IMG/VR virus record: IMGVR_UViG_3300025120_014381
Location: 1 to 64,000 of that record
Source: a virus
Strand: one strand, 5' to 3'
Length of the DNA stretch: 64,000 nucleotides
The notes beneath the pieces were generated by a model. It was given only the letters and a program-made list of their open reading frames with translations. It had not been told where the DNA came from and searched no databases. This document shows, in pieces, positions 1 to 64,000 of the stretch. Positions within the stretch are counted from its first letter, which is position 1. Each line of letters begins with the position of its first letter. The translations under genes and the position numbers were made by a program.

Positions 1-635
1 AATTTGCGGCGCCTATACACATCTTCACACTTACCTGGTTTAACCGGTCTACCCATCCAAGCATACTTAGGTTCTTCCTTGGCAATAGCAGCAATCAACG
101 ATCCATGATCATCAAAAGGCCTTGTGATATAATAGTTCATTATCATGTAAAATTCGTGCTGTTCCGGAGAACCAAAAGTTACATGTCCTCGACCATCAAC
201 TTGCTGACGTTTACTAAGTTTTTTGTGTAAACTGTATAATGCTTTAACATATTCTTGACCTAGCTCATATGCCTCTTGATGAAACTCCTTTAGCTTCACC
301 TCATCCTCAGGTGTAAATCTTTCTTCTGAAGAGTTCACCCATTCACAGTAGTCTAGTGTTGATTGTAGATATGCCCTGGCCTTGTTTTTGAGCATCTCAT
401 ATTCTATGTTAACTTTAAGCATACTTGCAGGAAGCTCCGGTTCTCTGGAACCCATTGCTAAAGCAAGTTGGTTAGCTTGCATTGTATCAGCATAATCACC
501 CGAAGCTTCTAATGATGATAATTTCTGTGCTAATCCGGGAATATTAAGACGTGCACGCTCACCTTGTTTCTGTGATTCATAATCTTTATAAACTTCGTTT
601 ATTAGATTTCTCAATGTTTGCCTTGTTATCTTCAT
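1..635 (-). CDS. Leader-bearing phage protein, 3' end outside window
   Basis: An open frame of at least 211 codons begins with ATG at 633-635 and runs off the left edge, so the C-terminus is missing. Residues 1-15 (MKITRQTLRNLINEV) match the leader shared by many proteins here, with a possible prohead-protease-type site after LINE. The rest is helix-rich and charged, with segments such as YCEWVNSSEERFTPEDE, and matches no family I recognise. The start lies 1 nt past the stop of the upstream gene, and GGTGG sits just before it. The leader suggests capsid cargo; the function is unknown. Confidence 0.8.
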   Translation of the reverse strand, partial: MKITRQTLRNLINEVYKDYESQKQGERARLNIPGLAQKLSSLEASGDYADTMQANQLALAMGSREPELPASMLKVNIEYEMLKNKARAYLQSTLDYCEWVNSSEERFTPEDEVKLKEFHQEAYELGQEYVKALYSLHKKLSKRQQVDGRGHVTFGSPEQHEFYMIMNYYITRPFDDHGSLIAAIAKEEPKYAWMGRPVKPGKCEDVYRRRK

Positions 636-636
636 A

Positions 637-1194
637 TTACCACCATGTGTATCTTGTTTTTCCACCAAAAAGATGTGGATATCTACCAATCCGGCATGAC
701 CAATATCTTTTTGACATCTTATCTTTTGTCTCTTTGCACTTGTGACGTGCAACAAATGACTTACGACGTTTTAAGCTTTTTAATCCAACACTCATTCCTC
801 TCGCGCCGAAAGTTAGCTTCTTAACCTTTTTTGTCTTAGGGTTCTTTACGTATACTACGTATTTCCCACCCTTACCTCCGCTATTTCGCTTCGGCTTATT
901 TAGTTTGACTTTACGACCTTGATACTCAGCTTCATCAAGTGTATACATCTCCAAAATAGGAAAGTCTAAAGCAACAACCATACCATTATACTCGGCAAGT
1001 TGTCCTATGTCTGTTTTAATTAGATCAAAATCATCTTCATTTAAAGAGATGTCTCCACACTCATATGCAGTTCTTGCTTCATTTATCATTGCAAAAAAAG
1101 ATTTAGAACCCGGCCTGTAAATACTTTCATTTAGCGGTACATTATTTTCTACGTGGTATTTTAAACCTTCTGATAAAAGCTTTTTACTTTTCAT
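637..1194 (-). CDS. Basic-tailed phage protein, possible prohead/core component
   Basis: A protein of 185 residues. I chose the ATG at 1194 because GGAG lies 7 nt before it; a TTG six codons upstream has no such site. The N-terminus MKSKKLLSEGLKYHVENN is basic and amphipathic and contains LLSE-G, a possible prohead-protease site, with LNE-S further on. The last 70 residues are strongly basic with FGARGMS, RRKSFVARHKC and YWSCRIGRY. This tail type (FG..., RRKSFxARHxC, YWSC) recurs in T4-like marine phage proteins; His and Cys residues could bind zinc, which is inference. It overlaps the upstream gene by 11 nt. Confidence 0.75.
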   Translation of the reverse strand: MKSKKLLSEGLKYHVENNVPLNESIYRPGSKSFFAMINEARTAYECGDISLNEDDFDLIKTDIGQLAEYNGMVVALDFPILEMYTLDEAEYQGRKVKLNKPKRNSGGKGGKYVVYVKNPKTKKVKKLTFGARGMSVGLKSLKRRKSFVARHKCKETKDKMSKRYWSCRIGRYPHLFGGKTRYTWW

Positions 1195-1615
1195 TCTTCT
1201 GCTCCAAAACAATTAAACTTGATAAGGATATTGTCGTGCGTTTATTACCCTCTCTGATAATTGCAGTTTTCGATGAAGTGTTATTGTGACGAATTTCTTC
1301 TAGTACACCCACGTGCATCTCTTGATTCTTGTTACCAAGATCAGATGTGATACCTGCGACTAAGTCATTTATCTTAGGTATTTTCGTATCCACCTGAACT
1401 TTTGATTTTCTTTTCGTGATTCTTCTGCACACTAATTTTGAAACTGCAAATACTCTTGGATAGTATGATGCATCGTGCGACTTCACAATCAGGTCGTATT
1501 TACCGACGACTAACACTTGGCAAACATTACTGGCTGAAAGCTTGAAGCGATCACCCTGCTCGACAAAGTTGTCGACGATTAGCTGATCACCTTTTTTAAA
1601 TTCAACGTCAGACAC
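1184..1615 (-). CDS. Small SH3/KOW-like beta-barrel protein with two repeats
   Basis: A protein of 143 residues starting with GTG, preceded by GCAGGAG at 5 nt. The N-terminal half opens with FKKGDQLIVDNF and the second half (about residue 75 onward) looks like a second barrel with HVGVLEEI and KRTTISLSSLIVL. K-x-G-D/E-L-hydrophobic openings followed by a strand with G-[IV]-V recur in at least five other small proteins of this window, so I treat it as a member of a paralogous SH3-like set. No catalytic residues are apparent; function unknown. Confidence 0.7.
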   Translation of the reverse strand: MSDVEFKKGDQLIVDNFVEQGDRFKLSASNVCQVLVVGKYDLIVKSHDASYYPRVFAVSKLVCRRITKRKSKVQVDTKIPKINDLVAGITSDLGNKNQEMHVGVLEEIRHNNTSSKTAIIREGNKRTTISLSSLIVLEQKNEK

Positions 1616-1673
1616 AAAAACTCCTGCTATAAATATATATCAAATTAAGCATAAGTTATCTTTCAGAAAAAAA

Positions 1674-1934
1674 TTAAATTCCGTCTGCTCCGATCGCCTC
1701 AACTGGACAATTTTCCATCGCCTCGTAGCATTCCTCTAACTCTTTTTCGTTTTCAGGTTGTTTGTAGACAACGTCATGATCACCATCATCACTCATTTTA
1801 AAGTTTCTAGGTGCACAATCAGAACATACAGAACAGATAATACATTCACGATCAACGTAAAAAGATACTTTTTGGCCAGCAATTATCGAAATACCACCAA
1901 CATTGTCTCGCCATTTATCATTTTTGTCTGCCAT
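1674..1934 (-). CDS. Single-cluster ferredoxin
   Basis: An 86-residue ferredoxin. Cys31, Cys34 and Cys37 form CxxCxxC and Cys76 lies in the NCPVEAI motif, the ligand pattern of bacterial monocluster [4Fe-4S] (or [3Fe-4S]) ferredoxins. Cys40 and Cys69 are extra cysteines that could form a disulfide. The phenotype is acidic and soluble. It overlaps the end of the IscU gene by 17 nt, so the pair is translationally coupled, suggesting the scaffold supplies its cluster. Electron partners cannot be told from sequence; ThyX and other reductive enzymes are candidates only. Confidence 0.88.
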   Translation of the reverse strand: MADKNDKWRDNVGGISIIAGQKVSFYVDRECIICSVCSDCAPRNFKMSDDGDHDVVYKQPENEKELEECYEAMENCPVEAIGADGI

Positions 1935-2307
1935 CTTTTTTTCTCTGATAATCTTGGATTGCTGCTTTTATTGCATCTTCTGCAAGGACAGAGCAGTGAA
2001 TTTTAACCGGTGGTAATTGTAGTTCTTCTGCTATGTCTATATTCCTAACCTGATTCGCTTCTTCAATGGTAATACCTTTCAATAGCGTCGTCACGTAAGA
2101 ACTACTTGCTATAGCAGAGCCGCAACCAAATGTTTTAAATTTAGCATCTTCTATAATACCATCTTCATTTATTTTAATCTGTAATTTCATAACATCACCG
2201 CACGCCGGCGCGCCAACAAGCCCAGTACCCACAGACGAATTACTTGGGTCTAGTGAACCTACGTTCTGCGGGTTTTCAAAATGTTTAATTAACTTATCAC
2301 TGTACAT
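1918..2307 (-). CDS. iscU: IscU/NifU-type Fe-S cluster scaffold protein
   Basis: A full-length 129-residue IscU. It holds the three cluster cysteines Cys36 (GAPACGDVM), Cys62 (FKTFGCGSAIASSS) and Cys105 (KIHCSVLAEDAIKAAI), with Asp38 after Cys36. The motif LPPVK at 98-102 is the site bound by the HscA chaperone in bacterial IscU. All functional residues are intact, so it should assemble [2Fe-2S]/[4Fe-4S] clusters using the host desulfurase. No IscS, HscA or HscB is visible nearby, although a J-domain protein lies at 52.4-53.2 kb. Its start lies just downstream of the tmRNA, and ferredoxin follows. An entire IscU is unusual in a phage. Confidence 0.93.
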   Translation of the reverse strand: MYSDKLIKHFENPQNVGSLDPSNSSVGTGLVGAPACGDVMKLQIKINEDGIIEDAKFKTFGCGSAIASSSYVTTLLKGITIEEANQVRNIDIAEELQLPPVKIHCSVLAEDAIKAAIQDYQRKKDGRQK

Positions 2308-2323
2308 ATTATCTCCAAAGTTG

Positions 2324-2708
2324 TGGACCCGGCGGGAGTCGAACCCGCGTCCGCAATAGTCTTAGTTTGAGTCATTCACAAGCTTAGCTAATCATTTTTC
2401 CGATTAGCAGGATAGACACCAATTTTCCACCAACTCTAGGTAACCTTGAGTTCCCACCTCATACTACGAGGGTAACCATTGTAGATACGGCAAAGTCCAC
2501 TAGACTCCCTTATAACTTTTTCGTCTCATCCATCTGACTAACCTCTTGTTTTTCACCGAAAGAGATATCGGCGCCAATTAAGCAGCTATAGCTACAGAAT
2601 CGAAATGCGAATTATTATTTGCAATTATAAAATTTGAACTGTTGAGGGCGTATCTTCCCTGCTTGCACTCTCTCCTTGATTCTATTCCGTCGAAACCATT
2701 ACGGGCCC
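2324..2708 (-). ncRNA. ssrA: tmRNA (SsrA), tag ANNNSHFDSVAIAA
   Basis: On the minus strand the RNA begins GGGCCCG, followed by the conserved GGTTTCGACGG. It ends with a T-arm GCGGACGCGGGTTCGACTCC and an acceptor strand CGGGTCC that pairs with GGGCCCG through one G-U. The discriminator A is followed by CAA, so the terminal CCA is not encoded. The tag frame at 2578-2622 reads ANNNSHFDSVAIAA plus TAA, and its alanine resume codon and AA end are typical of SsrA. It serves ribosome rescue and proteolysis tagging, and the phage copy carries its own tag. SmpB is not in the window. A TATATA box at 2714-2719 could be its -10. Confidence 0.95.
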
Positions 2709-2713
2709 TTACC

Positions 2714-2719
2714 TATATA
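2714..2719 (-). promoter_or_regulatory. Possible -10 element of the tmRNA gene
   Basis: TATATA lies 5 nt upstream of the mature 5' end. No convincing -35 element is seen at 16-18 nt, so this is a positional inference. Confidence 0.35.
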
Positions 2720-2755
2720 TTGTAATAAGAAATGTTGTTATTTTCAATTTTTCTG

Positions 2756-3493
2756 TTACCTTACACAAAATTTTACTATATCATAATCGTCGTAAGCAGA
2801 ATATAAAAACTTTACTCCGTCATACAATACTATCTTATGGTCAACCACCGCGTTGTCTTGGTCCCTAGCAACATGATAAGAAGACGTAGCTTCACCTGAT
2901 TTAATTTTATTATTGAGATAGTTGGTGATTACATAATATGAAGCATTCTGATAACCTGATCTCGTCATGTGCTTTTCCTGGATAAATTCTGCTGTGTCAT
3001 CATGATGACAACCTAGTAGCGCAGCCTCTTCATTCATATAAGATGCTAGGTCTGGATAGTTTACCAGCGCTGTATCGTTGAATTCGGCGTTAAAAAAATT
3101 TAAAATATTAATTGATTTGTTTTTAATTGCGTCAAAAACCATTTGACCGGTGAGTATAAATTCATCATCATCATCAGGTAGTTCTGATTTTTCTTTGCCT
3201 AATACATCCACAGCTATCTCCTCAGCTGATGTCATTGGATCAGGCCTTAAACTTTCATCTTCTAAAGACATGTCCGCGGCAAGACTTCGTGCCATTCGTC
3301 TGTAGCTACTGTCTTGCTGCATTAAACTATCTAATCTAGGGTCCAAAGCACTAACTGCTGTATCTTTGGCAATACCAGGCATGTATGCATCTGATGCAGC
3401 TGTTGCAACTCCTTTTGGGTCAACAATAACATATTTGCCTTCGTGCATCGCTTCGTTTATTAATTGCCTTAGTTGTCTTCGTGTTATTTTCAC
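2756..3493 (-). CDS. Leader-bearing protein of unknown function
   Basis: A protein of 245 residues. I place the start at the GTG at 3491-3493, which gives (M)KITRRQLRQLINEAMHEG, the shared leader with LINE-A; a longer frame from a TTG would bury it. The GTG lies 7 nt after the upstream stop. The body is acidic and mixed alpha/beta, with NILNFFNAEFNDTALVNYPD and a C-terminal YDGVKFLYSAYDDYDIVKF, and has no recognised domain. It is the first of four consecutive leader genes (2756-4693). Probable capsid cargo, by inference from the leader. Confidence 0.75.
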   Translation of the reverse strand: MKITRRQLRQLINEAMHEGKYVIVDPKGVATAASDAYMPGIAKDTAVSALDPRLDSLMQQDSSYRRMARSLAADMSLEDESLRPDPMTSAEEIAVDVLGKEKSELPDDDDEFILTGQMVFDAIKNKSINILNFFNAEFNDTALVNYPDLASYMNEEAALLGCHHDDTAEFIQEKHMTRSGYQNASYYVITNYLNNKIKSGEATSSYHVARDQDNAVVDHKIVLYDGVKFLYSAYDDYDIVKFCVR

Positions 3494-3500
3494 TGGATAC

Positions 3501-4010
3501 TCATCTAGAAAACATGTCAGGGCCAAAATTACCTATGCCATCATAAGGATCATGATCATAATCATCCGGACCATCGTAATTGCTATCCTCGTCAAATACA
3601 GGATAAAAATATACACCGGTATCACTATCATTACCTTGCATAGCATCTATAAATTCCTGGGATGCTTCGTACTTTTCATTATCTTCTAATCTTGATGCTG
3701 GGTGCGAAACAATTGCCATGACATCTGATTCTATTTTTCTATACTGCTCTTCTGTCAACTCATCAGCACTATCTGCACCATAATTATAAAATTCTATATC
3801 ACCCACGTGCAATGGGTGACTATTATCATAGAAAGCCATCTCAATTGATAGTCCTGTTTGTCGCCTACCATCGTCGTCACTCATGAGTGTGTATGAACCC
3901 GGCCTTCCGGAGTAACTTGGATCTGAGAAACGTGGGTCGTCTGTTGGATCTTTAAATCCTTTCATCGCTTCGCTAATTAAGCCTCTTAATTTTCTTCTTG
4001 TTATTTTCAT
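3501..4010 (-). CDS. Leader-bearing acidic protein
   Basis: A 169-residue protein starting MKITRRKLRGLISEAMKG, a near-copy of the neighbouring leader with LISE-A. The mature part is strongly acidic, rich in D, Y, G and P, and its last 45 residues (EDSNYDGPDDYDHDPYDG region) look disordered. No family is recognised. The ATG overlaps the upstream stop as ATGA, indicating coupled translation. A highly acidic injected protein could mimic DNA or bind basic host factors, but that is speculation. Confidence 0.75.
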   Translation of the reverse strand: MKITRRKLRGLISEAMKGFKDPTDDPRFSDPSYSGRPGSYTLMSDDDGRRQTGLSIEMAFYDNSHPLHVGDIEFYNYGADSADELTEEQYRKIESDVMAIVSHPASRLEDNEKYEASQEFIDAMQGNDSDTGVYFYPVFDEDSNYDGPDDYDHDPYDGIGNFGPDMFSR

Positions 4011-4411
4011 AATCCTTTTCCTACTGCTACAAACATGTTAACATAATAGTCCTCAAGATTTTTAGTTATTTCAGCAATAGTTTTAAATGCAAATTCCATC
4101 TGAATATCTGCCTCTAAATTTTCATCCTCAGTATAAAAGTTGTTAAAACCAGCATGAAAAATTCCTAGTAACTCGTTAACCCATCCATGAACGTGATTCT
4201 GAAAATCTATGCTATCAAGATGCTCACTTAACATTTCTTTTACTAGTTGTTTAAAATCAAGACCTAGTGAGTCACACAGCTCATATGCTTGTGCAACATA
4301 CGCACGATCATAAGTTGACAAAAATTCTGTTTTTATTTTTATCGCGCTGCGCGGATTTGTCGCAATGCTTTCACTTATAATTCTACGTAATCTATTTTTA
4401 TCTATTTTCAC
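4007..4411 (-). CDS. Leader-bearing helical protein
   Basis: A 134-residue protein from a GTG that immediately follows the upstream TAA. It begins (M)KIDKNRLRRIISESIATN, the leader with IISE-S. The rest is predicted mostly helical, with FKQLVKEMLSEHLDSIDFQNHV and a C-terminal EITKNLEDYYVNMFVAVGKG. No known domain is seen. Its stop overlaps the next leader gene by 4 nt. Confidence 0.75.
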   Translation of the reverse strand: MKIDKNRLRRIISESIATNPRSAIKIKTEFLSTYDRAYVAQAYELCDSLGLDFKQLVKEMLSEHLDSIDFQNHVHGWVNELLGIFHAGFNNFYTEDENLEADIQMEFAFKTIAEITKNLEDYYVNMFVAVGKGL

Positions 4412-4693
4412 TTAAAGCCCCATTTGTTGACACATTGTCATGACTCTTTGTGAGCAATAGCTCGCAAACTGTGGACAACCATAATCAGCACACATTTCTT
4501 TACACATTATACTTACCTGCATTGGATCACACATTCCACGAGACAAGCAGCTCATGATAACTTGTTGTATGATCTGTGAAGTGTAGTCATATTCAGGTGT
4601 ACCTGGTTGCGGGCCGCCCATACTCATTTCAGACAAAACTTGTCTTGATTCTTGTAATAGTAATTTACGCAATTTATTTCTATTAAGTCTCAT
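4412..4693 (-). CDS. Leader-bearing small Cys/Met-rich protein
   Basis: A 93-residue protein with AAGGAG before its ATG. The leader is MRLNRNKLRKLLLQESRQV, with LLQE-S. The mature part holds seven cysteines (CLSRGMC, MCKEMC, YGC, YC and MC contexts) and many methionines, suggesting a small disulfide-bonded or metal-binding helical fold. That pattern would be unusual for a cytoplasmic phage protein and would suit delivery to an oxidising compartment, but this is inference. First gene of the leader run that continues to 2756. Confidence 0.75.
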   Translation of the reverse strand: MRLNRNKLRKLLLQESRQVLSEMSMGGPQPGTPEYDYTSQIIQQVIMSCLSRGMCDPMQVSIMCKEMCADYGCPQFASYCSQRVMTMCQQMGL

Positions 4694-4755
4694 ATTTGCT
4701 CCTTTAAATCATTTATAATTATTACTTATTTTTTCTTTTTTCTTTTCAACATTGA

Positions 4756-6060
4756 TTATATGTCGTCTATATCTACATCGTAAAGATAGTCTAAAGATCG
4801 ATAGCTAGGTTGCGGTGAATCAATCTCGACGTTGGAAAGTGTCGGTGCGCTGTAGTGCATATCGGGTAAACTAAGATTGACACTGCTAACATTTGTTTCA
4901 AATTGTCTCGATGCATTATCGAGATCTAAATTAAATTCTTTACCACCAATGTCAAGTGCAATTAATTCACCACTAGATCTTCTTCCAAATTGCTCTTTAT
5001 GTATATCCCGCCATTCCAAATTTGATGTGATGATAATTTCTTCAATTAAGCCTAAGATATCTCTGTAATCTTCAAGAAGTGTAGCGTTATTGTTATTGGG
5101 TAGCTTTTTCTTACCCGGTATCCTTTCAATTAACAAGTGTTCTCTAAATAATTCTTCAAAATCATCAACAGCGCTAAAGTTGTTAACAATGCCTAAAACA
5201 TTTAAACACAACATTTTTAATGTAAGTGGGCTTCCATTGTCTAATTTTACCAAAACCTGCGTTGGGTTAACCTTACCATGTGCAACAAATAAGTTGTTGC
5301 ACTCAGCAGCAATCTGTCTTTTGTGTTTAGATGGAGTTGCAGGATCACTAATATATTGAATTAGTTTTTGGAATGTATCTAGCCCATATTTTATGACAAA
5401 TCTTTTTTGTTGATAGCCGGATGTAATTACATCTAAATAAACATTTTCTATTTCTGCTGCTATCGAGCCACCTAGCCCGTATAAGTTAAGTAAATTATCA
5501 AATTTAACATGTCTTACTTGAACAAACTTATTTAGAGCATGCTCGATGTTAAAAAACACAAACCCATCCGGGATAACTCTTTCCATTATAATATAAAAAA
5601 GCCTATTAATCTGTTTGTTTTTATTTCTTTTATTATGAGACGATCCATGCTTCCAGTACACAACAGGCCTGTTTAAATTGATTACACCTTTTGTATATAC
5701 TTTTGCTGTTTTATTTGGGCTTCTTGAAACCAAATTTAAGTTTTTTGCCGCATTATCAATAGTGTGGAAAAGTTTTATAACTTTATAATCATCAAGAGAA
5801 ATAACAATGCCTTCTGCACCACTAGCAATAATCCTTGGTTTATTTAATCTATTTTCTAGCCTAGGCAACCTCTCAGCATCAGCAAGATAATCAACAATTT
5901 TTTCTGCCAAAGGTCGGTATAAAGACCAGCCTTTGTCATGGGTCGGATCATTTGCAGCAATTGGGTCATAAAGATAAAAATTCTCGCTCATTAAGTAACG
6001 ATCATGTTTTACAAAAGACTCAAAGATCAATGTTCTAATTTTATTTCTATTCATTAACAT
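4756..6060 (-). CDS. Leader-bearing protein-kinase-like protein
   Basis: A 434-residue protein. The leader MLMNRNKIRTLIFESF has LIFE-S. Residues 78-98 (IIASGAEGIVISLDDYKVIKL) resemble a kinase N-lobe: a glycine loop at Gly81/Gly84 and a VIK lysine at 96. YIIMERV at about 156-162 resembles the hinge. EWRDIHKEQFGR (349-360) resembles a catalytic loop with Asp352, and ALDIGG (368-373) a DFG-type metal site. About 190 residues separate hinge and catalytic loop, so the fold is divergent, and Gln357 stands where Asn is usual. If active it would be an injected phosphotransferase. A pseudokinase is equally possible. Confidence 0.65.
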   Translation of the reverse strand: MLMNRNKIRTLIFESFVKHDRYLMSENFYLYDPIAANDPTHDKGWSLYRPLAEKIVDYLADAERLPRLENRLNKPRIIASGAEGIVISLDDYKVIKLFHTIDNAAKNLNLVSRSPNKTAKVYTKGVINLNRPVVYWKHGSSHNKRNKNKQINRLFYIIMERVIPDGFVFFNIEHALNKFVQVRHVKFDNLLNLYGLGGSIAAEIENVYLDVITSGYQQKRFVIKYGLDTFQKLIQYISDPATPSKHKRQIAAECNNLFVAHGKVNPTQVLVKLDNGSPLTLKMLCLNVLGIVNNFSAVDDFEELFREHLLIERIPGKKKLPNNNNATLLEDYRDILGLIEEIIITSNLEWRDIHKEQFGRRSSGELIALDIGGKEFNLDLDNASRQFETNVSSVNLSLPDMHYSAPTLSNVEIDSPQPSYRSLDYLYDVDIDDI

Positions 6061-6127
6061 ATAAAACCTGTCCTATTATTCTATAATTATTATTTAACAA
6101 GATAAACAACTATATAAAATTATTCAT

Positions 6128-6427
6128 ATGAATAAACATCTTTATATAATCCAATCCGACGTAACTGGTGCCATCAAAGTAGGTATTAGTAAAAACCCCC
6201 AGAATAGGTTACGGCAGTTACAAACCGGTTCACCGTATAGACTTAAGTTGCTTGCCATAGTAAATGGTAGAGGTGACTTAGAAAGATCTCTGCATTCATA
6301 TCTGAAACCCTATAAACAAGCTTGCAAGGGTGAGTGGTTTGACTTTGAGTGCACTGGATCTTTTCCGGACTGGCTTAGTGAGATGGTTGACTGGGAGGTT
6401 GCAAATGTTTGGTGGGCTAAAAGTTAA
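6128..6427 (+). CDS. GIY-YIG-like T5orf172/MUG113 domain protein
   Basis: A 99-residue protein on the plus strand. LYIIQSDVTGAIKVGISKNP followed by RLRQLQTGSP, ERSLHSYL and GEWFDF matches the T5orf172/MUG113 branch of the GIY-YIG superfamily. The paired strands (YII..., IKVGIS) and the Arg (RLRQLQTG) and Glu (LERSLH) positions are present. Such proteins are often nucleases or DNA-binding partners; here it is a single-domain form. It converges with the leftward HAD gene, and their stops overlap by 4 nt. A TATAAT lies about 45 nt upstream without a clear -35. Confidence 0.8.
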   Translation: MNKHLYIIQSDVTGAIKVGISKNPQNRLRQLQTGSPYRLKLLAIVNGRGDLERSLHSYLKPYKQACKGEWFDFECTGSFPDWLSEMVDWEVANVWWAKS

Positions 6428-7095
6428 CTGTTTAGTAGCAGCTGAAGCTGCTGGATTGTTTGCTGACTATTTCCAGTTACATGTAATATACCTAATCCAC
6501 CCCTAGCATTCCATTCAAGAATAGTCTCTTCCTTGTCGTCAATTAAAATATTAGGTGTGCCTGTTGATGATACCGCATAGTTTTGTTTTTCTACAGCTGG
6601 AACAATTACAACTTCTACTGGCTGTGGGCTTAGATTTTCTTGTACCCACATTCTTTTACCTTGATTAGCCGGCATGCCTTTTGTGCTGTTTATTGGCGCG
6701 CTAAGAATATTGACTGTTATACCTAAAGAAGTAATGAAAGGCCACAACATATCAGTACCGTCAATTAGCTTTGGTAAACTGTAAAAGAATTGCCCCGGGT
6801 CTTGAACAACAACAGCGTACTTGAGTCGCTTTAATAACTTAACAGCATTAATATCTGATCCCATTGGAACTCTAAAGTCTTGACCAAAAGCTTTTAGAAC
6901 TTTAGTTATTTTTTTTCTTAAAGACTTAGATTCAATGTACCCACCATCGGCAGCAAAACTTAAATACTCGTTCATCTTGAGGATCGCACCGGTGCTAAAG
7001 TCAGCAATGACTCCGTCCATATCACAGTATATTTGATACTGGATATCTAATGATTCTAATATTAAAGACTTAAGTTGGTTACGTGTTAACTTCAA
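6424..7095 (-). CDS. Leader-bearing HAD-family phosphatase
   Basis: A 223-residue protein. I set the start at a TTG at 7093-7095 preceded by GAGGGGG, giving (M)KLTRNQLKSLILESLD, the shared leader with LILE-S. Then comes YCDMDGVIADF, the HAD nucleophile motif I (DxDGV), and a late ILIDDKEETILEWNARGG, the motif IV acidic pair typical of phage 5'-nucleotidase-like HAD enzymes. It should dephosphorylate a small phosphate ester, perhaps a nucleotide; the substrate is unknown. Having both an enzyme domain and the leader makes it a prime injected-enzyme candidate. Confidence 0.82.
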   Translation of the reverse strand: MKLTRNQLKSLILESLDIQYQIYCDMDGVIADFSTGAILKMNEYLSFAADGGYIESKSLRKKITKVLKAFGQDFRVPMGSDINAVKLLKRLKYAVVVQDPGQFFYSLPKLIDGTDMLWPFITSLGITVNILSAPINSTKGMPANQGKRMWVQENLSPQPVEVVIVPAVEKQNYAVSSTGTPNILIDDKEETILEWNARGGLGILHVTGNSQQTIQQLQLLLNS

Positions 7096-7108
7096 AATTA
7101 CCCCCTCA

Positions 7109-7816
7109 TTACGGCATCTCATAACTAATATCATATTCATACAATATTTCTTGCATTTTTATTAACCAGGTTGATTTGTACTCACCCGGGTCCGTTCTTC
7201 CTGGCATTAATGCTGTACTAGTGCTATATAAACTGCTATCTAACAAGTCTCTAGCATCTAATAAAAGTTTAATTCTGTGTCGTGCTAACTTACCTAATCC
7301 TTCGATTATTTTTGCCTCCGCGGCGACAAAGGGTTGTCCTCTTATTCCTTGTCCTCTTAAGATTTCATAAAAGTTCGGGTATATATCGCCCTCTCTTAGT
7401 CTGCGACGCACTTGTTCAGTATTCTCGTACTGGCTTATGTCTCTTATACGACCGTTGATCATTCTAAAAACAGTATCACCAAATGGCGGTAAAATTGCTC
7501 TTCCATATACATCACCACCGTAAAGCTGTCGTTGAATTAAGGGTGTGTTATAGCTCGGATTATTTTGATAGTATCTTTGGATCTCTTGGTTTGTTTGAGC
7601 ATCAATAAGATCCCGTTCAACCGGTTGACCAAACTGTCTACTTAGCTTTATTGCTGCATCAAAAAGTGCCATGTCACCTCTGTTACCCGGGTTAGGTTCT
7701 AGTTTGTGTGGTATTCCAAGTTGTTTTAGCTTTAACTTTCTTGGCCGAGGATTGTTCATTTCTTCTAGAACACTTTCCCTTATTAATTTTTTAATCTTGT
7801 TTTGTGATATCTTCAT
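7109..7816 (-). CDS. Leader-bearing protein of unknown function
   Basis: A 235-residue protein starting MKISQNKIKKLIRESVLEEM, the leader with LIRE-S. The mature part is basic, rich in Arg, Pro and Asn, with MALFDAAIKLSRQFGQPVERDLID and ILRGQGIRGQPFVAAEAKIIEGLGKLARHRIK. No family is recognised. It lies between the HAD phosphatase and the membrane protein of the kinase cluster, with start and upstream stop touching at 7816. Confidence 0.7.
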   Translation of the reverse strand: MKISQNKIKKLIRESVLEEMNNPRPRKLKLKQLGIPHKLEPNPGNRGDMALFDAAIKLSRQFGQPVERDLIDAQTNQEIQRYYQNNPSYNTPLIQRQLYGGDVYGRAILPPFGDTVFRMINGRIRDISQYENTEQVRRRLREGDIYPNFYEILRGQGIRGQPFVAAEAKIIEGLGKLARHRIKLLLDARDLLDSSLYSTSTALMPGRTDPGEYKSTWLIKMQEILYEYDISYEMP

Positions 7817-8370
7817 TACGACTCCTTGCTTTCACTTGCGTACTTTACACCCATAATAGTACCTATTATGCTAAACGAGTTAGTTAAAAGTATACCGAAT
7901 AAGTTGCTCCATGTATTACCAATTAATGTTGTACCTATTCCCGTATACATTGAAAACATAAATAATCCAGTTGTAAAAACTCCGACACCGATTATAATCC
8001 AGAGCGCGACTTGAACAATCTTACCAATTAATTCAAACTGTGTTTTCTTTTGCATTAAGTCCAAGTCTGTCAAAGCAGCGTCTTTAGCTTCGTCTGCTTT
8101 TTTGACAGCTTCTTTCAGGTCAGACATTAGCTGTTCATTCTCTTCTTGCGAAGCAATCAACTCGCGATTTTGAATTTGTACTTGCTTTGTTACCTCAAGT
8201 CGTTTCTTTCTATTGGTAATATCTTGTGACTTTGCATCAAGGAGATACTGCTTAAATTCTTCATCTTCTTGTGCATCGATTAATTTAATAATGTTGCCTT
8301 CCAAAAAAACATTGCGCTGATCTCCAATTGCAATCAATTGCTTTTTATCATTTTCACAAAAAATAATCAT
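7816..8370 (-). CDS. Coiled-coil protein with two C-terminal membrane segments
   Basis: A 184-residue protein. Residues 35-110 are charged and helical (KSQDITNRKKRLEVTKQVQI, LMSDLKEAVKKADEAKDAAL), probably coiled-coil. Two hydrophobic stretches follow: about 115-145 (IVQVALWIIIGVGVFTTGLF) and 148-178. It overlaps the receiver gene as TAATG and follows the histidine kinase, so it is likely part of the same module, perhaps anchoring or relaying the signal at the membrane. No enzymatic motif is seen. Confidence 0.7.
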   Translation of the reverse strand: MIIFCENDKKQLIAIGDQRNVFLEGNIIKLIDAQEDEEFKQYLLDAKSQDITNRKKRLEVTKQVQIQNRELIASQEENEQLMSDLKEAVKKADEAKDAALTDLDLMQKKTQFELIGKIVQVALWIIIGVGVFTTGLFMFSMYTGIGTTLIGNTWSNLFGILLTNSFSIIGTIMGVKYASESKES

Positions 8371-8807
8371 TATTTATATACTTTAAAAGCCGCTGTTCTA
8401 TTCTTATAACCTTCGTAATCATCTCTGAAGGCTTCTAAACGAGGCTCAATATCATCAGACTTTACGATCCAGAACTGTGCGCCAGCGTGCAAACTCTTGT
8501 TTATTTCTTCTTGATCAGCAGAAGAGCTTATGATCCCAACAACGACACCGTTACCATACTCATAGTTTATTTTTTGAATTAATTCAATGCCATCAAAGGA
8601 GGATCCGATAATATTTAAATCGACAAAAACACATTCAGGTTTTCCTTTTGAATCTGTTTTCCATTGTTCAAATAAACGTGCTGCTTCGTCTGAAGACGTA
8701 ATGCTTTGTAGATCGAGTGTTATATCTAATAAACTACACGCATCTTCAAAAACCAAATGAAATAAATTTTCATCGTCAACTAATAAAATTGAATTAATCA
8801 TGTTCAT
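8370..8807 (-). CDS. CheY-like single-domain response regulator
   Basis: A 145-residue receiver. The acidic pair is Asp11-Asp12 (LLVDDEN), the phospho-acceptor Asp63 (VFVDLNI), the switch serine about Ser94 (GIISSS) and the conserved lysine Lys116 (WIVKSDD). There is no output domain, so it acts by protein contact, as CheY or Spo0F do. Its start overlaps the stop of the histidine kinase by 4 nt, so the pair is a cognate two-component system. No sign of degeneration. Confidence 0.88.
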   Translation of the reverse strand: MNMINSILLVDDENLFHLVFEDACSLLDITLDLQSITSSDEAARLFEQWKTDSKGKPECVFVDLNIIGSSFDGIELIQKINYEYGNGVVVGIISSSADQEEINKSLHAGAQFWIVKSDDIEPRLEAFRDDYEGYKNRTAAFKVYK

Positions 8808-10042
8808 CGTATTTTCACCTTAATCATTGTACCGATGTCTAGTTTTTCAACAGACATTTGAAATCCATGTTCCTTAAATATGGCAACAGAAATGTTTAGT
8901 CCCAAACCTGTTCCTTTTTCTTTTTGACCTTCTTTTCTCTCATACGGCTGACTTAATTTATCAAAGTCTTTTTGTGACATACCGCGACCATTATCAATAA
9001 TTGCTAAATGTTTTTCATTTAACATTTCAACTCTTACAAATTTAGTTTTAGCGTCATTATATTTTAGTCCATTCCTTATCAGATTATCGATACCAGTACA
9101 AAATAACGCTTCATTTACCAACATTGTGGGAAGATCTTTAATTATAACTTGATCTGCATAAGCTGTCTTTTTTAAATAGTCTTTCAAAATATCAGCCATG
9201 TCATGCTCATTTTTTTCTAGTACTGCATTTTCCTTGACAAGATTAGTAAATTCAAAGACTCCTCTATAAACGCGCTGAGCATGATCTAATCCATCTTTAA
9301 TAAGCCTCAAAGATGTTTCAATTTTCAATTCTTTGATTTGTTCTGGTTTGATTCTACGTTCTAAGCTTTTGATGCCACGCGGAATGTAAGTATTAATACC
9401 ACTGTGCATGTCATGACGTAATATTTTTGCTGCATGTTCGAGGTATGTATTTTTGTTACGCAGTTCAAGTTGAGCGTTGTGCTCTCCTGTCACATCACTT
9501 GCAACATTGATTACTTGATATACAGCGCCACTTCCACTTTTAATAGGGTTATAAGAGCCGTAGAGCCAGACAACATCTCCTGACTTCTTTACTCTCTTAA
9601 ATTTATTTTTAATATTTTCACCGTTTCTTAGCTTTTTCCAAAAGTCTCTATACTTTTTACTCTTAACAATATCATTAGGGACGAAAAGCATATGATGTAA
9701 TCCTATGATTTCTTCTTGTGTGAAGCCTACAGCCTTGCAAAAATTGTTATTTGCTTTGACAACGTTTCCTTTGCTGTCATAGACAACAACAATGTTTGAG
9801 TTGTTAATTGCTTTAAGTTTGTCATTTATTTTTTGATTCTCATCTTTGTACTTAACATACATGTCCCAACCAAAAATAGCAGAAGCAGGCATGTAAATTA
9901 TAAACAGCATTATATTAAAAAGTGGGATACTGTAATTGAAGTGGATAATGTCAAGGTAAACAAAAGTTTGAGACATCATAAAAGCTATAGCTGTAAATGT
10001 TGCTAAACAAAAGGCTAACTTTGTTCTTCTTTTTAATTTCAT
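8804..10042 (-). CDS. Membrane PAS-domain histidine kinase
   Basis: A 412-residue kinase. Two membrane segments lie at about 8-30 and 38-58 with only a short loop between, so sensing is probably not by a large outer domain. A PAS domain follows (about 72-190, YDSKGNVVKANNNFCKAVGF). His210 in ILRHDMHSG is the likely phospho-acceptor. The ATPase domain shows the N box LIRNGLKYN (321-329), G1 DNGRGM (350-355) and G2 GTGLGLNIS (377-385). All catalytic boxes are intact. It phosphorylates the adjoining receiver by inference. Complete sensor kinases are rare in phage genomes. Confidence 0.92.
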   Translation of the reverse strand: MKLKRRTKLAFCLATFTAIAFMMSQTFVYLDIIHFNYSIPLFNIMLFIIYMPASAIFGWDMYVKYKDENQKINDKLKAINNSNIVVVYDSKGNVVKANNNFCKAVGFTQEEIIGLHHMLFVPNDIVKSKKYRDFWKKLRNGENIKNKFKRVKKSGDVVWLYGSYNPIKSGSGAVYQVINVASDVTGEHNAQLELRNKNTYLEHAAKILRHDMHSGINTYIPRGIKSLERRIKPEQIKELKIETSLRLIKDGLDHAQRVYRGVFEFTNLVKENAVLEKNEHDMADILKDYLKKTAYADQVIIKDLPTMLVNEALFCTGIDNLIRNGLKYNDAKTKFVRVEMLNEKHLAIIDNGRGMSQKDFDKLSQPYERKEGQKEKGTGLGLNISVAIFKEHGFQMSVEKLDIGTMIKVKIR

Positions 10043-10566
10043 TATTCTTCCGATTTAAAAAACTGTAAGTCTAAAATTAGTTCTACGTTGTTATCAATTA
10101 GAAAGTTTCGAGTACTTGAGGCAACAAAGTCTAAAAACCAACGTAATCTTTGCACTGTACACGTCATTTTAAAACAATATTTTTCTTGGCCACATTCATC
10201 TATAACAGTTCCGTTATACTGACCTATTAATTTCACTTCCCTTGCTACTTTCTTTATTTCTAAAAGACCATTAACTATATACTCATCATCAACAATATCG
10301 ACACTAGTTGATTTAAATTTAATTTCAGGATAATTTTCACAATCAAAAAACTCATCAGATTTTAAGTGAATGTCCCGTTCTGGTTGTGATGTATAAAGAC
10401 TTGCAACATCAATAACACATTCAAGCTTTGCATCACTTAGATCTTCTTTTTCTGAGATTATTGTTGATTCATAGTTGTTAAAACACCCACTCACAGATGA
10501 TATCATCATATGCTTTACTTTAAAAGAGATATCACTATGCGTTTGATCGATGATATATTTTGTCAT
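10042..10566 (-). CDS. YceI-family lipid-binding protein
   Basis: A 174-residue protein matching the YceI lipocalin-like fold: YIIDQTHSDISFKVKHMMIS at the N-terminus, the ERDIHLKSDEFFDCENYPEI segment and the INGLLEIKK-type strand (IVNGLLEIKKVAREVKL). YceI proteins bind polyisoprenoids such as ubiquinone precursors and are usually periplasmic; this one has no signal peptide. It is upstream of and touches the histidine kinase gene, so a role in sensing quinone or redox state is possible but inferred. Confidence 0.85.
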   Translation of the reverse strand: MTKYIIDQTHSDISFKVKHMMISSVSGCFNNYESTIISEKEDLSDAKLECVIDVASLYTSQPERDIHLKSDEFFDCENYPEIKFKSTSVDIVDDEYIVNGLLEIKKVAREVKLIGQYNGTVIDECGQEKYCFKMTCTVQRLRWFLDFVASSTRNFLIDNNVELILDLQFFKSEE

Positions 10567-10620
10567 ATAATTAACTCCCTTATCTTATAATTATATTCAC
10601 AAAACTAATTTGAGGTAAGT

Positions 10621-11442
10621 ATGGCAAAAATTAAAAATATGGGAACAGCAACAATGCGTTTTAGCGAAGGATTGATTGTTACCGGTTCTGCAGGAATAGA
10701 TGAACATTCACTAGTCGTAACAGGAAGTTCCCGAATAATTGGTAATCTAATTGTTGACAGTCGCATTGGAATTGGAACAGAAAGCCCAGACTACAAACTA
10801 GAAATCGGTGGTAGCATGTCAATCGGTGAATATATTTATCATAGAAATGATACAGATACATTTATTAGATTCGAAGCCAACAAAGTTAGTATTGATGCTG
10901 GTGCTTCTAGTGGTGATGTAATTCTGTCAGGAAGTGTGCATGCGCCTAATGGTATTACAGGTTCTATAACAAATGCTGTTTCTGACATGGATGGTAATAG
11001 AATTTTAGGCGGTTTATATCAGCTTGACGACGGCTTAATTCAAAATCCTAATTCAAGTTATAGTAGAATTTACTTTCCCGCTGATGATACACTCGTAGAG
11101 ACAGTTGGACCAGTGTCTCATAATTATAAAATAGCACCATTTAATGGTGAACTAATAAAAATGCAAGTCAAGTCAATTCAAGATTTTACTGGGAAAGCAC
11201 TAACAGCTTCGCTTCATGTAGGTACAGGTACAAATAATGCATACAGCGCCACACCTGCTGTCTCTGTTGTGCTCAATGGTCAAGCTGCTCATTCCGTGTA
11301 TACCTTTGATTTTCTTGGAAGAAGTGGAACAACATTTAGCGAAGGTAATATATTTGGATTTAGCTTAGAATTGTCTGAAAATTTTGCCGGCAACGAAACA
11401 ATACACTTTACATCAGTTGTTAGATTTAATCCTTACTCTTAA
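10621..11442 (+). CDS. Fibre-like virion protein
   Basis: A 273-residue protein on the plus strand, with GAGG before its ATG. The sequence is Gly/Ser/Thr-rich, with repeated short beta units and IGIGTESPDYKLEIGGSMSI, a motif common in phage fibre shafts. VILSGSVHAPNGITGSI resembles the larger tail proteins at 55-62 kb. The C-terminal 120 residues (from YSRIYFPADDTLVETVGPVS) form a separate globular-looking part that may be a receptor or attachment domain. Likely a tail or head fibre. Confidence 0.75.
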   Translation: MAKIKNMGTATMRFSEGLIVTGSAGIDEHSLVVTGSSRIIGNLIVDSRIGIGTESPDYKLEIGGSMSIGEYIYHRNDTDTFIRFEANKVSIDAGASSGDVILSGSVHAPNGITGSITNAVSDMDGNRILGGLYQLDDGLIQNPNSSYSRIYFPADDTLVETVGPVSHNYKIAPFNGELIKMQVKSIQDFTGKALTASLHVGTGTNNAYSATPAVSVVLNGQAAHSVYTFDFLGRSGTTFSEGNIFGFSLELSENFAGNETIHFTSVVRFNPYS

Positions 11443-11949
11443 TCATTCTGGAAACCAAAATTTAGTTCCCATTTGCATATACGCTGGATGCATAATATGA
11501 CCAACAACTTCGACATGACCTAATCCAAGTGCATGACCTAATTCGTGCTCGAGTAATAAGTCAAGATTATATGTACCAGGCCTGAGTTTGATTACTGCAC
11601 CCCTCATCCAGCGAAGCTGTGTATATCTTGCAGTTTGCCCTAATACATTTATATTGTTTAACCTGGCATCACGTCTTATGATAATAAACCCTTCTAGATA
11701 TTCGTGGGCGCATGTTTCTTTTGAAGGATTCATTTCGTACATTGCTATTGGAAACCCTCTAAGCGTCCAGTAGTTAATGGCTCTAATAACAACAATTTCA
11801 GGGAGAGGTTTACCATAGCAGTTTAAAATAACAGGAGGTTCTGGCCACACCCATGCTTGAAAAACATTTGCTTCGTAAACTCTTTTCATTCCTAGTCCTA
11901 AAAAGAAACCAAAAATTAATGTAATAAAAAGATTAAACTGTTTACTCAT
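11443..11949 (-). CDS. Matrixin-like zinc metalloprotease, membrane-anchored or secreted
   Basis: A 168-residue protein. Residues 7-22 (LFITLIFGFFLGLGMK) form a signal peptide or anchor. The zinc site HELGHALGLGH, about residues 136-146, is the full metzincin motif HExxHxxGxxH, followed by the Met-turn HIMHP. Short matrixin-type proteases fit this size. It should cleave proteins in the periplasm or outside the cell. It overlaps the vWA lipoprotein gene by 8 nt, suggesting joint export. Its role for a phage is unclear: degradation of host surface protein or superinfection control are guesses. Confidence 0.87.
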   Translation of the reverse strand: MSKQFNLFITLIFGFFLGLGMKRVYEANVFQAWVWPEPPVILNCYGKPLPEIVVIRAINYWTLRGFPIAMYEMNPSKETCAHEYLEGFIIIRRDARLNNINVLGQTARYTQLRWMRGAVIKLRPGTYNLDLLLEHELGHALGLGHVEVVGHIMHPAYMQMGTKFWFPE

Positions 11950-13528
11950 CGCCGCATCCCCAAACTGCGTATTCTATTGTTATTGTTTGCCCGGGATCTG
12001 GTATGTTTCTTTCGTTAAATAACACAGAGTTAGTGGACGGTTCATACACCCACTCATAAGTCAGCTGGCCATTAACTGTTACGCTTATTGTCGACTCAAT
12101 CGGGTCATTTTCATCTATAGCGAAAGATATTTGTGTTGTGACTGTGTTTGCAAGGTTCTGCATTTGTTGGCCCCAATCAGCAGCACATATTGAATACCAT
12201 GCTCCATTATACCTCTGGGTCATATCATAATAACCCGCGCCAAACTGTATATTACGATTTGATGATATATAAGGGAAATTACATCCACCTGGGTAATCAC
12301 CTATCACAGCAAATTGTCTCATTAAATCAATAGATAATTTAAAACTATCAAAGAAGTTTGTATACGATATCCAACCTCCTTGTGAATGATCTGGTTCATC
12401 AGAAACATAGATTATCACCATAGTTGCATTTTCTCTATAGTAATGATTTCCTGGCGCAGCATCTCCTTCTAATGCATATTTTGCCATTTCAATACCCTTT
12501 TCCATTCCGCTCCCCCTAATCCCAATAGAAGAAATTACATTTTGCACCCACAAAACCGGGCTTGGATGTGTTGAATCAATCCAAGAATATCCGTCATATT
12601 GTCTAAACCTTGCTTCGTCTGTTGTAATAACAGCAAGATGATAATCTGAACCGGTACTTTCAAATACATTCATAAAAGAGTTCATTTGACTACTAAGCTC
12701 TTGTTGAAATATATTCATTGATCCGGAGTTATCAACTACAAAAAGCACATCTAAAAGAGATATCTCTTCTTGAATATTCGTTTGTGTGTGCCAATGCTCG
12801 ACGTCTCCTTCGCCATACTGCACCACCTCTGTAAGCGGCAATACTGGATCGTTTCCTTCTATTCTAATTACACTTTCATCATAACTAATATCAATCGGTG
12901 TATATGAAACTAGAAAATCAACTTCTTGCCCGGGCATTAATTCCCACGGTGGTGGAGGTAAGCTTCCCATTTCCATAATTATGTCTTGCGGTTGTGTTAC
13001 CATTTGTGTGACGCTGTCCACCGTCAACACCAGATTCCCGTCGTTGCGTATGGTGATTCTTTCTTCGTTGTCACATCCTATACTTATCTGACCGTAATCA
13101 AAGACTTCTGGTGTTACTGTCATGACTGGTGCGTCACCAAAACCAGAGACAGGCAACTCATACTCATTTTCATCTTCATCGTTAGTAACAAATCTAATTA
13201 AAGCGCCATTACTTTCGAAAGTCTCAGGAATATAATACACGTTAAATTCTTGTGTTTCTCCCGGGCCAATCGTGTAATTTTCTAATAAACTATCATCAAG
13301 GCTGAACCGGTCATTACCTGAAACTAGTTCTGGGTAGCTTATAATTAATTCTTCATCACCCGCATTAATAACAGCAAAAGTTGCTTGTCCAGATTCTAAT
13401 CCGGACTGTAAATGTCCAAATTCAATAGATTCAGGATAAACAACTAATTCTGGCTCAGTTTGTATTACTTTGTTGACGCCGTAATCATTGCAAGAAAGAA
13501 ACAGTAAAGCAAATAGAATGTACCACAT
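11942..13528 (-). CDS. vWA-domain lipoprotein with HYDIN/choice-of-anchor-type repeats
   Basis: A 528-residue protein. A lipoprotein signal ends at Cys13 (LLFLSC). Two immunoglobulin-like repeats follow: about 30-130 (VYPESIEFGHLQSGLESGQA) and 133-235 (VTPEVFDYGQISIGC...), each with the x-P-E-x-x-x-F/D-x-G pattern of choice-of-anchor D/HYDIN domains. A vWA domain from about 258 carries the MIDAS motif DNSGSM plus YVSDEPD later. Such lipoproteins are common in Myxococcota-like bacteria. It would be a cell-surface adhesin or scaffold made during infection. Possible recent acquisition from a host. Confidence 0.85.
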   Translation of the reverse strand: MWYILFALLFLSCNDYGVNKVIQTEPELVVYPESIEFGHLQSGLESGQATFAVINAGDEELIISYPELVSGNDRFSLDDSLLENYTIGPGETQEFNVYYIPETFESNGALIRFVTNDEDENEYELPVSGFGDAPVMTVTPEVFDYGQISIGCDNEERITIRNDGNLVLTVDSVTQMVTQPQDIIMEMGSLPPPPWELMPGQEVDFLVSYTPIDISYDESVIRIEGNDPVLPLTEVVQYGEGDVEHWHTQTNIQEEISLLDVLFVVDNSGSMNIFQQELSSQMNSFMNVFESTGSDYHLAVITTDEARFRQYDGYSWIDSTHPSPVLWVQNVISSIGIRGSGMEKGIEMAKYALEGDAAPGNHYYRENATMVIIYVSDEPDHSQGGWISYTNFFDSFKLSIDLMRQFAVIGDYPGGCNFPYISSNRNIQFGAGYYDMTQRYNGAWYSICAADWGQQMQNLANTVTTQISFAIDENDPIESTISVTVNGQLTYEWVYEPSTNSVLFNERNIPDPGQTITIEYAVWGCGDE

Positions 13529-13570
13529 AAAACACCCCCATATTTTTAAATATAGGAAATATTTTATTTT

Positions 13571-13756
13571 TTACGAAAATGTCACATGATCTGACAATAA
13601 AGCGTCAATTTTTTTGATTGTTTCACCTATTAGCTCAATGTGTTCGATTTCTCGCATAATAGCGTTGCGATTACTTCTCCAGTCATTTCTTTTCTGAAAA
13701 TTTTCTATTAACGTCATTCTAATGTTGACTAGTGCTTGTATTGTTTCTTTATCCAT
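13571..13756 (-). CDS. Small helical protein
   Basis: A 61-residue charged, helical protein (MDKETIQALVNIRMTLIENF...) with a predicted single hairpin or coiled coil. It overlaps the following upstream gene by 8 nt, consistent with a real gene. No family is recognised. Confidence 0.55.
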   Translation of the reverse strand: MDKETIQALVNIRMTLIENFQKRNDWRSNRNAIMREIEHIELIGETIKKIDALLSDHVTFS

Positions 13757-14321
13757 TCGTCACTCCTTGTAAAAACCAGTCAGGTGTTTTTGAACGAGGT
13801 TCCCACTTAGCAAACCTGACCTTGTCTTTAATATAATACTTTCTATAGCTTTGTATAGGATCATCACCAACTTTATATTCTTCTTTCATGCAGATAGGAA
13901 ATGGAGTTCTACCTTTCACAGGAAAGCTGGCAGGACCATTTTTTATGAGCCAATGATAAACCTCAGTAGACTTGTGAATCTTGTCATACCTCAAATTATA
14001 CTCACGTAGTAAACACCGCATTAACTCCATATGCCAACCATAGTTTTCTGCCGACTGTCTAGTCCAGATAGTGCAAGGATGATTGACGTGTGTCAGTCCC
14101 CATGGTGGCTGTTTATCTTGAGGCACGTTAACCCTTAAATATTCTTTAGCGTCTCGCATCAGCTTAAAGTCTGATCTCGTTTTGCCAAACTTATCAAGCC
14201 AACTCATCCAGTGCGCAGCGCATCCCATTTGACCTGCCTCTAAAATCATTTTAACCACGTGTTTATTGCAGTGGTATTCTGCAGCCTTCTGAGGCTGTTC
14301 ATCTAATACGAACATATTCAT
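13749..14321 (-). CDS. Conserved phage protein with HCxKHVVKMILE signature
   Basis: A 190-residue protein of a family I know from many T4-like and other lytic phages but cannot name. Its marks are MNMFVLDEQPQKAAEYHCNK, HVVKMILEAGQM, the HVNHPCTIWTRQSAENY segment and the C-terminal YRKYYIKDKVRFAKWEPRSK. Invariant His, Cys, Arg and Trp residues suggest an enzyme. The experimental function is unknown to me. Confidence 0.75.
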   Translation of the reverse strand: MNMFVLDEQPQKAAEYHCNKHVVKMILEAGQMGCAAHWMSWLDKFGKTRSDFKLMRDAKEYLRVNVPQDKQPPWGLTHVNHPCTIWTRQSAENYGWHMELMRCLLREYNLRYDKIHKSTEVYHWLIKNGPASFPVKGRTPFPICMKEEYKVGDDPIQSYRKYYIKDKVRFAKWEPRSKTPDWFLQGVTNG

Positions 14322-14323
14322 TT

Positions 14324-15109
14324 TTACTTTCCTAGTAAAGTGTTAATAATTTTAATTGTTTGTTCGGGGTTTTTAGTTTCAAAACTTCTGTTAGGATCTT
14401 TTTCTTTAATGACTTCATAAAGTTCTTTGTCGTTACCGTTCTGTCTACATCTATCACCAATAAACCAGATAGCGTCTTCTTGGCTAAAATTTCTCAAAAC
14501 AAGTGATTTGTCCCACCCACGTGGGTATATATCAAAAGATGTTGAACCACCTAGTTTAACGTCAACATTTTCATATAGTGGCGATCTAAAGTACGCGTCC
14601 AGTAAAGACGCTCTGATGTTATGCTTCACGTCTAATGTTTTCCACACTGTTCTCTCGTCATGACTAGCATTTCTCCCAATAGGGCACCAGTTTATCATAG
14701 ACCCGCGACAGTCAATAAAATTACCTGTCAGTGGAATATGTCTACTGTAAACTTTACGTTTGATGCGCAATTGATTTTCAATTAAGTGATATATAATATT
14801 TTTATACTTTACTTTACCAAGTTCTTTTTCCATAGACATGTTGTATATGACTTTTTCTAAATTAGCCTCATAACGTATGTACTTGGTGCCATTATGTGGA
14901 AAGTAATACAGCTTATCATGATCAAAATTAAAATCTTCAAACATGATAGTGCATTGTTCTTTGATGTAATCCATACCAGAGCCGGTAACAATTCCAATTT
15001 CATATCCACACTCGTGGAGGCCTTTAAGCATATCGAGAACTGAACGTTCCATCGCTTTTCTGGCAGGTGTTAGTGTACCATCCATATCAAACAAAACTAT
15101 TTTTTTCAT
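14324..15109 (-). CDS. Phosphomannomutase, eukaryotic PMM type (HAD)
   Basis: A 261-residue protein; the ATG at 15109 has AAGGAG 8 nt upstream, while an in-frame GTG lies 3 codons earlier. It has the PMM motifs: VLFDMDGTLTPAR (nucleophile Asp and Asp+2), GSMINWCPIGRNAS (substrate loop), GGSTSFDIYPRGWDKS and WFIGDRCRQNGND. This is the HAD-IIB phosphomannomutase family, which converts mannose-6-P to mannose-1-P. With the neighbouring nucleotidyltransferase and the two epimerases it suggests sugar-nucleotide synthesis, perhaps for DNA or surface glycans. Confidence 0.87.
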   Translation of the reverse strand: MKKIVLFDMDGTLTPARKAMERSVLDMLKGLHECGYEIGIVTGSGMDYIKEQCTIMFEDFNFDHDKLYYFPHNGTKYIRYEANLEKVIYNMSMEKELGKVKYKNIIYHLIENQLRIKRKVYSRHIPLTGNFIDCRGSMINWCPIGRNASHDERTVWKTLDVKHNIRASLLDAYFRSPLYENVDVKLGGSTSFDIYPRGWDKSLVLRNFSQEDAIWFIGDRCRQNGNDKELYEVIKEKDPNRSFETKNPEQTIKIINTLLGK

Positions 15110-15114
15110 GCTAA

Positions 15115-15567
15115 TCACTCCTTACAGAAGTTTCTAACTGCGTTTATCAACCAGGAAGAAGATTGTGGCTTATCATTTCCGCCCATCCCCCAGACCATTT
15201 GTATACCTAATTCTTTACACAAATCCATTTCAGGTGTATTTCTGTCTCCTCTATCTCCACCATTTGCAAAAATATGTGGGTCAAGATGACGTAATGTTTC
15301 ACAAACTGTGTTGTCATCGTCTTTAGCTTCAACAACATCAACAACGCCTTTGATTGCATACAATATTTCTTGTCTCTCTTCATAAGGCATAAAAGCGTAA
15401 CCTTTCTTTCGAACAAGCCATTCATCAGAATTTGCAATGACAATCACATTGCCAAGTTTTGATGCATCTTGTATCATTCTTACATGCCCTATGTGGATCG
15501 GATCAAAACCACCAGAAACACAAACTATTTTTTTATTATCTATAAGTTGTCTTTTTTCTTTTTTCAA
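15115..15567 (-). CDS. Nucleotidyltransferase of the GCT/HldE type
   Basis: A 150-residue protein from a TTG start. VCVSGGFDPIHIGHVRMIQ holds the HxGH nucleotide-binding motif, and PYEERQEIL plus DPHIFANGGDRGDRN match the cytidylyltransferase-like family. KPQSSSWLI resembles the SSS-[TV] motif of the HldE adenylyltransferase domain. The family makes CDP-glycerol, ADP-heptose or similar; the substrate here cannot be fixed. It lies 5 nt from the phosphomannomutase start and is likely in the same pathway. Confidence 0.83.
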   Translation of the reverse strand: MKKEKRQLIDNKKIVCVSGGFDPIHIGHVRMIQDASKLGNVIVIANSDEWLVRKKGYAFMPYEERQEILYAIKGVVDVVEAKDDDNTVCETLRHLDPHIFANGGDRGDRNTPEMDLCKELGIQMVWGMGGNDKPQSSSWLINAVRNFCKE

Positions 15568-15797
15568 TGTGCTTTACCCTTTATATCGTAGTATGTAACG
15601 TTTATTATTCTACCTTGTGCCAAAACTTTGTACACTTTTTCCCAAATTAATTCTTTTGTACACCACAAATCATCATATTCTTTAGTATATCTCTTGTCGT
15701 GCTCTGACAATATTACGCCGATAAAAAAAGCGTTGTCATTCTTAGACAACGCTCTACCACGCACAATTACTAAGTCACCTTTCTTATAAGAAGACAA
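15564..15797 (-). CDS. Small SH3-like protein
   Basis: A 77-residue protein. The TTG start is preceded by GGAGG at 6 nt. It opens SSYKKGDLVIVRGRALSKND, the signature of the SH3-like set here, then FFIGVILSEHD and a C-terminal strand KVLAQGRIINVTYY. Function unknown. Confidence 0.65.
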   Translation of the reverse strand: MSSYKKGDLVIVRGRALSKNDNAFFIGVILSEHDKRYTKEYDDLWCTKELIWEKVYKVLAQGRIINVTYYDIKGKAH

Positions 15798-15822
15798 CTT
15801 AAACCTCCAAGCTGAGAATATT

Positions 15823-16371
15823 TTAGCCTACACCTTCAAAAGATGCTGTACCGTTGATGCTACCTGTTAAAGACGGGAATTCACCGCTAGATATCATGGT
15901 CAAACCTGCTAAAATAGAGAATGAAGTTGCATGAGCTGCGGCAGGTGTGTTATCAGATGCGTTTGACATAAAAAATATTTCTTTGCAACGTATGTCTAAA
16001 TTAATCACTGTACCGAAAGTATCTGGATTTTGTGCTTTAGTGGCGGAAGCTGAGGGTATCAAGAAAAAGTTTCTATTATCTGTAGCTGAGATTGATGTTT
16101 TTGCTGATCCTCCGAGACTCACAGGCAACCTTTCTCCAGGTGCAAACATGCCTCGTTTGCTAAAACCAACTCTTAATTCATTCGCGCCAGTATTCCTGAT
16201 AGTTATGTGCTTCGTAACAAAAGGGAACGAAACAGAAACTGGCTCTGGGCTAGCACTATTTGCATCAATACCTTTTACTTCTGATGCTGCTGAACTCGTT
16301 ACGAAAGGTATACCACTTACTTGATACGCAGGTACAAAACTCGGACCTGACTTTGGCCAATTTATTGACAT
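15823..16371 (-). CDS. Virion-type structural protein
   Basis: A 182-residue Ser/Ala/Gly-rich beta protein. MSINWPKSGPSFVPAYQVSG, then IPFVTSSAAS and the core KHITIRNTGANELRVGFSKR, resemble small decoration or tail proteins of marine phages. It has no enzyme motif. Single gene between SH3-like genes. Confidence 0.65.
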   Translation of the reverse strand: MSINWPKSGPSFVPAYQVSGIPFVTSSAASEVKGIDANSASPEPVSVSFPFVTKHITIRNTGANELRVGFSKRGMFAPGERLPVSLGGSAKTSISATDNRNFFLIPSASATKAQNPDTFGTVINLDIRCKEIFFMSNASDNTPAAAHATSFSILAGLTMISSGEFPSLTGSINGTASFEGVG

Positions 16372-16398
16372 TGTAATCTCCTATTTTACTCTATGATA

Positions 16399-16557
16399 TT
16401 AATTATCTGTCACAACTGATAAAATATACCATTCTTCTAATTTACCTTTTGTCAGCACTGTCAGATAATTTGGGTGCACTTGGTTGTTTTTTACGACGAT
16501 TCCTAGTTTTTTTTGTTTTTTGTGTTTTACTAGTTTGCCTATGTACCTTTCGCTCAT
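16399..16557 (-). CDS. Tiny SH3-like protein, overlapping the upstream gene
   Basis: A 52-residue frame beginning MSERYIGKLVKHKKQKKLGI, then VHPNYLTVLTKGKLEEWYI, the same barrel pattern as the other small SH3-like proteins (G-x-L-V, G-I-V-V, EEWY). GGAAGAAG lies 6-10 nt before the ATG. The first 116 nt overlap the end of the next gene in another frame. Conservation of the pattern is why I accept it; a longer in-frame start at 16644 seems unlikely. Confidence 0.6.
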   Translation of the reverse strand: MSERYIGKLVKHKKQKKLGIVVKNNQVHPNYLTVLTKGKLEEWYILSVVTDN

Positions 16558-16747
16558 CTTTTGCTTCTTCCAACTTATCATCTTTATGACTAACAGCTTT
16601 GTTATATTCTTGCAAGCCACAAGGAATAAATCCGCGATATTCACAATATTCTATTAACCTTTCGTATGAAGTTAATTTATTTTTGTCGATAAAGATTTTT
16701 AAATTGGTTTTGTTTCGACGGAGTATATACTCTAATTTAATGCTCAT
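16442..16747 (-). CDS. Basic-tailed small phage protein
   Basis: A 101-residue protein; GGGAGGG precedes the ATG at 16747. The first 55 residues (SIKLEYILRRNKTNLKIFID, then YERLIEYCEYRGFIPCGLQE) form a compact helical domain that resembles a small phage family with an LxYxLRRN opening. The last 45 are Lys/Arg/Thr-rich, consistent with nucleic-acid contact. This tail is encoded over the SH3-like gene. Confidence 0.6.
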   Translation of the reverse strand: MSIKLEYILRRNKTNLKIFIDKNKLTSYERLIEYCEYRGFIPCGLQEYNKAVSHKDDKLEEAKDERKVHRQTSKTQKTKKTRNRRKKQPSAPKLSDSADKR

Positions 16748-17015
16748 AATCATCACCCTCCCCAAGTTTTTGATAAAACCCGTTATCTATATATACTTCG
16801 GTGAATAAGTTTTTAACTAGTTTGAATGCAGCATTGCCATACTTTTGTTTAATATTTTCCAAGATTTCCCCTGGGTGATGATGTGCATCACTACTTAAAC
16901 TAGCTTGGATATCTGCTAAGAGAGTGTCAGACATGTCTTGATCCCAGTCGACACTCTCAAGTAAGGCAGTTCTAAAATTTAGATCTAGAAAAATTGATTT
17001 ATTATAGTCTGTCAA
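16737..17015 (-). CDS. Small phage protein of unknown function
   Basis: A 92-residue acidic protein with a central HHHPGE cluster (LSSDAHHHPGEILENIKQKY) and a C-terminal FTEVYIDNGFYQKLGEGDD. No family is recognised. It lies in a tight operon between the HTH protein (14-nt overlap) and the basic-tailed protein. Confidence 0.6.
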   Translation of the reverse strand: MTDYNKSIFLDLNFRTALLESVDWDQDMSDTLLADIQASLSSDAHHHPGEILENIKQKYGNAAFKLVKNLFTEVYIDNGFYQKLGEGDDYEH

Positions 17016-17292
17016 CTACTTCCTCGCTCATAAAACCGCGAACTGAATCCTGAAAATCCGGATTAATAGCTAGCTTTTTTAAATCTTTTTCACTTAGCTT
17101 CAAATCATACAAGCTAGCTATTTCATCAGCAACTTTTATCAGTGCATTAACAAAAACGTTTCTTGCAGTTGAATGATTCATTTTAAAACCAGCATCGCGC
17201 ATTTCATCTGCTATTTCATGGTACGTCATACCATCAAACAACTTAGACGTACCGTAACCATTTTCACTTTTAAATCCTTTTGGCATTGCCAT
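17002..17292 (-). CDS. Small HTH protein next to the sigma factor
   Basis: A 96-residue protein preceded by GGGAG. MTYHEIADEMRDAGFKMNHS followed by TARNVFVNALIKVADEIASL reads as a helix-turn-helix like sigma region 4 or related regulators (the family opens GFKSENGYGT). It follows the sigma gene by 21 nt, and that sigma factor has no region 4.2. It could therefore supply promoter contacts, in the manner of the T4 gp33-gp55 pair; this is inference and needs structural comparison. Confidence 0.65.
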   Translation of the reverse strand: MAMPKGFKSENGYGTSKLFDGMTYHEIADEMRDAGFKMNHSTARNVFVNALIKVADEIASLYDLKLSEKDLKKLAINPDFQDSVRGFMSEEVVDRL

Positions 17293-17313
17293 AATATATC
17301 TCCCTGTATTATT

Positions 17314-18063
17314 TTATTGTGCTAATTCTATTTCGTAAATATTTTCATCATTTTCGCTAACTTCAGATATACCAAATCGCATGCGAAGAACTAGTTCCTC
17401 ACGCTTAGTTAACGAAGTTAACGCCTTAACAATCCTAGCTCTGATTAGTTGATTATCCAGAATCTGTTCAATGTTTAGACTGTCATTGTCGGGTATTATG
17501 TCACCAAGTGTCCTGTTACCTTCTTCACCAATTTGCTGGTCAATAGACGCAACGCTTTTTGTTTTTACTGCTTCTAGCGCATTACGAACATGTTTTTCTG
17601 TTAAGCCAAGCGCTTCACAAATCTCGTCCATTGTAGGTTCATGGCCAAACTCGTCTTGGTACTCCTGCCTGAGTTGCCAAATTTTTCGAGCATTTGCTAA
17701 AGTATGGGAAGGAACTTTTAAGAGTGTGCTGTTTGAAGTCAAACTACGTGTGACAGCTTGTTTTATCCACCAACAAGCGTATGTTGAAAATTTAAAACCT
17801 TTGCGCCAATCAAATTTTTCAACAGCTTTGATTAATCCAATGTTGCTTTCTTGAATTAAATCTTCTAAGCTGCCACCATACTTGGCATATTTTTTGGCAA
17901 TTGAAATAGCCAATCTAAGATTGGATTCAATCATTATTCGTCTTGCTCTTAAGTCACCAGCTTCAATTCGTTTTGCTAATTCGACTTCTTGTTCTCTGGT
18001 CAAAAGCTTTGTGTGTCTTTTTATATCTCGAAAATACATCTCGAGAGAGGTTTTTGTTTCCAT
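17314..18063 (-). CDS. Sigma-70 family factor lacking region 4.2
   Basis: A 249-residue sigma factor; the start is the ATG at 18063 after GGAG, while the longer TTG start lacks such a site. Region 1.2 begins at SLEMYFRDIKRH, region 2 is intact (RRIMIESNLRLAISIAKKYA, DLIQESNIGLIKAVEKFD, FSTYACWWIKQAV) and region 3 follows (VPSHTLANARKIWQLRQEYQ, VASIDQQIG). The C-terminus stops after LTKREELVLRMRFGISE plus a short tail, so region 4.1 starts but the 4.2 HTH, which reads the -35 box, is absent. No frameshift explains it. Group 1/2 relatives are about 300 residues or longer. Confidence 0.9.
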   Translation of the reverse strand: METKTSLEMYFRDIKRHTKLLTREQEVELAKRIEAGDLRARRIMIESNLRLAISIAKKYAKYGGSLEDLIQESNIGLIKAVEKFDWRKGFKFSTYACWWIKQAVTRSLTSNSTLLKVPSHTLANARKIWQLRQEYQDEFGHEPTMDEICEALGLTEKHVRNALEAVKTKSVASIDQQIGEEGNRTLGDIIPDNDSLNIEQILDNQLIRARIVKALTSLTKREELVLRMRFGISEVSENDENIYEIELAQ

Positions 18064-18076
18064 ATTATTTATCTCC

Positions 18077-18097
18077 AATGTTTAATGTTTAATGTTT
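18077..18097. repeat. 7-bp tandem repeat AATGTTT x3
   Basis: Three exact copies of AATGTTT lie in the leader of the sigma mRNA, upstream of the ribosome site. Its purpose is unknown; it may be a slippage-prone regulatory spacer. Confidence 0.6.
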
Positions 18098-18110
18098 AGT
18101 TTGTATTGTT

Positions 18111-18139
18111 ATTATACTATGAAAGTGCGCAGGTTACAC
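18111..18139 (-). promoter_or_regulatory. Promoter of the sigma factor: GTGTAA-N17-TATAAT
   Basis: On the minus strand GTGTAA (18134-18139) is 17 nt before TATAAT (18111-18116). The same pair with the same spacing precedes Hsp20 and DNA polymerase III. The -35 part overlaps the loop of the hairpin at 18125-18147. Confidence 0.65.
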
Positions 18140-18147
18140 CTGCGCAC
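18125..18147 (-). terminator. Hairpin after hsp20, terminator-like
   Basis: GTGCGCAGGT and ACCTGCGCAC form a 10-bp GC-rich stem with loop TAC, 17 nt past the Hsp20 stop. The following T-run on the minus strand is short, so termination may be partial. Confidence 0.55.
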
Positions 18148-18163
18148 CCATAATTATTATTAA

Positions 18164-18571
18164 TTACTGTACAGTAATTGTTTTTGTTTCTGGTTTACGC
18201 TCTTGTAACAAAGGTACAGTGATCTGTAAAATACCTGCGTTATAAGCTGCATCGATACCATCAACGTTTACACCCTGAGGTAAATTCCAAGAGCGCTCAA
18301 AGGATGCATACTGAACAAACTCTTGTTGTACGTACTTTGTACGTTGTGACTCATTTAAATGTCCTTGAACACTGAGTACATTGTTTTTAATGTCAATTTT
18401 AAAATCGTTCCTTGCAAATCCTGGAACATATAAATAAAAATTAAAACCACCATCATCAGCTTGAGAAATGTTGCACTGTGGGTATACGTTTTTCGCAGTA
18501 CGCCTTGACTTGAGCCCTGACATGTCATTAATAAATTTATCATCAAAAAAATCATTTATAAAATACTTCAA
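18164..18571 (-). CDS. Hsp20/alpha-crystallin small heat-shock protein
   Basis: A 135-residue protein with the alpha-crystallin domain: FNFYLYVPGFARNDFKIDIK near the start of the domain, and AAYNAGILQITVPL, the A-x-x-x-N-G-x-L-x-[IV]-x-[VI]-P signature, near its end. The tail KTITVQ is an IxI-like anchor. It binds unfolding proteins and should hold virion or replication proteins for GroEL. Its own promoter and an inverted repeat lie upstream. The gene is separated from the sigma factor by a hairpin. Confidence 0.92.
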   Translation of the reverse strand: MKYFINDFFDDKFINDMSGLKSRRTAKNVYPQCNISQADDGGFNFYLYVPGFARNDFKIDIKNNVLSVQGHLNESQRTKYVQQEFVQYASFERSWNLPQGVNVDGIDAAYNAGILQITVPLLQERKPETKTITVQ

Positions 18572-18602
18572 ATTATCCTCCTCTGTTAGTCATGAAGTTA
18601 AT

Positions 18603-18622
18603 ACTAGCGTATACTAGCTAGT
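18603..18622. promoter_or_regulatory. Inverted repeat at the hsp20 transcription start
   Basis: ACTAGC and GCTAGT flank an 8-nt spacer. The expected start for the promoter at 18629-18657 falls at about 18622, so this repeat would cover +1 to +20, a classical operator position. It is not the CIRCE sequence. Confidence 0.45.
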
Positions 18623-18628
18623 GTATTA

Positions 18629-18657
18629 ATAATAATCACAGTTTTTTATATTTACAC
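18629..18657 (-). promoter_or_regulatory. Promoter of hsp20: GTGTAA-N17-TATTAT
   Basis: On the minus strand GTGTAA (18652-18657) and TATTAT (18629-18634) are separated by 17 nt, as in the sigma and polymerase promoters. Confidence 0.6.
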
Positions 18658-18673
18658 CCCTTTTTTAAAAAAA

Positions 18674-19012
18674 TTAAAAAATAAGTTTCTTGCCTTTCAT
18701 TGTTATGTTTCTCTTGTTGAAAGATTGCACAGCAACAGTTTTTACGCCTGGTAATTTCTTCACCAAGTTCGATACATTCTTTAAACTCTGATATATTTCG
18801 TCAGACTGTGGTAAATATTTTATACTCAGTGGTAACAGGCCGTCGCCGTCTGAGAAACGTGCAACTTTATCTTTTTGGCCAACAACAGCGATACCAGGAA
18901 GAATTCTAATCCGCGTCATCAAATCAGGTACGTGAACTTCATTTTCTATCTTAAGTGTGACCACAGCTGTCGCTAGTTTTCTCTTTAATTTATAGTTAGT
19001 TGCATTTGACAT
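18674..19012 (-). CDS. Conserved phage protein beside GroEL
   Basis: A 112-residue basic protein with CGGAG at its start. The strands LATAVVTLKIENEVHVPDLM and PGIAVVGQKDKVARF, followed by a YQSLKNVSNLVKKLPGVKTV helix, suggest a ferredoxin-like alpha/beta fold. It is not GroES: no mobile loop or roof motif is present. It sits between GroEL and Hsp20 and may be co-transcribed with GroEL. Function unknown. Confidence 0.65.
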   Translation of the reverse strand: MSNATNYKLKRKLATAVVTLKIENEVHVPDLMTRIRILPGIAVVGQKDKVARFSDGDGLLPLSIKYLPQSDEIYQSLKNVSNLVKKLPGVKTVAVQSFNKRNITMKGKKLIF

Positions 19013-19045
19013 GTGAACTCCGAACTATTAATAACTATATAATAA

Positions 19046-20644
19046 TTAATCATTTTGCTCAGTATTTACTTCAATCATTGAACAATCAGCCATTAATAAC
19101 ATTGTTGCAGCAGAAACAGCATTCTCTATAGCACATCGTGATACTTTTGCAGGATCAAGTACACCCAATTCAAACATGTCACCAAATTTCTTATTACGTA
19201 CGTCATAACCAAAACCAACCTCTGTTTCTTTCAGTTCGTTTAAGACTTTATGATGTGACAAACCAGCGTTATCTAGTATCTGTCTAAAGGGTGTTAAACA
19301 CGCTTCTATTAACAAGCGATATCCGGAAATAAAGCTTTTATCATGTTTAGATATATCATGATCACCTAGCTCTTGTGCTAATCTATACAAGGCAATCCCC
19401 CCACCCGGAAGTACTCCTTCTTCAAGTGCTGCACGTGTGGCATGCAGTGCGTCATCTACCCGATCGTAACGTTCAATTAATTCTGATTCTGTTGCAGCAC
19501 CGACCCTAAGTATTGCGATACCGCCTGATAATTGTTGTATTCGATATCGAAGCAATTCGCGTTCATTCTCACCTAACCCTGGATAGTTTAATTTTTCTCT
19601 AATAACATCCATTCGCGCTTGTGTCTCATCAGAACGTGATTCATCTTTTATTACTAATGTTTTACTCTTATGGATAATCATCTTTTTACATGTACCAAAC
19701 ATTTCCGGGTCAAAAGAAGTCATGTCAAATGCGCTATCTAACACCTTACCACCTACAATTGATTCTAGATCAAGTAACAAGTCGTGTCTTGCGCCACCAA
19801 AACCAGGTGATTTTATAGCTGCAACTCTGAGTGAACCTTTAACACGATTCAAAACTAATCCTTGCAGTGCGTCCCCGTCAACTTCATTAGCGACAACAAT
19901 AATTGGTCTTCCCATTTCAAGCGCTACTTCTAAAGGTTTCATCAATTCACGAACTGAATTGAAGCTTCGGTCTGCCATGAGAATAAGGGGTTTTGAAAAT
20001 TCAGCTGTCATTTTATTTTTGTCTGTTACGAAATACGGTGACAAAAAACCTCGCTCCATTTGGAAGCCGTCTACGACTTGCAAAGAGCTACTAAACCCTT
20101 TTGCTTCTTCAACAATGACATGCCCATCTGGTCCGGCAGCTTCTATCGCTTTAACAATAAGCTTTGCTACTTCTTTCTCACCATTCGCTGATATTGTTGC
20201 CACTTTAAGTAAGTCACTAGTGTCACTCACTTCCTGTGAGGTATTTTTAATTGACTCAATTAAAATATTTCTTGCATAATCAATACCTTCTTTTATTTGC
20301 ATCACATCAAAACCAGCTATTTTATATTTTAACCCTTCATTATAGATGAACTGAGCTAATACTGTTGCTGTTGTCGTACCGTCACCAGCTTCATCAGCAG
20401 TCCGACTAGCTGATTCTTTTATAATTTGTGCCCCTAAATTCTCAACTTCGTCTACTAGATTAACTGCTTGCGCAACTGTTACGCCGTCTTTTGTGACAAT
20501 TGGATGTTGGCCGGGACGATGTATTAAAACTAACTTGCCCTTTGGTCCCATAGTTACTTTAACTGCGTTAGCTAGCTTATTAATGCCTTTTTGAAGTTTT
20601 GAATCTAATTCTTGACCAGAATATATTTCGCGCTTAATTTCCAT
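19046..20644 (-). CDS. groEL: GroEL-type chaperonin
   Basis: A 532-residue chaperonin with the ATP motifs VTMGPKGKLVLIHRPGQ, AGDGTTTATVLAQF and LPGGGIALYRLAQELG, plus an apical domain (FSSSLQVVDGFQMERGFLSP). The GGM-repeat tail of cellular GroEL is absent, the protein ending in acidic DCSMIEVNTEQND. No groES is seen in the window, so it either works alone, as described for some phage GroELs, or borrows a host or distant cochaperonin. Folding of capsid and tail proteins is the likely task. Overlapping small genes lie upstream. Confidence 0.95.
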   Translation of the reverse strand: MEIKREIYSGQELDSKLQKGINKLANAVKVTMGPKGKLVLIHRPGQHPIVTKDGVTVAQAVNLVDEVENLGAQIIKESASRTADEAGDGTTTATVLAQFIYNEGLKYKIAGFDVMQIKEGIDYARNILIESIKNTSQEVSDTSDLLKVATISANGEKEVAKLIVKAIEAAGPDGHVIVEEAKGFSSSLQVVDGFQMERGFLSPYFVTDKNKMTAEFSKPLILMADRSFNSVRELMKPLEVALEMGRPIIVVANEVDGDALQGLVLNRVKGSLRVAAIKSPGFGGARHDLLLDLESIVGGKVLDSAFDMTSFDPEMFGTCKKMIIHKSKTLVIKDESRSDETQARMDVIREKLNYPGLGENERELLRYRIQQLSGGIAILRVGAATESELIERYDRVDDALHATRAALEEGVLPGGGIALYRLAQELGDHDISKHDKSFISGYRLLIEACLTPFRQILDNAGLSHHKVLNELKETEVGFGYDVRNKKFGDMFELGVLDPAKVSRCAIENAVSAATMLLMADCSMIEVNTEQND

Positions 20645-20645
20645 A

Positions 20646-20855
20646 TTACCCCTTTAATAACCCCCTACCGGCACCGGGAGGTCTTTGTCCTTTTGCTAAA
20701 CTCTCTACGAGTGATTGTTCGATTTGTACAATTCTACGTTGCTGCGTTTCAACGTTAATTGCCACAAACAAATCGCCTTCTTTTTTTAATACTTCATTTA
20801 AAGAAATTTTATTCATCTGGCGTAGTGCCATTTGTACGTTGTCATCTAAATACAT
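20646..20855 (-). CDS. Small phage protein upstream of GroEL
   Basis: A 69-residue protein. LDDNVQMALRQMNKISLNEV, then GDLFVAINVETQQRRIVQIE and the basic AKGQRPPGAGRGLLKG tail. It is 1 nt from GroEL and touches the exonuclease stop. Unknown function; the tail suggests nucleic acid or membrane contact. Confidence 0.6.
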   Translation of the reverse strand: MYLDDNVQMALRQMNKISLNEVLKKEGDLFVAINVETQQRRIVQIEQSLVESLAKGQRPPGAGRGLLKG

Positions 20856-21652
20856 TATAATCCTCCGAATGTCTTTACATACTTATTCCAAGTTTTCTCT
20901 TTTAACATTGACTGAAAATCCATATCGTCAAATATATCATATAATTGTTCAAAATCAGAAACACCTTCATGCTTCTCCATGTCAGAAAGCTTGTCAGAGA
21001 AATCCACCAAGCGTATTAGATTAACATTTCTTTCAAATACCTGTTGTCTAATAGGGTCTTTTTTTAAGTACTCAGAAAGCAATTCTGGAGAACGTACCAG
21101 CTTGTCTGCAGTTTTATCTCCGCAACCTGGAATGCCGGAAATGTTATCTGTTGGATCGCCTCTCAGTGATTTCCAAGTGACATAGTCGTAGTCAGGGGTT
21201 TCAATCATTTTCTTTTTAACTGGATTGTAAATTTCGCAATTATCAAAAGCATTTAACAATTGATAAAAATCAGAATCAGAAGATATAATCGTACAGTCGT
21301 CACCTTTGTCGCAGTGAACTTTTACTAAGGTTGCAATCGTATCATCACATTCTAAGTTTGGATGTCTGACTGATGTAAAGGGTAAACACTCCTTAACAAT
21401 ACTAATGATCTGCGCTTTTTGCTCATGAAAGTGTCTGTCTTTATTTTCACGGTTTGCTTTGTAGGCATCGTTTAGCTGTGTCCTAAACTGTGGGTTGCCT
21501 TCTAACACAAAATAAACTAAGTCTGGTTTAAATTTTTCCACAAGAGGTCTTACACCTCTAAAGAAATTATAAACTACTGGGTAGTCTCCTTTCATGTAAC
21601 CACTTCTTGCTCTGTATATGAGATTGTATGCGTCTAGTAACAAGACATTCAT
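20855..21652 (-). CDS. 5'-3' exonuclease / flap endonuclease
   Basis: A 265-residue PIN/FEN-like nuclease. LLLDAYNLIYRARSGYM holds the first metal Asp, NLECDDTIATL and IISSDSDFYQLL the central acidic cluster, and GDPTDNISGIPGCGDKTADK the helix-hairpin-helix. This is the Pol I 5'-nuclease or T4 RNase H family, which removes RNA primers. ATGA overlap with the gene upstream. Consistent with a replication set including Pol III alpha. Confidence 0.92.
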   Translation of the reverse strand: MNVLLLDAYNLIYRARSGYMKGDYPVVYNFFRGVRPLVEKFKPDLVYFVLEGNPQFRTQLNDAYKANRENKDRHFHEQKAQIISIVKECLPFTSVRHPNLECDDTIATLVKVHCDKGDDCTIISSDSDFYQLLNAFDNCEIYNPVKKKMIETPDYDYVTWKSLRGDPTDNISGIPGCGDKTADKLVRSPELLSEYLKKDPIRQQVFERNVNLIRLVDFSDKLSDMEKHEGVSDFEQLYDIFDDMDFQSMLKEKTWNKYVKTFGGL

Positions 21653-22131
21653 TGAGGTGCTCCTGCATTGTTGATTTGTTCCATGTTGATTTTGCCAAAT
21701 TTTCCATTGCCAAGATCTACTCTTATTATACCATCATCATCAAGCGGTTGCACTTCTTGTTCTTTTAATTCATTTTTGCCCTCTAAAACAAATTGAGCTT
21801 GTTCTGCAGGTTCTTCATAGACAGGTGTGTCGTACAATGAAGTATTAAAGATGTTAATTGACATTTCTTCTGCTAAGGTTACCATCTGTTCGATAGCATC
21901 TTTTGCATTGTTAATCATATAACTTTTTACTTCATCTTTTGAATTAAATAGTTCACCCTTTATTTTTTTAATGTCAGCTGTTGTACCTTTTTTGTCAGGA
22001 AACTTAACAATATATGTTTTTTCTTTTCCTTCTAGCGTTGTTCTAATTACTTCTTCGACAACTTGAATGGGTACTACTTTACTAGCGTCTGCTATTAAAA
22101 ATAAAATCTGTCCAACTTGGTATTGTTGCAT
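21649..22131 (-). CDS. SH3-like N-terminal domain protein
   Basis: A 160-residue protein. QQYQVGQILFLIADASKVVP followed by VVEEVIRTTLEGKEKTYIVK is an SH3-like opening like the small barrel set, then a helical segment (YMINNAKDAIEQMVTLAEEM) and an acidic tail ending in VDLGNGKFGKINMEQI. Coupled to the exonuclease by ATGA. Unknown function. Confidence 0.65.
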   Translation of the reverse strand: MQQYQVGQILFLIADASKVVPIQVVEEVIRTTLEGKEKTYIVKFPDKKGTTADIKKIKGELFNSKDEVKSYMINNAKDAIEQMVTLAEEMSINIFNTSLYDTPVYEEPAEQAQFVLEGKNELKEQEVQPLDDDGIIRVDLGNGKFGKINMEQINNAGAPQ

Positions 22132-22203
22132 ATAACCTCCGTTTGGTTATATTTTAACAAATATTGGACAGATTTATAATTGTTTTATGTGAAAATTTAA
22201 GTT

Positions 22204-22713
22204 TTAGTATCTTCTAAAACCTAATCCTGGTAACATGTTGCCTTGGTGTGAATAACCTTTCTTACTTCTTCGCGGCTTGTTGTTACCATAGATCCAATCA
22301 CTAGTAAGATTCATTTCTTCCATCACGTTCGCAACTTCTTCATCAATTACTTTTTTGAGTTGTGATTCAAAAATTCTTCTCTTTCTATCTTCTCTAGACT
22401 CTCTCAAGGGACGTCTTCTTTTGCTTTCCATAATTCTCTTGGCGCGCCTAAGTTCTTGCACCAACATTGCTTCGTCTACATCTAGAACTTCATCAGCATC
22501 ATCCATTTCATACATATCTTCATCAACATCGTCCATCTCGTCCATGCCTTCCATGCCTTCCATGCCTTCCATGCCTTCTTCGGTATCTTCCATTTCATAC
22601 ATACCTTCATCAGCATCATCATGATTAGCACCTTCATTTAAACGGCCACCAGATCTGTTACTATTTGTTGGCAAACCTGCTAGTTTGCTTATTCTATCAA
22701 AATCAATACGCAT
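22204..22713 (-). CDS. Acidic Met/Glu-repeat protein, possible scaffold or core protein
   Basis: A 169-residue protein. MRIDFDRISKLAGLPTN opens it. A very acidic stretch at 30-80 has four GME repeats; a basic stretch follows (RRAKRIMESKRRRPLRESRE, then RKRRIFESQLKKVIDEE). Several [LI]-x-E-[SG] sites (LNE-G, IME-S, LRE-S, IFE-S) are what a prohead protease would cut. The acidic-then-basic layout resembles T4-type prohead core proteins. It precedes the other core candidates. Role inferred. Confidence 0.65.
   Translation of the reverse strand: MRIDFDRISKLAGLPTNSNRSGGRLNEGANHDDADEGMYEMEDTEEGMEGMEGMEGMDEMDDVDEDMYEMDDADEVLDVDEAMLVQELRRAKRIMESKRRRPLRESREDRKRRIFESQLKKVIDEEVANVMEEMNLTSDWIYGNNKPRRSKKGYSHQGNMLPGLGFRRY
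22541..22576. repeat. 9-bp tandem repeat x4 (GME codons)
   Basis: Four exact copies of TCCATGCCT on the plus strand encode the Gly-Met-Glu repeats of the acidic protein. Recent slippage expansion is likely. Confidence 0.85.
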
Positions 22714-22769
22714 AATGTATCCTCCACATGTATTTAAATATCACGTGTAAACTGTATTTTTAAAATATT

Positions 22770-23126
22770 TTATCTTGTTTGCAAATTTTTTCTAACGTTT
22801 TCTGTAATTTTCGTGCCGGCTGCTGCTGCAGTTTTTAGAGGTTGTAAACCTAACACACTGCGTACTTCATCATAAAGTGCCGGTTGAAGACCGCTTTTCA
22901 AAACAAGCATGTCAGCATACTGATGTAGATCCATTTCCATGATAGGCACTGGGTCTCCGTTTTCGTTAGGTTCAAACTCACCAGTATCTCTACTCTCAAA
23001 CACAAATAAAATTTTAGGCATAACTTCATCCTTAGGGACCATGATAAAAGGAAGGTTGCTTGTTGCACCGTCTTCTGATTCTTCATACATGATTTCAGGT
23101 ATCCAGTTTTTATTTTTTATACTCAT
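22770..23126 (-). CDS. Phage protein of unknown function
   Basis: A 118-residue protein with CGGAG before ATG. VMPKILFVFESRDTGEFEPN and VPIMEMDLHQYADMLVLKSG form the core. The pattern resembles small T4-like phage structural proteins, but no family is certain. It precedes the acidic core-like gene. Confidence 0.6.
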   Translation of the reverse strand: MSIKNKNWIPEIMYEESEDGATSNLPFIMVPKDEVMPKILFVFESRDTGEFEPNENGDPVPIMEMDLHQYADMLVLKSGLQPALYDEVRSVLGLQPLKTAAAAGTKITENVRKNLQTR

Positions 23127-23175
23127 TATATCTCCGTTTGTTGTATTTTACTTTAACAAAATAACAAGTAAAAAA

Positions 23176-24030
23176 TTAAAATAAACCTTGCTCATAACTA
23201 TGTTGTATTAAATGTGTTGCGTATTGAATTAATTCACCAGTTTGTGACCTTATATCTCTGGAGTTTAGATATCTACCTAGTACATCTTTTTGAGTGTCGC
23301 TTAAACGAGTAGCTGACATGACAGCACCGGGAGAAGGTGATCTTATTGCAGTAAGACGATTATTTAAATCAGCCGATTTTTGAGGTGTCACATTATCTAA
23401 ATTACCTGCTAATAGGCTTAAAAATATTACCTGGTCGTGTGTAATCCCCCGATATGAAGAACTACCTGATATTCTAAGAATATCTGAATCCGACTCTGCA
23501 GGTAAGCGATCAATTCCTTCTCTTGCTAAAACTTGCCTTATGTTAGAAATAAAGAAAGGAGCTGTCGCGACAACCTCAGCAGATGTTTTCAGATCGGAAC
23601 CCCCACCTTCATACCCGGAGCCCATACCGCCTTTTGATCGATCAAAGGGCAATCCTTCTTCGTGGACATTTTTGTACGCAATAAATGCAGTTTGAATCTC
23701 TCTTAATAAATCACATTTCCCTTTCATATTAAAAACTGGTATTAGTCCAAACATGTTTAAAAGAGGTAGTATGTCACCTGTAAATGCTCTGAAAACAGTT
23801 GGGCTCATCCAATTTGGCAAGTCCTCTTCTTTACTTCTAACAGTTCTAGAACTTTGAAAGAAAACTGTGAAGAACTCCAAAAACTCTTTATTAGGTTTAA
23901 AGTCGCACGATTGGGGTGCAAACATCTCACTAGACATTGCCAGATACTTAGCCTCAGTCAGATAATTTTGTGTTGTGGATTCTACAAACTCTTTAATTAA
24001 AACATTGAGTTCACCGCGCGTTAACTTCAC
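23176..24030 (-). CDS. Leader-bearing protein of unknown function
   Basis: A 284-residue protein from a GTG start right after the previous stop. The leader is MKLTRGELNVLIKEFVES, a weaker match (LIKE-F). The body has SSRTVRSKEEDLPNWMSPTV and a C-terminal DVLGRYLNSRDIRSQTGELI; helical and globular, with no recognised domain. It starts a run of core-like genes extending to 28147. Confidence 0.7.
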   Translation of the reverse strand: MKLTRGELNVLIKEFVESTTQNYLTEAKYLAMSSEMFAPQSCDFKPNKEFLEFFTVFFQSSRTVRSKEEDLPNWMSPTVFRAFTGDILPLLNMFGLIPVFNMKGKCDLLREIQTAFIAYKNVHEEGLPFDRSKGGMGSGYEGGGSDLKTSAEVVATAPFFISNIRQVLAREGIDRLPAESDSDILRISGSSSYRGITHDQVIFLSLLAGNLDNVTPQKSADLNNRLTAIRSPSPGAVMSATRLSDTQKDVLGRYLNSRDIRSQTGELIQYATHLIQHSYEQGLF

Positions 24031-24705
24031 TTAGTACCTCTTCATTAAAAGCTTAACTTTTTTTCTAATTTTAGTTAAGTCCTGACTTTCATTTACTCTG
24101 ATCGGCGGTGCGCTATCTTCACCAGAAGACTGCGTCTTTGTTTTTTCTTGTGGTCGACTTTCCTTTTCAACCGAAGATTCACCCTCTTCACCAAAAGATA
24201 TTTTAGCGTTAAAAGGTGGTTCACTTGGATCTACCGCGTCTTCAGCGTCTAAAGCGCCTTGGAGAATTTTTGACAACTCGCCTAAAAACAAATGTAGAAT
24301 TTTTCTTTCATCATCATCCAGACGATCGTAATAACCTAATAACTCATCTTTAATTTCTTTATCTTTTGTTGACCGACCAGATCTTAGCGTGTTGATATCT
24401 TTTATTACGCTATCAAAGGAAACACCAAATGTCTCTGGATCTAAAGGTTCTTCTTTAGTTTCAGGTTCTTCTTTAGTTCCAGGTTCTTCTTTAGTTTCAG
24501 GTTCTTCTTTAGTTTCAGGTTCTTCCTCTTCTTGTTCTGATAAATTTACATTGTAAACAGCAGCGCTGTTTTCTAAGCTTTTAATATATCTTTCTTGCGC
24601 AATGTCAGTTGATTCATTTAATTGCTTTCTTGATTTCGTAACTGCTTCTTCTGACACAATTTTTAAAAGTTGTAGCAGTTCGCCTTCTGAATTAACTTTA
24701 AACAT
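24031..24705 (-). CDS. Acidic repeat protein, possible core/scaffold
   Basis: A 224-residue protein. After a helical start (EGELLQLLKIVSEEAVTKSR and LNE-S) come four and a half copies of an EPETKE-type repeat (residues 60-90), then SLRSGRSTKDKEIKDELLGY and a Lys-rich end (KKVKLLMKRY). Acidic centre and basic ends fit a scaffold-like protein. The operon context with cargo-like genes supports a head-assembly role; not proven. Confidence 0.6.
   Translation of the reverse strand: MFKVNSEGELLQLLKIVSEEAVTKSRKQLNESTDIAQERYIKSLENSAAVYNVNLSEQEEEEPETKEEPETKEEPGTKEEPETKEEPLDPETFGVSFDSVIKDINTLRSGRSTKDKEIKDELLGYYDRLDDDERKILHLFLGELSKILQGALDAEDAVDPSEPPFNAKISFGEEGESSVEKESRPQEKTKTQSSGEDSAPPIRVNESQDLTKIRKKVKLLMKRY
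24446..24526. repeat. 18-bp tandem repeat, 4.5 copies
   Basis: Units of GGTTCTTCTTTAGTTTCA, with one variant, encode the repeated EPETKE residues of the acidic protein. Confidence 0.85.
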
Positions 24706-25080
24706 TTAATAACTCCTTTTAAATATATCTATTTTGCATGTGACATAATTATCTTCATTATTAGTTTCTAATTCATTAATAATAAAAACACCACAATCTT
24801 GCATATAATGACAACCGCGGATTGGAATAAAATAATTGACTTTTTTATTATGGATGTTGAAAATATATTTTAAGTCTTCATTATCTATAGCTGCTGTTAT
24901 TTTGGTTACCTCGTCACAGAAATTAATTTTAACTAATTTGACTTTAAAGCTTTTTGTATCATCACTGTGAAATTGAATTGGGATTATTTCTTTTTCTTCA
25001 ATAATCTTAATTGGACTTTCTGCTGCCAGATCTTCTTCTGTGATTACGTCTTTCAAACTTTCACTAACAAAAAAAGACAT
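24706..25080 (-). CDS. Phage protein of unknown function
   Basis: A 124-residue beta-rich protein. The start MSFFVSESLKDVITEEDLAA is leader-like but lacks the consensus; YFIPIRGCHYMQDCGVFIIN and an end NYVTCKIDIFKRSY follow. No family is recognised. It lies in the core-like operon. Confidence 0.6.
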   Translation of the reverse strand: MSFFVSESLKDVITEEDLAAESPIKIIEEKEIIPIQFHSDDTKSFKVKLVKINFCDEVTKITAAIDNEDLKYIFNIHNKKVNYFIPIRGCHYMQDCGVFIINELETNNEDNYVTCKIDIFKRSY

Positions 25081-25081
25081 G

Positions 25082-25504
25082 TTAAGCTCTGAATCGTATG
25101 ACGTTTATGTCTTCAATTATTTCATCTATTTTTTTGGACATGTCTAGATCACGATCAGTTACATCGTTTAAATCACGTGTGTATAAAGTAACAGTGACCT
25201 TTGTGTGATCGATCGTTATTTCTGGGTGATGATACATCTCTTCTGATAGATTTATTAATTCATTTATAAAATATGACAAAAATCTGACTGACTCGAAAGA
25301 GTATACTTTTTGCAAAGAATTTTTTTCACTGGTGTTAATCTGGCACCACGAAAACGGCTCCGGGTCAATAGGTAAATCTTCTTCACCTTCTGGGTACCCT
25401 GTCCCTAAATGGCGCATCATAGCTTTGCCGCTTTTTGTCATGTCAAACTCGTTGAGTGTTTGCTGCTGACGATTCTTCAATATGTTCTCTAACAACCTGC
25501 TCAT
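25082..25504 (-). CDS. Pterin-4a-carbinolamine dehydratase-like protein with leader
   Basis: A 140-residue protein. Residues 50-135 match PCD/DCoH: a WCQINTS start, FSYF-type helix, SEEMYHHPEITIDHTKVTVT (HHPE with the catalytic His pair) and LYTRDLNDVTDRDLDMSKKI (the THD-like turn). PCD recycles the pterin cofactor or acts as a dimerisation factor. The 50-residue N-terminal extension (MSRLLENILKNRQQQTLNEF) resembles a leader with LNE-F, so the enzyme may be capsid cargo. Phage occurrence is unusual; its substrate here is unknown. Confidence 0.78.
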   Translation of the reverse strand: MSRLLENILKNRQQQTLNEFDMTKSGKAMMRHLGTGYPEGEEDLPIDPEPFSWCQINTSEKNSLQKVYSFESVRFLSYFINELINLSEEMYHHPEITIDHTKVTVTLYTRDLNDVTDRDLDMSKKIDEIIEDINVIRFRA

Positions 25505-25507
25505 TAC

Positions 25508-28147
25508 TTACCTCGTCTTACGTTCTAGATCTCTATATACTTTTTCTTGTGCTGTTGCTTTGATTGCAGACTCAATAGCTTTCATTAGATTCGCTGGGTT
25601 GTCTGTAAGGTCGTCCACAGCATCTTCAATTGCATCCTTATATATTGCACCATCAAAATCTTGGAGTTTATCTAAGATCCCGTCTTGCCATACTTCTTCA
25701 GCATCAACAAGTACTTCAGCAAAAACTTCTGGTGTCAATCCAATGTCCATAAGTTTTTTAACAATCTTGCCTTTCTTAGTCGATGGTCCAGCTTCATAGT
25801 CAGGTTTTGTCTTGAGTCTTGTAAAGTACTCAGCAATACCACCCTTTTCAGTAATAGTATTTTTACTAACCTTACCTTCGCCGACTCTAGAAATTATAGC
25901 ATCAGCAATTGCATCATTTAAATCTCCACGCATTGTGCTAAAGACAGCATCAACCGGCGCCATATTGACTTCTCTAAATACAAAACCGCCTACTAAGTAG
26001 AGTAAGTCATGGGCTGGGTGATCTTTATTTGAAGATATATCTGTGTAAGTGTCACCTTGATTAAACAGCTTTTGGAGTGTTTCTAGTACAGGAACAATTT
26101 GCTCTTTAAGTGAATTTAATATCTCAACTGTACCTACATGCTGAACTTTATTTTTTGCGTTAACTGTCCTCTTTTTTACTTTATTGCCACCGCTTGCAAC
26201 AAGCTTCTCATATTTTGGAATTAGTTTTGCATTAACAACAACAAGCATCTGGTCTACTAGTACTTCCGCGTTGAAGTCCATCAGTGCTCCAACATTTGAA
26301 GGGTTGCCCTCAATATCAGTGAAAGACATCATTTCAAGTTTTGGTTGTATATCTTTTAAGAAATACTGACGCATTCCTGCACTTCCTGAGTATCCAAAGT
26401 AAGGTGCTAAATCTTGGAAGTCAACTGTTTTTCCTCGAACGTGTCGTGCAGCAAACTCTTCTAGTGCAGTCATGTAATCTTCTGACTGTATTTCATCAAC
26501 TTCATCTGTTGATTCGTCTGATATATCAATATCACTTGTTTCCGGTTCGACAACTCTTTGTGCTTCTTCTGCAAACTCAAATTGCATTGTTATAAAAGTT
26601 TCAATCTCACTCATGAGTTCTTCTTCATCTAACGATAATATAATATCAGCATCACGAATTACATACAATCCAGGATTTGATCGATCTTCAAGTGAAGATG
26701 TGACAACTGCAGTAAAGCCATCAAGTATTTGTTCTTGGCTTTGCAAATCGACGTTATTGTGAAAATGAGTTCTATCTTTAAATTTGTTCTTCGTACCAGG
26801 AAGCTGGAGTGATTTTATAAACGCAGCAAACAATCTATCGATAACATTTTTAATAACAGCATCATCTCCCTGTGCTGCAAATCTACTAGTGCCTCCATAT
26901 CTTACGTATGATCCGGATATGTCCTTTTTTAATTCCATGACAAATTCATTAAAAGGTTTGCCAGCAGCTGCTGCGTAATCTTGTAAGCTTCTTCGTAATC
27001 TAGGCTTTTTCTTAATTACTTTTTGCAAAGCCTCGCTTATAATTACAAAAAGCTTCATTTGAATTTCTTGAATCTTTGCTAGCTTTTTGCTTTGATTTTT
27101 CATCTTATTGATATACTGAAACATTCTTCCTACATTTAAAGGAGTTAAAATTTCCTGGCTAGACAAACCAAACTCTTGGGTCACGGGTGTGATCATAGCA
27201 CCAAATTCTTTTGCCATTTTTGGATCCATCATTAACGCAGTTGCTTCATTATGTATTTCTTTAAATACTTCCTGAAGACTAGCGCTAGCATCCATTGCTG
27301 CTTTTTCTTGTGGCGTTGCATTATCATATGCTGATGTATTAATGTTTCCAGTTTCCGGATCGATGCTTGCCCCGCGTGATAAAAATTGTTGGAAACTATC
27401 AAAGATTGGCTTTCCTGTTCCTAGTTTTGTTTCGCCCGGGCGGGTTGGAAACAAAGGTCTATCATCATTAGGGTCTATATCTGTCCCAATGTCCATTTCA
27501 TCTTCTCGAAGCGCTTGCATGTAACCATTAATAAAATCTTGTGATCCCATGCTTAATTGTTGCGCTCGTTCCGCAGATGGATTAGCATCAGTTGTACCTG
27601 TGCGGTAGCCATCTAAATAAGCTTGTTTGTTCTCTGCACTTCCATAATCATCAGAAGCTTGCGCATCAATAGGTAAATTTTGTCTTTTTCTTACTGGTGC
27701 TGATTCCAAAATAATATTAAAATCTTTAATTGTCGTGTGTTTCGATATATTAAAAGATTCATTTATTGCATCCATACTTCTATCATCGTCTCTATCAAGT
27801 GCTTTATCTAAAAGCATGTGCAGCTGCCTATAAAAGTATTCAATTTGTGACACAGGCACTTCTTTGCAAATTAAAGTTGCAGAGCCACATAGTTCAGAAA
27901 TTGTACCGGGGACAAAGTCTTCATCTTCCACAGGCATTTTTGGAACTGATAATTGGACTGCCATATGATCAGATACTTTAATCGGTGTGTCTTCTTCGTC
28001 TTCGTAAAATCCAAATGGATCAGAGTTTGGAGACTGGATGTTAAAAGGATGAATCATCCTTCCTCCATGATCACCAGACGCTCTGTTTTCATTTAATCGA
28101 TTTTTTAACAAATTAAATAAGACGCGTTTTTTAACTGCTACTTTCAT
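25508..28147 (-). CDS. Large protein of unknown function, possible head component
   Basis: An 879-residue protein, the longest outside the polymerase and tail genes. The start MKVAVKKRVLFNLLKNRLNE, then NRASGDHGG, is basic with LNE-N, and IILESAPV (I-L-E-S) is a possible protease site near 150. The sequence has helical segments (MKNQSKKLAKIQEIQMKLFV), a PGTKNKFKDRTHFHNNVDLQ stretch and a C-terminal VFAEVLVDAEEVWQDGILDK. No known fold is visible. It heads the core-like operon; a large internal or head protein is my best guess. Confidence 0.6.
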   Translation of the reverse strand: MKVAVKKRVLFNLLKNRLNENRASGDHGGRMIHPFNIQSPNSDPFGFYEDEEDTPIKVSDHMAVQLSVPKMPVEDEDFVPGTISELCGSATLICKEVPVSQIEYFYRQLHMLLDKALDRDDDRSMDAINESFNISKHTTIKDFNIILESAPVRKRQNLPIDAQASDDYGSAENKQAYLDGYRTGTTDANPSAERAQQLSMGSQDFINGYMQALREDEMDIGTDIDPNDDRPLFPTRPGETKLGTGKPIFDSFQQFLSRGASIDPETGNINTSAYDNATPQEKAAMDASASLQEVFKEIHNEATALMMDPKMAKEFGAMITPVTQEFGLSSQEILTPLNVGRMFQYINKMKNQSKKLAKIQEIQMKLFVIISEALQKVIKKKPRLRRSLQDYAAAAGKPFNEFVMELKKDISGSYVRYGGTSRFAAQGDDAVIKNVIDRLFAAFIKSLQLPGTKNKFKDRTHFHNNVDLQSQEQILDGFTAVVTSSLEDRSNPGLYVIRDADIILSLDEEELMSEIETFITMQFEFAEEAQRVVEPETSDIDISDESTDEVDEIQSEDYMTALEEFAARHVRGKTVDFQDLAPYFGYSGSAGMRQYFLKDIQPKLEMMSFTDIEGNPSNVGALMDFNAEVLVDQMLVVVNAKLIPKYEKLVASGGNKVKKRTVNAKNKVQHVGTVEILNSLKEQIVPVLETLQKLFNQGDTYTDISSNKDHPAHDLLYLVGGFVFREVNMAPVDAVFSTMRGDLNDAIADAIISRVGEGKVSKNTITEKGGIAEYFTRLKTKPDYEAGPSTKKGKIVKKLMDIGLTPEVFAEVLVDAEEVWQDGILDKLQDFDGAIYKDAIEDAVDDLTDNPANLMKAIESAIKATAQEKVYRDLERKTR

Positions 28148-28186
28148 ACTAACCTCGCGTGATATGTATTAACTATTATGTAGATA

Positions 28187-28582
28187 CTAATTTTGATTGA
28201 CAGAATACGTAATTCCTATAGTCGTTGCTGTCCCTAAAGCAAAACCACCAAAAAACGCTAACCTCTGGATCCAGTCTTTGCGTGCCTGTATTTTTATTTC
28301 TTCGTCACGAAGCTCAATCATCTGCTTGTACATCGTTGTATTCGCTTCACATTTTGTGTAGTATAGATCATATTTAAGACTTAGTTCGTCAGACTTTCTT
28401 TGTAACTCAAATTCCTTGTCTAGATCCGCCTGCAGTAATTCTTTTTCGTGCGTTGAAATTATTTGTGCTAGAGCATCATGTGTCAATAACTTCCCAGTGA
28501 ATGGTGCCTGGTCACCCTTGTCGACGTTTGCGTAATCAATATCGGCAGCCCAAATTGTACCGATTAAAGCTAATAAAAACAT
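28187..28582 (-). CDS. Secreted coiled-coil protein with C-terminal membrane segment
   Basis: A 131-residue protein. Signal peptide FLLALIGTIWA, then DKGDQAPFTGKLLTHDALAQ, a motif I have seen near lysis genes of marine phages. A helical middle (ELLQADLDKEFELQRKSDEL) is followed by a membrane helix at about 108-128. It resembles a spanin-like or periplasmic lysis protein, but the assignment is tentative. Its stop overlaps the next gene's start. Confidence 0.6.
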   Translation of the reverse strand: MFLLALIGTIWAADIDYANVDKGDQAPFTGKLLTHDALAQIISTHEKELLQADLDKEFELQRKSDELSLKYDLYYTKCEANTTMYKQMIELRDEEIKIQARKDWIQRLAFFGGFALGTATTIGITYSVNQN

Positions 28583-28914
28583 TATTCCCCCTTTAACTTA
28601 TATTTCTCCTTTAGGATTTTATCAAGTTCTTCAGGATTGTTTTCTAATTCTTTTTGACGTGAGGATTTAATTTCAGCAATCTCCTCGCTCTTGCGCGCAA
28701 ACTCTTCCTGCGCAGCAGACCTTTTCTCAAGATGTTGTTCATATATGTCTTCTTGGGCCGCGATAATCTTCTCGCTGCGCTTCTTTTCAAACTCACTGTC
28801 ACCTTCCTTTACTACTTTCCTACTGTCTCTTTTGCTTGATGCCACTATCGCAATAATTGCAAGCACTCCGCCAACTAACCATTGCCATTTGTCCTTAAAC
28901 CACTTCCACTTCAT
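28582..28914 (-). CDS. Small membrane coiled-coil protein, spanin candidate
   Basis: A 110-residue protein. An N-terminal membrane anchor at about 10-26 (WQWLVGGVLAIIAIVAS) is followed by a long charged helix (FEKKRSEKIIAAQEDIYEQH...). This is the layout of an inner-membrane i-spanin. Its partner could be the neighbouring signal-peptide protein. Overlapping coding and neighbouring cell-wall genes support a lysis role. Confidence 0.55.
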   Translation of the reverse strand: MKWKWFKDKWQWLVGGVLAIIAIVASSKRDSRKVVKEGDSEFEKKRSEKIIAAQEDIYEQHLEKRSAAQEEFARKSEEIAEIKSSRQKELENNPEELDKILKEKYKLKGE

Positions 28915-29786
28915 TAATAACGCCCGTAATATCTTTTTCTATATAATGAACCTCGAGATTCTCCAAACTTTATATTGTTAGATAGTGTATTATTCTCTTT
29001 AAGCTCACTAGCATCTACACTAGTGCCTTCATCGTCTTGGGTTTTAAGATACTTAATAAACTTAAGTACTCCATCTAAGTTGTCTTTGTAACCAGCTCTT
29101 TTAGCTATCCCTGCAGCATCACCCTTATTCTTTTCAAGATAATCAGGTGTCAAAGTGTCTTCGTGATACCCGCCTTTTAGTGCTGCTGCGACAGCATCAG
29201 AGGTGATCCACGCTTTCCATTTTTCTGTCGTTTTATTACCCCAGTCGCCGTCATCTGTTGCACCAATAATTCTTTGAATTTCTTTAACTTTTGCAACCCC
29301 GGATGAAGATAATTTCTTCTTAGATTTTGTCTGAGCCGGCTTACTTTGTGCTTTTTCAGCTGATTTAGCAGCTGTTGCTGCTAGCGTCTCAACTTCTCCT
29401 TCTTTTTTGTTTTCATACTCAGACCTGTACTTTCTCATTGCTTGTTTCACGACTGGATCTTTAAGGACGCGGTTGTTAGGAGATTTTTTCTCCATACCTA
29501 ACATTGTTAACATAAATGTGTCTTTGTTAAAACCATTAGCGTCATAATTCGGATCATTAAGTAACGCTGTTGCTGCATTATTTAATAAGACTTCTTTGGC
29601 AGCATCTATCTCATCTGACTTTTTTTGTCCTTTAGTAAAAGAAGTATAAACTCTTGCAGACGCAGCATCTAATGTACCCATTCCTTCTGGCGCATCAGAG
29701 ACTTCGCTGATTAAGCTTTCTAATTTAAAATTTCTTCCATACAGTTCATTAATTAGTTTCTGATTGTGTGCGTACTTTGTTTTCAT
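28914..29786 (-). CDS. Peptidoglycan-binding-like protein
   Basis: A 290-residue protein. GGAGGGG 8 nt upstream fixes the ATG at 29786. VAKVKEIQRIIGATDDGDWG, then NKTTEKWKAWI, is a peptidoglycan-binding-like repeat shared with the glucosaminidase polyprotein (VKFVQRVIGTKDDGDWG). An Ala/Lys linker precedes it, and FKLESLISEVSDAP near the start holds a possible LISE-V site. No hydrolase domain is seen. It may be a virion wall-binding protein. Confidence 0.7.
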   Translation of the reverse strand: MKTKYAHNQKLINELYGRNFKLESLISEVSDAPEGMGTLDAASARVYTSFTKGQKKSDEIDAAKEVLLNNAATALLNDPNYDANGFNKDTFMLTMLGMEKKSPNNRVLKDPVVKQAMRKYRSEYENKKEGEVETLAATAAKSAEKAQSKPAQTKSKKKLSSSGVAKVKEIQRIIGATDDGDWGNKTTEKWKAWITSDAVAAALKGGYHEDTLTPDYLEKNKGDAAGIAKRAGYKDNLDGVLKFIKYLKTQDDEGTSVDASELKENNTLSNNIKFGESRGSLYRKRYYGRY

Positions 29787-29790
29787 TTTA

Positions 29791-30060
29791 TTATCCCCTC
29801 CATATCTTTGCAAAATCAATAGCTGACTGGCCGCCGATGTACATCATTGCGATCATGCCCCATGTATCTGCATCTAAGCCGGCATAAACTAAAAGAGCTG
29901 TTGCTGTACCAAATACTAATAACTTGCGAGAAATAATCTTCTCTTGCATGCTATCGAGTATCCCTTTTGTTTTTCGATCCAAATACAAATCTTTCTTGAG
30001 TGCTTCTACTTTCTCAGCAGGTAAATTTTTTACAGCATCTTTTATTTCTTCAATTCCCAT
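29791..30060 (-). CDS. Holin-like membrane protein
   Basis: An 89-residue protein. A helical amphipathic start (IEEIKDAVKNLPAEKVEALK) is followed by two hydrophobic segments at about 46-64 (KLLVFGTATALLVYAGL) and 68-82 (MIAMMYIGGQSAIDFA). The size and the YIGGQSxxDF end match phage holins. Neighbours include the wall-binding protein and spanin candidates. Likely controls lysis timing; not certain. Confidence 0.6.
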   Translation of the reverse strand: MGIEEIKDAVKNLPAEKVEALKKDLYLDRKTKGILDSMQEKIISRKLLVFGTATALLVYAGLDADTWGMIAMMYIGGQSAIDFAKIWRG

Positions 30061-30074
30061 TTTTAATCCTTACT

Positions 30075-30416
30075 TTACATTTTTTCTAAGCTTTGTATTT
30101 CTTTGTACAATTTTTTAAGTTCTTGGATTGTCGGTAGTTTATCAGCAACTGTTTCACCTTCGTCTAGTTCATCCATTCTTGCTAAAGCATCACCCACCTT
30201 GTAAACAAATTCTGATATACTTCCTAGCGTTGATCTCATTTTTCCTGTCTGATCTTCTGCAATATCTCTTATTGATTTACCTGCTGTCATTATTTTGCCG
30301 CCGGCAGACTTTACTTTTTTTCCTGACTTACTACCAGAAAATTGCGCCATTTCAGAAGCATTTAAAACTTCTTCCATTAAAAGTTTTCTGAGCCTTGATC
30401 TGTTTAATTTTTTCAT
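30075..30416 (-). CDS. Leader-bearing small protein
   Basis: A 113-residue protein. GAGG 6 nt before the ATG at 30416 sets the start and gives MKKLNRSRLRKLLMEEVLNA, the leader with LLME-E. The mature part is Gly/Lys/Ser-rich then helical (SEFVYKVGDALARMDELDEG). Unknown function; likely cargo. Confidence 0.7.
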   Translation of the reverse strand: MKKLNRSRLRKLLMEEVLNASEMAQFSGSKSGKKVKSAGGKIMTAGKSIRDIAEDQTGKMRSTLGSISEFVYKVGDALARMDELDEGETVADKLPTIQELKKLYKEIQSLEKM

Positions 30417-30417
30417 A

Positions 30418-30687
30418 TTAATCCTCATCTTCTATCATACTAAATATGCTCTCAACATCTGATTTGCTAAAATTCTTTTTTGCCCGATGCTTCTTTTCTT
30501 CTACAACATCATCAAGAAATTTCATAATTTTATTATCTTCAATCTCAATTCGCTTAGCAAAAGCCTCGATTACTTCTTGCATCGATAAGCTCCGGGCTGT
30601 ACATGCCATTTTTAGCGCTGTGTGACTATCTTTTGTTAGATTGAAGTGAACTGACTTCTTAACCAAGACATCGTATTGTCTAGACAT
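30418..30687 (-). CDS. Ribbon-helix-helix-like protein
   Basis: An 89-residue protein; GGAGG lies 5 nt before the ATG at 30687. VHFNLTKDSHTALKMACTAR, then SLSMQEVIEAFAKRI, resembles the beta-strand plus two helices of CopG/Arc-type repressors. The C-terminal half is Lys-rich and acidic. A small DNA-binding regulator is likely. Confidence 0.65.
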   Translation of the reverse strand: MSRQYDVLVKKSVHFNLTKDSHTALKMACTARSLSMQEVIEAFAKRIEIEDNKIMKFLDDVVEEKKHRAKKNFSKSDVESIFSMIEDED

Positions 30688-30688
30688 G

Positions 30689-31300
30689 TCATCCTCCACT
30701 CATTCCTGCGCCGGCTGGATTAGCGCCAACAGCCAACGGGACATCTTCTGCGTATTTAATGTCAAATTCTTTTGCTGAAATACCGAACTGCTCATCAAGT
30801 ATATCTAGATATCTCACAACAAACTTATCACCATAATTTTCATCAAGGAAGTTTTTAGTTCTATTGATGATTGCAGTTTCAACATCTAATAATTGTCGGT
30901 GGTTCATGATTAATCTTGCAACTTTAATCGTAAATTTGTCGATATCTAAATCAGGAACAGCATCTGCAACTGCAGCCTTTGCAGTTATCGCTTCTGATCC
31001 TGTTGGACTAGTCTCTTCTTCAGGCGCTTCATCTCCAGATTCATCTGCATCTGCGGGTTCATCCTCTTGTTCGAAAAGAAACTGAAGTGAAGTTTTATTT
31101 AAAGACTCCATTATTTTATCATCTTCATTTCGAATAGTTCTCTTTTCGTACATTAATATTAAAGAATCAATTTGATCATCAACAGAATCATCTGCTTTTC
31201 TTGCCTTAGTATTCGAGTTAGCAGTTACGCCAGCCTCAGGTGCATCTCCTAAGTCTTCTTCTTGTTGCTCAAAAATCAATTTATAAAGTTTTTCTTTCAT
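30689..31300 (-). CDS. Acidic phage protein, core-like
   Basis: A 203-residue protein. It begins MKEKLYKLIFEQQEEDLG (LIFE-Q), contains IME-S, and has a very acidic centre (EQEDEPADADESGDEAPEEE) then a helical end (DKFTIKVARLIMNHRQLLDV...). The end resembles a T4-like head or core domain. It precedes the RHH gene, overlapping by 1 nt; possible head protein. Confidence 0.6.
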   Translation of the reverse strand: MKEKLYKLIFEQQEEDLGDAPEAGVTANSNTKARKADDSVDDQIDSLILMYEKRTIRNEDDKIMESLNKTSLQFLFEQEDEPADADESGDEAPEEETSPTGSEAITAKAAVADAVPDLDIDKFTIKVARLIMNHRQLLDVETAIINRTKNFLDENYGDKFVVRYLDILDEQFGISAKEFDIKYAEDVPLAVGANPAGAGMSGG

Positions 31301-31301
31301 T

Positions 31302-31979
31302 TTAACTCCTCAGAATCTGGATCATTTTGTCAGCTTTTACGACGCGTTCTTCGATCACAGGCCAACGTAATAATTTCATCATTGCTCTAGCGTAAGTGCT
31401 AACGTCTTTTAAGTAATCACGATAATATGCATGCTGCCATGCATCCATTACGATGATAGGATACGATCCAAAAGGAATGTTGTTTGAATGTAGATCAACG
31501 ACGGCGTTCATGTAAGTTTGTGTGAACGTGTTTAAATAAGTTATCGCCCAACCACATTGAGAGGCTGCTGCGCATGCTAAAAAATCTTTTTGCCAAGCGT
31601 CAAAACTCCCAAAGTCTCGTGCTAAGCGCATATAAGAAAGAGAGTCCATTTTAATTTCAGAATTTGGATCACCAACATTAGCGAAATATAATTCGTGTAA
31701 GTATACACCATTCATATTAAAAGTCTCATCTAATTTTAAAGATCTAAATTGTGAATGATTACAGTTCACATTTTGTTTATCAACAGTGTCAAGTTTGGCA
31801 CTGACTTCATTAAAGTTTTTAAGATACCCTTGGTAGAGTTCAATGTGATTTTGGTAATTGTCATTACTTAAAAATTCTGAATTAAAACTAAACTTTTTTT
31901 CTTGTGCTGACAAAGCTTCATCAATTCTTAGCGAGTCGCGTATAACTGATTTAATTTTTCCATTAAATAATTTTTCCAT
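31302..31979 (-). CDS. Fe/Mn superoxide dismutase with leader-like N-terminus
   Basis: A 225-residue SOD. Ligand contexts are seen: His in NYQNHIELYQGYLKN, GVYLHELYFANVG, and the VMDAWQHAYYRDY motif with Asp and His. GSFDAWQKDFLACAAASQ and GWAITYLN fit the core. All four metal ligands are present. The start MEKLFNGKIKSVIRDSLRID, then E-A, is Lys-rich and amphipathic and ends in IDE-A, a candidate prohead-protease site. The enzyme could therefore ride in the capsid to counter host oxidative bursts. Fe/Mn SOD is uncommon in phages. Confidence 0.85.
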   Translation of the reverse strand: MEKLFNGKIKSVIRDSLRIDEALSAQEKKFSFNSEFLSNDNYQNHIELYQGYLKNFNEVSAKLDTVDKQNVNCNHSQFRSLKLDETFNMNGVYLHELYFANVGDPNSEIKMDSLSYMRLARDFGSFDAWQKDFLACAAASQCGWAITYLNTFTQTYMNAVVDLHSNNIPFGSYPIIVMDAWQHAYYRDYLKDVSTYARAMMKLLRWPVIEERVVKADKMIQILRS

Positions 31980-31982
31980 TTT

Positions 31983-32222
31983 TTACACCGTTTCGTATTC
32001 TTTAAAGTCAGACATAGGTATTTCTACATAAACTTTCTTTTTTGACATAGGGTTGCTATAATATCGATATGCAACAATTAAGGGTTCCTTACCATTAATT
32101 ACAATTTTTTGAATAGTATATTCAATTTTTGTAGGTTTGTGTCTTATTAACAAAGACTTTGACAACATATTGATTATCTTGCCCTTCTTCTTTTTAATAC
32201 CTTTTTTTAAATTCTCTTGCAA
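31983..32222 (-). CDS. Conserved small phage protein
   Basis: A 79-residue basic protein from a TTG with CGGAG upstream; a downstream ATG would give 61 residues. SLLIRHKPTKIEYTIQKIVI and AYRYYSNPMSKKKVYVEIPM are conserved in T4-like marine phages as far as I recall. Function unknown. Confidence 0.6.
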   Translation of the reverse strand: MQENLKKGIKKKKGKIINMLSKSLLIRHKPTKIEYTIQKIVINGKEPLIVAYRYYSNPMSKKKVYVEIPMSDFKEYETV

Positions 32223-32261
32223 GACAAACTCCGCTGTACAATTTAATTATCAATTTCTCAT

Positions 32262-32687
32262 TTAATTATCAACTAATTTTATAACTGTGACATTACATTC
32301 GTTCAATATATCAACGCCAGACATGTCTGGTTTATAATCATTAATGTACAACACCTGTTCTATTCCAGAGTTAACAATACATTTTGCACAGACAGGACAA
32401 GGAGCGTGAGTTAGATACATCTTTTTTGGTTTAGGGTTGTTAAAGTCACATTTAATTAATGCATTAACCTCTGCGTGTATAAAACCACTTTTGCCTGTCT
32501 CCAGAGAATCCCTGCAGTTTGGTCCTCCTTTCTGGTCGCCATTATAACCTAACGCTAGTACTTGTGTATTGTCATTAGTAACAATGACTGCGCCTACTTG
32601 AAATTTCGGATCAGGAGAGCGTTTTGCAATATCTAAGGCAAATCTTTGCCAGATACTGTTCCACTCCGGTCTATCGTTTACTTTCAT
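32262..32687 (-). CDS. dCMP deaminase
   Basis: A 141-residue protein. GFIHAEVNALIKCDF holds the catalytic His-Ala-Glu and APCPVCAKCIVNSG the Cys pair, the zinc site of the cytidine/dCMP deaminase family. It makes dUMP for ThyX. A GTG start three codons upstream is possible. Neighbours include the DHH phosphoesterase and thymidine kinase. Confidence 0.92.
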   Translation of the reverse strand: MKVNDRPEWNSIWQRFALDIAKRSPDPKFQVGAVIVTNDNTQVLALGYNGDQKGGPNCRDSLETGKSGFIHAEVNALIKCDFNNPKPKKMYLTHAPCPVCAKCIVNSGIEQVLYINDYKPDMSGVDILNECNVTVIKLVDN

Positions 32688-32823
32688 TTTTTTCACAAAT
32701 AATTCTTCTCATGATTGTCTTCGCGGTGGCATAATTGTAGCAAGGAATAACGTCGTCTTCAGAAATAACAACTTCATATTTACCATAAAACTTAATAGAA
32801 TCTCTTATGTATGGATATATCAT
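32671..32823 (-). CDS. Small phage protein, 50 residues
   Basis: An open frame from ATG at 32823 to TAG at 32671 reads MIYPYIRDSIKFYGKYEVVI and continues with SEDDVIPCYNYATAKTIMRR. It fills the otherwise empty gap and overlaps the deaminase start. The composition resembles a real small protein; function unknown. Confidence 0.55.
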   Translation of the reverse strand: MIYPYIRDSIKFYGKYEVVISEDDVIPCYNYATAKTIMRRIICEKNESKR

Positions 32824-32826
32824 AGT

Positions 32827-33663
32827 TTAAACTTTGTCAAAAAGATCTTCGATATTGAAATCTCCAGGCAGTACAAACCCAGCTGCTTTTTTATGTCCAC
32901 CACCACCATATTCTTTAGAAACTTCAGAGACGTCAATCTTATCGTGGAAAGCACGAAGACTAACTTTTATAATTTTTTCGTTATGATCGTAGTACCAGAT
33001 CATTGCAAAGTCACAGTCAGGTGCCAATCGTGCACCTATTTCAGACATCCAATGAGAAGAGTTAACAACTAAAACGTTTTTACTATTTATTTTCCTAGCA
33101 GCAGCTTTGTCACACACTTTCTTAACTACAGTTTTTGAATAAGCTAATATATAGCTGCCTCTTTTAACAGCATCATCAAACACAGAATCATCCTCAAACT
33201 TTTCAAATTCTTCAAAGTCGTGAGGCACCATGTCAAACGCCGCGCTGAATTCTTTTGAATAAGGTAGTTCCCAACGCCATAAGTCTCTATCTGTAATATA
33301 CTGGATAAACTTTGGTGACTCTTTACCTGGGTGGAAAAATTCCCAAGACAATGTTGCACCAGACTTATTCATATCAAATATTGTATTTGATATATCATGC
33401 AATTCGACAACTGCTGACTTGTGATGATCAATAACTAAAAGTTCGTTTGCATCTTTAATCATTTGTTTTGTTGTCGCATTATTAAAAGAAAAGTCTAGTA
33501 TAACAACATTCTTTCCTTTTACGTCAGGGGGATTAGTTCCGTGCTTGCAAGCGTAGTACTCAGCACGATTACCTAATAGTTTCCAAGCTGAATAAGCTGA
33601 TCCGAAACCATCAGTGCAATCGGCATGATATATTACAACGTTAACACTCGAAGGTTCTAACAT
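32827..33663 (-). CDS. DHH-family phosphoesterase (oligonucleotide or nucleotide)
   Basis: A 278-residue protein. VVIYHADCTDGFGSAYSAWK, LDFSFN and VIDHHKS are the DHH motifs, and EYGGGGHKKAAGFVLPG is the DHHA1 GGGHxxAAG box. This is the NrnA/RecJ-like superfamily with Mn-dependent hydrolysis of short oligonucleotides or pAp. It may recycle nanoRNA or degrade signalling nucleotides. Confidence 0.87.
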   Translation of the reverse strand: MLEPSSVNVVIYHADCTDGFGSAYSAWKLLGNRAEYYACKHGTNPPDVKGKNVVILDFSFNNATTKQMIKDANELLVIDHHKSAVVELHDISNTIFDMNKSGATLSWEFFHPGKESPKFIQYITDRDLWRWELPYSKEFSAAFDMVPHDFEEFEKFEDDSVFDDAVKRGSYILAYSKTVVKKVCDKAAARKINSKNVLVVNSSHWMSEIGARLAPDCDFAMIWYYDHNEKIIKVSLRAFHDKIDVSEVSKEYGGGGHKKAAGFVLPGDFNIEDLFDKV

Positions 33664-33676
33664 ACGTCTCTCCTAA

Positions 33677-34258
33677 TTACTCACGCATATAATTATGATG
33701 TTCTTGACATCTTGGTTCGTAAAGTTCTGCACCACCTACTTGAATTTGTTCTACTGATGGATCAGATTCAAAAGGTTCTACTTGTTTTACATTTGATTTT
33801 ATGTATGTGTATCTTGCATCTTTTTGGCAAACGCTGCATACAGACTTACACTTTATTATTCTTGTACAAAAAGGCATTAGGTCTTTGACTTCTTTAAAAG
33901 GCTCTCCGGCAAAAGACAGGTCTATTGAAGATACTACCACGTCATATCCTTTCTTGTATAAGGTTAAACATGCGGCGGCGCCACCCTCAATTAAAAATAA
34001 TTCGTCTATCAAAACGCAATCAACCTCTTTTTGCTCTGCAATCTTTTTAATTATCTCTTCACCAGTAGAAACTAAATGCGCTGGAATTTTATTGAAGTTA
34101 TGTGTAACTATCTCGCCAACTTGCGAGTATCTATCATCAAGGCTAGACTTGAATGCGATAACCTTCTGCTTTTGATAGTATCTTTTGTCAGCTTGCATCA
34201 ACAACTTTGTTGTTTTTGAACTAAACATAGGGCCGGTGTATAGTATTAAATCAGCCAT
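33677..34258 (-). CDS. tdk: Thymidine kinase (TK1 family)
   Basis: A 193-residue protein. LYTGPMFSSKTTKLLMQADK is the P-loop, VLIDELFLI the Mg-binding segment, and SSIDLSFAGEPF the substrate lasso start. Zinc ligands include CSVC. It phosphorylates thymidine. The start overlaps the epimerase stop by 8 nt. Confidence 0.92.
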   Translation of the reverse strand: MADLILYTGPMFSSKTTKLLMQADKRYYQKQKVIAFKSSLDDRYSQVGEIVTHNFNKIPAHLVSTGEEIIKKIAEQKEVDCVLIDELFLIEGGAAACLTLYKKGYDVVVSSIDLSFAGEPFKEVKDLMPFCTRIIKCKSVCSVCQKDARYTYIKSNVKQVEPFESDPSVEQIQVGGAELYEPRCQEHHNYMRE

Positions 34259-35261
34259 CTCTCAGTCCCCACCACTGGATTGTGAGCTCTAAACCTTCCC
34301 AAAATTTTACTAGAGGTTCATAGCCAAAATCATTCTTAGCTTTAGAGACGTCTGCTTGTGTGTGCATGACGTCGCCTGGGCGCCAATCAGCATGTCTAAT
34401 CGTGCTATTGAATTCTGAGACGAAATAATCCAACACCTCTTTATTGGAGACCTTGTTGTTACACGCGATATTATAACAGTCTCCAGCAAAAGGACCTTTA
34501 GCATTTGCTGATAAAATGTTTGCTGAAACTACATTATCAATATAACACATATCGCGTGTCTGGCTTCCGTCTCCATCAGAACGACACTCAAGATTGTTTT
34601 TAGTTGCGTGACACCAAGCAGAAACGGCTGTTGAATATGGGCTGTCTCCGTACTGACCTGGCCCAAAAACATTAAAATATCTCAAGCAAACAATATCAAG
34701 CTTGTACAAGTGCCAGCACATCTTTGCAAATTCTTCTATCGATGACTTTTGCCATGCATAAGGTGACTTAGGATCTTTAGAAGCAGTTTCTTTTGTCGGT
34801 AGTTCAATGGCACCTCCATAAACAGAAGAGGAGGAGGCCCAAACAATCCTATCAACAGCACCACTGGCTGCCTCAAATAGTTTTACTGTTTTTGCTATGT
34901 TAACTTCTGTAGTATACCAAGGTTGTTCAACTGAGTAACTGACTCTTGGTACTGCTGCCTGGTGAAAAATAACATCGTAACATCCTTGATATACAGCATT
35001 CAACACATTATCGTCCGCAAAATCATCTTGTATCACTAACACTTCATCACTTTTTCTTTTTTGATCTTCAGGGATTTGCATCATGTAAATTGTATAAAAT
35101 GAGCCGTTTGGTAAAACTCTAATATTTACCCCTTCCAACAATTCTAAATGGCCGTTTGACATGTCATCAACAATGTCAACTTGCCAACCTTGTTTTACCA
35201 GCTCTTTTGTGAGGTTGCTTCCAATAAAACCACAACCTCCTGTCACTAGTGCTTTTTTCAT
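34251..35261 (-). CDS. NAD-dependent sugar epimerase/dehydratase (SDR)
   Basis: A 336-residue extended SDR. VTGGCGFIGSNL binds NAD; WASSSSVYGG and the YAWQK motif are catalytic. RYFNVFGPGQYG and the TRDMCYIDNVV region match UDP-glucose 4-epimerase or UDP-glucuronate decarboxylase relatives. The product cannot be fixed. AAGGAG precedes the ATG. A partner epimerase is at 41628-42617. Confidence 0.88.
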   Translation of the reverse strand: MKKALVTGGCGFIGSNLTKELVKQGWQVDIVDDMSNGHLELLEGVNIRVLPNGSFYTIYMMQIPEDQKRKSDEVLVIQDDFADDNVLNAVYQGCYDVIFHQAAVPRVSYSVEQPWYTTEVNIAKTVKLFEAASGAVDRIVWASSSSVYGGAIELPTKETASKDPKSPYAWQKSSIEEFAKMCWHLYKLDIVCLRYFNVFGPGQYGDSPYSTAVSAWCHATKNNLECRSDGDGSQTRDMCYIDNVVSANILSANAKGPFAGDCYNIACNNKVSNKEVLDYFVSEFNSTIRHADWRPGDVMHTQADVSKAKNDFGYEPLVKFWEGLELTIQWWGLRDG

Positions 35262-35281
35262 ATAAACTCCTTAACATAGAT

Positions 35282-35310
35282 ATTATATCTTACAATATTG
35301 AGATTTATAA
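35282..35310 (-). promoter_or_regulatory. Weaker promoter: TTATAA-N17-TATAAT
   Basis: Upstream of the epimerase gene, TATAAT (35282-35287) and a degenerate -35 element TTATAA (35305-35310) with the same N17 spacing as the three stronger sites. It overlaps the end of the APRT gene. Confidence 0.4.
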
Positions 35311-35856
35311 TACTACTTCAATATCACTTGTGTCTATATCGAATTCATTGAATATTACATCTTGGCCGCCTAATTCTTTAATTTCCATGAGAAACCAAAA
35401 GCCTGCGATGTTTCCCTCTAACTCTTCAACAATATTTGCAACAGCAACGGCAGTACCTCCCGTTGCTAGCACATCATCAACAATCAAAACGTTATCTTCA
35501 CGCGTAATATCTTCTTCATGAATTTCTATCGTAGCTGATCCATATTCTAACTTATAAGTTTGGTGTGCAGTTTTGCGTGGTAGCTTTCCTGCTTTCCTTG
35601 CTAGCACCATAGGTAAACCGGTTTCATATGCGAGAATTGTTCCAAAAAGAAAACCTCGTGAATCTATCGCTACAATCTTATTAACCATACCTTCACGTTT
35701 AATTTTTCTAACGTAATGCGTCATTAAGTTTCTAAACTCTGTCTGATCTTGAAAAAGAGGTGTGATATCTTTAAACGTCACGTTCTTTTTTGGAAAATCA
35801 GGTACATCAATAATTAATTTTTTAATTCTTTCTAACATGAATTTGTGTTCACTCAT
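35305..35856 (-). CDS. apt: Adenine phosphoribosyltransferase
   Basis: A 183-residue APRT. GGAAGGA upstream sets the start at the ATG at 35856. VPDFPKKNVTFKDITPLF is the APRT N-terminus and VLIVDDVLATGGTA is the PRPP-binding motif. GFLFGTILAYETGLPMVLAR and TYKLEYGSATIEIHEEDI complete the family pattern. It salvages adenine to AMP. The N-terminus overlaps the upstream gene by 8 nt. Confidence 0.93.
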   Translation of the reverse strand: MSEHKFMLERIKKLIIDVPDFPKKNVTFKDITPLFQDQTEFRNLMTHYVRKIKREGMVNKIVAIDSRGFLFGTILAYETGLPMVLARKAGKLPRKTAHQTYKLEYGSATIEIHEEDITREDNVLIVDDVLATGGTAVAVANIVEELEGNIAGFWFLMEIKELGGQDVIFNEFDIDTSDIEVVL

Positions 35857-36316
35857 TTTTTCTTTCCTTCCATATGTCATTTTTATTTTTTCTTTCAAAA
35901 AAGCTAACATTGACTTTTTTCTCTTCATCATTAAGCGTGTAAGATGCAATTAATCCAGCATGACTAATTACACTTAAGTTAGTTATAACAAACTTTCCAC
36001 AGCTAATTTCTATTATCTCGCCTATATTGATCGGATAACCAAAGGCAGTTGTGAAAAATGTATTTTTGTTTATTTCAATTAGTGTGCTTGTTTTCTCTTC
36101 GTATCTAAATAGTCTTCTTTTATCATAGTGGCGTTTTCTTAGTGTCTTCCACCTAAACGAACTACTAATTGATGATTCCATTTTAGGAAATGCTTGTTTA
36201 AAGATATGTTTTCTCCTTTGGCAACCGTGACTAGGAGGTCCCCAAATGACATAGTCAGGAAAACAAATTTCATCTTTAAGAAAAATGCATTCAAAAATAT
36301 TTTTATCTTTTATCAT
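35849..36316 (-). CDS. SH3-like protein of unknown function
   Basis: A 155-residue protein; the ATG at 36316 overlaps the NMP-kinase stop as ATGA. CFPDYVIWGPPSHGCQ and a Lys/Arg-rich middle precede a C-terminal NIGEIIEISCGKFVITNLSV, which resembles the SH3-like set. Function unknown. Confidence 0.55.
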   Translation of the reverse strand: MIKDKNIFECIFLKDEICFPDYVIWGPPSHGCQRRKHIFKQAFPKMESSISSSFRWKTLRKRHYDKRRLFRYEEKTSTLIEINKNTFFTTAFGYPINIGEIIEISCGKFVITNLSVISHAGLIASYTLNDEEKKVNVSFFERKNKNDIWKERKNE

Positions 36317-37233
36317 ATAACATGTCCTGAGCCTACCGTGAATTCCATTTTGCAATAATTACCTTCACGGTCACATTTAAAATACCTAAATACTTCTGCT
36401 GTTAAATACTTCAGGAAGTTTAGATCGTAATGCACTGTATCTTTTGCATTAGAAGACCGTAGGTAAAAACGTGCATCCATGTGATCGTCGCGGATTAAAA
36501 AGTGACATGTGGCAATGCAACTACTGTCTGTGTATATGAAGCGACGTGAGTTTATTGTTTCTTTGCGTTCGTAAGGATTTTTTCCTGCTAGCTCGTCTTT
36601 GATTGTTTTAAATACTGAGGCCTCGATTCTTTCGTAATAATCTTTCTCTTTTTCATAAACTAACATTTCTTCGTTAATGTCAGAAAAATCACCTGTGTCA
36701 TAGTGCACAAAGTTAAAACCCACTACCTCTTGTAATTGGTTTGCAGATGATGTACCTAGTGTTTGCAACATAGCGTCCCGCAGATGATGCGCAGAGTTTC
36801 TTTCGAATGATCGATACTGGTTAACCAGGCTTTTAACGAGAGGTTCATCCACAACACTTCTTATTATAGTTACGTTGGCGTGGTACTGGAATTCTTCTAC
36901 AGCTTCAGAGAAAAGATTATGTAGTTTACGCAGACTAGCAAGATTTTGAATTGGGTCGCCACGCTTTGAAAATCTATCAACAATAACCTCCCAGTCAGGC
37001 AAGCAAATAATTAGCTGGTTGTTAAGATTAAACAGTTCACGTTTTAATTGTTCAACGTGGTTGAAAGTATTTCGGCCATAGTATTTTGCATGGATCAGCA
37101 TAGACAAAGCTGATCGATCTTGGATGTTCCATTGATAATTTGATTGTTCGTGTATCATCTCGTATAAAGTTGTTTTTCCGGAACAATCAGGACCTTCAAT
37201 AAAAATGTAATTAATTGGTGTTGAGTAACTCAT
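36313..37233 (-). CDS. P-loop nucleotide-kinase-like protein with thymidylate-synthase-like tail
   Basis: A 306-residue protein with GAGG before its ATG. FIEGPDCSGKTTLYEMIHEQ is a P-loop of thymidylate-kinase type, and CLPDWEVIVDRFSKRGDPIQ a lid or base segment. The C-terminal 90 residues (INSRRFIYTDSSCIATCHFL, DARFYLRSSNAKDTVHYDLN) weakly recall thymidylate-synthase signatures (RSSN, Asp/Leu), but the catalytic Cys context is uncertain. It may be a fused nucleotide-metabolism enzyme. Confidence 0.7.
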   Translation of the reverse strand: MSYSTPINYIFIEGPDCSGKTTLYEMIHEQSNYQWNIQDRSALSMLIHAKYYGRNTFNHVEQLKRELFNLNNQLIICLPDWEVIVDRFSKRGDPIQNLASLRKLHNLFSEAVEEFQYHANVTIIRSVVDEPLVKSLVNQYRSFERNSAHHLRDAMLQTLGTSSANQLQEVVGFNFVHYDTGDFSDINEEMLVYEKEKDYYERIEASVFKTIKDELAGKNPYERKETINSRRFIYTDSSCIATCHFLIRDDHMDARFYLRSSNAKDTVHYDLNFLKYLTAEVFRYFKCDREGNYCKMEFTVGSGHVI

Positions 37234-37447
37234 CTTCTATTTCCTCTATTTTTGCAATAAATAAGTTTTCGTGTTCTTTGATTTTTCCGTTATAAAAGAC
37301 AGAATAAAAATTGTTTCTAAGTTTAAGTGGATTTCTTTTTACGACAATACCGTAAGCGTGATCAAATCCGGCTTTGTCATGGAAGGGAACTACACAAAGC
37401 TCGCCTATCTCAAATTTTTTATCTTCAGGTGTTGTAAATATATTCAT
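37211..37447 (-). CDS. Small SH3-like protein
   Basis: A 78-residue protein. FEIGELCVVPFHDKAGFDHA, then YGIVVKRNP and FYNGKIKEHE, share the barrel pattern of the other small proteins. I start at ATG 37447, the TTG upstream having no ribosome site. Confidence 0.6.
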   Translation of the reverse strand: MNIFTTPEDKKFEIGELCVVPFHDKAGFDHAYGIVVKRNPLKLRNNFYSVFYNGKIKEHENLFIAKIEEIEDELLNTN

Positions 37448-37448
37448 G

Positions 37449-40400
37449 TCAATCTGTGACAAGAGGTCTTACTTTTGCTACACTTGTTGATGCACCCCAG
37501 TTTGGATCATTAGAAGCTTGCACTAACCAGATTGAATATGGCACCATGGATGACGGTTTATTACCCCACATTCTTAACCAACCTGTGTTATTTTCATAAT
37601 CAGTAATCTTGAGTCGATAAAACGTCTTCTTATTCTTAGTTGTCTTTTTAATCATTTCAACGATACAACACCAAGCAATACCTTTTTCGCCCGGCTCCAT
37701 ATTTAATACAGACTTAACGTTAGCACTTTTAATCTTTTCCATCATATCATCAGGGAATGCTAAATCATCACGAGTTGCTGAACACAAGTCCTGATACATT
37801 GTCAGTTTGTCAATTCGACCCCAGTCCTCAATGTCTTTAGTTTGTTCGATCAAGATAGGCAACATTTCAGGAGCATTTTCTTTCTTTGCCTTGCGCATTG
37901 TCATACCCCACTTGCTTTTCTTTAATGCGTTGTAATTCTCAATGATAATATTATAAAGCTGATTGTGATTATCAATAGTGCCGTCCCACATCTCTTGTAG
38001 TCCGTTAAATGCTTCGACTTTGCATAGTGAAGCAAATCCTGTTTTATTGAGTTTAGAATGGCGCCATTTACCTGTTTCATCAAATAATATATCAGCAACT
38101 GATTCATATGGTCTATTTTGCATGATTTCAACAACAGCAGTTTTACCTACACCCTTAATGGAAGTTAAAGGAGGAATAAATGCTTTTTTATTGTCTGACC
38201 ATTGCCAATACGTACCTGATTCATTTACATCCGGTAATTCAATACGATAACCCATTTCTTTAATTTCAGCAATTGCTTTTGATAATGCATTTGGGTTATT
38301 GTTTTCAGATTCAAGAATCGTCCCCAACCAATCAGTTTCATAGTATGTGTGAAGCCAAGCAGCGTAATAAGAGCCAATGGCGTAAGCAACAGCATGTGAT
38401 TTATTAAAGCCATACACAGAGAAGAATTCAATACGTTCCCACAGCTCTTGTGAGATATGCTCAGGTACTCCATTGATTTCTTTTGCACCGTTGACAAATC
38501 TTGAGCGCGCTTCTTCACGCTCACCACCTTTATTACCCATGGTATCAAGCGACTTCTTAACTAATGTTTTGCGGAGTTTATCTGACTCAGCAGGTGTAAA
38601 GCCACCAAGTTTCTGTGCAAGAAGCATAAATTGTTCTTGGAAAGTTACGTGACCAAATGTGGGGCCGAGTATTTCTTTAATAATAGGATGTGCATAATGT
38701 ATTTCATCAGAGCGAAGCTTGTCTTTAACATACTTCTTATGAACATTGGCGCGTAGAGGACCAGGTCGATATATCGCGGTCAATGCTGCGAGTTCGATAA
38801 TTGTTGTTGGTTTAGCATCCTCACAGAATCGACGCGCGCCTTCAGCAGTGAATTGGAATACACCGGTCTTGCGACGTTGATGATAAACATGTTTCCAAAC
38901 TGTATCATCATCTTGCTCGACATAGCGACAATTAAGGTGCTTGTCAAACCAATCACGTATTTCGAGAAAGGTAGGTTCAGTGCCCGTTTCACGAGTGATA
39001 ATGCGCTTGATACAGTTTTCTACGTCTTTAAGGAGTGTTAGCCCAAGAAAGTCAAACTTAATAAAACCGTTATCCTCAAGATTACGAAAGTTCATCCCTT
39101 CAGTCCAAGGGGTTTGCAGTTCACCACGTACACCAATAATGGGCATTGATTGTTCTAGTGCTTCAGGAGGGCCAATAATAACACCACCCGCATGGCGACC
39201 AATAGATCTATTTTGCATAAAGAGTGCTTCGATATGATCCTTCACTTTTGGATACTTTTCCATAAACTCGCGATAACCTTTTGAATAATTCATACAGTCT
39301 TCATGTTTGAGAACAAATACAGACTTCTCGGTATTTTCATCACGAGCCTGGGACATTACATCGTCTTGCAGTGGACCAGTCATTTTGTTTACTTCAGCAA
39401 AATCAACTTCATAGAACTTAGCAATATCCTTTACTAGTGACTTTAACTTAAGTGTGTTAAAGTTGGATACTGGGATTACAGCCTGATCACCGTATAGTTC
39501 ACGTGCTGCATCAATCAAGGCATCACGATTACCAGCATCAGAATCAATGTCCGGCCAAGACGTACGATGGCGCCCAAGAAATCGTTCCCATAGCAAGTCG
39601 TATTTAAGTGGGTCGACTTGGGTGATACCTAACAAGTAGTTTACAAGTGAACCGCCACCAGAACCGCGTGCAGGACCAAACAGTGTATGATCTGCTGCTT
39701 TGTGAAACACTTCATACATTACTAGGAAGTAGTTTTCGAACCCGAGGTATTTAATGTCATCGAGTTCGTGCTTCGCCCGGGCAACGTATTCGGTATTGGT
39801 ATGAAGTCCTTCTTTAATGAGCGCTGCTTTGACCTTTTTTGCAAGTTGTTGAAAAGCAGTTTCGTTAGGCTTATTGAAATCGGGAAGCTTAACGCTAGTA
39901 TCAATCCAACAATCTTCACACTTTTCCCACGCAATGTCATGGGTGATTTCAATTGATCGTTTAATCTTTTCTTCATAGCCCTGGTAAGTATCTTTGTACT
40001 CGTCATAATGACGCGTAAATTCATTCCACATCTGACTAGCGTTTTTCGGGTATAATTCACACTTTAAGTCTTCAAACTCTGGTAGTGGAGAGGGATCGTT
40101 ACCCATCCAACCTAGTTTTTTGTAAAGCTCGCGAGCTTCCCACTTATCCGGTGAATAGTAATGAGAATCAGGTGTAGCAATTAACTGCAATCCTGTTGCA
40201 TCTGAATGCCGAAGTAGATGGTGATTTACTAAATGTTGTTGCTTAAGACGATTAAACTGTATTTCTAGATAGAAATTATCTTCACCAACTGCATCAACAA
40301 ATCGATCAGATAAATACATTAACTCCTGCTGGATTTTTTCATCACCTAGTTTTAGTGCATTACCACGCATAATTCTATTTGAAAAGATACCGCCTAGACA

Positions 40401-40967
40401 AGCAGTTGAAACAGTTAAACCCTTTCCGTACTTTTTAAGTAGATCAAAGTCAATGCGCGGATATCTATAAAAGCCGTCTGTGTAGGCACGTTTAATTAGA
40501 GTAAATAAGTTACCTAAACCTTCACGGTTCTGTGCTGTTACTACCAGATGATAACGTCGTTTCCATTCGTCCTTACCCAAGTCAAACGATTTTGTTTCTT
40601 CTTCGTTTTCGATAATATGACCGCCTTCTTCATCTTCTTTCAGGGCTTTAAGTTTTGCATTGGCACGATCGATCTTTGACTGTTCATAGTCTGATTTCCA
40701 GTCTTTAAGCGATGGGACAAAGTAAAACTCGCAACCGTATATTTGACGGAATTTCTTGCCTTGCTTTTTAACTTTTTGCGCATGTTTATAAGCGTGTGCT
40801 AGACCAGAACCGTTACCGTGATCAGTTAATGCCCAAGCATCCATACCATTTTCTAGTACAAAGTCAATATGGTCGGATGGGTACCCTAGGCCGTCGAAAA
40901 CAGAGAAACCTGTGTGTCCGTGAAAACCAACAAATCGATCGGGTGGGGTAATTAGCTTGATGTCCAT
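37449..40967 (-). CDS. dnaE: DNA polymerase III alpha subunit
   Basis: A 1172-residue C-family replicase. AAGGAG 9 nt upstream fixes the ATG at 40967. The PHP domain has His16 and His18 (GFHGHTGFS) and ALTDHGNGSG. The polymerase site is GPARGSGGGSLVNYLLG with Asp473 and Asp475 (PDIDSD), and Asp639 in IKFDFLGL. An OB-type C-terminus has FYRLKITDYENNTGWLRM. It is the phage's own replicase. A GTGTAA-N17-TATAAT promoter lies just upstream. Confidence 0.95.
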   Translation of the reverse strand: MDIKLITPPDRFVGFHGHTGFSVFDGLGYPSDHIDFVLENGMDAWALTDHGNGSGLAHAYKHAQKVKKQGKKFRQIYGCEFYFVPSLKDWKSDYEQSKIDRANAKLKALKEDEEGGHIIENEEETKSFDLGKDEWKRRYHLVVTAQNREGLGNLFTLIKRAYTDGFYRYPRIDFDLLKKYGKGLTVSTACLGGIFSNRIMRGNALKLGDEKIQQELMYLSDRFVDAVGEDNFYLEIQFNRLKQQHLVNHHLLRHSDATGLQLIATPDSHYYSPDKWEARELYKKLGWMGNDPSPLPEFEDLKCELYPKNASQMWNEFTRHYDEYKDTYQGYEEKIKRSIEITHDIAWEKCEDCWIDTSVKLPDFNKPNETAFQQLAKKVKAALIKEGLHTNTEYVARAKHELDDIKYLGFENYFLVMYEVFHKAADHTLFGPARGSGGGSLVNYLLGITQVDPLKYDLLWERFLGRHRTSWPDIDSDAGNRDALIDAARELYGDQAVIPVSNFNTLKLKSLVKDIAKFYEVDFAEVNKMTGPLQDDVMSQARDENTEKSVFVLKHEDCMNYSKGYREFMEKYPKVKDHIEALFMQNRSIGRHAGGVIIGPPEALEQSMPIIGVRGELQTPWTEGMNFRNLEDNGFIKFDFLGLTLLKDVENCIKRIITRETGTEPTFLEIRDWFDKHLNCRYVEQDDDTVWKHVYHQRRKTGVFQFTAEGARRFCEDAKPTTIIELAALTAIYRPGPLRANVHKKYVKDKLRSDEIHYAHPIIKEILGPTFGHVTFQEQFMLLAQKLGGFTPAESDKLRKTLVKKSLDTMGNKGGEREEARSRFVNGAKEINGVPEHISQELWERIEFFSVYGFNKSHAVAYAIGSYYAAWLHTYYETDWLGTILESENNNPNALSKAIAEIKEMGYRIELPDVNESGTYWQWSDNKKAFIPPLTSIKGVGKTAVVEIMQNRPYESVADILFDETGKWRHSKLNKTGFASLCKVEAFNGLQEMWDGTIDNHNQLYNIIIENYNALKKSKWGMTMRKAKKENAPEMLPILIEQTKDIEDWGRIDKLTMYQDLCSATRDDLAFPDDMMEKIKSANVKSVLNMEPGEKGIAWCCIVEMIKKTTKNKKTFYRLKITDYENNTGWLRMWGNKPSSMVPYSIWLVQASNDPNWGASTSVAKVRPLVTD

Positions 40968-40997
40968 GTAGAAAAACTCCTTGTTGTATTTTGTTTT

Positions 40998-41026
40998 ATT
41001 ATACACTAAGGAGTTTAAGATTACAC
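40998..41026 (-). promoter_or_regulatory. Promoter of DNA polymerase III: GTGTAA-N17-TATAAT
   Basis: GTGTAA (41021-41026) and TATAAT (40998-41003) on the minus strand are 17 nt apart, the same as for the sigma and hsp20 genes. Confidence 0.65.
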
Positions 41027-41036
41027 TTTTCAATAT

Positions 41037-41438
41037 TTATTCTTTGCAAGCATCACAAAGTGTGTATATCCAGCCTCGCTTTTTTTCATTAGGTGTTGAA
41101 GCATTCCCACATTGCGAACAGATTCGATAAGACATTGACTCTGCAAGATCAATAATCCCATCAATGAATTCGTCGCTTCCCTGGACATAGAAACGAAGGC
41201 CACCAAATTTCTCTTTCACTTGCGTCGCCTCGCATACAACATGCTCTTCCTCGGGTTTGTTACGATTAGCATTGTCCATTTGATTCTTGATATTGCCACA
41301 CATTGTGTCTATTAACGAATACCATCCATCACCACATGCTATTCCGTAACACATTGCTGTTACAGTCCTGTCTAACTCTCGCTGTCTGAATATTACTGGA
41401 TAATCATTAAATAGCTTTTCTTGTAATTCTTTCTTCAT
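41037..41438 (-). CDS. Conserved phage zinc-ribbon protein
   Basis: A 133-residue protein of a family I recognise in many phages by ACGDGWYSLIDTMCGNI, VKEKFGGLRFYVQG and a C-terminal ICSQCG with CDACKE zinc site. Unknown function. Confidence 0.75.
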   Translation of the reverse strand: MKKELQEKLFNDYPVIFRQRELDRTVTAMCYGIACGDGWYSLIDTMCGNIKNQMDNANRNKPEEEHVVCEATQVKEKFGGLRFYVQGSDEFIDGIIDLAESMSYRICSQCGNASTPNEKKRGWIYTLCDACKE

Positions 41439-41625
41439 TGTTGCCTCTTTGTATTAATTTAACGCCGCCCTTATTACCATCATGAACAATTGATATTATT
41501 TTAGAGCGTGACAATATTCTAAGTTCCGTGTAATGAAATCTAACAACTGACTCTAAAACAATTCCATAAACAATTTGTCCCTTATAAGTAATTGTTTCAA
41601 TCAAGTCACCTGAATAGAATTCCAT
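41407..41625 (-). CDS. Small SH3-like protein
   Basis: A 72-residue protein. EFYSGDLIETITYKGQIVYG, then IVLESVVRFHYTELRI, repeats the G-D-L and G-I-V-L barrel pattern of the set. It overlaps the zinc-ribbon gene by 32 nt. Confidence 0.6.
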   Translation of the reverse strand: MEFYSGDLIETITYKGQIVYGIVLESVVRFHYTELRILSRSKIISIVHDGNKGGVKLIQRGNNEERITRKAI

Positions 41626-41627
41626 TG

Positions 41628-42617
41628 TTAAAAATATTCAGTTAAGTCAATATTTCTCGCTTCTGCTTCTTCTAGATATCTTAATGGGTTGTAACCTTCA
41701 GACTTTAAAATACTTTCGAAAGACATTTTTATTCCTTGCGATAAACTTATTTTTGGTTCCCACCCAGTTATCCTCCTAGCTTTTTGTGATGACAAGATAT
41801 GATTACCCATATATTCTGTTTGTGGCAGCCATTCGATTGTATCTGCGAAACTCTGGCCACACACTTCATCCATTAGCTGAATGATTTCACCGGTGACTAA
41901 TGGCGTTTCAGCTGCGATATTATAATCGTCATTCCAATATTCTTTTTTGCTCATACAAGTAAAGACACCATCACAATAATCATTGACGTGTAAGTAGTCT
42001 TTAATCTTTGTTGGGTCAAGGAACATTTTGACTTTAGGAATTCCATTAAGCTTGGCGTATATCGTTTTAGCAATCAAAGAGTTCATGTCACCCTCACCAC
42101 CATATGCAAAGAGTGGTCTTACGATCATCCATGCGTCACTGTGTGACTTAACGATTTCTTCTGCAGATAATTTCTGACAGCCGTAAAAAGTGCTCGGTCC
42201 TCGATCTGAATCCTCAACGATAGCTGTTTCTTGATATTTGGGAGTATCATAAATAACTGTAGTACCCATATAACAGACAGGAATTCCGCACTTCTTTGCA
42301 GCACGACAGATATTAAAAGTACCCTGGACGTTAGTAAGTGTTGATTCTTTTGCATTTAGCGCGACGACATCAGTACCTACAACTGCTGCGTTATGGATGA
42401 CATAGTCAATATCGTTGACTTTAAAGAATGCTATCCACGCTTCTTCTGAATTACGATGAACACAAGGCTCACCTTTTTCCGTCGTAAACTGTGCCACAAA
42501 TGCGGCATCTTCGTTTAAATCGTGCACGCCCGATACAAAATGAAAACCGTGTTTTTTTGCGCGATTGGCTAAATTAGTACCTATAAAACCTTTTTCTCCA
42601 GTTATAAAAACATTCAT
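41628..42617 (-). CDS. NAD-dependent sugar epimerase, second copy (SDR)
   Basis: A 329-residue extended SDR. FITGEKGFIGTNLANR binds NAD; TVIYDTPKYQ and the YGCQKLSAEEI motif contain the catalytic Tyr-x3-Lys. SLIAKTIYAKLNGIPKVKMF matches the family. It is diverged from the 34251-35261 epimerase. Together with the phosphomannomutase it suggests a sugar-nucleotide pathway. Confidence 0.87.
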   Translation of the reverse strand: MNVFITGEKGFIGTNLANRAKKHGFHFVSGVHDLNEDAAFVAQFTTEKGEPCVHRNSEEAWIAFFKVNDIDYVIHNAAVVGTDVVALNAKESTLTNVQGTFNICRAAKKCGIPVCYMGTTVIYDTPKYQETAIVEDSDRGPSTFYGCQKLSAEEIVKSHSDAWMIVRPLFAYGGEGDMNSLIAKTIYAKLNGIPKVKMFLDPTKIKDYLHVNDYCDGVFTCMSKKEYWNDDYNIAAETPLVTGEIIQLMDEVCGQSFADTIEWLPQTEYMGNHILSSQKARRITGWEPKISLSQGIKMSFESILKSEGYNPLRYLEEAEARNIDLTEYF

Positions 42618-42695
42618 TAATACACACTCCTATTTTTTAAATTTATCAATTGCGTTTAATATATATTATATAAAAGGTAGCGAGGAATTTACAGT

Positions 42696-45545
42696 ATGAA
42701 TAAAAAAAGTTTAAGTCGCGGCGATCTAAGAAAAATTTTAATCGAAGCATTGGAAGTTTATTCAGAAGAAAAAAACCCAGGATTTGAAAGAAATAGTCGA
42801 CATCGGGAAGCAATATCACTACTCAAAACAAGAAAGAAGAATGTGACTGATGTCTATTTTCTAGATGCAATTAAGAAAGAAGGGATAAAAACTTCTATTA
42901 ATCTAGATAACTATTTTTTCTGGAGTCAGAATCGTTCATTTTGGAGCTCATTGTCTAGCTTTGACGAATTAAAAATTGGTGAGTCTGGTATTAATTTAGG
43001 TATCAGCAAAAGCACAGATCCTTATATGTATCAAAAAATTGGTGCAAATAAATACAGAGTAGTTGCAGGACCGAAACCTGAACAAATGGGTTTTGAATTT
43101 ACAAAAATGCCAAAATCAGACCCTTCACCGAGCAAAAATATACAGAAAAAAGACGTGCCAAAAGAAGATTTGATCAAACATGAGTATACAATAGGAAATA
43201 CAGGTGTTGCAAATGCCGTGAAAGGTACTAAAATGATCAAAAGGGTAAAAGGAGACATTTCAAGAAAAATAGTCATGACCTATTTAATGCCCGATTCTTT
43301 AAAAGCGATGGAAATTCAGTCTAGAGTGCCACCAAAACCATTTAAAAAAGTTGATGATAAAAAAGAAATTGGTGAAGTTGTTAAAGAATTTGAGAGGCTT
43401 ACCGGCAATAAAATACCTTTTGACATAGGCGCTGGTAAAGAAAAGATTGTATCTAAATTATCAGGTAAGAAGTTACCTCCAAGCGAATTCATAAACACTT
43501 TTGGTCCAATAATTAAAAATTCGGTGGGGACGTCAGGCGTTTTTCCTTCTGTGACATTAGCTCAAGCAATCTTAGAAACAGGGTGGGGAAGATCAACTGT
43601 GGGTGATGCAAATAATATGTTTGGCATCAAAGCAAAAGGCAAAAAAACACAGTATTGGCAAGGTGATTCAACAGTCAGTAAAACAACTGAATATATTAAA
43701 GGTAAAAAAGGCAGCTATAACCTAGGCTTTCGAAAATACAGATCAATTGAAGACAGTATCAAAGACCATAATTTGCTTTTACAAAAATCTCGCTATAAAA
43801 AAGCGATTAATGCTGTTACACCTGAAGAACAAGTAAAAGAAATTAAAGCAGCAGGTTACGCAACTGATCCTAAATATGCTGAAAAGTTAATAAGCCTTAT
43901 TAACAAATACGATTTAAAACAATTTGATAGTGAAGTTGCAGCATTGAAGGCATCACAAAAAAGTGACGCGTCAAGATTAGCAGAAAACAAAAATAGGAGA
44001 AAAGGCGAAATGATTATGACAGAAGAAAAAATAAGGTTAATGGTTAGAAATTTACTTCTTAATGAAATCTCAGGACAGGACAAAGAACATGTAAAATTTG
44101 TTCAACGAGTAATTGGCACAAAAGATGATGGTGACTGGGGTGACAATACTAATGATGCGTGGATACGTTGGGTTGAAGAACATGTAGATGTCCTCGAGAA
44201 GATGGCTGAAGATGCATCGTTAACAAAAAAGAATATTTTAGATATTAAAGCTGACGCTGCGGAAATTGCAGCCGTGATACTTGGCGAGAAATCAAAAGAA
44301 AATTTAGCAGGTGTTAAAGAACTTGTGAAAAAGTACTTGGATATTGTAAACACAGTAAAGTCAAAATTCAATACTGGCGATAAATATGAGTTTGTCCGGG
44401 GGCCAATAAACGGCTTGTACCGAGGTGGTTTACAAGGTATGAAAAACAATTATATAAAATTTTATTACAATGATATCGCGATTGCATTCGATATTAAAAC
44501 TGGTGAAATAAAGCAAAGAAAACGCGGGGAACAAAAACCTTTTGGGTTTGGACAAGGCAAAAAATTAAAAGAACATGTCCAAACAAATGTATTGAAAGAA
44601 AACTTTATTAACCCAGCTAAAATATACATGGATCTAAAAGCAGGGGACAAAATTGCTAATAATTCTGTGTACAACGCTATTGTCGTCGATGTCGGGCCCA
44701 TTCAGTTCGAGGATGCTTTAGATGATGGTTTGGAAAATTATAAAAAAAATCAATCAAAAGAAAAAGGCCAGCTTGTTGGAGAAGTCGAAGTTGTGGGCGA
44801 AGATATCGTTTACAACAATTTAGTATTTCGATCTGTGCCTAGTCCAAAAATTGTAGCGAAGGCTAAACAGTTGTACAATAGTTTTCGCGCAGCGCCTAAA
44901 GATCAAGAGTCCCTAAATAAATGGAGAGAAGAGAACATTTACGGTGCTTACGATAAAAAATATTTAAAAAGTACTTATACTAATAGAGGTAAAATAAGTG
45001 GTTTTGCATCAACTGAGCAGAGTGCATGGAGCTCTTGGTTTTTAAATATATGTGCGCTAGAAGATCCTGTTTTTAGTTCACAGATTAATAGTGGAAAACT
45101 TTGGGTTGGTTATCCTATTAATTCTGCTACAAATTCTGACAAATTAGGTCTTTTTGATTTGCAGAAGAAAGTCATGGAAAACCCAAATGAATATAAAGGT
45201 AAAACTGTCTGGATACCTTTTGATATTAGTATCGGTGTTCCTGTCGTTCCTGGAGATATGATATCTACTCCTAGAAGCGGAGGAAATCACATGAGAATTT
45301 TTGTTGATTCGAATGGAACAGTAATGGGAGGAAATGAAGGATATCACCCAAAATATAAAGGTCCAAAAGGAAAAAGGGTAAAAGTTGAAGGATCACCCGA
45401 GGGAGGTGGCATGGGTAAAGGATCAGTAAAATTAAATGACCTAGGTACACCGGTGCCAGGACAATCGTATGCACGAGGACATACCTACAAACACATATTA
45501 AAAAAAGTTTATATAGTCGGGGCTAAAGACAGAAACTTTTCATAA
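42696..45545 (+). CDS. Glucosaminidase polyprotein with internal leader
   Basis: A 949-residue protein. It starts MNKKSLSRGDLRKILIEALE, the leader with ILIE-A. About 270-400 is an N-acetylglucosaminidase (LAQAILETGWGRSTVGDANN, MFGIKAKGK) of FlgJ type. At 439-460 MIMTEEKIRLMVRNLLLNEI repeats the leader with LLNE-I, followed by a wall-binding-like VKFVQRVIGTKDDGDWGDNT. A C-terminal domain (AWSSWFLNICALEDPVFSSQ, VVPGDMISTPRSGGNHMRIF) resembles DUF2272-like peptidase or lysozyme domains. Probably virion murein hydrolases joined by gene fusion. Confidence 0.82.
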   Translation: MNKKSLSRGDLRKILIEALEVYSEEKNPGFERNSRHREAISLLKTRKKNVTDVYFLDAIKKEGIKTSINLDNYFFWSQNRSFWSSLSSFDELKIGESGINLGISKSTDPYMYQKIGANKYRVVAGPKPEQMGFEFTKMPKSDPSPSKNIQKKDVPKEDLIKHEYTIGNTGVANAVKGTKMIKRVKGDISRKIVMTYLMPDSLKAMEIQSRVPPKPFKKVDDKKEIGEVVKEFERLTGNKIPFDIGAGKEKIVSKLSGKKLPPSEFINTFGPIIKNSVGTSGVFPSVTLAQAILETGWGRSTVGDANNMFGIKAKGKKTQYWQGDSTVSKTTEYIKGKKGSYNLGFRKYRSIEDSIKDHNLLLQKSRYKKAINAVTPEEQVKEIKAAGYATDPKYAEKLISLINKYDLKQFDSEVAALKASQKSDASRLAENKNRRKGEMIMTEEKIRLMVRNLLLNEISGQDKEHVKFVQRVIGTKDDGDWGDNTNDAWIRWVEEHVDVLEKMAEDASLTKKNILDIKADAAEIAAVILGEKSKENLAGVKELVKKYLDIVNTVKSKFNTGDKYEFVRGPINGLYRGGLQGMKNNYIKFYYNDIAIAFDIKTGEIKQRKRGEQKPFGFGQGKKLKEHVQTNVLKENFINPAKIYMDLKAGDKIANNSVYNAIVVDVGPIQFEDALDDGLENYKKNQSKEKGQLVGEVEVVGEDIVYNNLVFRSVPSPKIVAKAKQLYNSFRAAPKDQESLNKWREENIYGAYDKKYLKSTYTNRGKISGFASTEQSAWSSWFLNICALEDPVFSSQINSGKLWVGYPINSATNSDKLGLFDLQKKVMENPNEYKGKTVWIPFDISIGVPVVPGDMISTPRSGGNHMRIFVDSNGTVMGGNEGYHPKYKGPKGKRVKVEGSPEGGGMGKGSVKLNDLGTPVPGQSYARGHTYKHILKKVYIVGAKDRNFS
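43995..44018 (+). promoter_or_regulatory. Internal ribosome site and start within the polyprotein
   Basis: AGGAG at 43995-43999 precedes in-frame ATG codons at 44010 and 44016. These head the internal leader. It may be a remnant of a separate gene or a second translation start. Confidence 0.55.
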
Positions 45546-45547
45546 AA

Positions 45548-45570
45548 AAACCCTACTGAGCGTAGGGTTT
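45548..45570. terminator. Intrinsic terminator, bidirectional
   Basis: AAACCCTAC and GTAGGGTTT pair around TGAGC, with A/T-runs on both sides. It lies between the rightward polyprotein and the leftward deoxyribosyltransferase gene. Confidence 0.85.
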
Positions 45571-45596
45571 TAGGGTTTATAAGATTATAGTCAATA

Positions 45597-46046
45597 CTAT
45601 TCTATTTCACCTTGATATCGCATTTCAACTAGTTGACTAGAACCTACACAATCACTCAGGTAGTTGTCTAACTGTTTTAGCGATGTGCAGACTGCTTCAC
45701 CACTTGCTGCTAGCATGAGATTAAATTGTGCACCTGGTGGAAGACCATCACAGAAATATACAATAGGTTTTTCCAAACAATTCATATAACCTGCCTCAAA
45801 AATACTTCCCATATCTTTATTGCGTGTATTGCACAACATCCAGTCACATTCGTGCAAGTGTTGAATGTTTCCTTTAAAGATCTGGTCTTGCATTGATTCT
45901 TCAGCATCATTATCACAAAGATTTTCATCCTTAGGTGAAAAATAAGAAATACCATGCTTTTCAAAAACTGCCTTAATATTTTCTACTTCTTCCATCCATT
46001 CTGGTGAAAACCAACCACTAGCTAAATAAACTTTTCCTAAACTCAT
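45597..46046 (-). CDS. Nucleoside 2-deoxyribosyltransferase-like enzyme
   Basis: A 149-residue protein. KVYLASGWFSPEWMEEV opens it and DMGSIFEAGYMNCLEKPIVY contains the family Glu. FNLMLAASGEAV matches the C-terminal signature. It exchanges bases between deoxynucleosides or hydrolyses modified nucleotides. Next to ThyX. Confidence 0.82.
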   Translation of the reverse strand: MSLGKVYLASGWFSPEWMEEVENIKAVFEKHGISYFSPKDENLCDNDAEESMQDQIFKGNIQHLHECDWMLCNTRNKDMGSIFEAGYMNCLEKPIVYFCDGLPPGAQFNLMLAASGEAVCTSLKQLDNYLSDCVGSSQLVEMRYQGEIE

Positions 46047-46047
46047 A

Positions 46048-47034
46048 TTATTTTCTCCCCATAAATTGATTATATTGATATTTTAATTGTGCAATATCTT
46101 CGTATGTTTCGTCCCAAAGTTGTTCAAATATTGTTGGTGCGTCTGGTGGGTGTGTACCATTAATATCCTCACGTCGAGACTGGTAAATTGTATCGTTAGG
46201 ATGATACTCAAACTTATCATTCTTAGGTTCTGGCCAGTACAGATTTGTACCTCGTGATGTTTCGCCACCTTTACCATCAGGCACACGGAATGTTTTAATA
46301 TAATGCATATCTGGCTTGTTAAAGTCAATTCTTGCAGATGCTTCTGGCAACACCTTTAAAACTTCTCGCGCCATATAAGCTGCAAGAAGATTATCAGCTG
46401 CAGGTTGAATTTGCATATCTTGGCGTTGCGCGATGAAACCTAGTAAATCTTTAAGATTAAGACGCATTAGATAGAATGATGTCATTGCTTTTGGAAGAAT
46501 CATTCTAGCATCCATCATAGACACTACTTTTGAATCTGTCATATCTGAATAAAGCTGTTTTGACTCTCGTACGATCTTTTTATATCTCGCCAAAAATTCA
46601 GGTGAATTCTGGACGGCTTCTGGAATTACTGCCGGATCATCTCGTAAGTCACGATCGCCTGTGCATTGTGCAGCAAAAGAACCTGCTCGGTGCCTAATGA
46701 TATGCGTCACTTCTTGAAATGATAAACCGGAAAGCTTAAAGGTAAAGCCTAAACATTCCATTGGTGTTGGAAGCGCACGAAAACAGAGGACGTCCTCAAG
46801 ATTTGCAGATAACTCTTTCAGTGATGCTGTTGCTGGGTTTGTTTCGTCATGATGATCTGCCCATGTTGCCTTCACATATTGCCAAGCGACGTTCAAGGCT
46901 TGTGAACGTGTTGGTGCGTCGATCAATTCAACTTTTAAATGAGCTAAGTTGTTAAAGAATTCTGTTCTTGGTTCTTGACCGAACTTTAATTCCATTGGTA
47001 AATCGACAGGTTTTAAATCTAAATTTTGTGGCAT
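46048..47034 (-). CDS. thyX: FAD-dependent thymidylate synthase ThyX
   Basis: A 328-residue ThyX. The IIRHRAGSFAAQCTGDRD segment has RHRxGS, with the ThyX RHR motif; LNLKDLLGFIAQRQDMQIQP and RLN fit the FAD/dUMP sites. It makes dTMP using methylene-tetrahydrofolate and NADPH. About 100 residues longer than bacterial ThyX, chiefly at its ends. AAGGAG lies upstream, with promoter and terminator before it. Confidence 0.9.
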   Translation of the reverse strand: MPQNLDLKPVDLPMELKFGQEPRTEFFNNLAHLKVELIDAPTRSQALNVAWQYVKATWADHHDETNPATASLKELSANLEDVLCFRALPTPMECLGFTFKLSGLSFQEVTHIIRHRAGSFAAQCTGDRDLRDDPAVIPEAVQNSPEFLARYKKIVRESKQLYSDMTDSKVVSMMDARMILPKAMTSFYLMRLNLKDLLGFIAQRQDMQIQPAADNLLAAYMAREVLKVLPEASARIDFNKPDMHYIKTFRVPDGKGGETSRGTNLYWPEPKNDKFEYHPNDTIYQSRREDINGTHPPDAPTIFEQLWDETYEDIAQLKYQYNQFMGRK

Positions 47035-47070
47035 AGAATCTCCTTTTGAGTTTTAAATTTGTATATAATG

Positions 47071-47099
47071 ATTATAGACAAAAAAAAGCACTATTACAA
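47071..47099 (-). promoter_or_regulatory. Promoter of thyX: TTGTAA-N17-TATAAT
   Basis: TATAAT (47071-47076) and TTGTAA (47094-47099) are spaced by 17 nt. The -35 element overlaps the loop of the terminator for the upstream gene, like the sigma promoter. Confidence 0.6.
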
Positions 47100-47109
47100 A
47101 ATAGTGCTT
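47086..47109 (-). terminator. Intrinsic terminator
   Basis: AAGCACTATT pairs with AATAGTGCTT around loop ACAA, followed by a T-run on the minus strand. It ends the small secreted-protein gene at 47151. Confidence 0.85.
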
Positions 47110-47150
47110 AAAAAGTTTACTAAACTAATTAATTTTATTGATCAGGAAAA

Positions 47151-47378
47151 CTATTTAATTAAGTTAACTGATGATGCCATTTCAGGATTAAAGTCTCTTC
47201 GAAGTTCGATAAGTGGGTTAAAGCGAATATTCCCGCGCTCTATAATCAAAGATCCCTGGGGCTTGACTAATGAACCTTCGACGTCTAGTGCTTCAAAGTC
47301 TATCTCAGTTCTTTTATTGTAAGTAATATCTTTTTCTTGAGCTTCTGCAGTAAAAATTGAAATGAGTAATAAAAACAT
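47151..47378 (-). CDS. Small secreted protein
   Basis: A 75-residue protein with signal peptide FLLLISIFTAEAQ, then KDITYNKRTEIDFEALDVEG and IIERGNIRFNPLIELRRDFN. It vaguely recalls small periplasmic proteins of delta-proteobacteria, which I cannot confirm. A terminator follows it. Confidence 0.6.
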   Translation of the reverse strand: MFLLLISIFTAEAQEKDITYNKRTEIDFEALDVEGSLVKPQGSLIIERGNIRFNPLIELRRDFNPEMASSVNLIK

Positions 47379-47431
47379 GGTTTTTCCTTTGTTGGGTTGT
47401 ATTGTTGTATATTAATATTATATATGGTTAA

Positions 47432-48412
47432 TTAGACAGTTACACTTTTGTTGTCTTTTTTATTATACTTTACAATCTTATTAACGTCTTCTATTGTTGT
47501 TTCTTCATCAATAAACAACATAATGTCAGCGACGTCTGTGTTGTATTCCTCAGCAAAGTACTTATATTCTCTTTTTCCTGATTTAAAATCTTCCAAAGCC
47601 TTGCTATTTCTTTTAAGTGCAGATAATCTTACAGATAATTCTTCAACTCCGAGATTGTCAGGAGGCGTTTCATATAAACCTTGATAGTACATTGCTAGTC
47701 TGAGTACTAAATCTTGTTCTGCGTTACTACTACCAATTCTTTTCGGTTTGTCATAGAAAACAATATACTCAGTAATCTGTCGTTTATTACCTTTTACTAA
47801 ATCTTTTCTTAACGCACCTTTTAATTGACTAACATTAAAATTACTTTTAGGACCTTTGCCGCTACTATCAGAAAGAGCTTTGATCGCGCCGTTTTTAATA
47901 TGACCTACTTCGTGCAGAAGAAGCGCTAATAATTCTTTTTCGCTAGAGTTTTGGGCATAAAGTTTAAATACAACTATCAAAGGGTTGTTAAGTCTATCAT
48001 TGTTAATTTTAGATATTACATGTGGAGGTAAACCGATATCTTTTGGGACTTTGTCAAAATGCAAAACTTTCCTATCTTCACCTTCTTCATCGCCATAACC
48101 GGCATGAAACGCCAATGCCTTTATCCCTTTAAACTCAATGTCAACTTTATCAGTAATGTGAAGATAAGTTTGATTGATTATTTTGATGACTTCATTAACT
48201 GTCGCTCCATCAATATTTTGACTTTTTGTATCAGCATTTTTAAGTTCTTCTATTACTTCATTTTTTGCTATTTTAAAAGCTTTGTTTAACTTATCTTCTA
48301 GACTAAGCATTTTAGAGCTAGCATAAAAATCATCTTCTTCGTCACTTAGCCAGTCTTGTTCGTTAATAAAATTTTCTACAATTAATGATATTTGTCTTTT
48401 TGTAAGTTTCAT
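47432..48412 (-). CDS. Leader-bearing HExxH metallopeptidase-like protein
   Basis: A 326-residue protein; GAGG 5 nt upstream fixes the ATG at 48412, giving MKLTKRQISLIVENFINEQD, the leader with INE-Q. LLALLLHEVGHIKNGAIKAL holds the zinc-binding HEVGH. Further ligands are unclear. A protease carried in the capsid would be a notable injected enzyme; activity unproven. Confidence 0.75.
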   Translation of the reverse strand: MKLTKRQISLIVENFINEQDWLSDEEDDFYASSKMLSLEDKLNKAFKIAKNEVIEELKNADTKSQNIDGATVNEVIKIINQTYLHITDKVDIEFKGIKALAFHAGYGDEEGEDRKVLHFDKVPKDIGLPPHVISKINNDRLNNPLIVVFKLYAQNSSEKELLALLLHEVGHIKNGAIKALSDSSGKGPKSNFNVSQLKGALRKDLVKGNKRQITEYIVFYDKPKRIGSSNAEQDLVLRLAMYYQGLYETPPDNLGVEELSVRLSALKRNSKALEDFKSGKREYKYFAEEYNTDVADIMLFIDEETTIEDVNKIVKYNKKDNKSVTV

Positions 48413-48437
48413 TAGCGCCTCGTCATATAAATACATA

Positions 48438-49382
48438 TCAACTAATTGCTTTAATTTCAAACAAAACTTTCATTGCTTGATGGTAGCTGCTGAAGTGATA
48501 TATACTTTCGTGACTTAAATCTTCATTATAAGATTTTAAAGGTACTAAACACTTAATTCCGTGTTTGGCGTAATCCTCAGCATGTTTTGGCGCGTCATCT
48601 ATTGCAAACTTAATTTTACCTTCGTCATAGTACTTTGATTTTGCGCACCACCTAAACTTTTCAGGTGAGAATGAGATAGCATCACAAGGAATATTTTGTT
48701 GGTGTATCCAAAAATATGTATCATATAGACATTGCAGTTCTTCTTCAGGGCGTGCTGTTAAAAGATGAATCCAATAGCCTTTATGTTTTAATTGCCACAG
48801 AAGTTCTAAGTTATCAGTATCTATAGTTAGATTCGCAAACCCTTCGTCGTCAAGAAACATTTTAAATACATACTCAGAATTTAAATTAATTTTTGAGAGT
48901 GCTGTGATAAAGTAATACTCTTTAGAGTCTACATCAGCTCGGACTCCAAATTTTTTATACAGCCAATCAGAAAAGCCAACTCTAAAATTAGCTAACACGT
49001 CATCGATATCCACGATAGCGACAGGTTGACCTTCCCACTTTTTCTGTTGTAAGCTGTGGTGCTTGTTAAGATAAACATCTTTTTTCTCAAAGGCTTTTTC
49101 AAATTCTTTTGATGTAATGCCCCAAGTGTTTAACGTTGCCATCATGTAACGGATAACGTCGACCGTTTCATATAAAACTGTTGATCTATTTGCTAGGGGT
49201 TCAGTGTGTGAATGATGATTTTTATATTGGGTTGCGTTAACTAGTGCACTTAGTTCTGCATGGGCACACAAAACGTTATCTTGTGTTATCTTTTCTTTTA
49301 GTTCTTGGGATAATTGATCACTTCTTCCGACAATTTTTTTATTATATTGTAATTGTTGTAATAGCATCTGTTTGAATGTCAA
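48438..49382 (-). CDS. MazG-like / HAD fusion protein
   Basis: A 314-residue protein from a TTG with GAGG upstream. An N-terminal all-alpha NTP-pyrophosphatase-like part (VLCAHAELSALVNATQYKNH, RSTVLYETVDVIRYMMATLN) precedes a HAD domain (AIVDIDDVLANFRVGFSDWL, KIKFAIDDAPKHAEDYAKHG). Both Asp-rich motifs are intact. It may sanitise nucleotides and remove phosphates. Confidence 0.72.
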   Translation of the reverse strand: MTFKQMLLQQLQYNKKIVGRSDQLSQELKEKITQDNVLCAHAELSALVNATQYKNHHSHTEPLANRSTVLYETVDVIRYMMATLNTWGITSKEFEKAFEKKDVYLNKHHSLQQKKWEGQPVAIVDIDDVLANFRVGFSDWLYKKFGVRADVDSKEYYFITALSKINLNSEYVFKMFLDDEGFANLTIDTDNLELLWQLKHKGYWIHLLTARPEEELQCLYDTYFWIHQQNIPCDAISFSPEKFRWCAKSKYYDEGKIKFAIDDAPKHAEDYAKHGIKCLVPLKSYNEDLSHESIYHFSSYHQAMKVLFEIKAIS

Positions 49383-49593
49383 AGGTCACCTCAGTATCAG
49401 GTTGTGTTGTTACATGTTTTTTAAATGTATCTACATAATACTGAAATTCTTTGGAATTTACATTACTAAACAGAAACATTGTGTTGCCTGCATTTATAGA
49501 ACCTGAAAATGACCCGTGAGAATCAACTTGTGTCTTAATTTCATCAAAAGACAAGTTTGTTTTTTCTCCGTTAAAAATGACATTTGAATCCAT
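49342..49593 (-). CDS. Small phage protein
   Basis: An 83-residue beta-rich protein. GAGAGG before the ATG at 49593 fixes the start. SNVIFNGEKTNLSFDEIKTQ, then MFLFSNVNSKEFQYYVDTFK. Unknown function, overlapping the MazG/HAD gene by 41 nt. Confidence 0.55.
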   Translation of the reverse strand: MDSNVIFNGEKTNLSFDEIKTQVDSHGSFSGSINAGNTMFLFSNVNSKEFQYYVDTFKKHVTTQPDTEVTFDIQTDAITTITI

Positions 49594-49603
49594 TATTTTC
49601 CTC

Positions 49604-49984
49604 TCAGTAGCCACTTAAAAGACGCTGCCTAATCTTAGTATCCTTTTTTAAATATGCATCAAACAATTCTTTTTCATTAAATCCTGTCACTATTAACATT
49701 GCAAAGAAATAGTTTAAAGCATCTACAACTTCTTCTAGAAACTCTCCACGATCCAACGCTTGTTCAACGTTCGTTACACGATGAGGTTTCCAGTTCTTTA
49801 AATGTTGCAATGCTTCAAACATTTCTTCGACGCCCTTTAAAGCAAGGTCGCGGCAGACTTGTTGTGATTCTTTTTCAGCAATGTCAACAGGAAAGTCTGG
49901 GTAAGAACCCGGGATTGTTTCTTTCATCATTTTCATAAAAGAAAGGCGCAATTTAAACATTTCTTCAAGTCTACAGTTTTCCAC
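49604..49984 (-). CDS. All-alpha NTP pyrophosphatase-like protein (dUTPase/MazG type)
   Basis: A 126-residue protein from GTG with GGAG upstream. LALKGVEEMFEALQHLKNWK and FLEEVVDALNYFFAMLIVTG contain the EExxE and ExxD-type residues of dimeric dUTPase or MazG enzymes. It probably hydrolyses dUTP or other (d)NTPs. Confidence 0.75.
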   Translation of the reverse strand: MENCRLEEMFKLRLSFMKMMKETIPGSYPDFPVDIAEKESQQVCRDLALKGVEEMFEALQHLKNWKPHRVTNVEQALDRGEFLEEVVDALNYFFAMLIVTGFNEKELFDAYLKKDTKIRQRLLSGY

Positions 49985-49986
49985 GA

Positions 49987-50211
49987 TTACTCTCCTTCTG
50001 TTTTTAACTCAGAAGCTTCTTGTAACATTTTTTCAATGTTCTGCTCTTGACTTTTTTCGTATTCTTCGTTCAAGAATAGCTCGCCTTCATCTAGCGCTAA
50101 TCTTACCATTCTAAAGTGGTCAACAATGTCTGTCCCAGTTAAAAGACCTAGTTGTAGAATTTTGACAAAGTGTGCAATAACACTATCATTTAATTTAACG
50201 TTGTTGTTCAT
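49987..50211 (-). CDS. Conserved small phage protein
   Basis: A 74-residue protein. VKLNDSVIAHFVKILQLGLL and TGTDIVDHFRMVRLAL are conserved in T4-like cyanophages as far as I recall. Helical; unknown function. Confidence 0.65.
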   Translation of the reverse strand: MNNNVKLNDSVIAHFVKILQLGLLTGTDIVDHFRMVRLALDEGELFLNEEYEKSQEQNIEKMLQEASELKTEGE

Positions 50212-50219
50212 ATTCTCTC

Positions 50220-51026
50220 CTATTTTTGAACAGCCGGCACCCAGTGTGTAGTTCGTTTATCAAGCGTTTGTTCTTTGATAATTTCATTACCACAAGGTGA
50301 GGTTTTTTGATTATACACAGCGAAACGCTGACTGTACAAACCTTTTTTGCCGTTAGGCTTTCTATAGTTTTGTATTGTTGCACCTCCTGTACTATACGAC
50401 AGTTGTATTATTCGTCTACATGCATAGAATAGTTTGTTAGACTCATCAGTTGTGATATGTGCACACAATCGGTGTGGTGATATCTTTGCGTCATAAAGAC
50501 ATTCTGCTTTAAGGTAGTTTCCGATACCGCTTACATTTTTTTGATTCATTAAAAATTCTGCAATTGTTTTGTTAGGCTTCTTTTTTAAAAGAATATAAAA
50601 TGTATCAGGACCCCACGCATCTTTAAGAAAGTCTGGCCCTATTGACTTGAGCTTTTTAGCTAAGTCTTTTTTATTAAGTGCTATTTTAAAAGTACCAAAA
50701 TTTCTCATATCATTATAATACAAGGATAGTGATTCGTCTTCAAACTCTAGTTTGAGCCTAGAGTGGTTTGTTGTATTGTTCGACCACATTCCTGTCATTC
50801 CCAGTGTATTAAAGAAGTATACGTCGTCTTTGAATGAAAAGTATATAAACTTCCCCTTACATTCGACATGTTCCAGCAACAAGGGGAATCGCCAACTTGG
50901 GTTATTGACGTTATCAATTGGTTTCTTAGTATATCTTCCAGATAACACTGTCAGTCTTTTAAGTACTTTTCCTTCATATGATTTTAAAAAGTCTACTGTT
51001 GTTTTTACTTCGGGTCCTTCAGGCAT
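50220..51026 (-). CDS. Fpg/Nei-type DNA glycosylase without zinc-finger cysteines
   Basis: A 268-residue enzyme. GGAGG precedes the ATG at 51026, giving MPEGPEVKTTV with catalytic Pro2/Glu3. HVECKGKFIYF holds the catalytic Lys and KNVSGIGNYLKAECLYDAKI is the helix-two-turn-helix. The zinc-finger end SPCGNEIIKEQTLDKRTTHW has one Cys instead of four, so it is zincless as in plant Fpg or NEIL1, while the critical Arg in the hairpin is kept. Repairs oxidised bases. Confidence 0.87.
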   Translation of the reverse strand: MPEGPEVKTTVDFLKSYEGKVLKRLTVLSGRYTKKPIDNVNNPSWRFPLLLEHVECKGKFIYFSFKDDVYFFNTLGMTGMWSNNTTNHSRLKLEFEDESLSLYYNDMRNFGTFKIALNKKDLAKKLKSIGPDFLKDAWGPDTFYILLKKKPNKTIAEFLMNQKNVSGIGNYLKAECLYDAKISPHRLCAHITTDESNKLFYACRRIIQLSYSTGGATIQNYRKPNGKKGLYSQRFAVYNQKTSPCGNEIIKEQTLDKRTTHWVPAVQK

Positions 51027-51426
51027 GTGTTTCCTCCAGCCAAGATTTATAATTTTTAAGTGCACTATCTGTTGGAATGACTTCTCGCCATTCTCCCTTA
51101 ACAAAGATTCGATACGCGTCTGACCCATATTTTCCAATACCATACAATTTAGTTGGGTCATCTTTCCAGTCTTTTTCGAGGTAATCAATTGACATCTGTT
51201 TTAAAGCGCGGGTACGTCTGTCTACCAAACCCAAAGGTTGTATTAAAGACTTTAAAGCATGCTCATCTAACTTTGATGCATCTTCAGGTGTAGGCCAATT
51301 TTTTAAAAAATCCCAGAAATATGGTTCAGATGAGCGCCGCTTTGTTAAATTACAAAATATGCAGCAAACAAAGATCCTCCACGGATCTTTGTTTAATTCT
51401 TCTTGTAAAAGTGCATAAGGTGACAT
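51019..51426 (-). CDS. HhH-GPD DNA glycosylase, MBD4-like
   Basis: A 135-residue protein. DPWRIFVCCIFCNLTKRR and YGIGKYGSDAYRIFVKGEW match the MBD4-type glycosylase with helix-hairpin-helix GIGKYGSDA, followed by the catalytic Asp (VIPTDSALKNYKSW). It should remove thymine or uracil in mismatches. It overlaps the Fpg gene start, so the two repair enzymes are coupled. The start is uncertain; an ATG at 51447 is also open. Confidence 0.8.
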   Translation of the reverse strand: MSPYALLQEELNKDPWRIFVCCIFCNLTKRRSSEPYFWDFLKNWPTPEDASKLDEHALKSLIQPLGLVDRRTRALKQMSIDYLEKDWKDDPTKLYGIGKYGSDAYRIFVKGEWREVIPTDSALKNYKSWLEETHA

Positions 51427-51440
51427 GTGTATCTTCTTTT

Positions 51441-51480
51441 TTATCATGTTTTATTATTTTTTATCATGTTTTATTATTTT
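51441..51480. repeat. Exact 20-bp tandem repeat x2
   Basis: TTATCATGTTTTATTATTTT occurs twice in a row, in the space between two diverging genes. A regulatory or replication element is possible. Confidence 0.85.
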
Positions 51481-51521
51481 TTACTACATACATATAATAC
51501 AGATATGTTTAGGAGTTTTAC

Positions 51522-52430
51522 ATGAAAATAACGAAAAAGCAGCTAATTAACATTATTAATGCTTCTTTACGAGAGTCCAAGATTGCTCAAGGTATACTTG
51601 ATAAAGGCGTTGATCAGATTCCCTCAGGTGCATCTGGAGGTAATGAATTGGAAGGTGCTATTTCAAAATTTCAGGAAGTCGTTGATACTTTATCAGAAGC
51701 CGGTGCAATTGCTAAAACTAGCTTTACTGTGGCAGACCTAGGAGCCTTAGGAACAAATTCTTCCATGCGAAGAATTATACTGACAATTGCTAGAAACGCC
51801 ACGCCTATAGTGAGTATACTTAAAAGCCCACTATTTACTGCGCTGACTATGGGGGCGCAGACTGTTAGTGTAGTGCTAGGTGCCTATGCACTATTACCAA
51901 TTGCGATTTCAAAAACACTAGAAAATATGGGGACGGTAGAAGGTGCTGTGGATCGTCAGCTTAAGCTTAAGCGTAGCAGTGATGAACTTCCGAAAGATTA
52001 TGCACTGGAAATTACTGATTTTGCTAAAAGTTTTGAGGATCGTTCTTATTTAAAGCGCGTGGGCGGCATGGACGGTCGCGATGATGTATTGCGTGTTCTC
52101 GCAATGGACATTTTAAGCGAAAAAGGCAAAAACATTTCTAATAGAATGTTGCAAAAAGGAAAAATATCAAAAAAGTTTCATGGCGAAGTCTTAAAAGTTC
52201 GTAATAAGCTAAAAGCAGAGACACAACCCACACTAAATGATTATCATGCGCGACTAAAAGAATTAAAAAACGCACCCGATCAAGCAGATATTAAAAACAA
52301 AGCAATTGCAATAAATGCTGTTTGTAGTGTTTTTAGCTTATTAGGCTTCGAAGTTGAATTGGGTCCTGTTAGTATTTCTGCAGACACTATTGTTGATAAA
52401 TTAGCAGGTGTTGTTAACGTTGAAGTTTAA
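51522..52430 (+). CDS. Leader-bearing protein with hydrophobic segments
   Basis: A 302-residue protein on the plus strand, with AGGAG before ATG. MKITKKQLINIINASLRESK is the leader (LRE-S). Residues 90-140 hold hydrophobic stretches (PLFTALTMGAQTVSVVLGAY), perhaps membrane helices; the rest is basic and helical. A membrane-active injected protein is conceivable. Unknown family. Confidence 0.72.
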   Translation: MKITKKQLINIINASLRESKIAQGILDKGVDQIPSGASGGNELEGAISKFQEVVDTLSEAGAIAKTSFTVADLGALGTNSSMRRIILTIARNATPIVSILKSPLFTALTMGAQTVSVVLGAYALLPIAISKTLENMGTVEGAVDRQLKLKRSSDELPKDYALEITDFAKSFEDRSYLKRVGGMDGRDDVLRVLAMDILSEKGKNISNRMLQKGKISKKFHGEVLKVRNKLKAETQPTLNDYHARLKELKNAPDQADIKNKAIAINAVCSVFSLLGFEVELGPVSISADTIVDKLAGVVNVEV

Positions 52431-52432
52431 TA

Positions 52433-53158
52433 TTACTTTTTTTTAAAAAACTTTTTAGGTCTAGTACCTACTTTTCGCTTACTATATTTTCTTCTTGCCA
52501 CTTCAGAAACTTTTTGTTCTGTAAAGTCAAAACCATAGTGTATTAGTATCTTTTTTAATTCAGCATCTCTCTGTTTTTTAGGAACATGAAACCACTGCCA
52601 GCCTATTAGATTTTTCGTATCTTTTACTCTGTTTTTCTTCATGGTGCAAGCGGGAGTTATCTCTTCACTGATCACGCTTTCCGGTATAGATATATTTAAA
52701 TCAAAAGCAACCATTATTAGATCACCGTATAACTCACTATTGTAAGCATTTTGTGTAATTCTATACTGTTCTGTCAGTTGATCCTTTAAGTGCTTTGAGC
52801 GTATTTCCGATGTTTTATCTGGGTGTGTCACCATTACAATCTGTCGATAAATTTTTTTTGCCCAAGGTTTTACATCAGCTGAAACCTTAGAAGCACTCTG
52901 CGTTAATTCTTGTTTACCAGGTTTACTGATTGCTGTATTTGTTTCACTATTTTTTGGTAAGTGGCCCATAAAAATTTTATCATACAGCGCTTGTTGTCCT
53001 TGTGAAATATTTTGTCCCGCAAGTTTATTACGAAAAAAGGAAAGTCGGTAATTTAAGTCAGCTGAACCTACATCATACTCTTTTTTAACTTGTAATTCTT
53101 CTTCAAAAACAAACTTGTATTCTAATATTTTAACTCTGTCTGCGCTGTTTAATTTCAT
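52433..53158 (-). CDS. J-domain-like protein
   Basis: A 241-residue protein. AKKIYRQIVMVTHPDKTSEI holds the HPD motif; LTEQYRITQNAYNSELYGDL fits helix III of a J domain. The rest is basic (RRKYSKRKVGTRPKKFFKKK). It may recruit host DnaK, or act as an HscB-like partner for IscU, though nothing proves this. Confidence 0.72.
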   Translation of the reverse strand: MKLNSADRVKILEYKFVFEEELQVKKEYDVGSADLNYRLSFFRNKLAGQNISQGQQALYDKIFMGHLPKNSETNTAISKPGKQELTQSASKVSADVKPWAKKIYRQIVMVTHPDKTSEIRSKHLKDQLTEQYRITQNAYNSELYGDLIMVAFDLNISIPESVISEEITPACTMKKNRVKDTKNLIGWQWFHVPKKQRDAELKKILIHYGFDFTEQKVSEVARRKYSKRKVGTRPKKFFKKK

Positions 53159-53351
53159 TGTATATTTCTTTGATTAGTAACACCGGCCAGACAATCACTA
53201 ATCGCATGTCAGAATTAATTTTATTTTTTCTTTCATTAGCTTTTTTTCTGAGCTTTACATCGCTTGACATTAAATTTATTACTTTAAGTTCTCTATGAAA
53301 AATATAAAAAATCACAACAGTCATAGTAACATAATATAAGAGAAAAAACAT
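53130..53351 (-). CDS. Small membrane protein
   Basis: A 73-residue protein. Two hydrophobic segments (FFLLYYVTMTVVIFYIF and LVIVWPVLLIKEIY) flank a basic loop. The start overlaps the upstream stop as TGATG. Possibly an antiholin or other lysis accessory; unproven. Confidence 0.55.
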   Translation of the reverse strand: MFFLLYYVTMTVVIFYIFHRELKVINLMSSDVKLRKKANERKNKINSDMRLVIVWPVLLIKEIYNEIKQRRQS

Positions 53352-53839
53352 CACTTATTACCTTTCGAGAGTCGCTTAATGATATTGTATATTTCCTTAT
53401 CAGTTATTGCCTTTCGAGATTCTTTGACTACATTTCTTCGAGACTTATTTGTAATTCCTACTTTTCCTGATTTACTCTTCTTTTTAACCTCTACAAGAGA
53501 AGCTGTGGTCTTCGTACGAGGTTTTGCTTTTACAGTAACTGCTTCGGCTGTTACCTTGAGCCTTTTATCAAATAAACCTTGTAACTTAAGAGGTTCAAAA
53601 AATCGATCATCTACAACAACTTCTAAAGTCATATCGTAGATTCCTTCCTTTAAAACATGATCAAGTGGTGGTAACGTTACTGTTACTTCATCACCAGTGC
53701 TTTCTCCTTCAAAAGCAAGTGACATGTTTTTTGATTCTAACATTAATCTACATTTTGCTTCGCCAGGTCGAGTACCTTCAATTTGAACCTGGAAAGTTAA
53801 TTCGTTTTCCTCATCAATCATTAAATCAATTTTTGACAT
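53351..53839 (-). CDS. Conserved phage structural protein
   Basis: A 162-residue protein. IDLMIDEENELTFQVQIEGT, then LPPLDHVLKEGIYDMTLEVV and VDDRFFEPLKLQ, resembles a T4-like marine phage family, probably head or tail. A Lys-rich tail follows. Function unknown. Confidence 0.6.
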   Translation of the reverse strand: MSKIDLMIDEENELTFQVQIEGTRPGEAKCRLMLESKNMSLAFEGESTGDEVTVTLPPLDHVLKEGIYDMTLEVVVDDRFFEPLKLQGLFDKRLKVTAEAVTVKAKPRTKTTASLVEVKKKSKSGKVGITNKSRRNVVKESRKAITDKEIYNIIKRLSKGNK

Positions 53840-54179
53840 TTTTACTCCTTACTTCTTTTACTATGACTTTAATATCAGGTTGATGCACAGCAAGACGTGT
53901 GGGCCTGGCTTCAATCCTAGGTGTTGGTTTGTCAACAAAAGTCGATCTTACAGTATTAATTATCGGTTTGACGAGGTCTTTTCCATTAATAGAAACCAAA
54001 GCAATAGAAACTTTTAATTCATCTAAAAAATCGCCAAATTCTTGTTTGGCGCGGCGGCCTCTTCTTACTAAACCTCTGGTAACTTGCGCAACAATAGCTG
54101 CTGGAATTAAGCCGCGTGCTATTAAGTTAGTAGGTGTTGCACCTGGGCCAAAGCCACGAGTTACAATAAAGCCCGGCAT
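53826..54179 (-). CDS. Small phage structural-like protein
   Basis: A 117-residue basic protein. PGFIVTRGFGPGATPTNLIA, then VRRGRRAKQEFGDFLDELKV. The GFGPGATP motif is found near phage tail genes. Overlaps its neighbours by 14 and 1 nt. Confidence 0.55.
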   Translation of the reverse strand: MPGFIVTRGFGPGATPTNLIARGLIPAAIVAQVTRGLVRRGRRAKQEFGDFLDELKVSIALVSINGKDLVKPIINTVRSTFVDKPTPRIEARPTRLAVHQPDIKVIVKEVRSKNVKN

Positions 54180-54610
54180 TAAATACTACCTGTACCAATC
54201 AATCGTCTTTCAAATAATTCTGTTATCGATGAGTCTCCATTCCGATCAAGTAATTCATAGCGAGCTATTTCTGTTGTATTATCATCTTGAAAAAATACCA
54301 TTTGTTTTGTGTCTTCATCTACTTGCCATCTACCGGTGTGTATATATCTAGATATTTTTTGATCGATCTTAACTTCTTCAGTGGCATAAACGCTTGTATT
54401 ACCATTTACTGACCAGACAATCGAACCACTAAATTGTGTAGATAAATCAAGCTGGACACCGTACAATCCAGTATTTGTACCTAACTCATACACACCGGTG
54501 TTTCTAACAGAAAGTGCACTTGAACCGAGTGTGTCAAATAGCTGGTATCTTATACTTCCTGATATGCCACCTAAACTTTTACCTAAATTAGCTGTCTGTA
54601 GTACTTTCAA
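54179..54610 (-). CDS. Tail/baseplate-like protein
   Basis: A 143-residue beta protein from a TTG start. ISGSIRYQLFDTLGSSALSV and YELGTNTGLYGVQLDLSTQF are common in marine phage tail proteins. Likely a structural component. Confidence 0.6.
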   Translation of the reverse strand: MKVLQTANLGKSLGGISGSIRYQLFDTLGSSALSVRNTGVYELGTNTGLYGVQLDLSTQFSGSIVWSVNGNTSVYATEEVKIDQKISRYIHTGRWQVDEDTKQMVFFQDDNTTEIARYELLDRNGDSSITELFERRLIGTGSI

Positions 54611-54965
54611 ATTCTTCTCTTGTCTCTAATTTTTTGTGGTCTAGACCCAGGGATTCTTTTGTTTTCGCTTCTGATTCTTTCGTTGGCTTTTCTAAGTCGT
54701 TTCCCATTTCTATTTTTCTCTTAATTTCTTCTATTTGCTCAATCAAAGATAGACGAACAGAATTTTCCGTGCTTTGTGTTAAAACAAAATCTCTAATGTT
54801 GTATAACGCATTAATTAAGTATCTTACTTTTTCTTCATCGTTGTCAAAATTTTTACTAACAACCTCCTTAAGTGATGCATCAACAAAAACTTTTAACTGT
54901 GTTAGCTGATGTAAAGTTTGTTGCGTCAAAGCCGGTTTTATTAAATCAATATACTGTTGTTCCAT
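54588..54965 (-). CDS. Helical phage protein
   Basis: A 125-residue helical protein. GGAGG fixes the ATG at 54965. Charged helices (RLSLIEQIEEIKRKIEMGND) suggest coiled coils. Located between tail genes; function unknown. Confidence 0.55.
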   Translation of the reverse strand: MEQQYIDLIKPALTQQTLHQLTQLKVFVDASLKEVVSKNFDNDEEKVRYLINALYNIRDFVLTQSTENSVRLSLIEQIEEIKRKIEMGNDLEKPTKESEAKTKESLGLDHKKLETREEFESTTDS

Positions 54966-55004
54966 TTTCTCCTCCAAAATAAGTATAACATTATAAAATA
55001 AAAA

Positions 55005-55030
55005 GGAAGAGCAGTAAACTGCTCTTCCTC
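55005..55030 (-). terminator. Intrinsic terminator
   Basis: AGGAAGAGCAGT pairs with ACTGCTCTTCCT over a 2-nt loop. A T-rich run follows on the minus strand, 25 nt past the stop of the large fibre gene. Confidence 0.88.
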
Positions 55031-55054
55031 AATAAGTGTATAATTAATAAGCTA

Positions 55055-57202
55055 TTAGCGTGTTACAATTGTTACAACATCATCAGCTTCTAAATCGAAA
55101 CCAAAACGAAGAATTCTTGCTTGGCCTACAACTGCTACATAATCAACTGCACCAGTCCCAACATTGACATCAGTACCAGAAAGTAATAGCTGACCATTTA
55201 CAAACACGTCAGATCGATCAAAAGCAAGTGATCTAAGATCGTCAGGTTGTGTACCAGCTGCAAGCCCAGATGTTTGCATATCAACATTCGAACCAGAAGC
55301 GATTCCAGCTGCACCAATAACTCTTGCGGCTTTCTTGATATTAGCTCCACCTACATCGGCAAAACTTAGTACACCAGAACCATTAGTCGTCAGTGCTTGT
55401 CCATTACTACCAACACTACTTGGTAATGTAAGCGTAATATTACCTGTTGAAGCTGGACCTGCAAGTGTGACAGCATTTGAGCCATTTGCATCAGCTTCTT
55501 GGAAACTGATTTTACCAGCAGCACCACCACCGTCAAGAACTAAATTAGAACCTGAGAGCGTTGTTACGGGTGCTGTTAACGTGGAGTCAAAGTTTAAGAA
55601 CCTGTACTCATCAACAAGAATTCTGGCATTATCATTAGCTTTAACATCAATCTGTAATTTTGTACCAGGAGATCCAAGAACATCTTGGAAAACTACCTGT
55701 CCACCACCTGGTCTGAAAGTAATATTTCTAAGTCCAGATGAAGATAAGATTAATTCAGTAGAACTTCCACCAAGACCACCAACTTGTGCTTCTGAAACAT
55801 TAAAGAAAGTATGACTAGTACTACCCAAGACAACGTCGTTACCTTGTGCACCAGAGATTACAAATTGAGAACCATTCAAGTCAGCTTTTAATGTTGCAGC
55901 AAGTTGACCAATTTGATTAACGTTAATTGTCGCACTGTTTGATTCTAAGCCTAAACTACCACCGTTGTGCCCACCAGAAACGATTAGATCGTTACTTGAG
56001 AAAAGAAGTTTACCTTTACCTGTTCCGTTTTCTGAAAGAGAGATATCCTTGTTGTTACCAGCGTTAAGATTTAAGTGGTTTGCAGTTGTAATTTGTAAGG
56101 CTGCAGCACCAGCAAAACCTGGCGAACTGTCATTAATCTGGATCTTGTTTGTGTTGCCTTTAACCTCTAAAGAAGCTGCGCGCCAACTAATATCAGTAAA
56201 GTTAGCAGTAGAAGAGTTACCAATAGATCCACTATGAGAAGCAACTGCCCCAACGCCAAATGAGTTGTTTGAACCGTTGATCTTACCAATAATAACATCT
56301 GGTCTTGCTGAAACATTAGAACCTGATGTAAAGATAATACCAGAGTCTGTGTTTGCAGCGACTGAGTCACCAGCAAGAGCAAGAAACTTATCATGAATTG
56401 TCACATTAGTCGAGTTAACAGTAGTTGTTGTACCTGCAACACTAAAGTTACCAGCAACGACAACAGTTGTACTAGAACCACCTAAAGTTAATGCATTTCC
56501 ACCAACACTAGCACCAATATTAGCAGCACCAGCAGCAAAGTCTAAGTCGTTACCTGAAACAGTTAAGTCTCCAGCAATAGTAGCGTCACCATCATTATTT
56601 AACGTAATTGTAGTTGTACCGTCAGCAGACTTGATATCTTGCCCACCAACAACAATGTCACCGCTTACTTTTACAAGATCTTCTGTAAGAAGAAGTGTTC
56701 CACCAGTTTCCGAGTCAATTGTTGAACCGTTTGTGAGTGTAACCTTACCGCCTCCAATTGTAACGTCTCCAGCGAACGTTACATCTCTGTCTGCAGAGTT
56801 AAGGGTAATGTTTGGTGTTGTACCTACTGCATTACCTAAACCAATTTTAAGTTTATCGTCTGTATCGTCAAGCCCTACATAAAAGTCTTTTGCGTTACCG
56901 TCAAATACGATCGCTGTGTCCTCAGCACCTGCATCACCAATTGTGAGTGTTGGGGTTGTGCCTTTAAGTGTTATGTCAGTATGAAATTCACCTGCTGCTG
57001 CTTTAGCAAAAGTATCACCACCGTGAATTCTTTTAATTGCTGACGCCATTTCTGAAAGAACGCCTACCATCGAACCTGAAGTCAAACCTAATGCTAATAA
57101 ATTAGCCCCTGCGTTTGCACCAAGATTGTCGACGATGCTGCCTTCTCTGTCTGCGAATGACCCGGTCAATTGACCTAGTCTGAGTTGTGTTCTTGAAGCC
57201 AT
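55055..57202 (-). CDS. Large repetitive tail fibre-like protein
   Basis: A 715-residue protein with GGGAG upstream. Repeated beta units (TPTLTIGDAGAEDTAIVFDG, VTIGGGKVTLTNGSTIDSET, GDATIAGDLTVSGNDL) and Gly/Ser/Thr/Val richness mark a fibre shaft. The N-terminus (RTQLRLGQLTGSFADREGSI) is the probable attachment end. It is followed by a terminator, so this is an independent unit. Confidence 0.8.
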   Translation of the reverse strand: MASRTQLRLGQLTGSFADREGSIVDNLGANAGANLLALGLTSGSMVGVLSEMASAIKRIHGGDTFAKAAAGEFHTDITLKGTTPTLTIGDAGAEDTAIVFDGNAKDFYVGLDDTDDKLKIGLGNAVGTTPNITLNSADRDVTFAGDVTIGGGKVTLTNGSTIDSETGGTLLLTEDLVKVSGDIVVGGQDIKSADGTTTITLNNDGDATIAGDLTVSGNDLDFAAGAANIGASVGGNALTLGGSSTTVVVAGNFSVAGTTTTVNSTNVTIHDKFLALAGDSVAANTDSGIIFTSGSNVSARPDVIIGKINGSNNSFGVGAVASHSGSIGNSSTANFTDISWRAASLEVKGNTNKIQINDSSPGFAGAAALQITTANHLNLNAGNNKDISLSENGTGKGKLLFSSNDLIVSGGHNGGSLGLESNSATINVNQIGQLAATLKADLNGSQFVISGAQGNDVVLGSTSHTFFNVSEAQVGGLGGSSTELILSSSGLRNITFRPGGGQVVFQDVLGSPGTKLQIDVKANDNARILVDEYRFLNFDSTLTAPVTTLSGSNLVLDGGGAAGKISFQEADANGSNAVTLAGPASTGNITLTLPSSVGSNGQALTTNGSGVLSFADVGGANIKKAARVIGAAGIASGSNVDMQTSGLAAGTQPDDLRSLAFDRSDVFVNGQLLLSGTDVNVGTGAVDYVAVVGQARILRFGFDLEADDVVTIVTR

Positions 57203-57353
57203 TTTTTTCTCCCTTGTTTTAAAATAATATAGCTTAAAATAATTTTTCTAACTTAACTATAACTATCAACAACGAAACACAACTTCAATATATTTAGGTC
57301 AGTATTTTACTAACTATTAAGACCTCTGATTTATATATCTCATCTAAAAGTAA

Positions 57354-57581
57354 TTAATTTTTAAAAATAAGATTTTTTAAATTCTTAACGTGCGCATCAA
57401 ACTTTGCAGATTCTGAATTAGCAAAAGAAACAGCATGCTGTCCGGCTTCATTTTTTGAATCATCAAATTCAAAACGAAACCTTCCGTTTCTTTCCCTGTT
57501 AGCATTTAACAATTTCATACCCTTCATCATTAAAAAAGCGGCAATCGCAATATCAGACGTTACATAGATATTTTGACTCAT
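57354..57581 (-). CDS. DUF5659-like small phage protein
   Basis: A 75-residue protein. VTSDIAIAAFLMMKGMKLLN, then RFRFEFDDSKNEAGQHAVSF, match the DUF5659-like family of small phage proteins found near structural genes. Function unknown. Overlaps the next gene by 4 nt. Confidence 0.65.
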   Translation of the reverse strand: MSQNIYVTSDIAIAAFLMMKGMKLLNANRERNGRFRFEFDDSKNEAGQHAVSFANSESAKFDAHVKNLKNLIFKN

Positions 57582-58936
57582 GATACTACCTTGTTATACA
57601 TTGCTAACACTAAGCTGCCCACCTCGGGTACCGAACCGGTTGCAAAATACACATTAGAACCGGTGACTGAATAATCTTGAAAAGTTGTTAATCCGGGGGG
57701 TGTTTGGAGTTGTCCATTCACAAATATACTTATCTCGTTAGAAGTAAAAGGTGTATTTGCGAGAGTAAAAAGTGTGTTCAAACCATTGGAAGTTCCAGTT
57801 AACAATTCATTAAAGACAAACTCCTTATTGGTCTTTAATGACCCCGATATTTTTACATCACCCCCAAAAACTGTTGTGCCCTTGTCTGATGTAGAACCCA
57901 TCGAACTAATAGAACCTGATATAAAGAAATTATTATCAGTACCAGCAAAGCTAGGCAAACTACCATTAGCACCTGATCCGATTAAGACAGAGCCAGTGAT
58001 AGCTAATGCTATACTATTTGAACCGGCAACTTTTAATTGGATTGGCTGTCTGTCAACTGTTACAACAGCTCCTGCTCCTGCACCACCTTCATCATATGCT
58101 TGATCAAGCGTATTTTGTGTGTCAGAACCAGCACCACCAGTTGAGCTTATTGTGACTTGTCCACTAGAACCTGATGTTATTGTTACATTATTACCGGCAA
58201 CTAAATATGATTTACCGTCTGTAAGCTGTTGCAAAGATCCGGAGAGGGTGTTTTCAAAAAATCCTTCACTTGCAAAATTTCCAACATATGCGAAGGCTTT
58301 AGCGTGTGCAGGTATTTTAGACGAATTATAATCTTGTAAAAATAATATGCCATTGTAAAAATCTACATTCCAATCAATATTATCTAAAAGAGGTATTTCA
58401 TCGCCAATACCTCCCGAACCATCATCTTTGTAAATTTTTATTATATATGGATTTGGCGCAGTTCTTGAGAAAAAAGGTGGTATTAATTGAACACGACCTA
58501 AAGTTTCATGAACTGTTTTGTTATTGTTGAAGTCGCCGTTTCCTTTCTTAAGATTACTTGAATTTGATTGATAGTCTGATCTAAAAGCAAATTCATAAGT
58601 GTGAGGTCCAGAAGTTTGTGAAGCTTCGCCAGAATCTGACCCGGCACCACCATCAGGTGATGTTTCATTTGCGTCATATGTTGTACCTGCCAAAGAAGAT
58701 AAGGCAAAGTGAACATACTCAACTGTGGTGGGAGCACCGTTCGAGGCACTTTGAAGCAAATAAAGTGTTTGGGATGGACTGTCTGGTATTGATTGCCCGA
58801 ACAAAAGAGAAGAAGCCGCTTGGATATTGGATCCAATTAATTCCTCGCCATCGGTCTTTAAGTTTGAGGTGTGCGCCTTACCTAAAAGTTTCTTTTGGGC
58901 AAAAAATGTAGCTGAAGTATTACTTTTTCCTGCCAT
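57578..58936 (-). CDS. Tail/fibre-like virion protein
   Basis: A 452-residue protein. GGAG upstream fixes the ATG at 58936. Its N-terminus (AGKSNTSATFFAQKKLLGKA) is followed by Gly/Ser-rich beta repeats and a C-terminal NEISIFVNGQLQTPPGLTTF module, a motif of phage fibre proteins. Overlaps the large tail gene by 1 nt. Confidence 0.75.
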   Translation of the reverse strand: MAGKSNTSATFFAQKKLLGKAHTSNLKTDGEELIGSNIQAASSLLFGQSIPDSPSQTLYLLQSASNGAPTTVEYVHFALSSLAGTTYDANETSPDGGAGSDSGEASQTSGPHTYEFAFRSDYQSNSSNLKKGNGDFNNNKTVHETLGRVQLIPPFFSRTAPNPYIIKIYKDDGSGGIGDEIPLLDNIDWNVDFYNGILFLQDYNSSKIPAHAKAFAYVGNFASEGFFENTLSGSLQQLTDGKSYLVAGNNVTITSGSSGQVTISSTGGAGSDTQNTLDQAYDEGGAGAGAVVTVDRQPIQLKVAGSNSIALAITGSVLIGSGANGSLPSFAGTDNNFFISGSISSMGSTSDKGTTVFGGDVKISGSLKTNKEFVFNELLTGTSNGLNTLFTLANTPFTSNEISIFVNGQLQTPPGLTTFQDYSVTGSNVYFATGSVPEVGSLVLAMYNKVVS

Positions 58937-61900
58937 TATCCGCTCCACGTGACAGTAATCTTATTAAGATATCCTGTCCAGTTTTTGTGTGCAGAAATTT
59001 TTACCACAACATACTCAGCTCCTGATGCAGTTCCGTCGACAGTCGATCCGTTAAATGTACAAACGTTTGTTGCATTCGACAAATCAACGGTAGAATCAGC
59101 ATCTCCAAACAAACAACCATCACCATCAGTAATATTACCAGAACCTGCTGAGGGTGTGCCTAGATCCAAAAATCCTGTTTTTCCTGGTACTTTTAACTCT
59201 ACAAAAATATTTTTATTTGAACCTAAGGAGGAAGATTTTCCAACTATGGTGGCATCTCCGTTAAGAACTAGTGTTATTCTTGCTAAGTCGTTTGATGTTG
59301 GATTTAAGAAACCTCTGTAATATTCCCTTGTTGACTCACTTAATGAACTATAATTTACATTGTTTGGAGGTCCATCAAATATGCCTCCATCAGAATAATT
59401 TCTAAAGTCACCGGCACTTCCTCCGTCGAGCGGACTTATTAATTTATTATCAAAAAGCATTAAACCATTAAAGTAATTTGGAAAATTAGAATTGTCATTT
59501 AACGATCCCGTAGATGACCATTTAAAGAGACCGTTTGTTACATTAGCTTGTGCTAAATAACTTCCACTTTGTATTCTAAATGATTCTCCACTAAAATTTT
59601 CAGTTGTATTGACATTTGAAGCGTCACTTGCGGAAAATACTAGTAAAATTGACGATGTCATTACCAAAGTGCTGTGTGTATCTAAATTGGTCTTCAAAGG
59701 ATGATCAAAGACTAATGATCCTGTCATGGACTTTCTTGCATAATTTGCGTATGTTCCTACAAGAGAACCGGTTGACGAAAATCTAAGTGATCCTGTTACT
59801 GTACAAGTTTGTTGCTCAGAATTTGTAGTTGTTTTTAACGTTTGAAGTGACGCAATTGATGCAACTGAAGTTTTTGTAGATGTTATTCCGGTACCTGACT
59901 GTATAATTTTAACACCACTTGCGTTTGATAAGTTTGCAAATGAAATTGCAGAATTACTGTCTGAATACACATTTCTGTAAATATTATTTACTTTTACCTC
60001 TAAACTTCCGCTAGGTTGGACAAAATATTTAACACCACTTAAATTAAATATTTCATCATCTTTTGCAGGTTGAAATTTTAGGTCTGTTATACTTAATCCG
60101 TTTGCATCATTGTCATTAACCCATTCGACATAATTTGTTGTTCTAGTACCCCATGACCCAACATGTTTTACTCTTGCATAATTCCAACCGTTTCTTTGAT
60201 GTGTGGTGTGCACCCTATATTTTCCAGTTCTTTGTATTTCAAGAAAGTGAGGTACTTCATTATCAAATTCTGCCGCTTTCCAGACGCTTAAATCAAAAAA
60301 TCCACTGTTGCTCGTAAATGTTGTACCTGTTCCGGAACCTGGGTTACCTGCACCAACGTTATCAAATGCACCTGCTAAATTTACTGTATGCACATTTGAT
60401 CCGTTTACTTCAAGAACTAAAGATCCGCTGTTTGCGTCAGAAAAAGAATTTGCAACAAAATCAGGAGAAGTAGCAGACACATCTTCATTTAAGTCACCTT
60501 CTATTACCGTGTCAAGTGCAAAAACTGACCTACGAAGATTATTTGAATTTGCTGACGTTTCATAAAGACCGTTGACGTCAACAGCTGCTTCTATACCGGC
60601 TGATGAACCGACACTGGTATAACCTGATATAGCTTTTGATGACCCAAATGATAGATTCGAATCTGTTCCATCATTATTGCAGTCGATATCGTCTAAGTCA
60701 GGTATTGCTGATATTGTTCCTGTACCTGCACCAAAAGAAACTGTTATACTGTCGATGTAACCTGACCAATCAGCGTCAGCTTCGACACGAACCCCAATGT
60801 ACTCATTATTACCTACACTAACTGTGCCTAAAGTAACAATGTTAGTTGCGTTTAAAGAATTATCAAAAGAAAGCGATCCGTTAGCAGTATGAGCCCCGTC
60901 ATTATCTTCATACTCATCTAATACAAATTCTGTTGCAAGATCTAACCAACCTGTTGATCTAGTGCCGTCACTTGGAAATTTTACAAAAACTCTTATTCTT
61001 CCACTATTGAGTACTGTTGCTGCAGGAACAATGGTCGACCCAGCTCCATTTATTGTTATAGAAAAATCTTGCTTATCTGAGCCAGTTTCATTTTTAAACC
61101 ATCTATAAAATGTTCGCTGGCCGGATTGTCCAGAATAATTAGGATTTTCACTTGGGGCATTATCTAATTTACCACCATCAGAAGTTGAACGAAAGTCACC
61201 AGATAAAAGTGTGTTGGTCGGAGAGTACAATCTACTATCATAGAACTGTAGACCGTTAGTATGTGCTCCATTAGAAGCAGTCATATGAACAGTACTGTCC
61301 CAAGCATTGTCGGAGTGTACTAAAGAAGCTTGTGTATCATAAGCACCACTAATAATTCTGTATTCTTCGCGTCTAAAATTCTCAACTAATGCTGTTGAAT
61401 TATTAGTCAAATTATACATTAAAATACCTGTGGCAACTGATTCGCCACCAGCAGACAAGTTTGTTTTAAAAGGATGTGTTACATTGATTGATGATGTCAG
61501 AGCGCCACTTAAAAAATAATTAGCTGATACTTGCCCGGAGCCGGTTACATGCAAAATCTTAGTATGATTTTCGCTAACACCAATAGTTGGTTTTGACTGA
61601 GCTGCTATGCTAAAAGAAGGGTTAGAAGATAGAAGTGAATTATTGTTAGTTGTAAAAGTTATGTTATTACTGTCGTAAACATTTCTATAAGCATTTTTTA
61701 CTCTTGTTTTGTATTCACCCGTACCACTTCTAAAATATTCAATTCCGGATAAGTGTATACTTCCACTCCCTTCGAAGCTAATTGTATTACCTTCAGCTGC
61801 TAAAGGAGTCGCTTCATCATCATTAACCCACTCTATATAATTTGTTGTGGTGGTTGAACCACTCTTAACATGTTGAATTCTCGCGTAATTCCATCCTCTG

Positions 61901-62730
61901 CGCTGACTTCCAGATGCAATTACAAATTGTCCTGTTCTATGTTTAAATGAATCAAAAGCGTTACCATTTGAAAACGTTCCTGTGGTAGGTAATGAAAATA
62001 AGTTAAAACCCGATCCATTGGCATCTAAGTGAGAACCGGTTCCTATACCTGATGAGCTGCTTCCAATTGATGCTACAGTCAAATCTATTTGTTTAACAGT
62101 CGTACCATTAACGTTTAACTTTAAAACACCAATATCACCATCACCGAAAGAAAAGGCAGGAAAATTTACTACATTATTTCCTTGACTATTTGCAGAAACG
62201 TCAGCATTGAGTGCACCGCTAATGTGTGTATCTCCGTTAAATGCACCCAGCCTTATACTATTGCTACTTGTCAAAACATTATATGCACCATTAACATCAA
62301 CAGTAGCTGCCACACCGGCTGTTGCAGCAACACTAGTATACGATGGATTACTAGAGGCTAAGTTATTAGAAGAGCCAAAAGATAAAAATAAGTTTGTGCC
62401 TGTTTGAGAGGAATTAATATCATCTAAGTTTGGTGCAGGAGATGGTGCCAGTGCTTTAAGTACTTCATTTATTCTATCAACTGCAGTCCCTACAGGAGTA
62501 TTAATTGTAAAGTCTGTAAAAAGACCATCTAAATAAGTTCCATCTTCAGCTTCACCAATAGCTGTTCCAGCATCTAAGCTTGCAGTAATGACAAAATTAC
62601 CTGACCCATGATCAGAGATAGTTATATTAGGACCAGCTTTTAAACTTCCTGATAAAAAACCGCCGAAACCGTCGGCAACCTGAATTGACCCTGCCGAGCC
62701 GGTAGACTCGTTTACTCTTAACGCTGTCAT
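58936..62730 (-). CDS. Giant tail protein with internal duplication
   Basis: A 1264-residue protein. Two tandem modules of about 500-600 residues match: module 1 has RRGWNYARIQHVKSGSTTTT and YRNVYDSNNI; module 2 has RNGWNYARVKHVGSWGTRTT and YRNVYSDSNS. Further matching pairs are GDFRSTSDGGKLDNAP with GDFRNYSDGGIFDGPP, and DWSGYIDSITVSFG with NWTGYLNKITVTWSG. Beta-rich and Ser/Asn-rich; probably a tail fibre or tip protein. Confidence 0.8.
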   Translation of the reverse strand: MTALRVNESTGSAGSIQVADGFGGFLSGSLKAGPNITISDHGSGNFVITASLDAGTAIGEAEDGTYLDGLFTDFTINTPVGTAVDRINEVLKALAPSPAPNLDDINSSQTGTNLFLSFGSSNNLASSNPSYTSVAATAGVAATVDVNGAYNVLTSSNSIRLGAFNGDTHISGALNADVSANSQGNNVVNFPAFSFGDGDIGVLKLNVNGTTVKQIDLTVASIGSSSSGIGTGSHLDANGSGFNLFSLPTTGTFSNGNAFDSFKHRTGQFVIASGSQRRGWNYARIQHVKSGSTTTTNYIEWVNDDEATPLAAEGNTISFEGSGSIHLSGIEYFRSGTGEYKTRVKNAYRNVYDSNNITFTTNNNSLLSSNPSFSIAAQSKPTIGVSENHTKILHVTGSGQVSANYFLSGALTSSINVTHPFKTNLSAGGESVATGILMYNLTNNSTALVENFRREEYRIISGAYDTQASLVHSDNAWDSTVHMTASNGAHTNGLQFYDSRLYSPTNTLLSGDFRSTSDGGKLDNAPSENPNYSGQSGQRTFYRWFKNETGSDKQDFSITINGAGSTIVPAATVLNSGRIRVFVKFPSDGTRSTGWLDLATEFVLDEYEDNDGAHTANGSLSFDNSLNATNIVTLGTVSVGNNEYIGVRVEADADWSGYIDSITVSFGAGTGTISAIPDLDDIDCNNDGTDSNLSFGSSKAISGYTSVGSSAGIEAAVDVNGLYETSANSNNLRRSVFALDTVIEGDLNEDVSATSPDFVANSFSDANSGSLVLEVNGSNVHTVNLAGAFDNVGAGNPGSGTGTTFTSNSGFFDLSVWKAAEFDNEVPHFLEIQRTGKYRVHTTHQRNGWNYARVKHVGSWGTRTTNYVEWVNDNDANGLSITDLKFQPAKDDEIFNLSGVKYFVQPSGSLEVKVNNIYRNVYSDSNSAISFANLSNASGVKIIQSGTGITSTKTSVASIASLQTLKTTTNSEQQTCTVTGSLRFSSTGSLVGTYANYARKSMTGSLVFDHPLKTNLDTHSTLVMTSSILLVFSASDASNVNTTENFSGESFRIQSGSYLAQANVTNGLFKWSSTGSLNDNSNFPNYFNGLMLFDNKLISPLDGGSAGDFRNYSDGGIFDGPPNNVNYSSLSESTREYYRGFLNPTSNDLARITLVLNGDATIVGKSSSLGSNKNIFVELKVPGKTGFLDLGTPSAGSGNITDGDGCLFGDADSTVDLSNATNVCTFNGSTVDGTASGAEYVVVKISAHKNWTGYLNKITVTWSG

Positions 62731-62830
62731 CAACTATACTCTAACTAAAACTAAACTAAACTAAACATAAAAGAGAAGAATCTCTCGAACGTATAAATAT
62801 ATTTATCCGGGAAAAAAAGTAAATTCTTTT

Positions 62831-63724
62831 TTAATTAATCTCAGATAGAAGCTGCTGTATATCTAATCCTGCGCAATCTATTTTCTTACGTGTTAAATGA
62901 TAGTGGCTTACAAAACCTTTAAATCTGCCGGCAGCTGCAGAAGTTGAAACATTTTTGAGAGTGTTGCCTTCTTTATCTTTAGGACATTTTAAAGGAATTC
63001 CAACACCGACATTAATAGACTTCCAGAGTGCTTTCAAAGCTTCTAACTGGACTGGGTAAAATCCAGTAAAATCTTTAAGTGGTGCTCCGTGCACAGTTTC
63101 ACCGCTTATTATTGGCCTCTCTCCGTATCCATTTTTTTTGTACCAACCTTGATATTTAGGATCATATGCATTTGATATTTCTACCCCAATTGAATTGTGA
63201 TTAAGTTTCTTACTTCCAGCATGATAAGCAGCATGATTTGTGTCAAGTAGTTGATATATTGTACCGTCATTATCAATTAAGAAGTGAACAGCTAATCCTC
63301 GTTTTTCAAGTACTTTGTGACATGTCCTACTATTCAAACAAACATCCCAGTGATTTACAAACATGCTAATTTCTCTTGGCTCAAAATAAGATGTGTAACC
63401 TTTTCTAGCTTTATAACCTTTGTCTTCAGACCAAAGAACAACTTTTTCCCATTCAATTGGTATAAAATTTCCGTGGTGAACAATATGAGCGTTTTCTTTT
63501 GATTCTATAGTATCAGGCTCATAATCATCAATTTCACTCTGTCTTTCAGTAAATATTCTTCTGTGTGTCCCGGGACCGCACAATCCATCTGGTTTCAAAC
63601 CATTCTTCTTCTGCCAAACTTTAATTGCATCAATTAAATCTTCATCAAATTCATTACAGTTAAACCACTCAGGAGTCCAACCTAACTTAGCAGATGAACT
63701 CTCGTTATAAAAAATTTTATCCAT
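62831..63724 (-). CDS. N-acetylmuramoyl-L-alanine amidase with wall-binding domain
   Basis: A 297-residue endolysin. A peptidoglycan-binding domain (DLIDAIKVWQKKNGLKPDGL, GPGTHRRIF) precedes an Amidase_2 domain: FVNHWDVC, VHFLIDNDGTIYQLLDTNHA, SIGVEISN and GFVSHYHLTRKKIDCAG. Zinc ligands His (NHWD), His (SHYH) and Cys (DCAG) are present. It cuts the amide between muramic acid and peptide. No signal peptide, so a holin would release it. Confidence 0.9.
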   Translation of the reverse strand: MDKIFYNESSSAKLGWTPEWFNCNEFDEDLIDAIKVWQKKNGLKPDGLCGPGTHRRIFTERQSEIDDYEPDTIESKENAHIVHHGNFIPIEWEKVVLWSEDKGYKARKGYTSYFEPREISMFVNHWDVCLNSRTCHKVLEKRGLAVHFLIDNDGTIYQLLDTNHAAYHAGSKKLNHNSIGVEISNAYDPKYQGWYKKNGYGERPIISGETVHGAPLKDFTGFYPVQLEALKALWKSINVGVGIPLKCPKDKEGNTLKNVSTSAAAGRFKGFVSHYHLTRKKIDCAGLDIQQLLSEIN

Positions 63725-64000
63725 CAGATACCTCTTTTTACGCGCTGTGTCAACAAGTAATAGTAGCCTTCATATTGATTTGCTGCAGAGGCAAGATAGT
63801 CATCCATGCCTAAGGTAAGTGCTCCACACTTTTCTAGAATTTTATATAATTCAGTTAAGTTTGCAATATGATTTCTCATATATTCTAAACCAATTCCTGC
63901 AATAGCGTCAGCACCTCTTCCAGCTGGAGTCTCATATTGGGAAAGAACTTTTGCTGCGATTTCAGTTATCATCATTGGACATGCGACGTCTTCAGTATCT
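63724..64000 (-). CDS. Small phage protein, possibly 5'-truncated
   Basis: An 83-residue frame begins with ATG at 63975, but no ribosome site precedes it and the frame stays open to the edge, so the real start may lie outside. AKVLSQYETPAGRGADAIAG and YYYLLTQRVKRGI are visible. Unknown function; overlaps the endolysin start by 1 nt. Confidence 0.55.
   Translation of the reverse strand, partial: DTEDVACPMMITEIAAKVLSQYETPAGRGADAIAGIGLEYMRNHIANLTELYKILEKCGALTLGMDDYLASAANQYEGYYYLLTQRVKRGI

Follow-up and report, generated by a model that had tools for sequence, protein, structure and literature searches.

A conserved histidine kinase, receiver and coiled-coil membrane protein unit of uncultured large phages, with a possible role in lysis timing

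Gene layout and the kinase–receiver pair

The window, a 64,000-nucleotide stretch of DNA (positions 1 to 64,000 of the 73,420-base IMG/VR virus record IMGVR_UViG_3300025120_014381), encodes on its minus strand, in order, a YceI-like protein (10042–10566; PF04264, E = 6.5e-34), a PAS histidine kinase of 412 aa (8804–10042), a single-domain response regulator, or receiver, of 145 aa (8370–8807) and a 184-aa coiled-coil membrane protein, hereafter CC (7816–8370), with each gene overlapping the next by 1–4 nt. An earlier note on this DNA had described a complete kinase in an overlapping operon with a receiver and a coiled-coil membrane protein, and both parts of that description are borne out, the receiver being intact. 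The YceI-like protein does lie just upstream, overlapping the kinase start, as the note stated, but it is not a constant partner of the kinase; it was found at 3 of the 80 best kinase loci, which rules it out as a core partner, and also at L146, a near relative of the window, and is a local companion of the cassette.

The kinase is built of two transmembrane (TM) helices, a PAS domain, a DHp domain and a CA domain. The TM helices (residues 5–60; 9863–10030, minus strand), separated by a loop of ~8 residues, were assigned from hydropathy and from helices 5–29 and 38–82 of an AlphaFold2 model (mean pLDDT 90), which has a normal two-helix DHp and CA domain and returned HK853, LOV-kinase and NifL structures as Foldseek matches. 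Pfam recognizes PAS_3 (4e-12) and HATPase_c (1.7e-12), the latter in all 52 kinase homologues. The predicted phosphoacceptor His210 (codon 9413–9415, minus strand), which lies within YLEHAAKILRHDMHSGINTYIPRG, is invariant in these 52 proteins, and the N box (N320, N324), the G1 box (DNGRG, 350–354) and the G2 box (GTGLGLN, 377–383) are essentially invariant across the homologues. These intact catalytic motifs give no sign of the inactive kinase against which the earlier note had cautioned. The H-box helix was matched by Pfam HisKA models in none of the 52 homologues, which explains why a HisKA search of the window's own record came back empty. The nearest solved relative of the PAS domain (residues 84–185; 9488–9793, minus strand) is that of the redox sensor MmoS (3ewk; rmsd 1.7 Å), a PAS of the FAD redox-sensing kind to which NifL and Aer also belong, and because of this likeness, together with the two TM helices and short loop beside the domain, redox or membrane state is a reasonable guess for the signal. 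Two TM helices with so short a loop recall the intramembrane-sensing kinases, yet this protein has a PAS domain as well, and several homologues have no TM helices and more PAS domains. At L049, L054 and similar loci (~6–11.4 kb) two kinase genes precede one receiver, an arrangement that suggests several inputs to one output.

The receiver (PF00072, 2.8e-9) carries the active-site residues D11, D12, D63, S94 and K116, invariant in 27 homologues, with Asp63 (codon 8619–8621, minus strand) as the predicted phosphorylation site, and it has no output domain. Receivers usually present a Lys-Pro pair, in which the Pro is usual and non-essential; all aligned viral members instead have Lys116-Ser117, with the family-defining active-site residues all present. 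Among the three cassette proteins the receiver shows the highest conservation. Measured against L146, the kinase has a dN/dS of ~0.05 and the receiver one of ~0.02, rough figures given that dS is saturated, and on the evidence of the sequences both genes are under purifying selection. We consider it nearly certain that the kinase and receiver form a real, conserved phage system.

Several other features of the minus strand were recorded. An IscU/NifU-like iron-sulphur scaffold adjoins a ferredoxin-like protein (1674–2307; by sequence reading), and a tmRNA gene (tag ANNNSHFDSVAIAA) occupies 2323–2708. Several ORFs between 2756 and 7816, and others at L146, L106 and L001, begin with a leader of the type MKITRRQLRKLISEA, common to many neighbour proteins; this leader is reminiscent of the one that targets T4 internal proteins to the capsid, and it may flag proteins packed in the virion. 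The stretch 11443–13528 encodes a VWA lipoprotein containing HYDIN/ASH domains and a metallopeptidase of the M10 type, both also found next to the cassette at L146, L106 and, in part, L122; in the window's clade the cassette adjoins a fibre-like gene, the VWA lipoprotein and the metallopeptidase. A stress and transcription cluster (17314–20644) comprises GroEL, called by PHROGs, and sigma-70-like, Hsp20-like and GroES-like genes, called by sequence reading, and the genes at 34251–35261 and 41628–42617 both match phrog_540, a nucleotide-sugar epimerase. Terminase and tail-sheath searches of the window's own 73 kb record gave no match; the phage identity of the window rests on the IMG/VR classification, on phage-type genes (a DnaE-like polymerase, endolysins) and on its cassette-bearing relatives.

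Distribution of the three-gene unit and its bacterial copies

Phage-borne two-component systems had been called rare in the earlier note, a description at odds with the kinase matches in at least 587 IMG/VR contigs, the best 80 of which share 46–58% identity over nearly the full protein or its catalytic part. Searches with the receiver reached 503 viral contigs and searches with CC at least 481, and the cassette is common in uncultured phages. Cultured phages offered no useful relatives: the 50,697 phage records of INPHARED yielded a single kinase match, confined to the PAS region, and no match to the receiver or CC. The carrier contigs extend to 430 kb, and among 17 records tested a terminase was matched in 6 and a sheath in 5. 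Because relatives of the cassette sit in contigs with terminase and sheath genes, we reject the reading, also raised in the note, that the operon lies on an integrated host segment.

The kinase, the receiver and CC travel together. Each of the best 80 kinase loci has the receiver, at 65–84% identity, and 76 have CC; the remaining four contigs stop within ~75 bases of the receiver end or inside the receiver. Across 236 receiver loci, with 155 distinct receivers, the order kinase–receiver–CC on one strand is nearly constant while the outer genes differ in kind and strand, and where the genes adjoin, gaps of 20 nt or less separate kinase from receiver in 141 of 148 cases and receiver from CC in 132 of 135, the commonest spacing being –4 nt. 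A three-gene unit is therefore well supported. The only common break in the order is the presence of leader-type or other proteins between cassette genes (L005, 9209–10834; L106, 6429–6992; L122, 6429–7975).

A scan of bacterial genomes from 84,980 species with two exact 8-residue patterns found three loci, L081, L082 and L083. The last has a full phage-type cassette, PhoH-like and other phage-type neighbours and a GC content of 32%, and was set aside as a probable misbinned phage contig; L081 and L082, set among ordinary Bacteroidota genes, are the only two convincing bacterial copies found, and receiver searches of 395, 291 and 246 genomes from their two host groups returned only these two genomes. 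L081 is 50% identical to the phage cassette in the kinase and 68% in the receiver, and its third gene opens with the N-terminal part of CC (46% identity over 91 aa) and continues into a second kinase core that replaces the TM part. As this N-terminal module precedes a kinase core, it would be the input end of the protein, an argument drawn from a single bacterial locus. At L082 no CC gene lies beside the kinase–receiver pair. An unrooted tree built from the kinase core together with the receiver pairs L081 with L082 (100/94) and groups the two with the viral L093 (100/96), and the placement of the bacterial pair with one viral lineage suggests exchange between viruses and Bacteroidota, in either direction.

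The coiled-coil protein and the neighbouring lysis genes

CC consists of a small N-terminal domain with an EGN motif, a long coiled coil (residues 37–120; 8011–8262, minus strand) and two TM helices, and its AlphaFold2 model (mean pLDDT 83, with a low pTM of 0.35) places the small domain on a single long helix that runs into the membrane and is followed by the second TM helix. Two or three TM segments occur in all copies except a few truncated ones. The second TM helix (residues 153–178; 7837–7914, minus strand; TWSNLFGILLTNSFSIIGTIMGVKYA) is the most conserved part of CC, with a mean column identity of 0.93 and 17 of its 26 positions invariant, well beyond anything in the remainder of the protein. 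The fold had no match among solved structures, and a viral library gave just an uncharacterised phage homologue. Comparison with known holin families produced sub-threshold matches only, the best being Phage_holin_9 (E = 0.005; 3 of 52 members), and at loci with a standard holin CC could not be the sole holin. All CC copies at the viral loci examined have the usual TM form, with no other form of output among them.

The length of the coil follows a rule. Between two fixed motifs, 128 of the 129 measurable proteins have 53, 60, 67, 74, 81, 88 or 95 residues; the exception has 106, and 25 further proteins were without one of the two motifs as written. To pass a signal along its length, a coiled coil would need to change in such whole-heptad steps, and the homologue lengths, differing by exact heptads, therefore suggest that CC transmits a signal and does more than anchor. 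Read from sequence in this way, the heptad rule is the strongest single clue to CC as a signal transmitter, and CC is probably the output of the kinase and receiver.

The commonest neighbour families of the cassette are lysis genes: GH19-type endolysins with a peptidoglycan-binding domain (a label drawn from a Pfam match below threshold, E = 0.003, together with sequence features), a holin (PF05105), M15 peptidases, amidases and lysozymes. Of 23 contig matches to GH19-type endolysins, 16 fall no more than 5 kb from the receiver, against 1.9 expected under random placement, as do 7 of 9 matches to M15 peptidases, against 0.9 expected; for Amidase_2 genes the figure is 0 of 19. These contig counts contain near-identical relatives, and the role of chance is accordingly understated. 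On a dereplicated tree a holin or endolysin gene lies within 4.5 kb in 28 of 58 rows, a fraction biased upward as rows "without" needed enough flank and rows "with" did not, and these rows comprise 18 arrangements and at least 13 changes, the neighbours including a holin and endolysins from four unrelated families. A holin gene directly adjoins the kinase at L247 and follows CC at L254. The L247 holin family was found four times in large contigs, each time ~2 kb from the receiver, in G005 (~2.2 kb) and in three near-identical L247-type contigs; the Pfam holin model PF05105 gave a single match over the large contigs.

The window's own clade does not follow this pattern: none of the five lysis families tested occurs near the cassette in its ten tree rows, and the window's endolysin-like genes lie at 42.7–45.5 kb and 62.8–63.7 kb, 34 and 54 kb from the cassette. 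The five families undercount such genes, since L139 and L150, loci whose receivers are close relatives, carry a GH19-type or transglycosylase-like gene (the latter called from a reading of the sequence) 3–6 kb upstream.

Proposed mechanism, alternatives and relation to known systems

We hypothesize that the kinase, held in the membrane by two TM helices that leave nearly no loop outside, uses its PAS domain to sense a signal, either internal or from the membrane, and, as its intact motifs suggest, phosphorylates the receiver. The phosphorylated receiver would then contact the N-terminal domain of CC, acting by protein contact and not on DNA, and the heptad-phased coil would relay the resulting change to the two-helix membrane hairpin, which may alter the membrane or the phage holin and thereby set the time or delay of lysis. 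That the cassette is a self-contained phage phosphorelay gating a membrane effector and timing lysis seems to us an even proposition, and the narrower claim that the output concerns lysis is just as evenly balanced; the suggestion of the earlier note that the system senses a state and times the infection is plausible. A broader and more tentative picture, which we put somewhat short of even, is a lysis clock in large uncultured phages, in which kinase and receiver would drive a new class of coiled-coil two-TM effector by protein contact without transcription, reading host redox, energy or infection state to advance or delay lysis, and in which the phage form may have arisen when the second-kinase output of a bacterial relay was swapped for a membrane hairpin, or the reverse.

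The same phosphorelay and membrane effector could serve another purpose, such as superinfection exclusion, protection of membrane energy or counter-defence, with the lysis neighbours reflecting the clustering of late and membrane genes. The window's clade, which has no adjacent lysis genes of the tested families and sits beside the fibre-like, VWA lipoprotein and metallopeptidase genes, speaks for such a purpose, as does the consistent distance of Amidase_2 genes from the receiver. It is harder to reconcile with a holin and endolysins of four unrelated families adjoining the cassette in many different arrangements, and the cassette matches no PADLOC model of anti-phage defence; we regard another purpose as possible, if on the unlikely side. 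A further alternative, which we think improbable, is that the receiver acts mainly on a target in the host (its phosphorelay, polymerase or motor), with CC serving only as a membrane anchor or localising factor for the kinase or receiver. Receivers of this single-domain kind can work through protein contact, and this one is unusually conserved, its C-terminal tail included, but CC accompanies the pair at nearly all loci, the conservation of its second TM helix goes beyond what an anchor needs, and its strict heptad phase implies signal transmission. Were CC instead a sensor, with the TM hairpin reading membrane state and the N-terminal domain feeding the receiver or kinase, the heptad phase would fit too, since it also suits signalling from membrane to cytoplasm; the position of the CC N-terminus ahead of the kinase core in L081, which puts the input there, and a kinase already equipped with PAS and TM helices make this quite improbable. 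That the genes are host regulators acquired without function in the phage, a view to which the two Bacteroidota copies lend some colour, is almost certainly wrong in the face of strong purifying selection, invariant catalytic residues and hundreds of viral copies.

Two-component systems have been regarded as belonging to bacteria, with phages making use of those of their hosts. In a broad range of large uncultured phages a complete set of kinase, receiver and membrane partner is standard, and CC is a new candidate family of receiver-driven membrane effectors. If lysis proves to be its output, the cassette would account for the way in which these phages time lysis from environmental signals, a question so far studied mainly in T4-like lysis inhibition, and would make that question testable with three genes in a laboratory strain.

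The cassette shares its domain order, catalytic motifs and receiver active site with bacterial two-component systems, and differs from them in the H-box helix outside Pfam HisKA, the Lys116-Ser117 pair, viral carriage and the fixed third membrane gene. Bacteroidota L081 likewise has kinase, receiver and CC N-terminus in three genes, but its third protein ends in a kinase core where the phage CC ends in two TM helices. Bacterial chemoreceptors and kinases contain heptad-phased signalling coiled coils whose length shifts by whole heptads only. CC resembles coils of the chemoreceptor type in changing length by whole heptads; it differs in having its soluble module at the N-terminus and a TM hairpin at the end, with no methylation or kinase-control tip.

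A phage two-component cassette is not described in the open-access literature searched, which is weak evidence, as subscription papers and preprints fell mostly outside its scope; its parts are of known kinds, and the combination appears undescribed there. The nearest report describes, in uncultivated pelagiphages, a histidine kinase that neighbours curli genes (PMC9599517); it is likewise phage-carried but is tied to curli (T8SS) genes, with no receiver or membrane partner mentioned in the portions consulted. Phage control of lysis through a holin and antiholin is exemplified by T/RI lysis inhibition in T4 (PMC11413866). The cassette is similar in that it would employ a small TM protein responding to a signal and in that its genes adjoin holin and endolysin genes at many loci; it differs in that the input to CC would be a phosphorylated receiver and in that CC is not recognizable as a member of any holin family.
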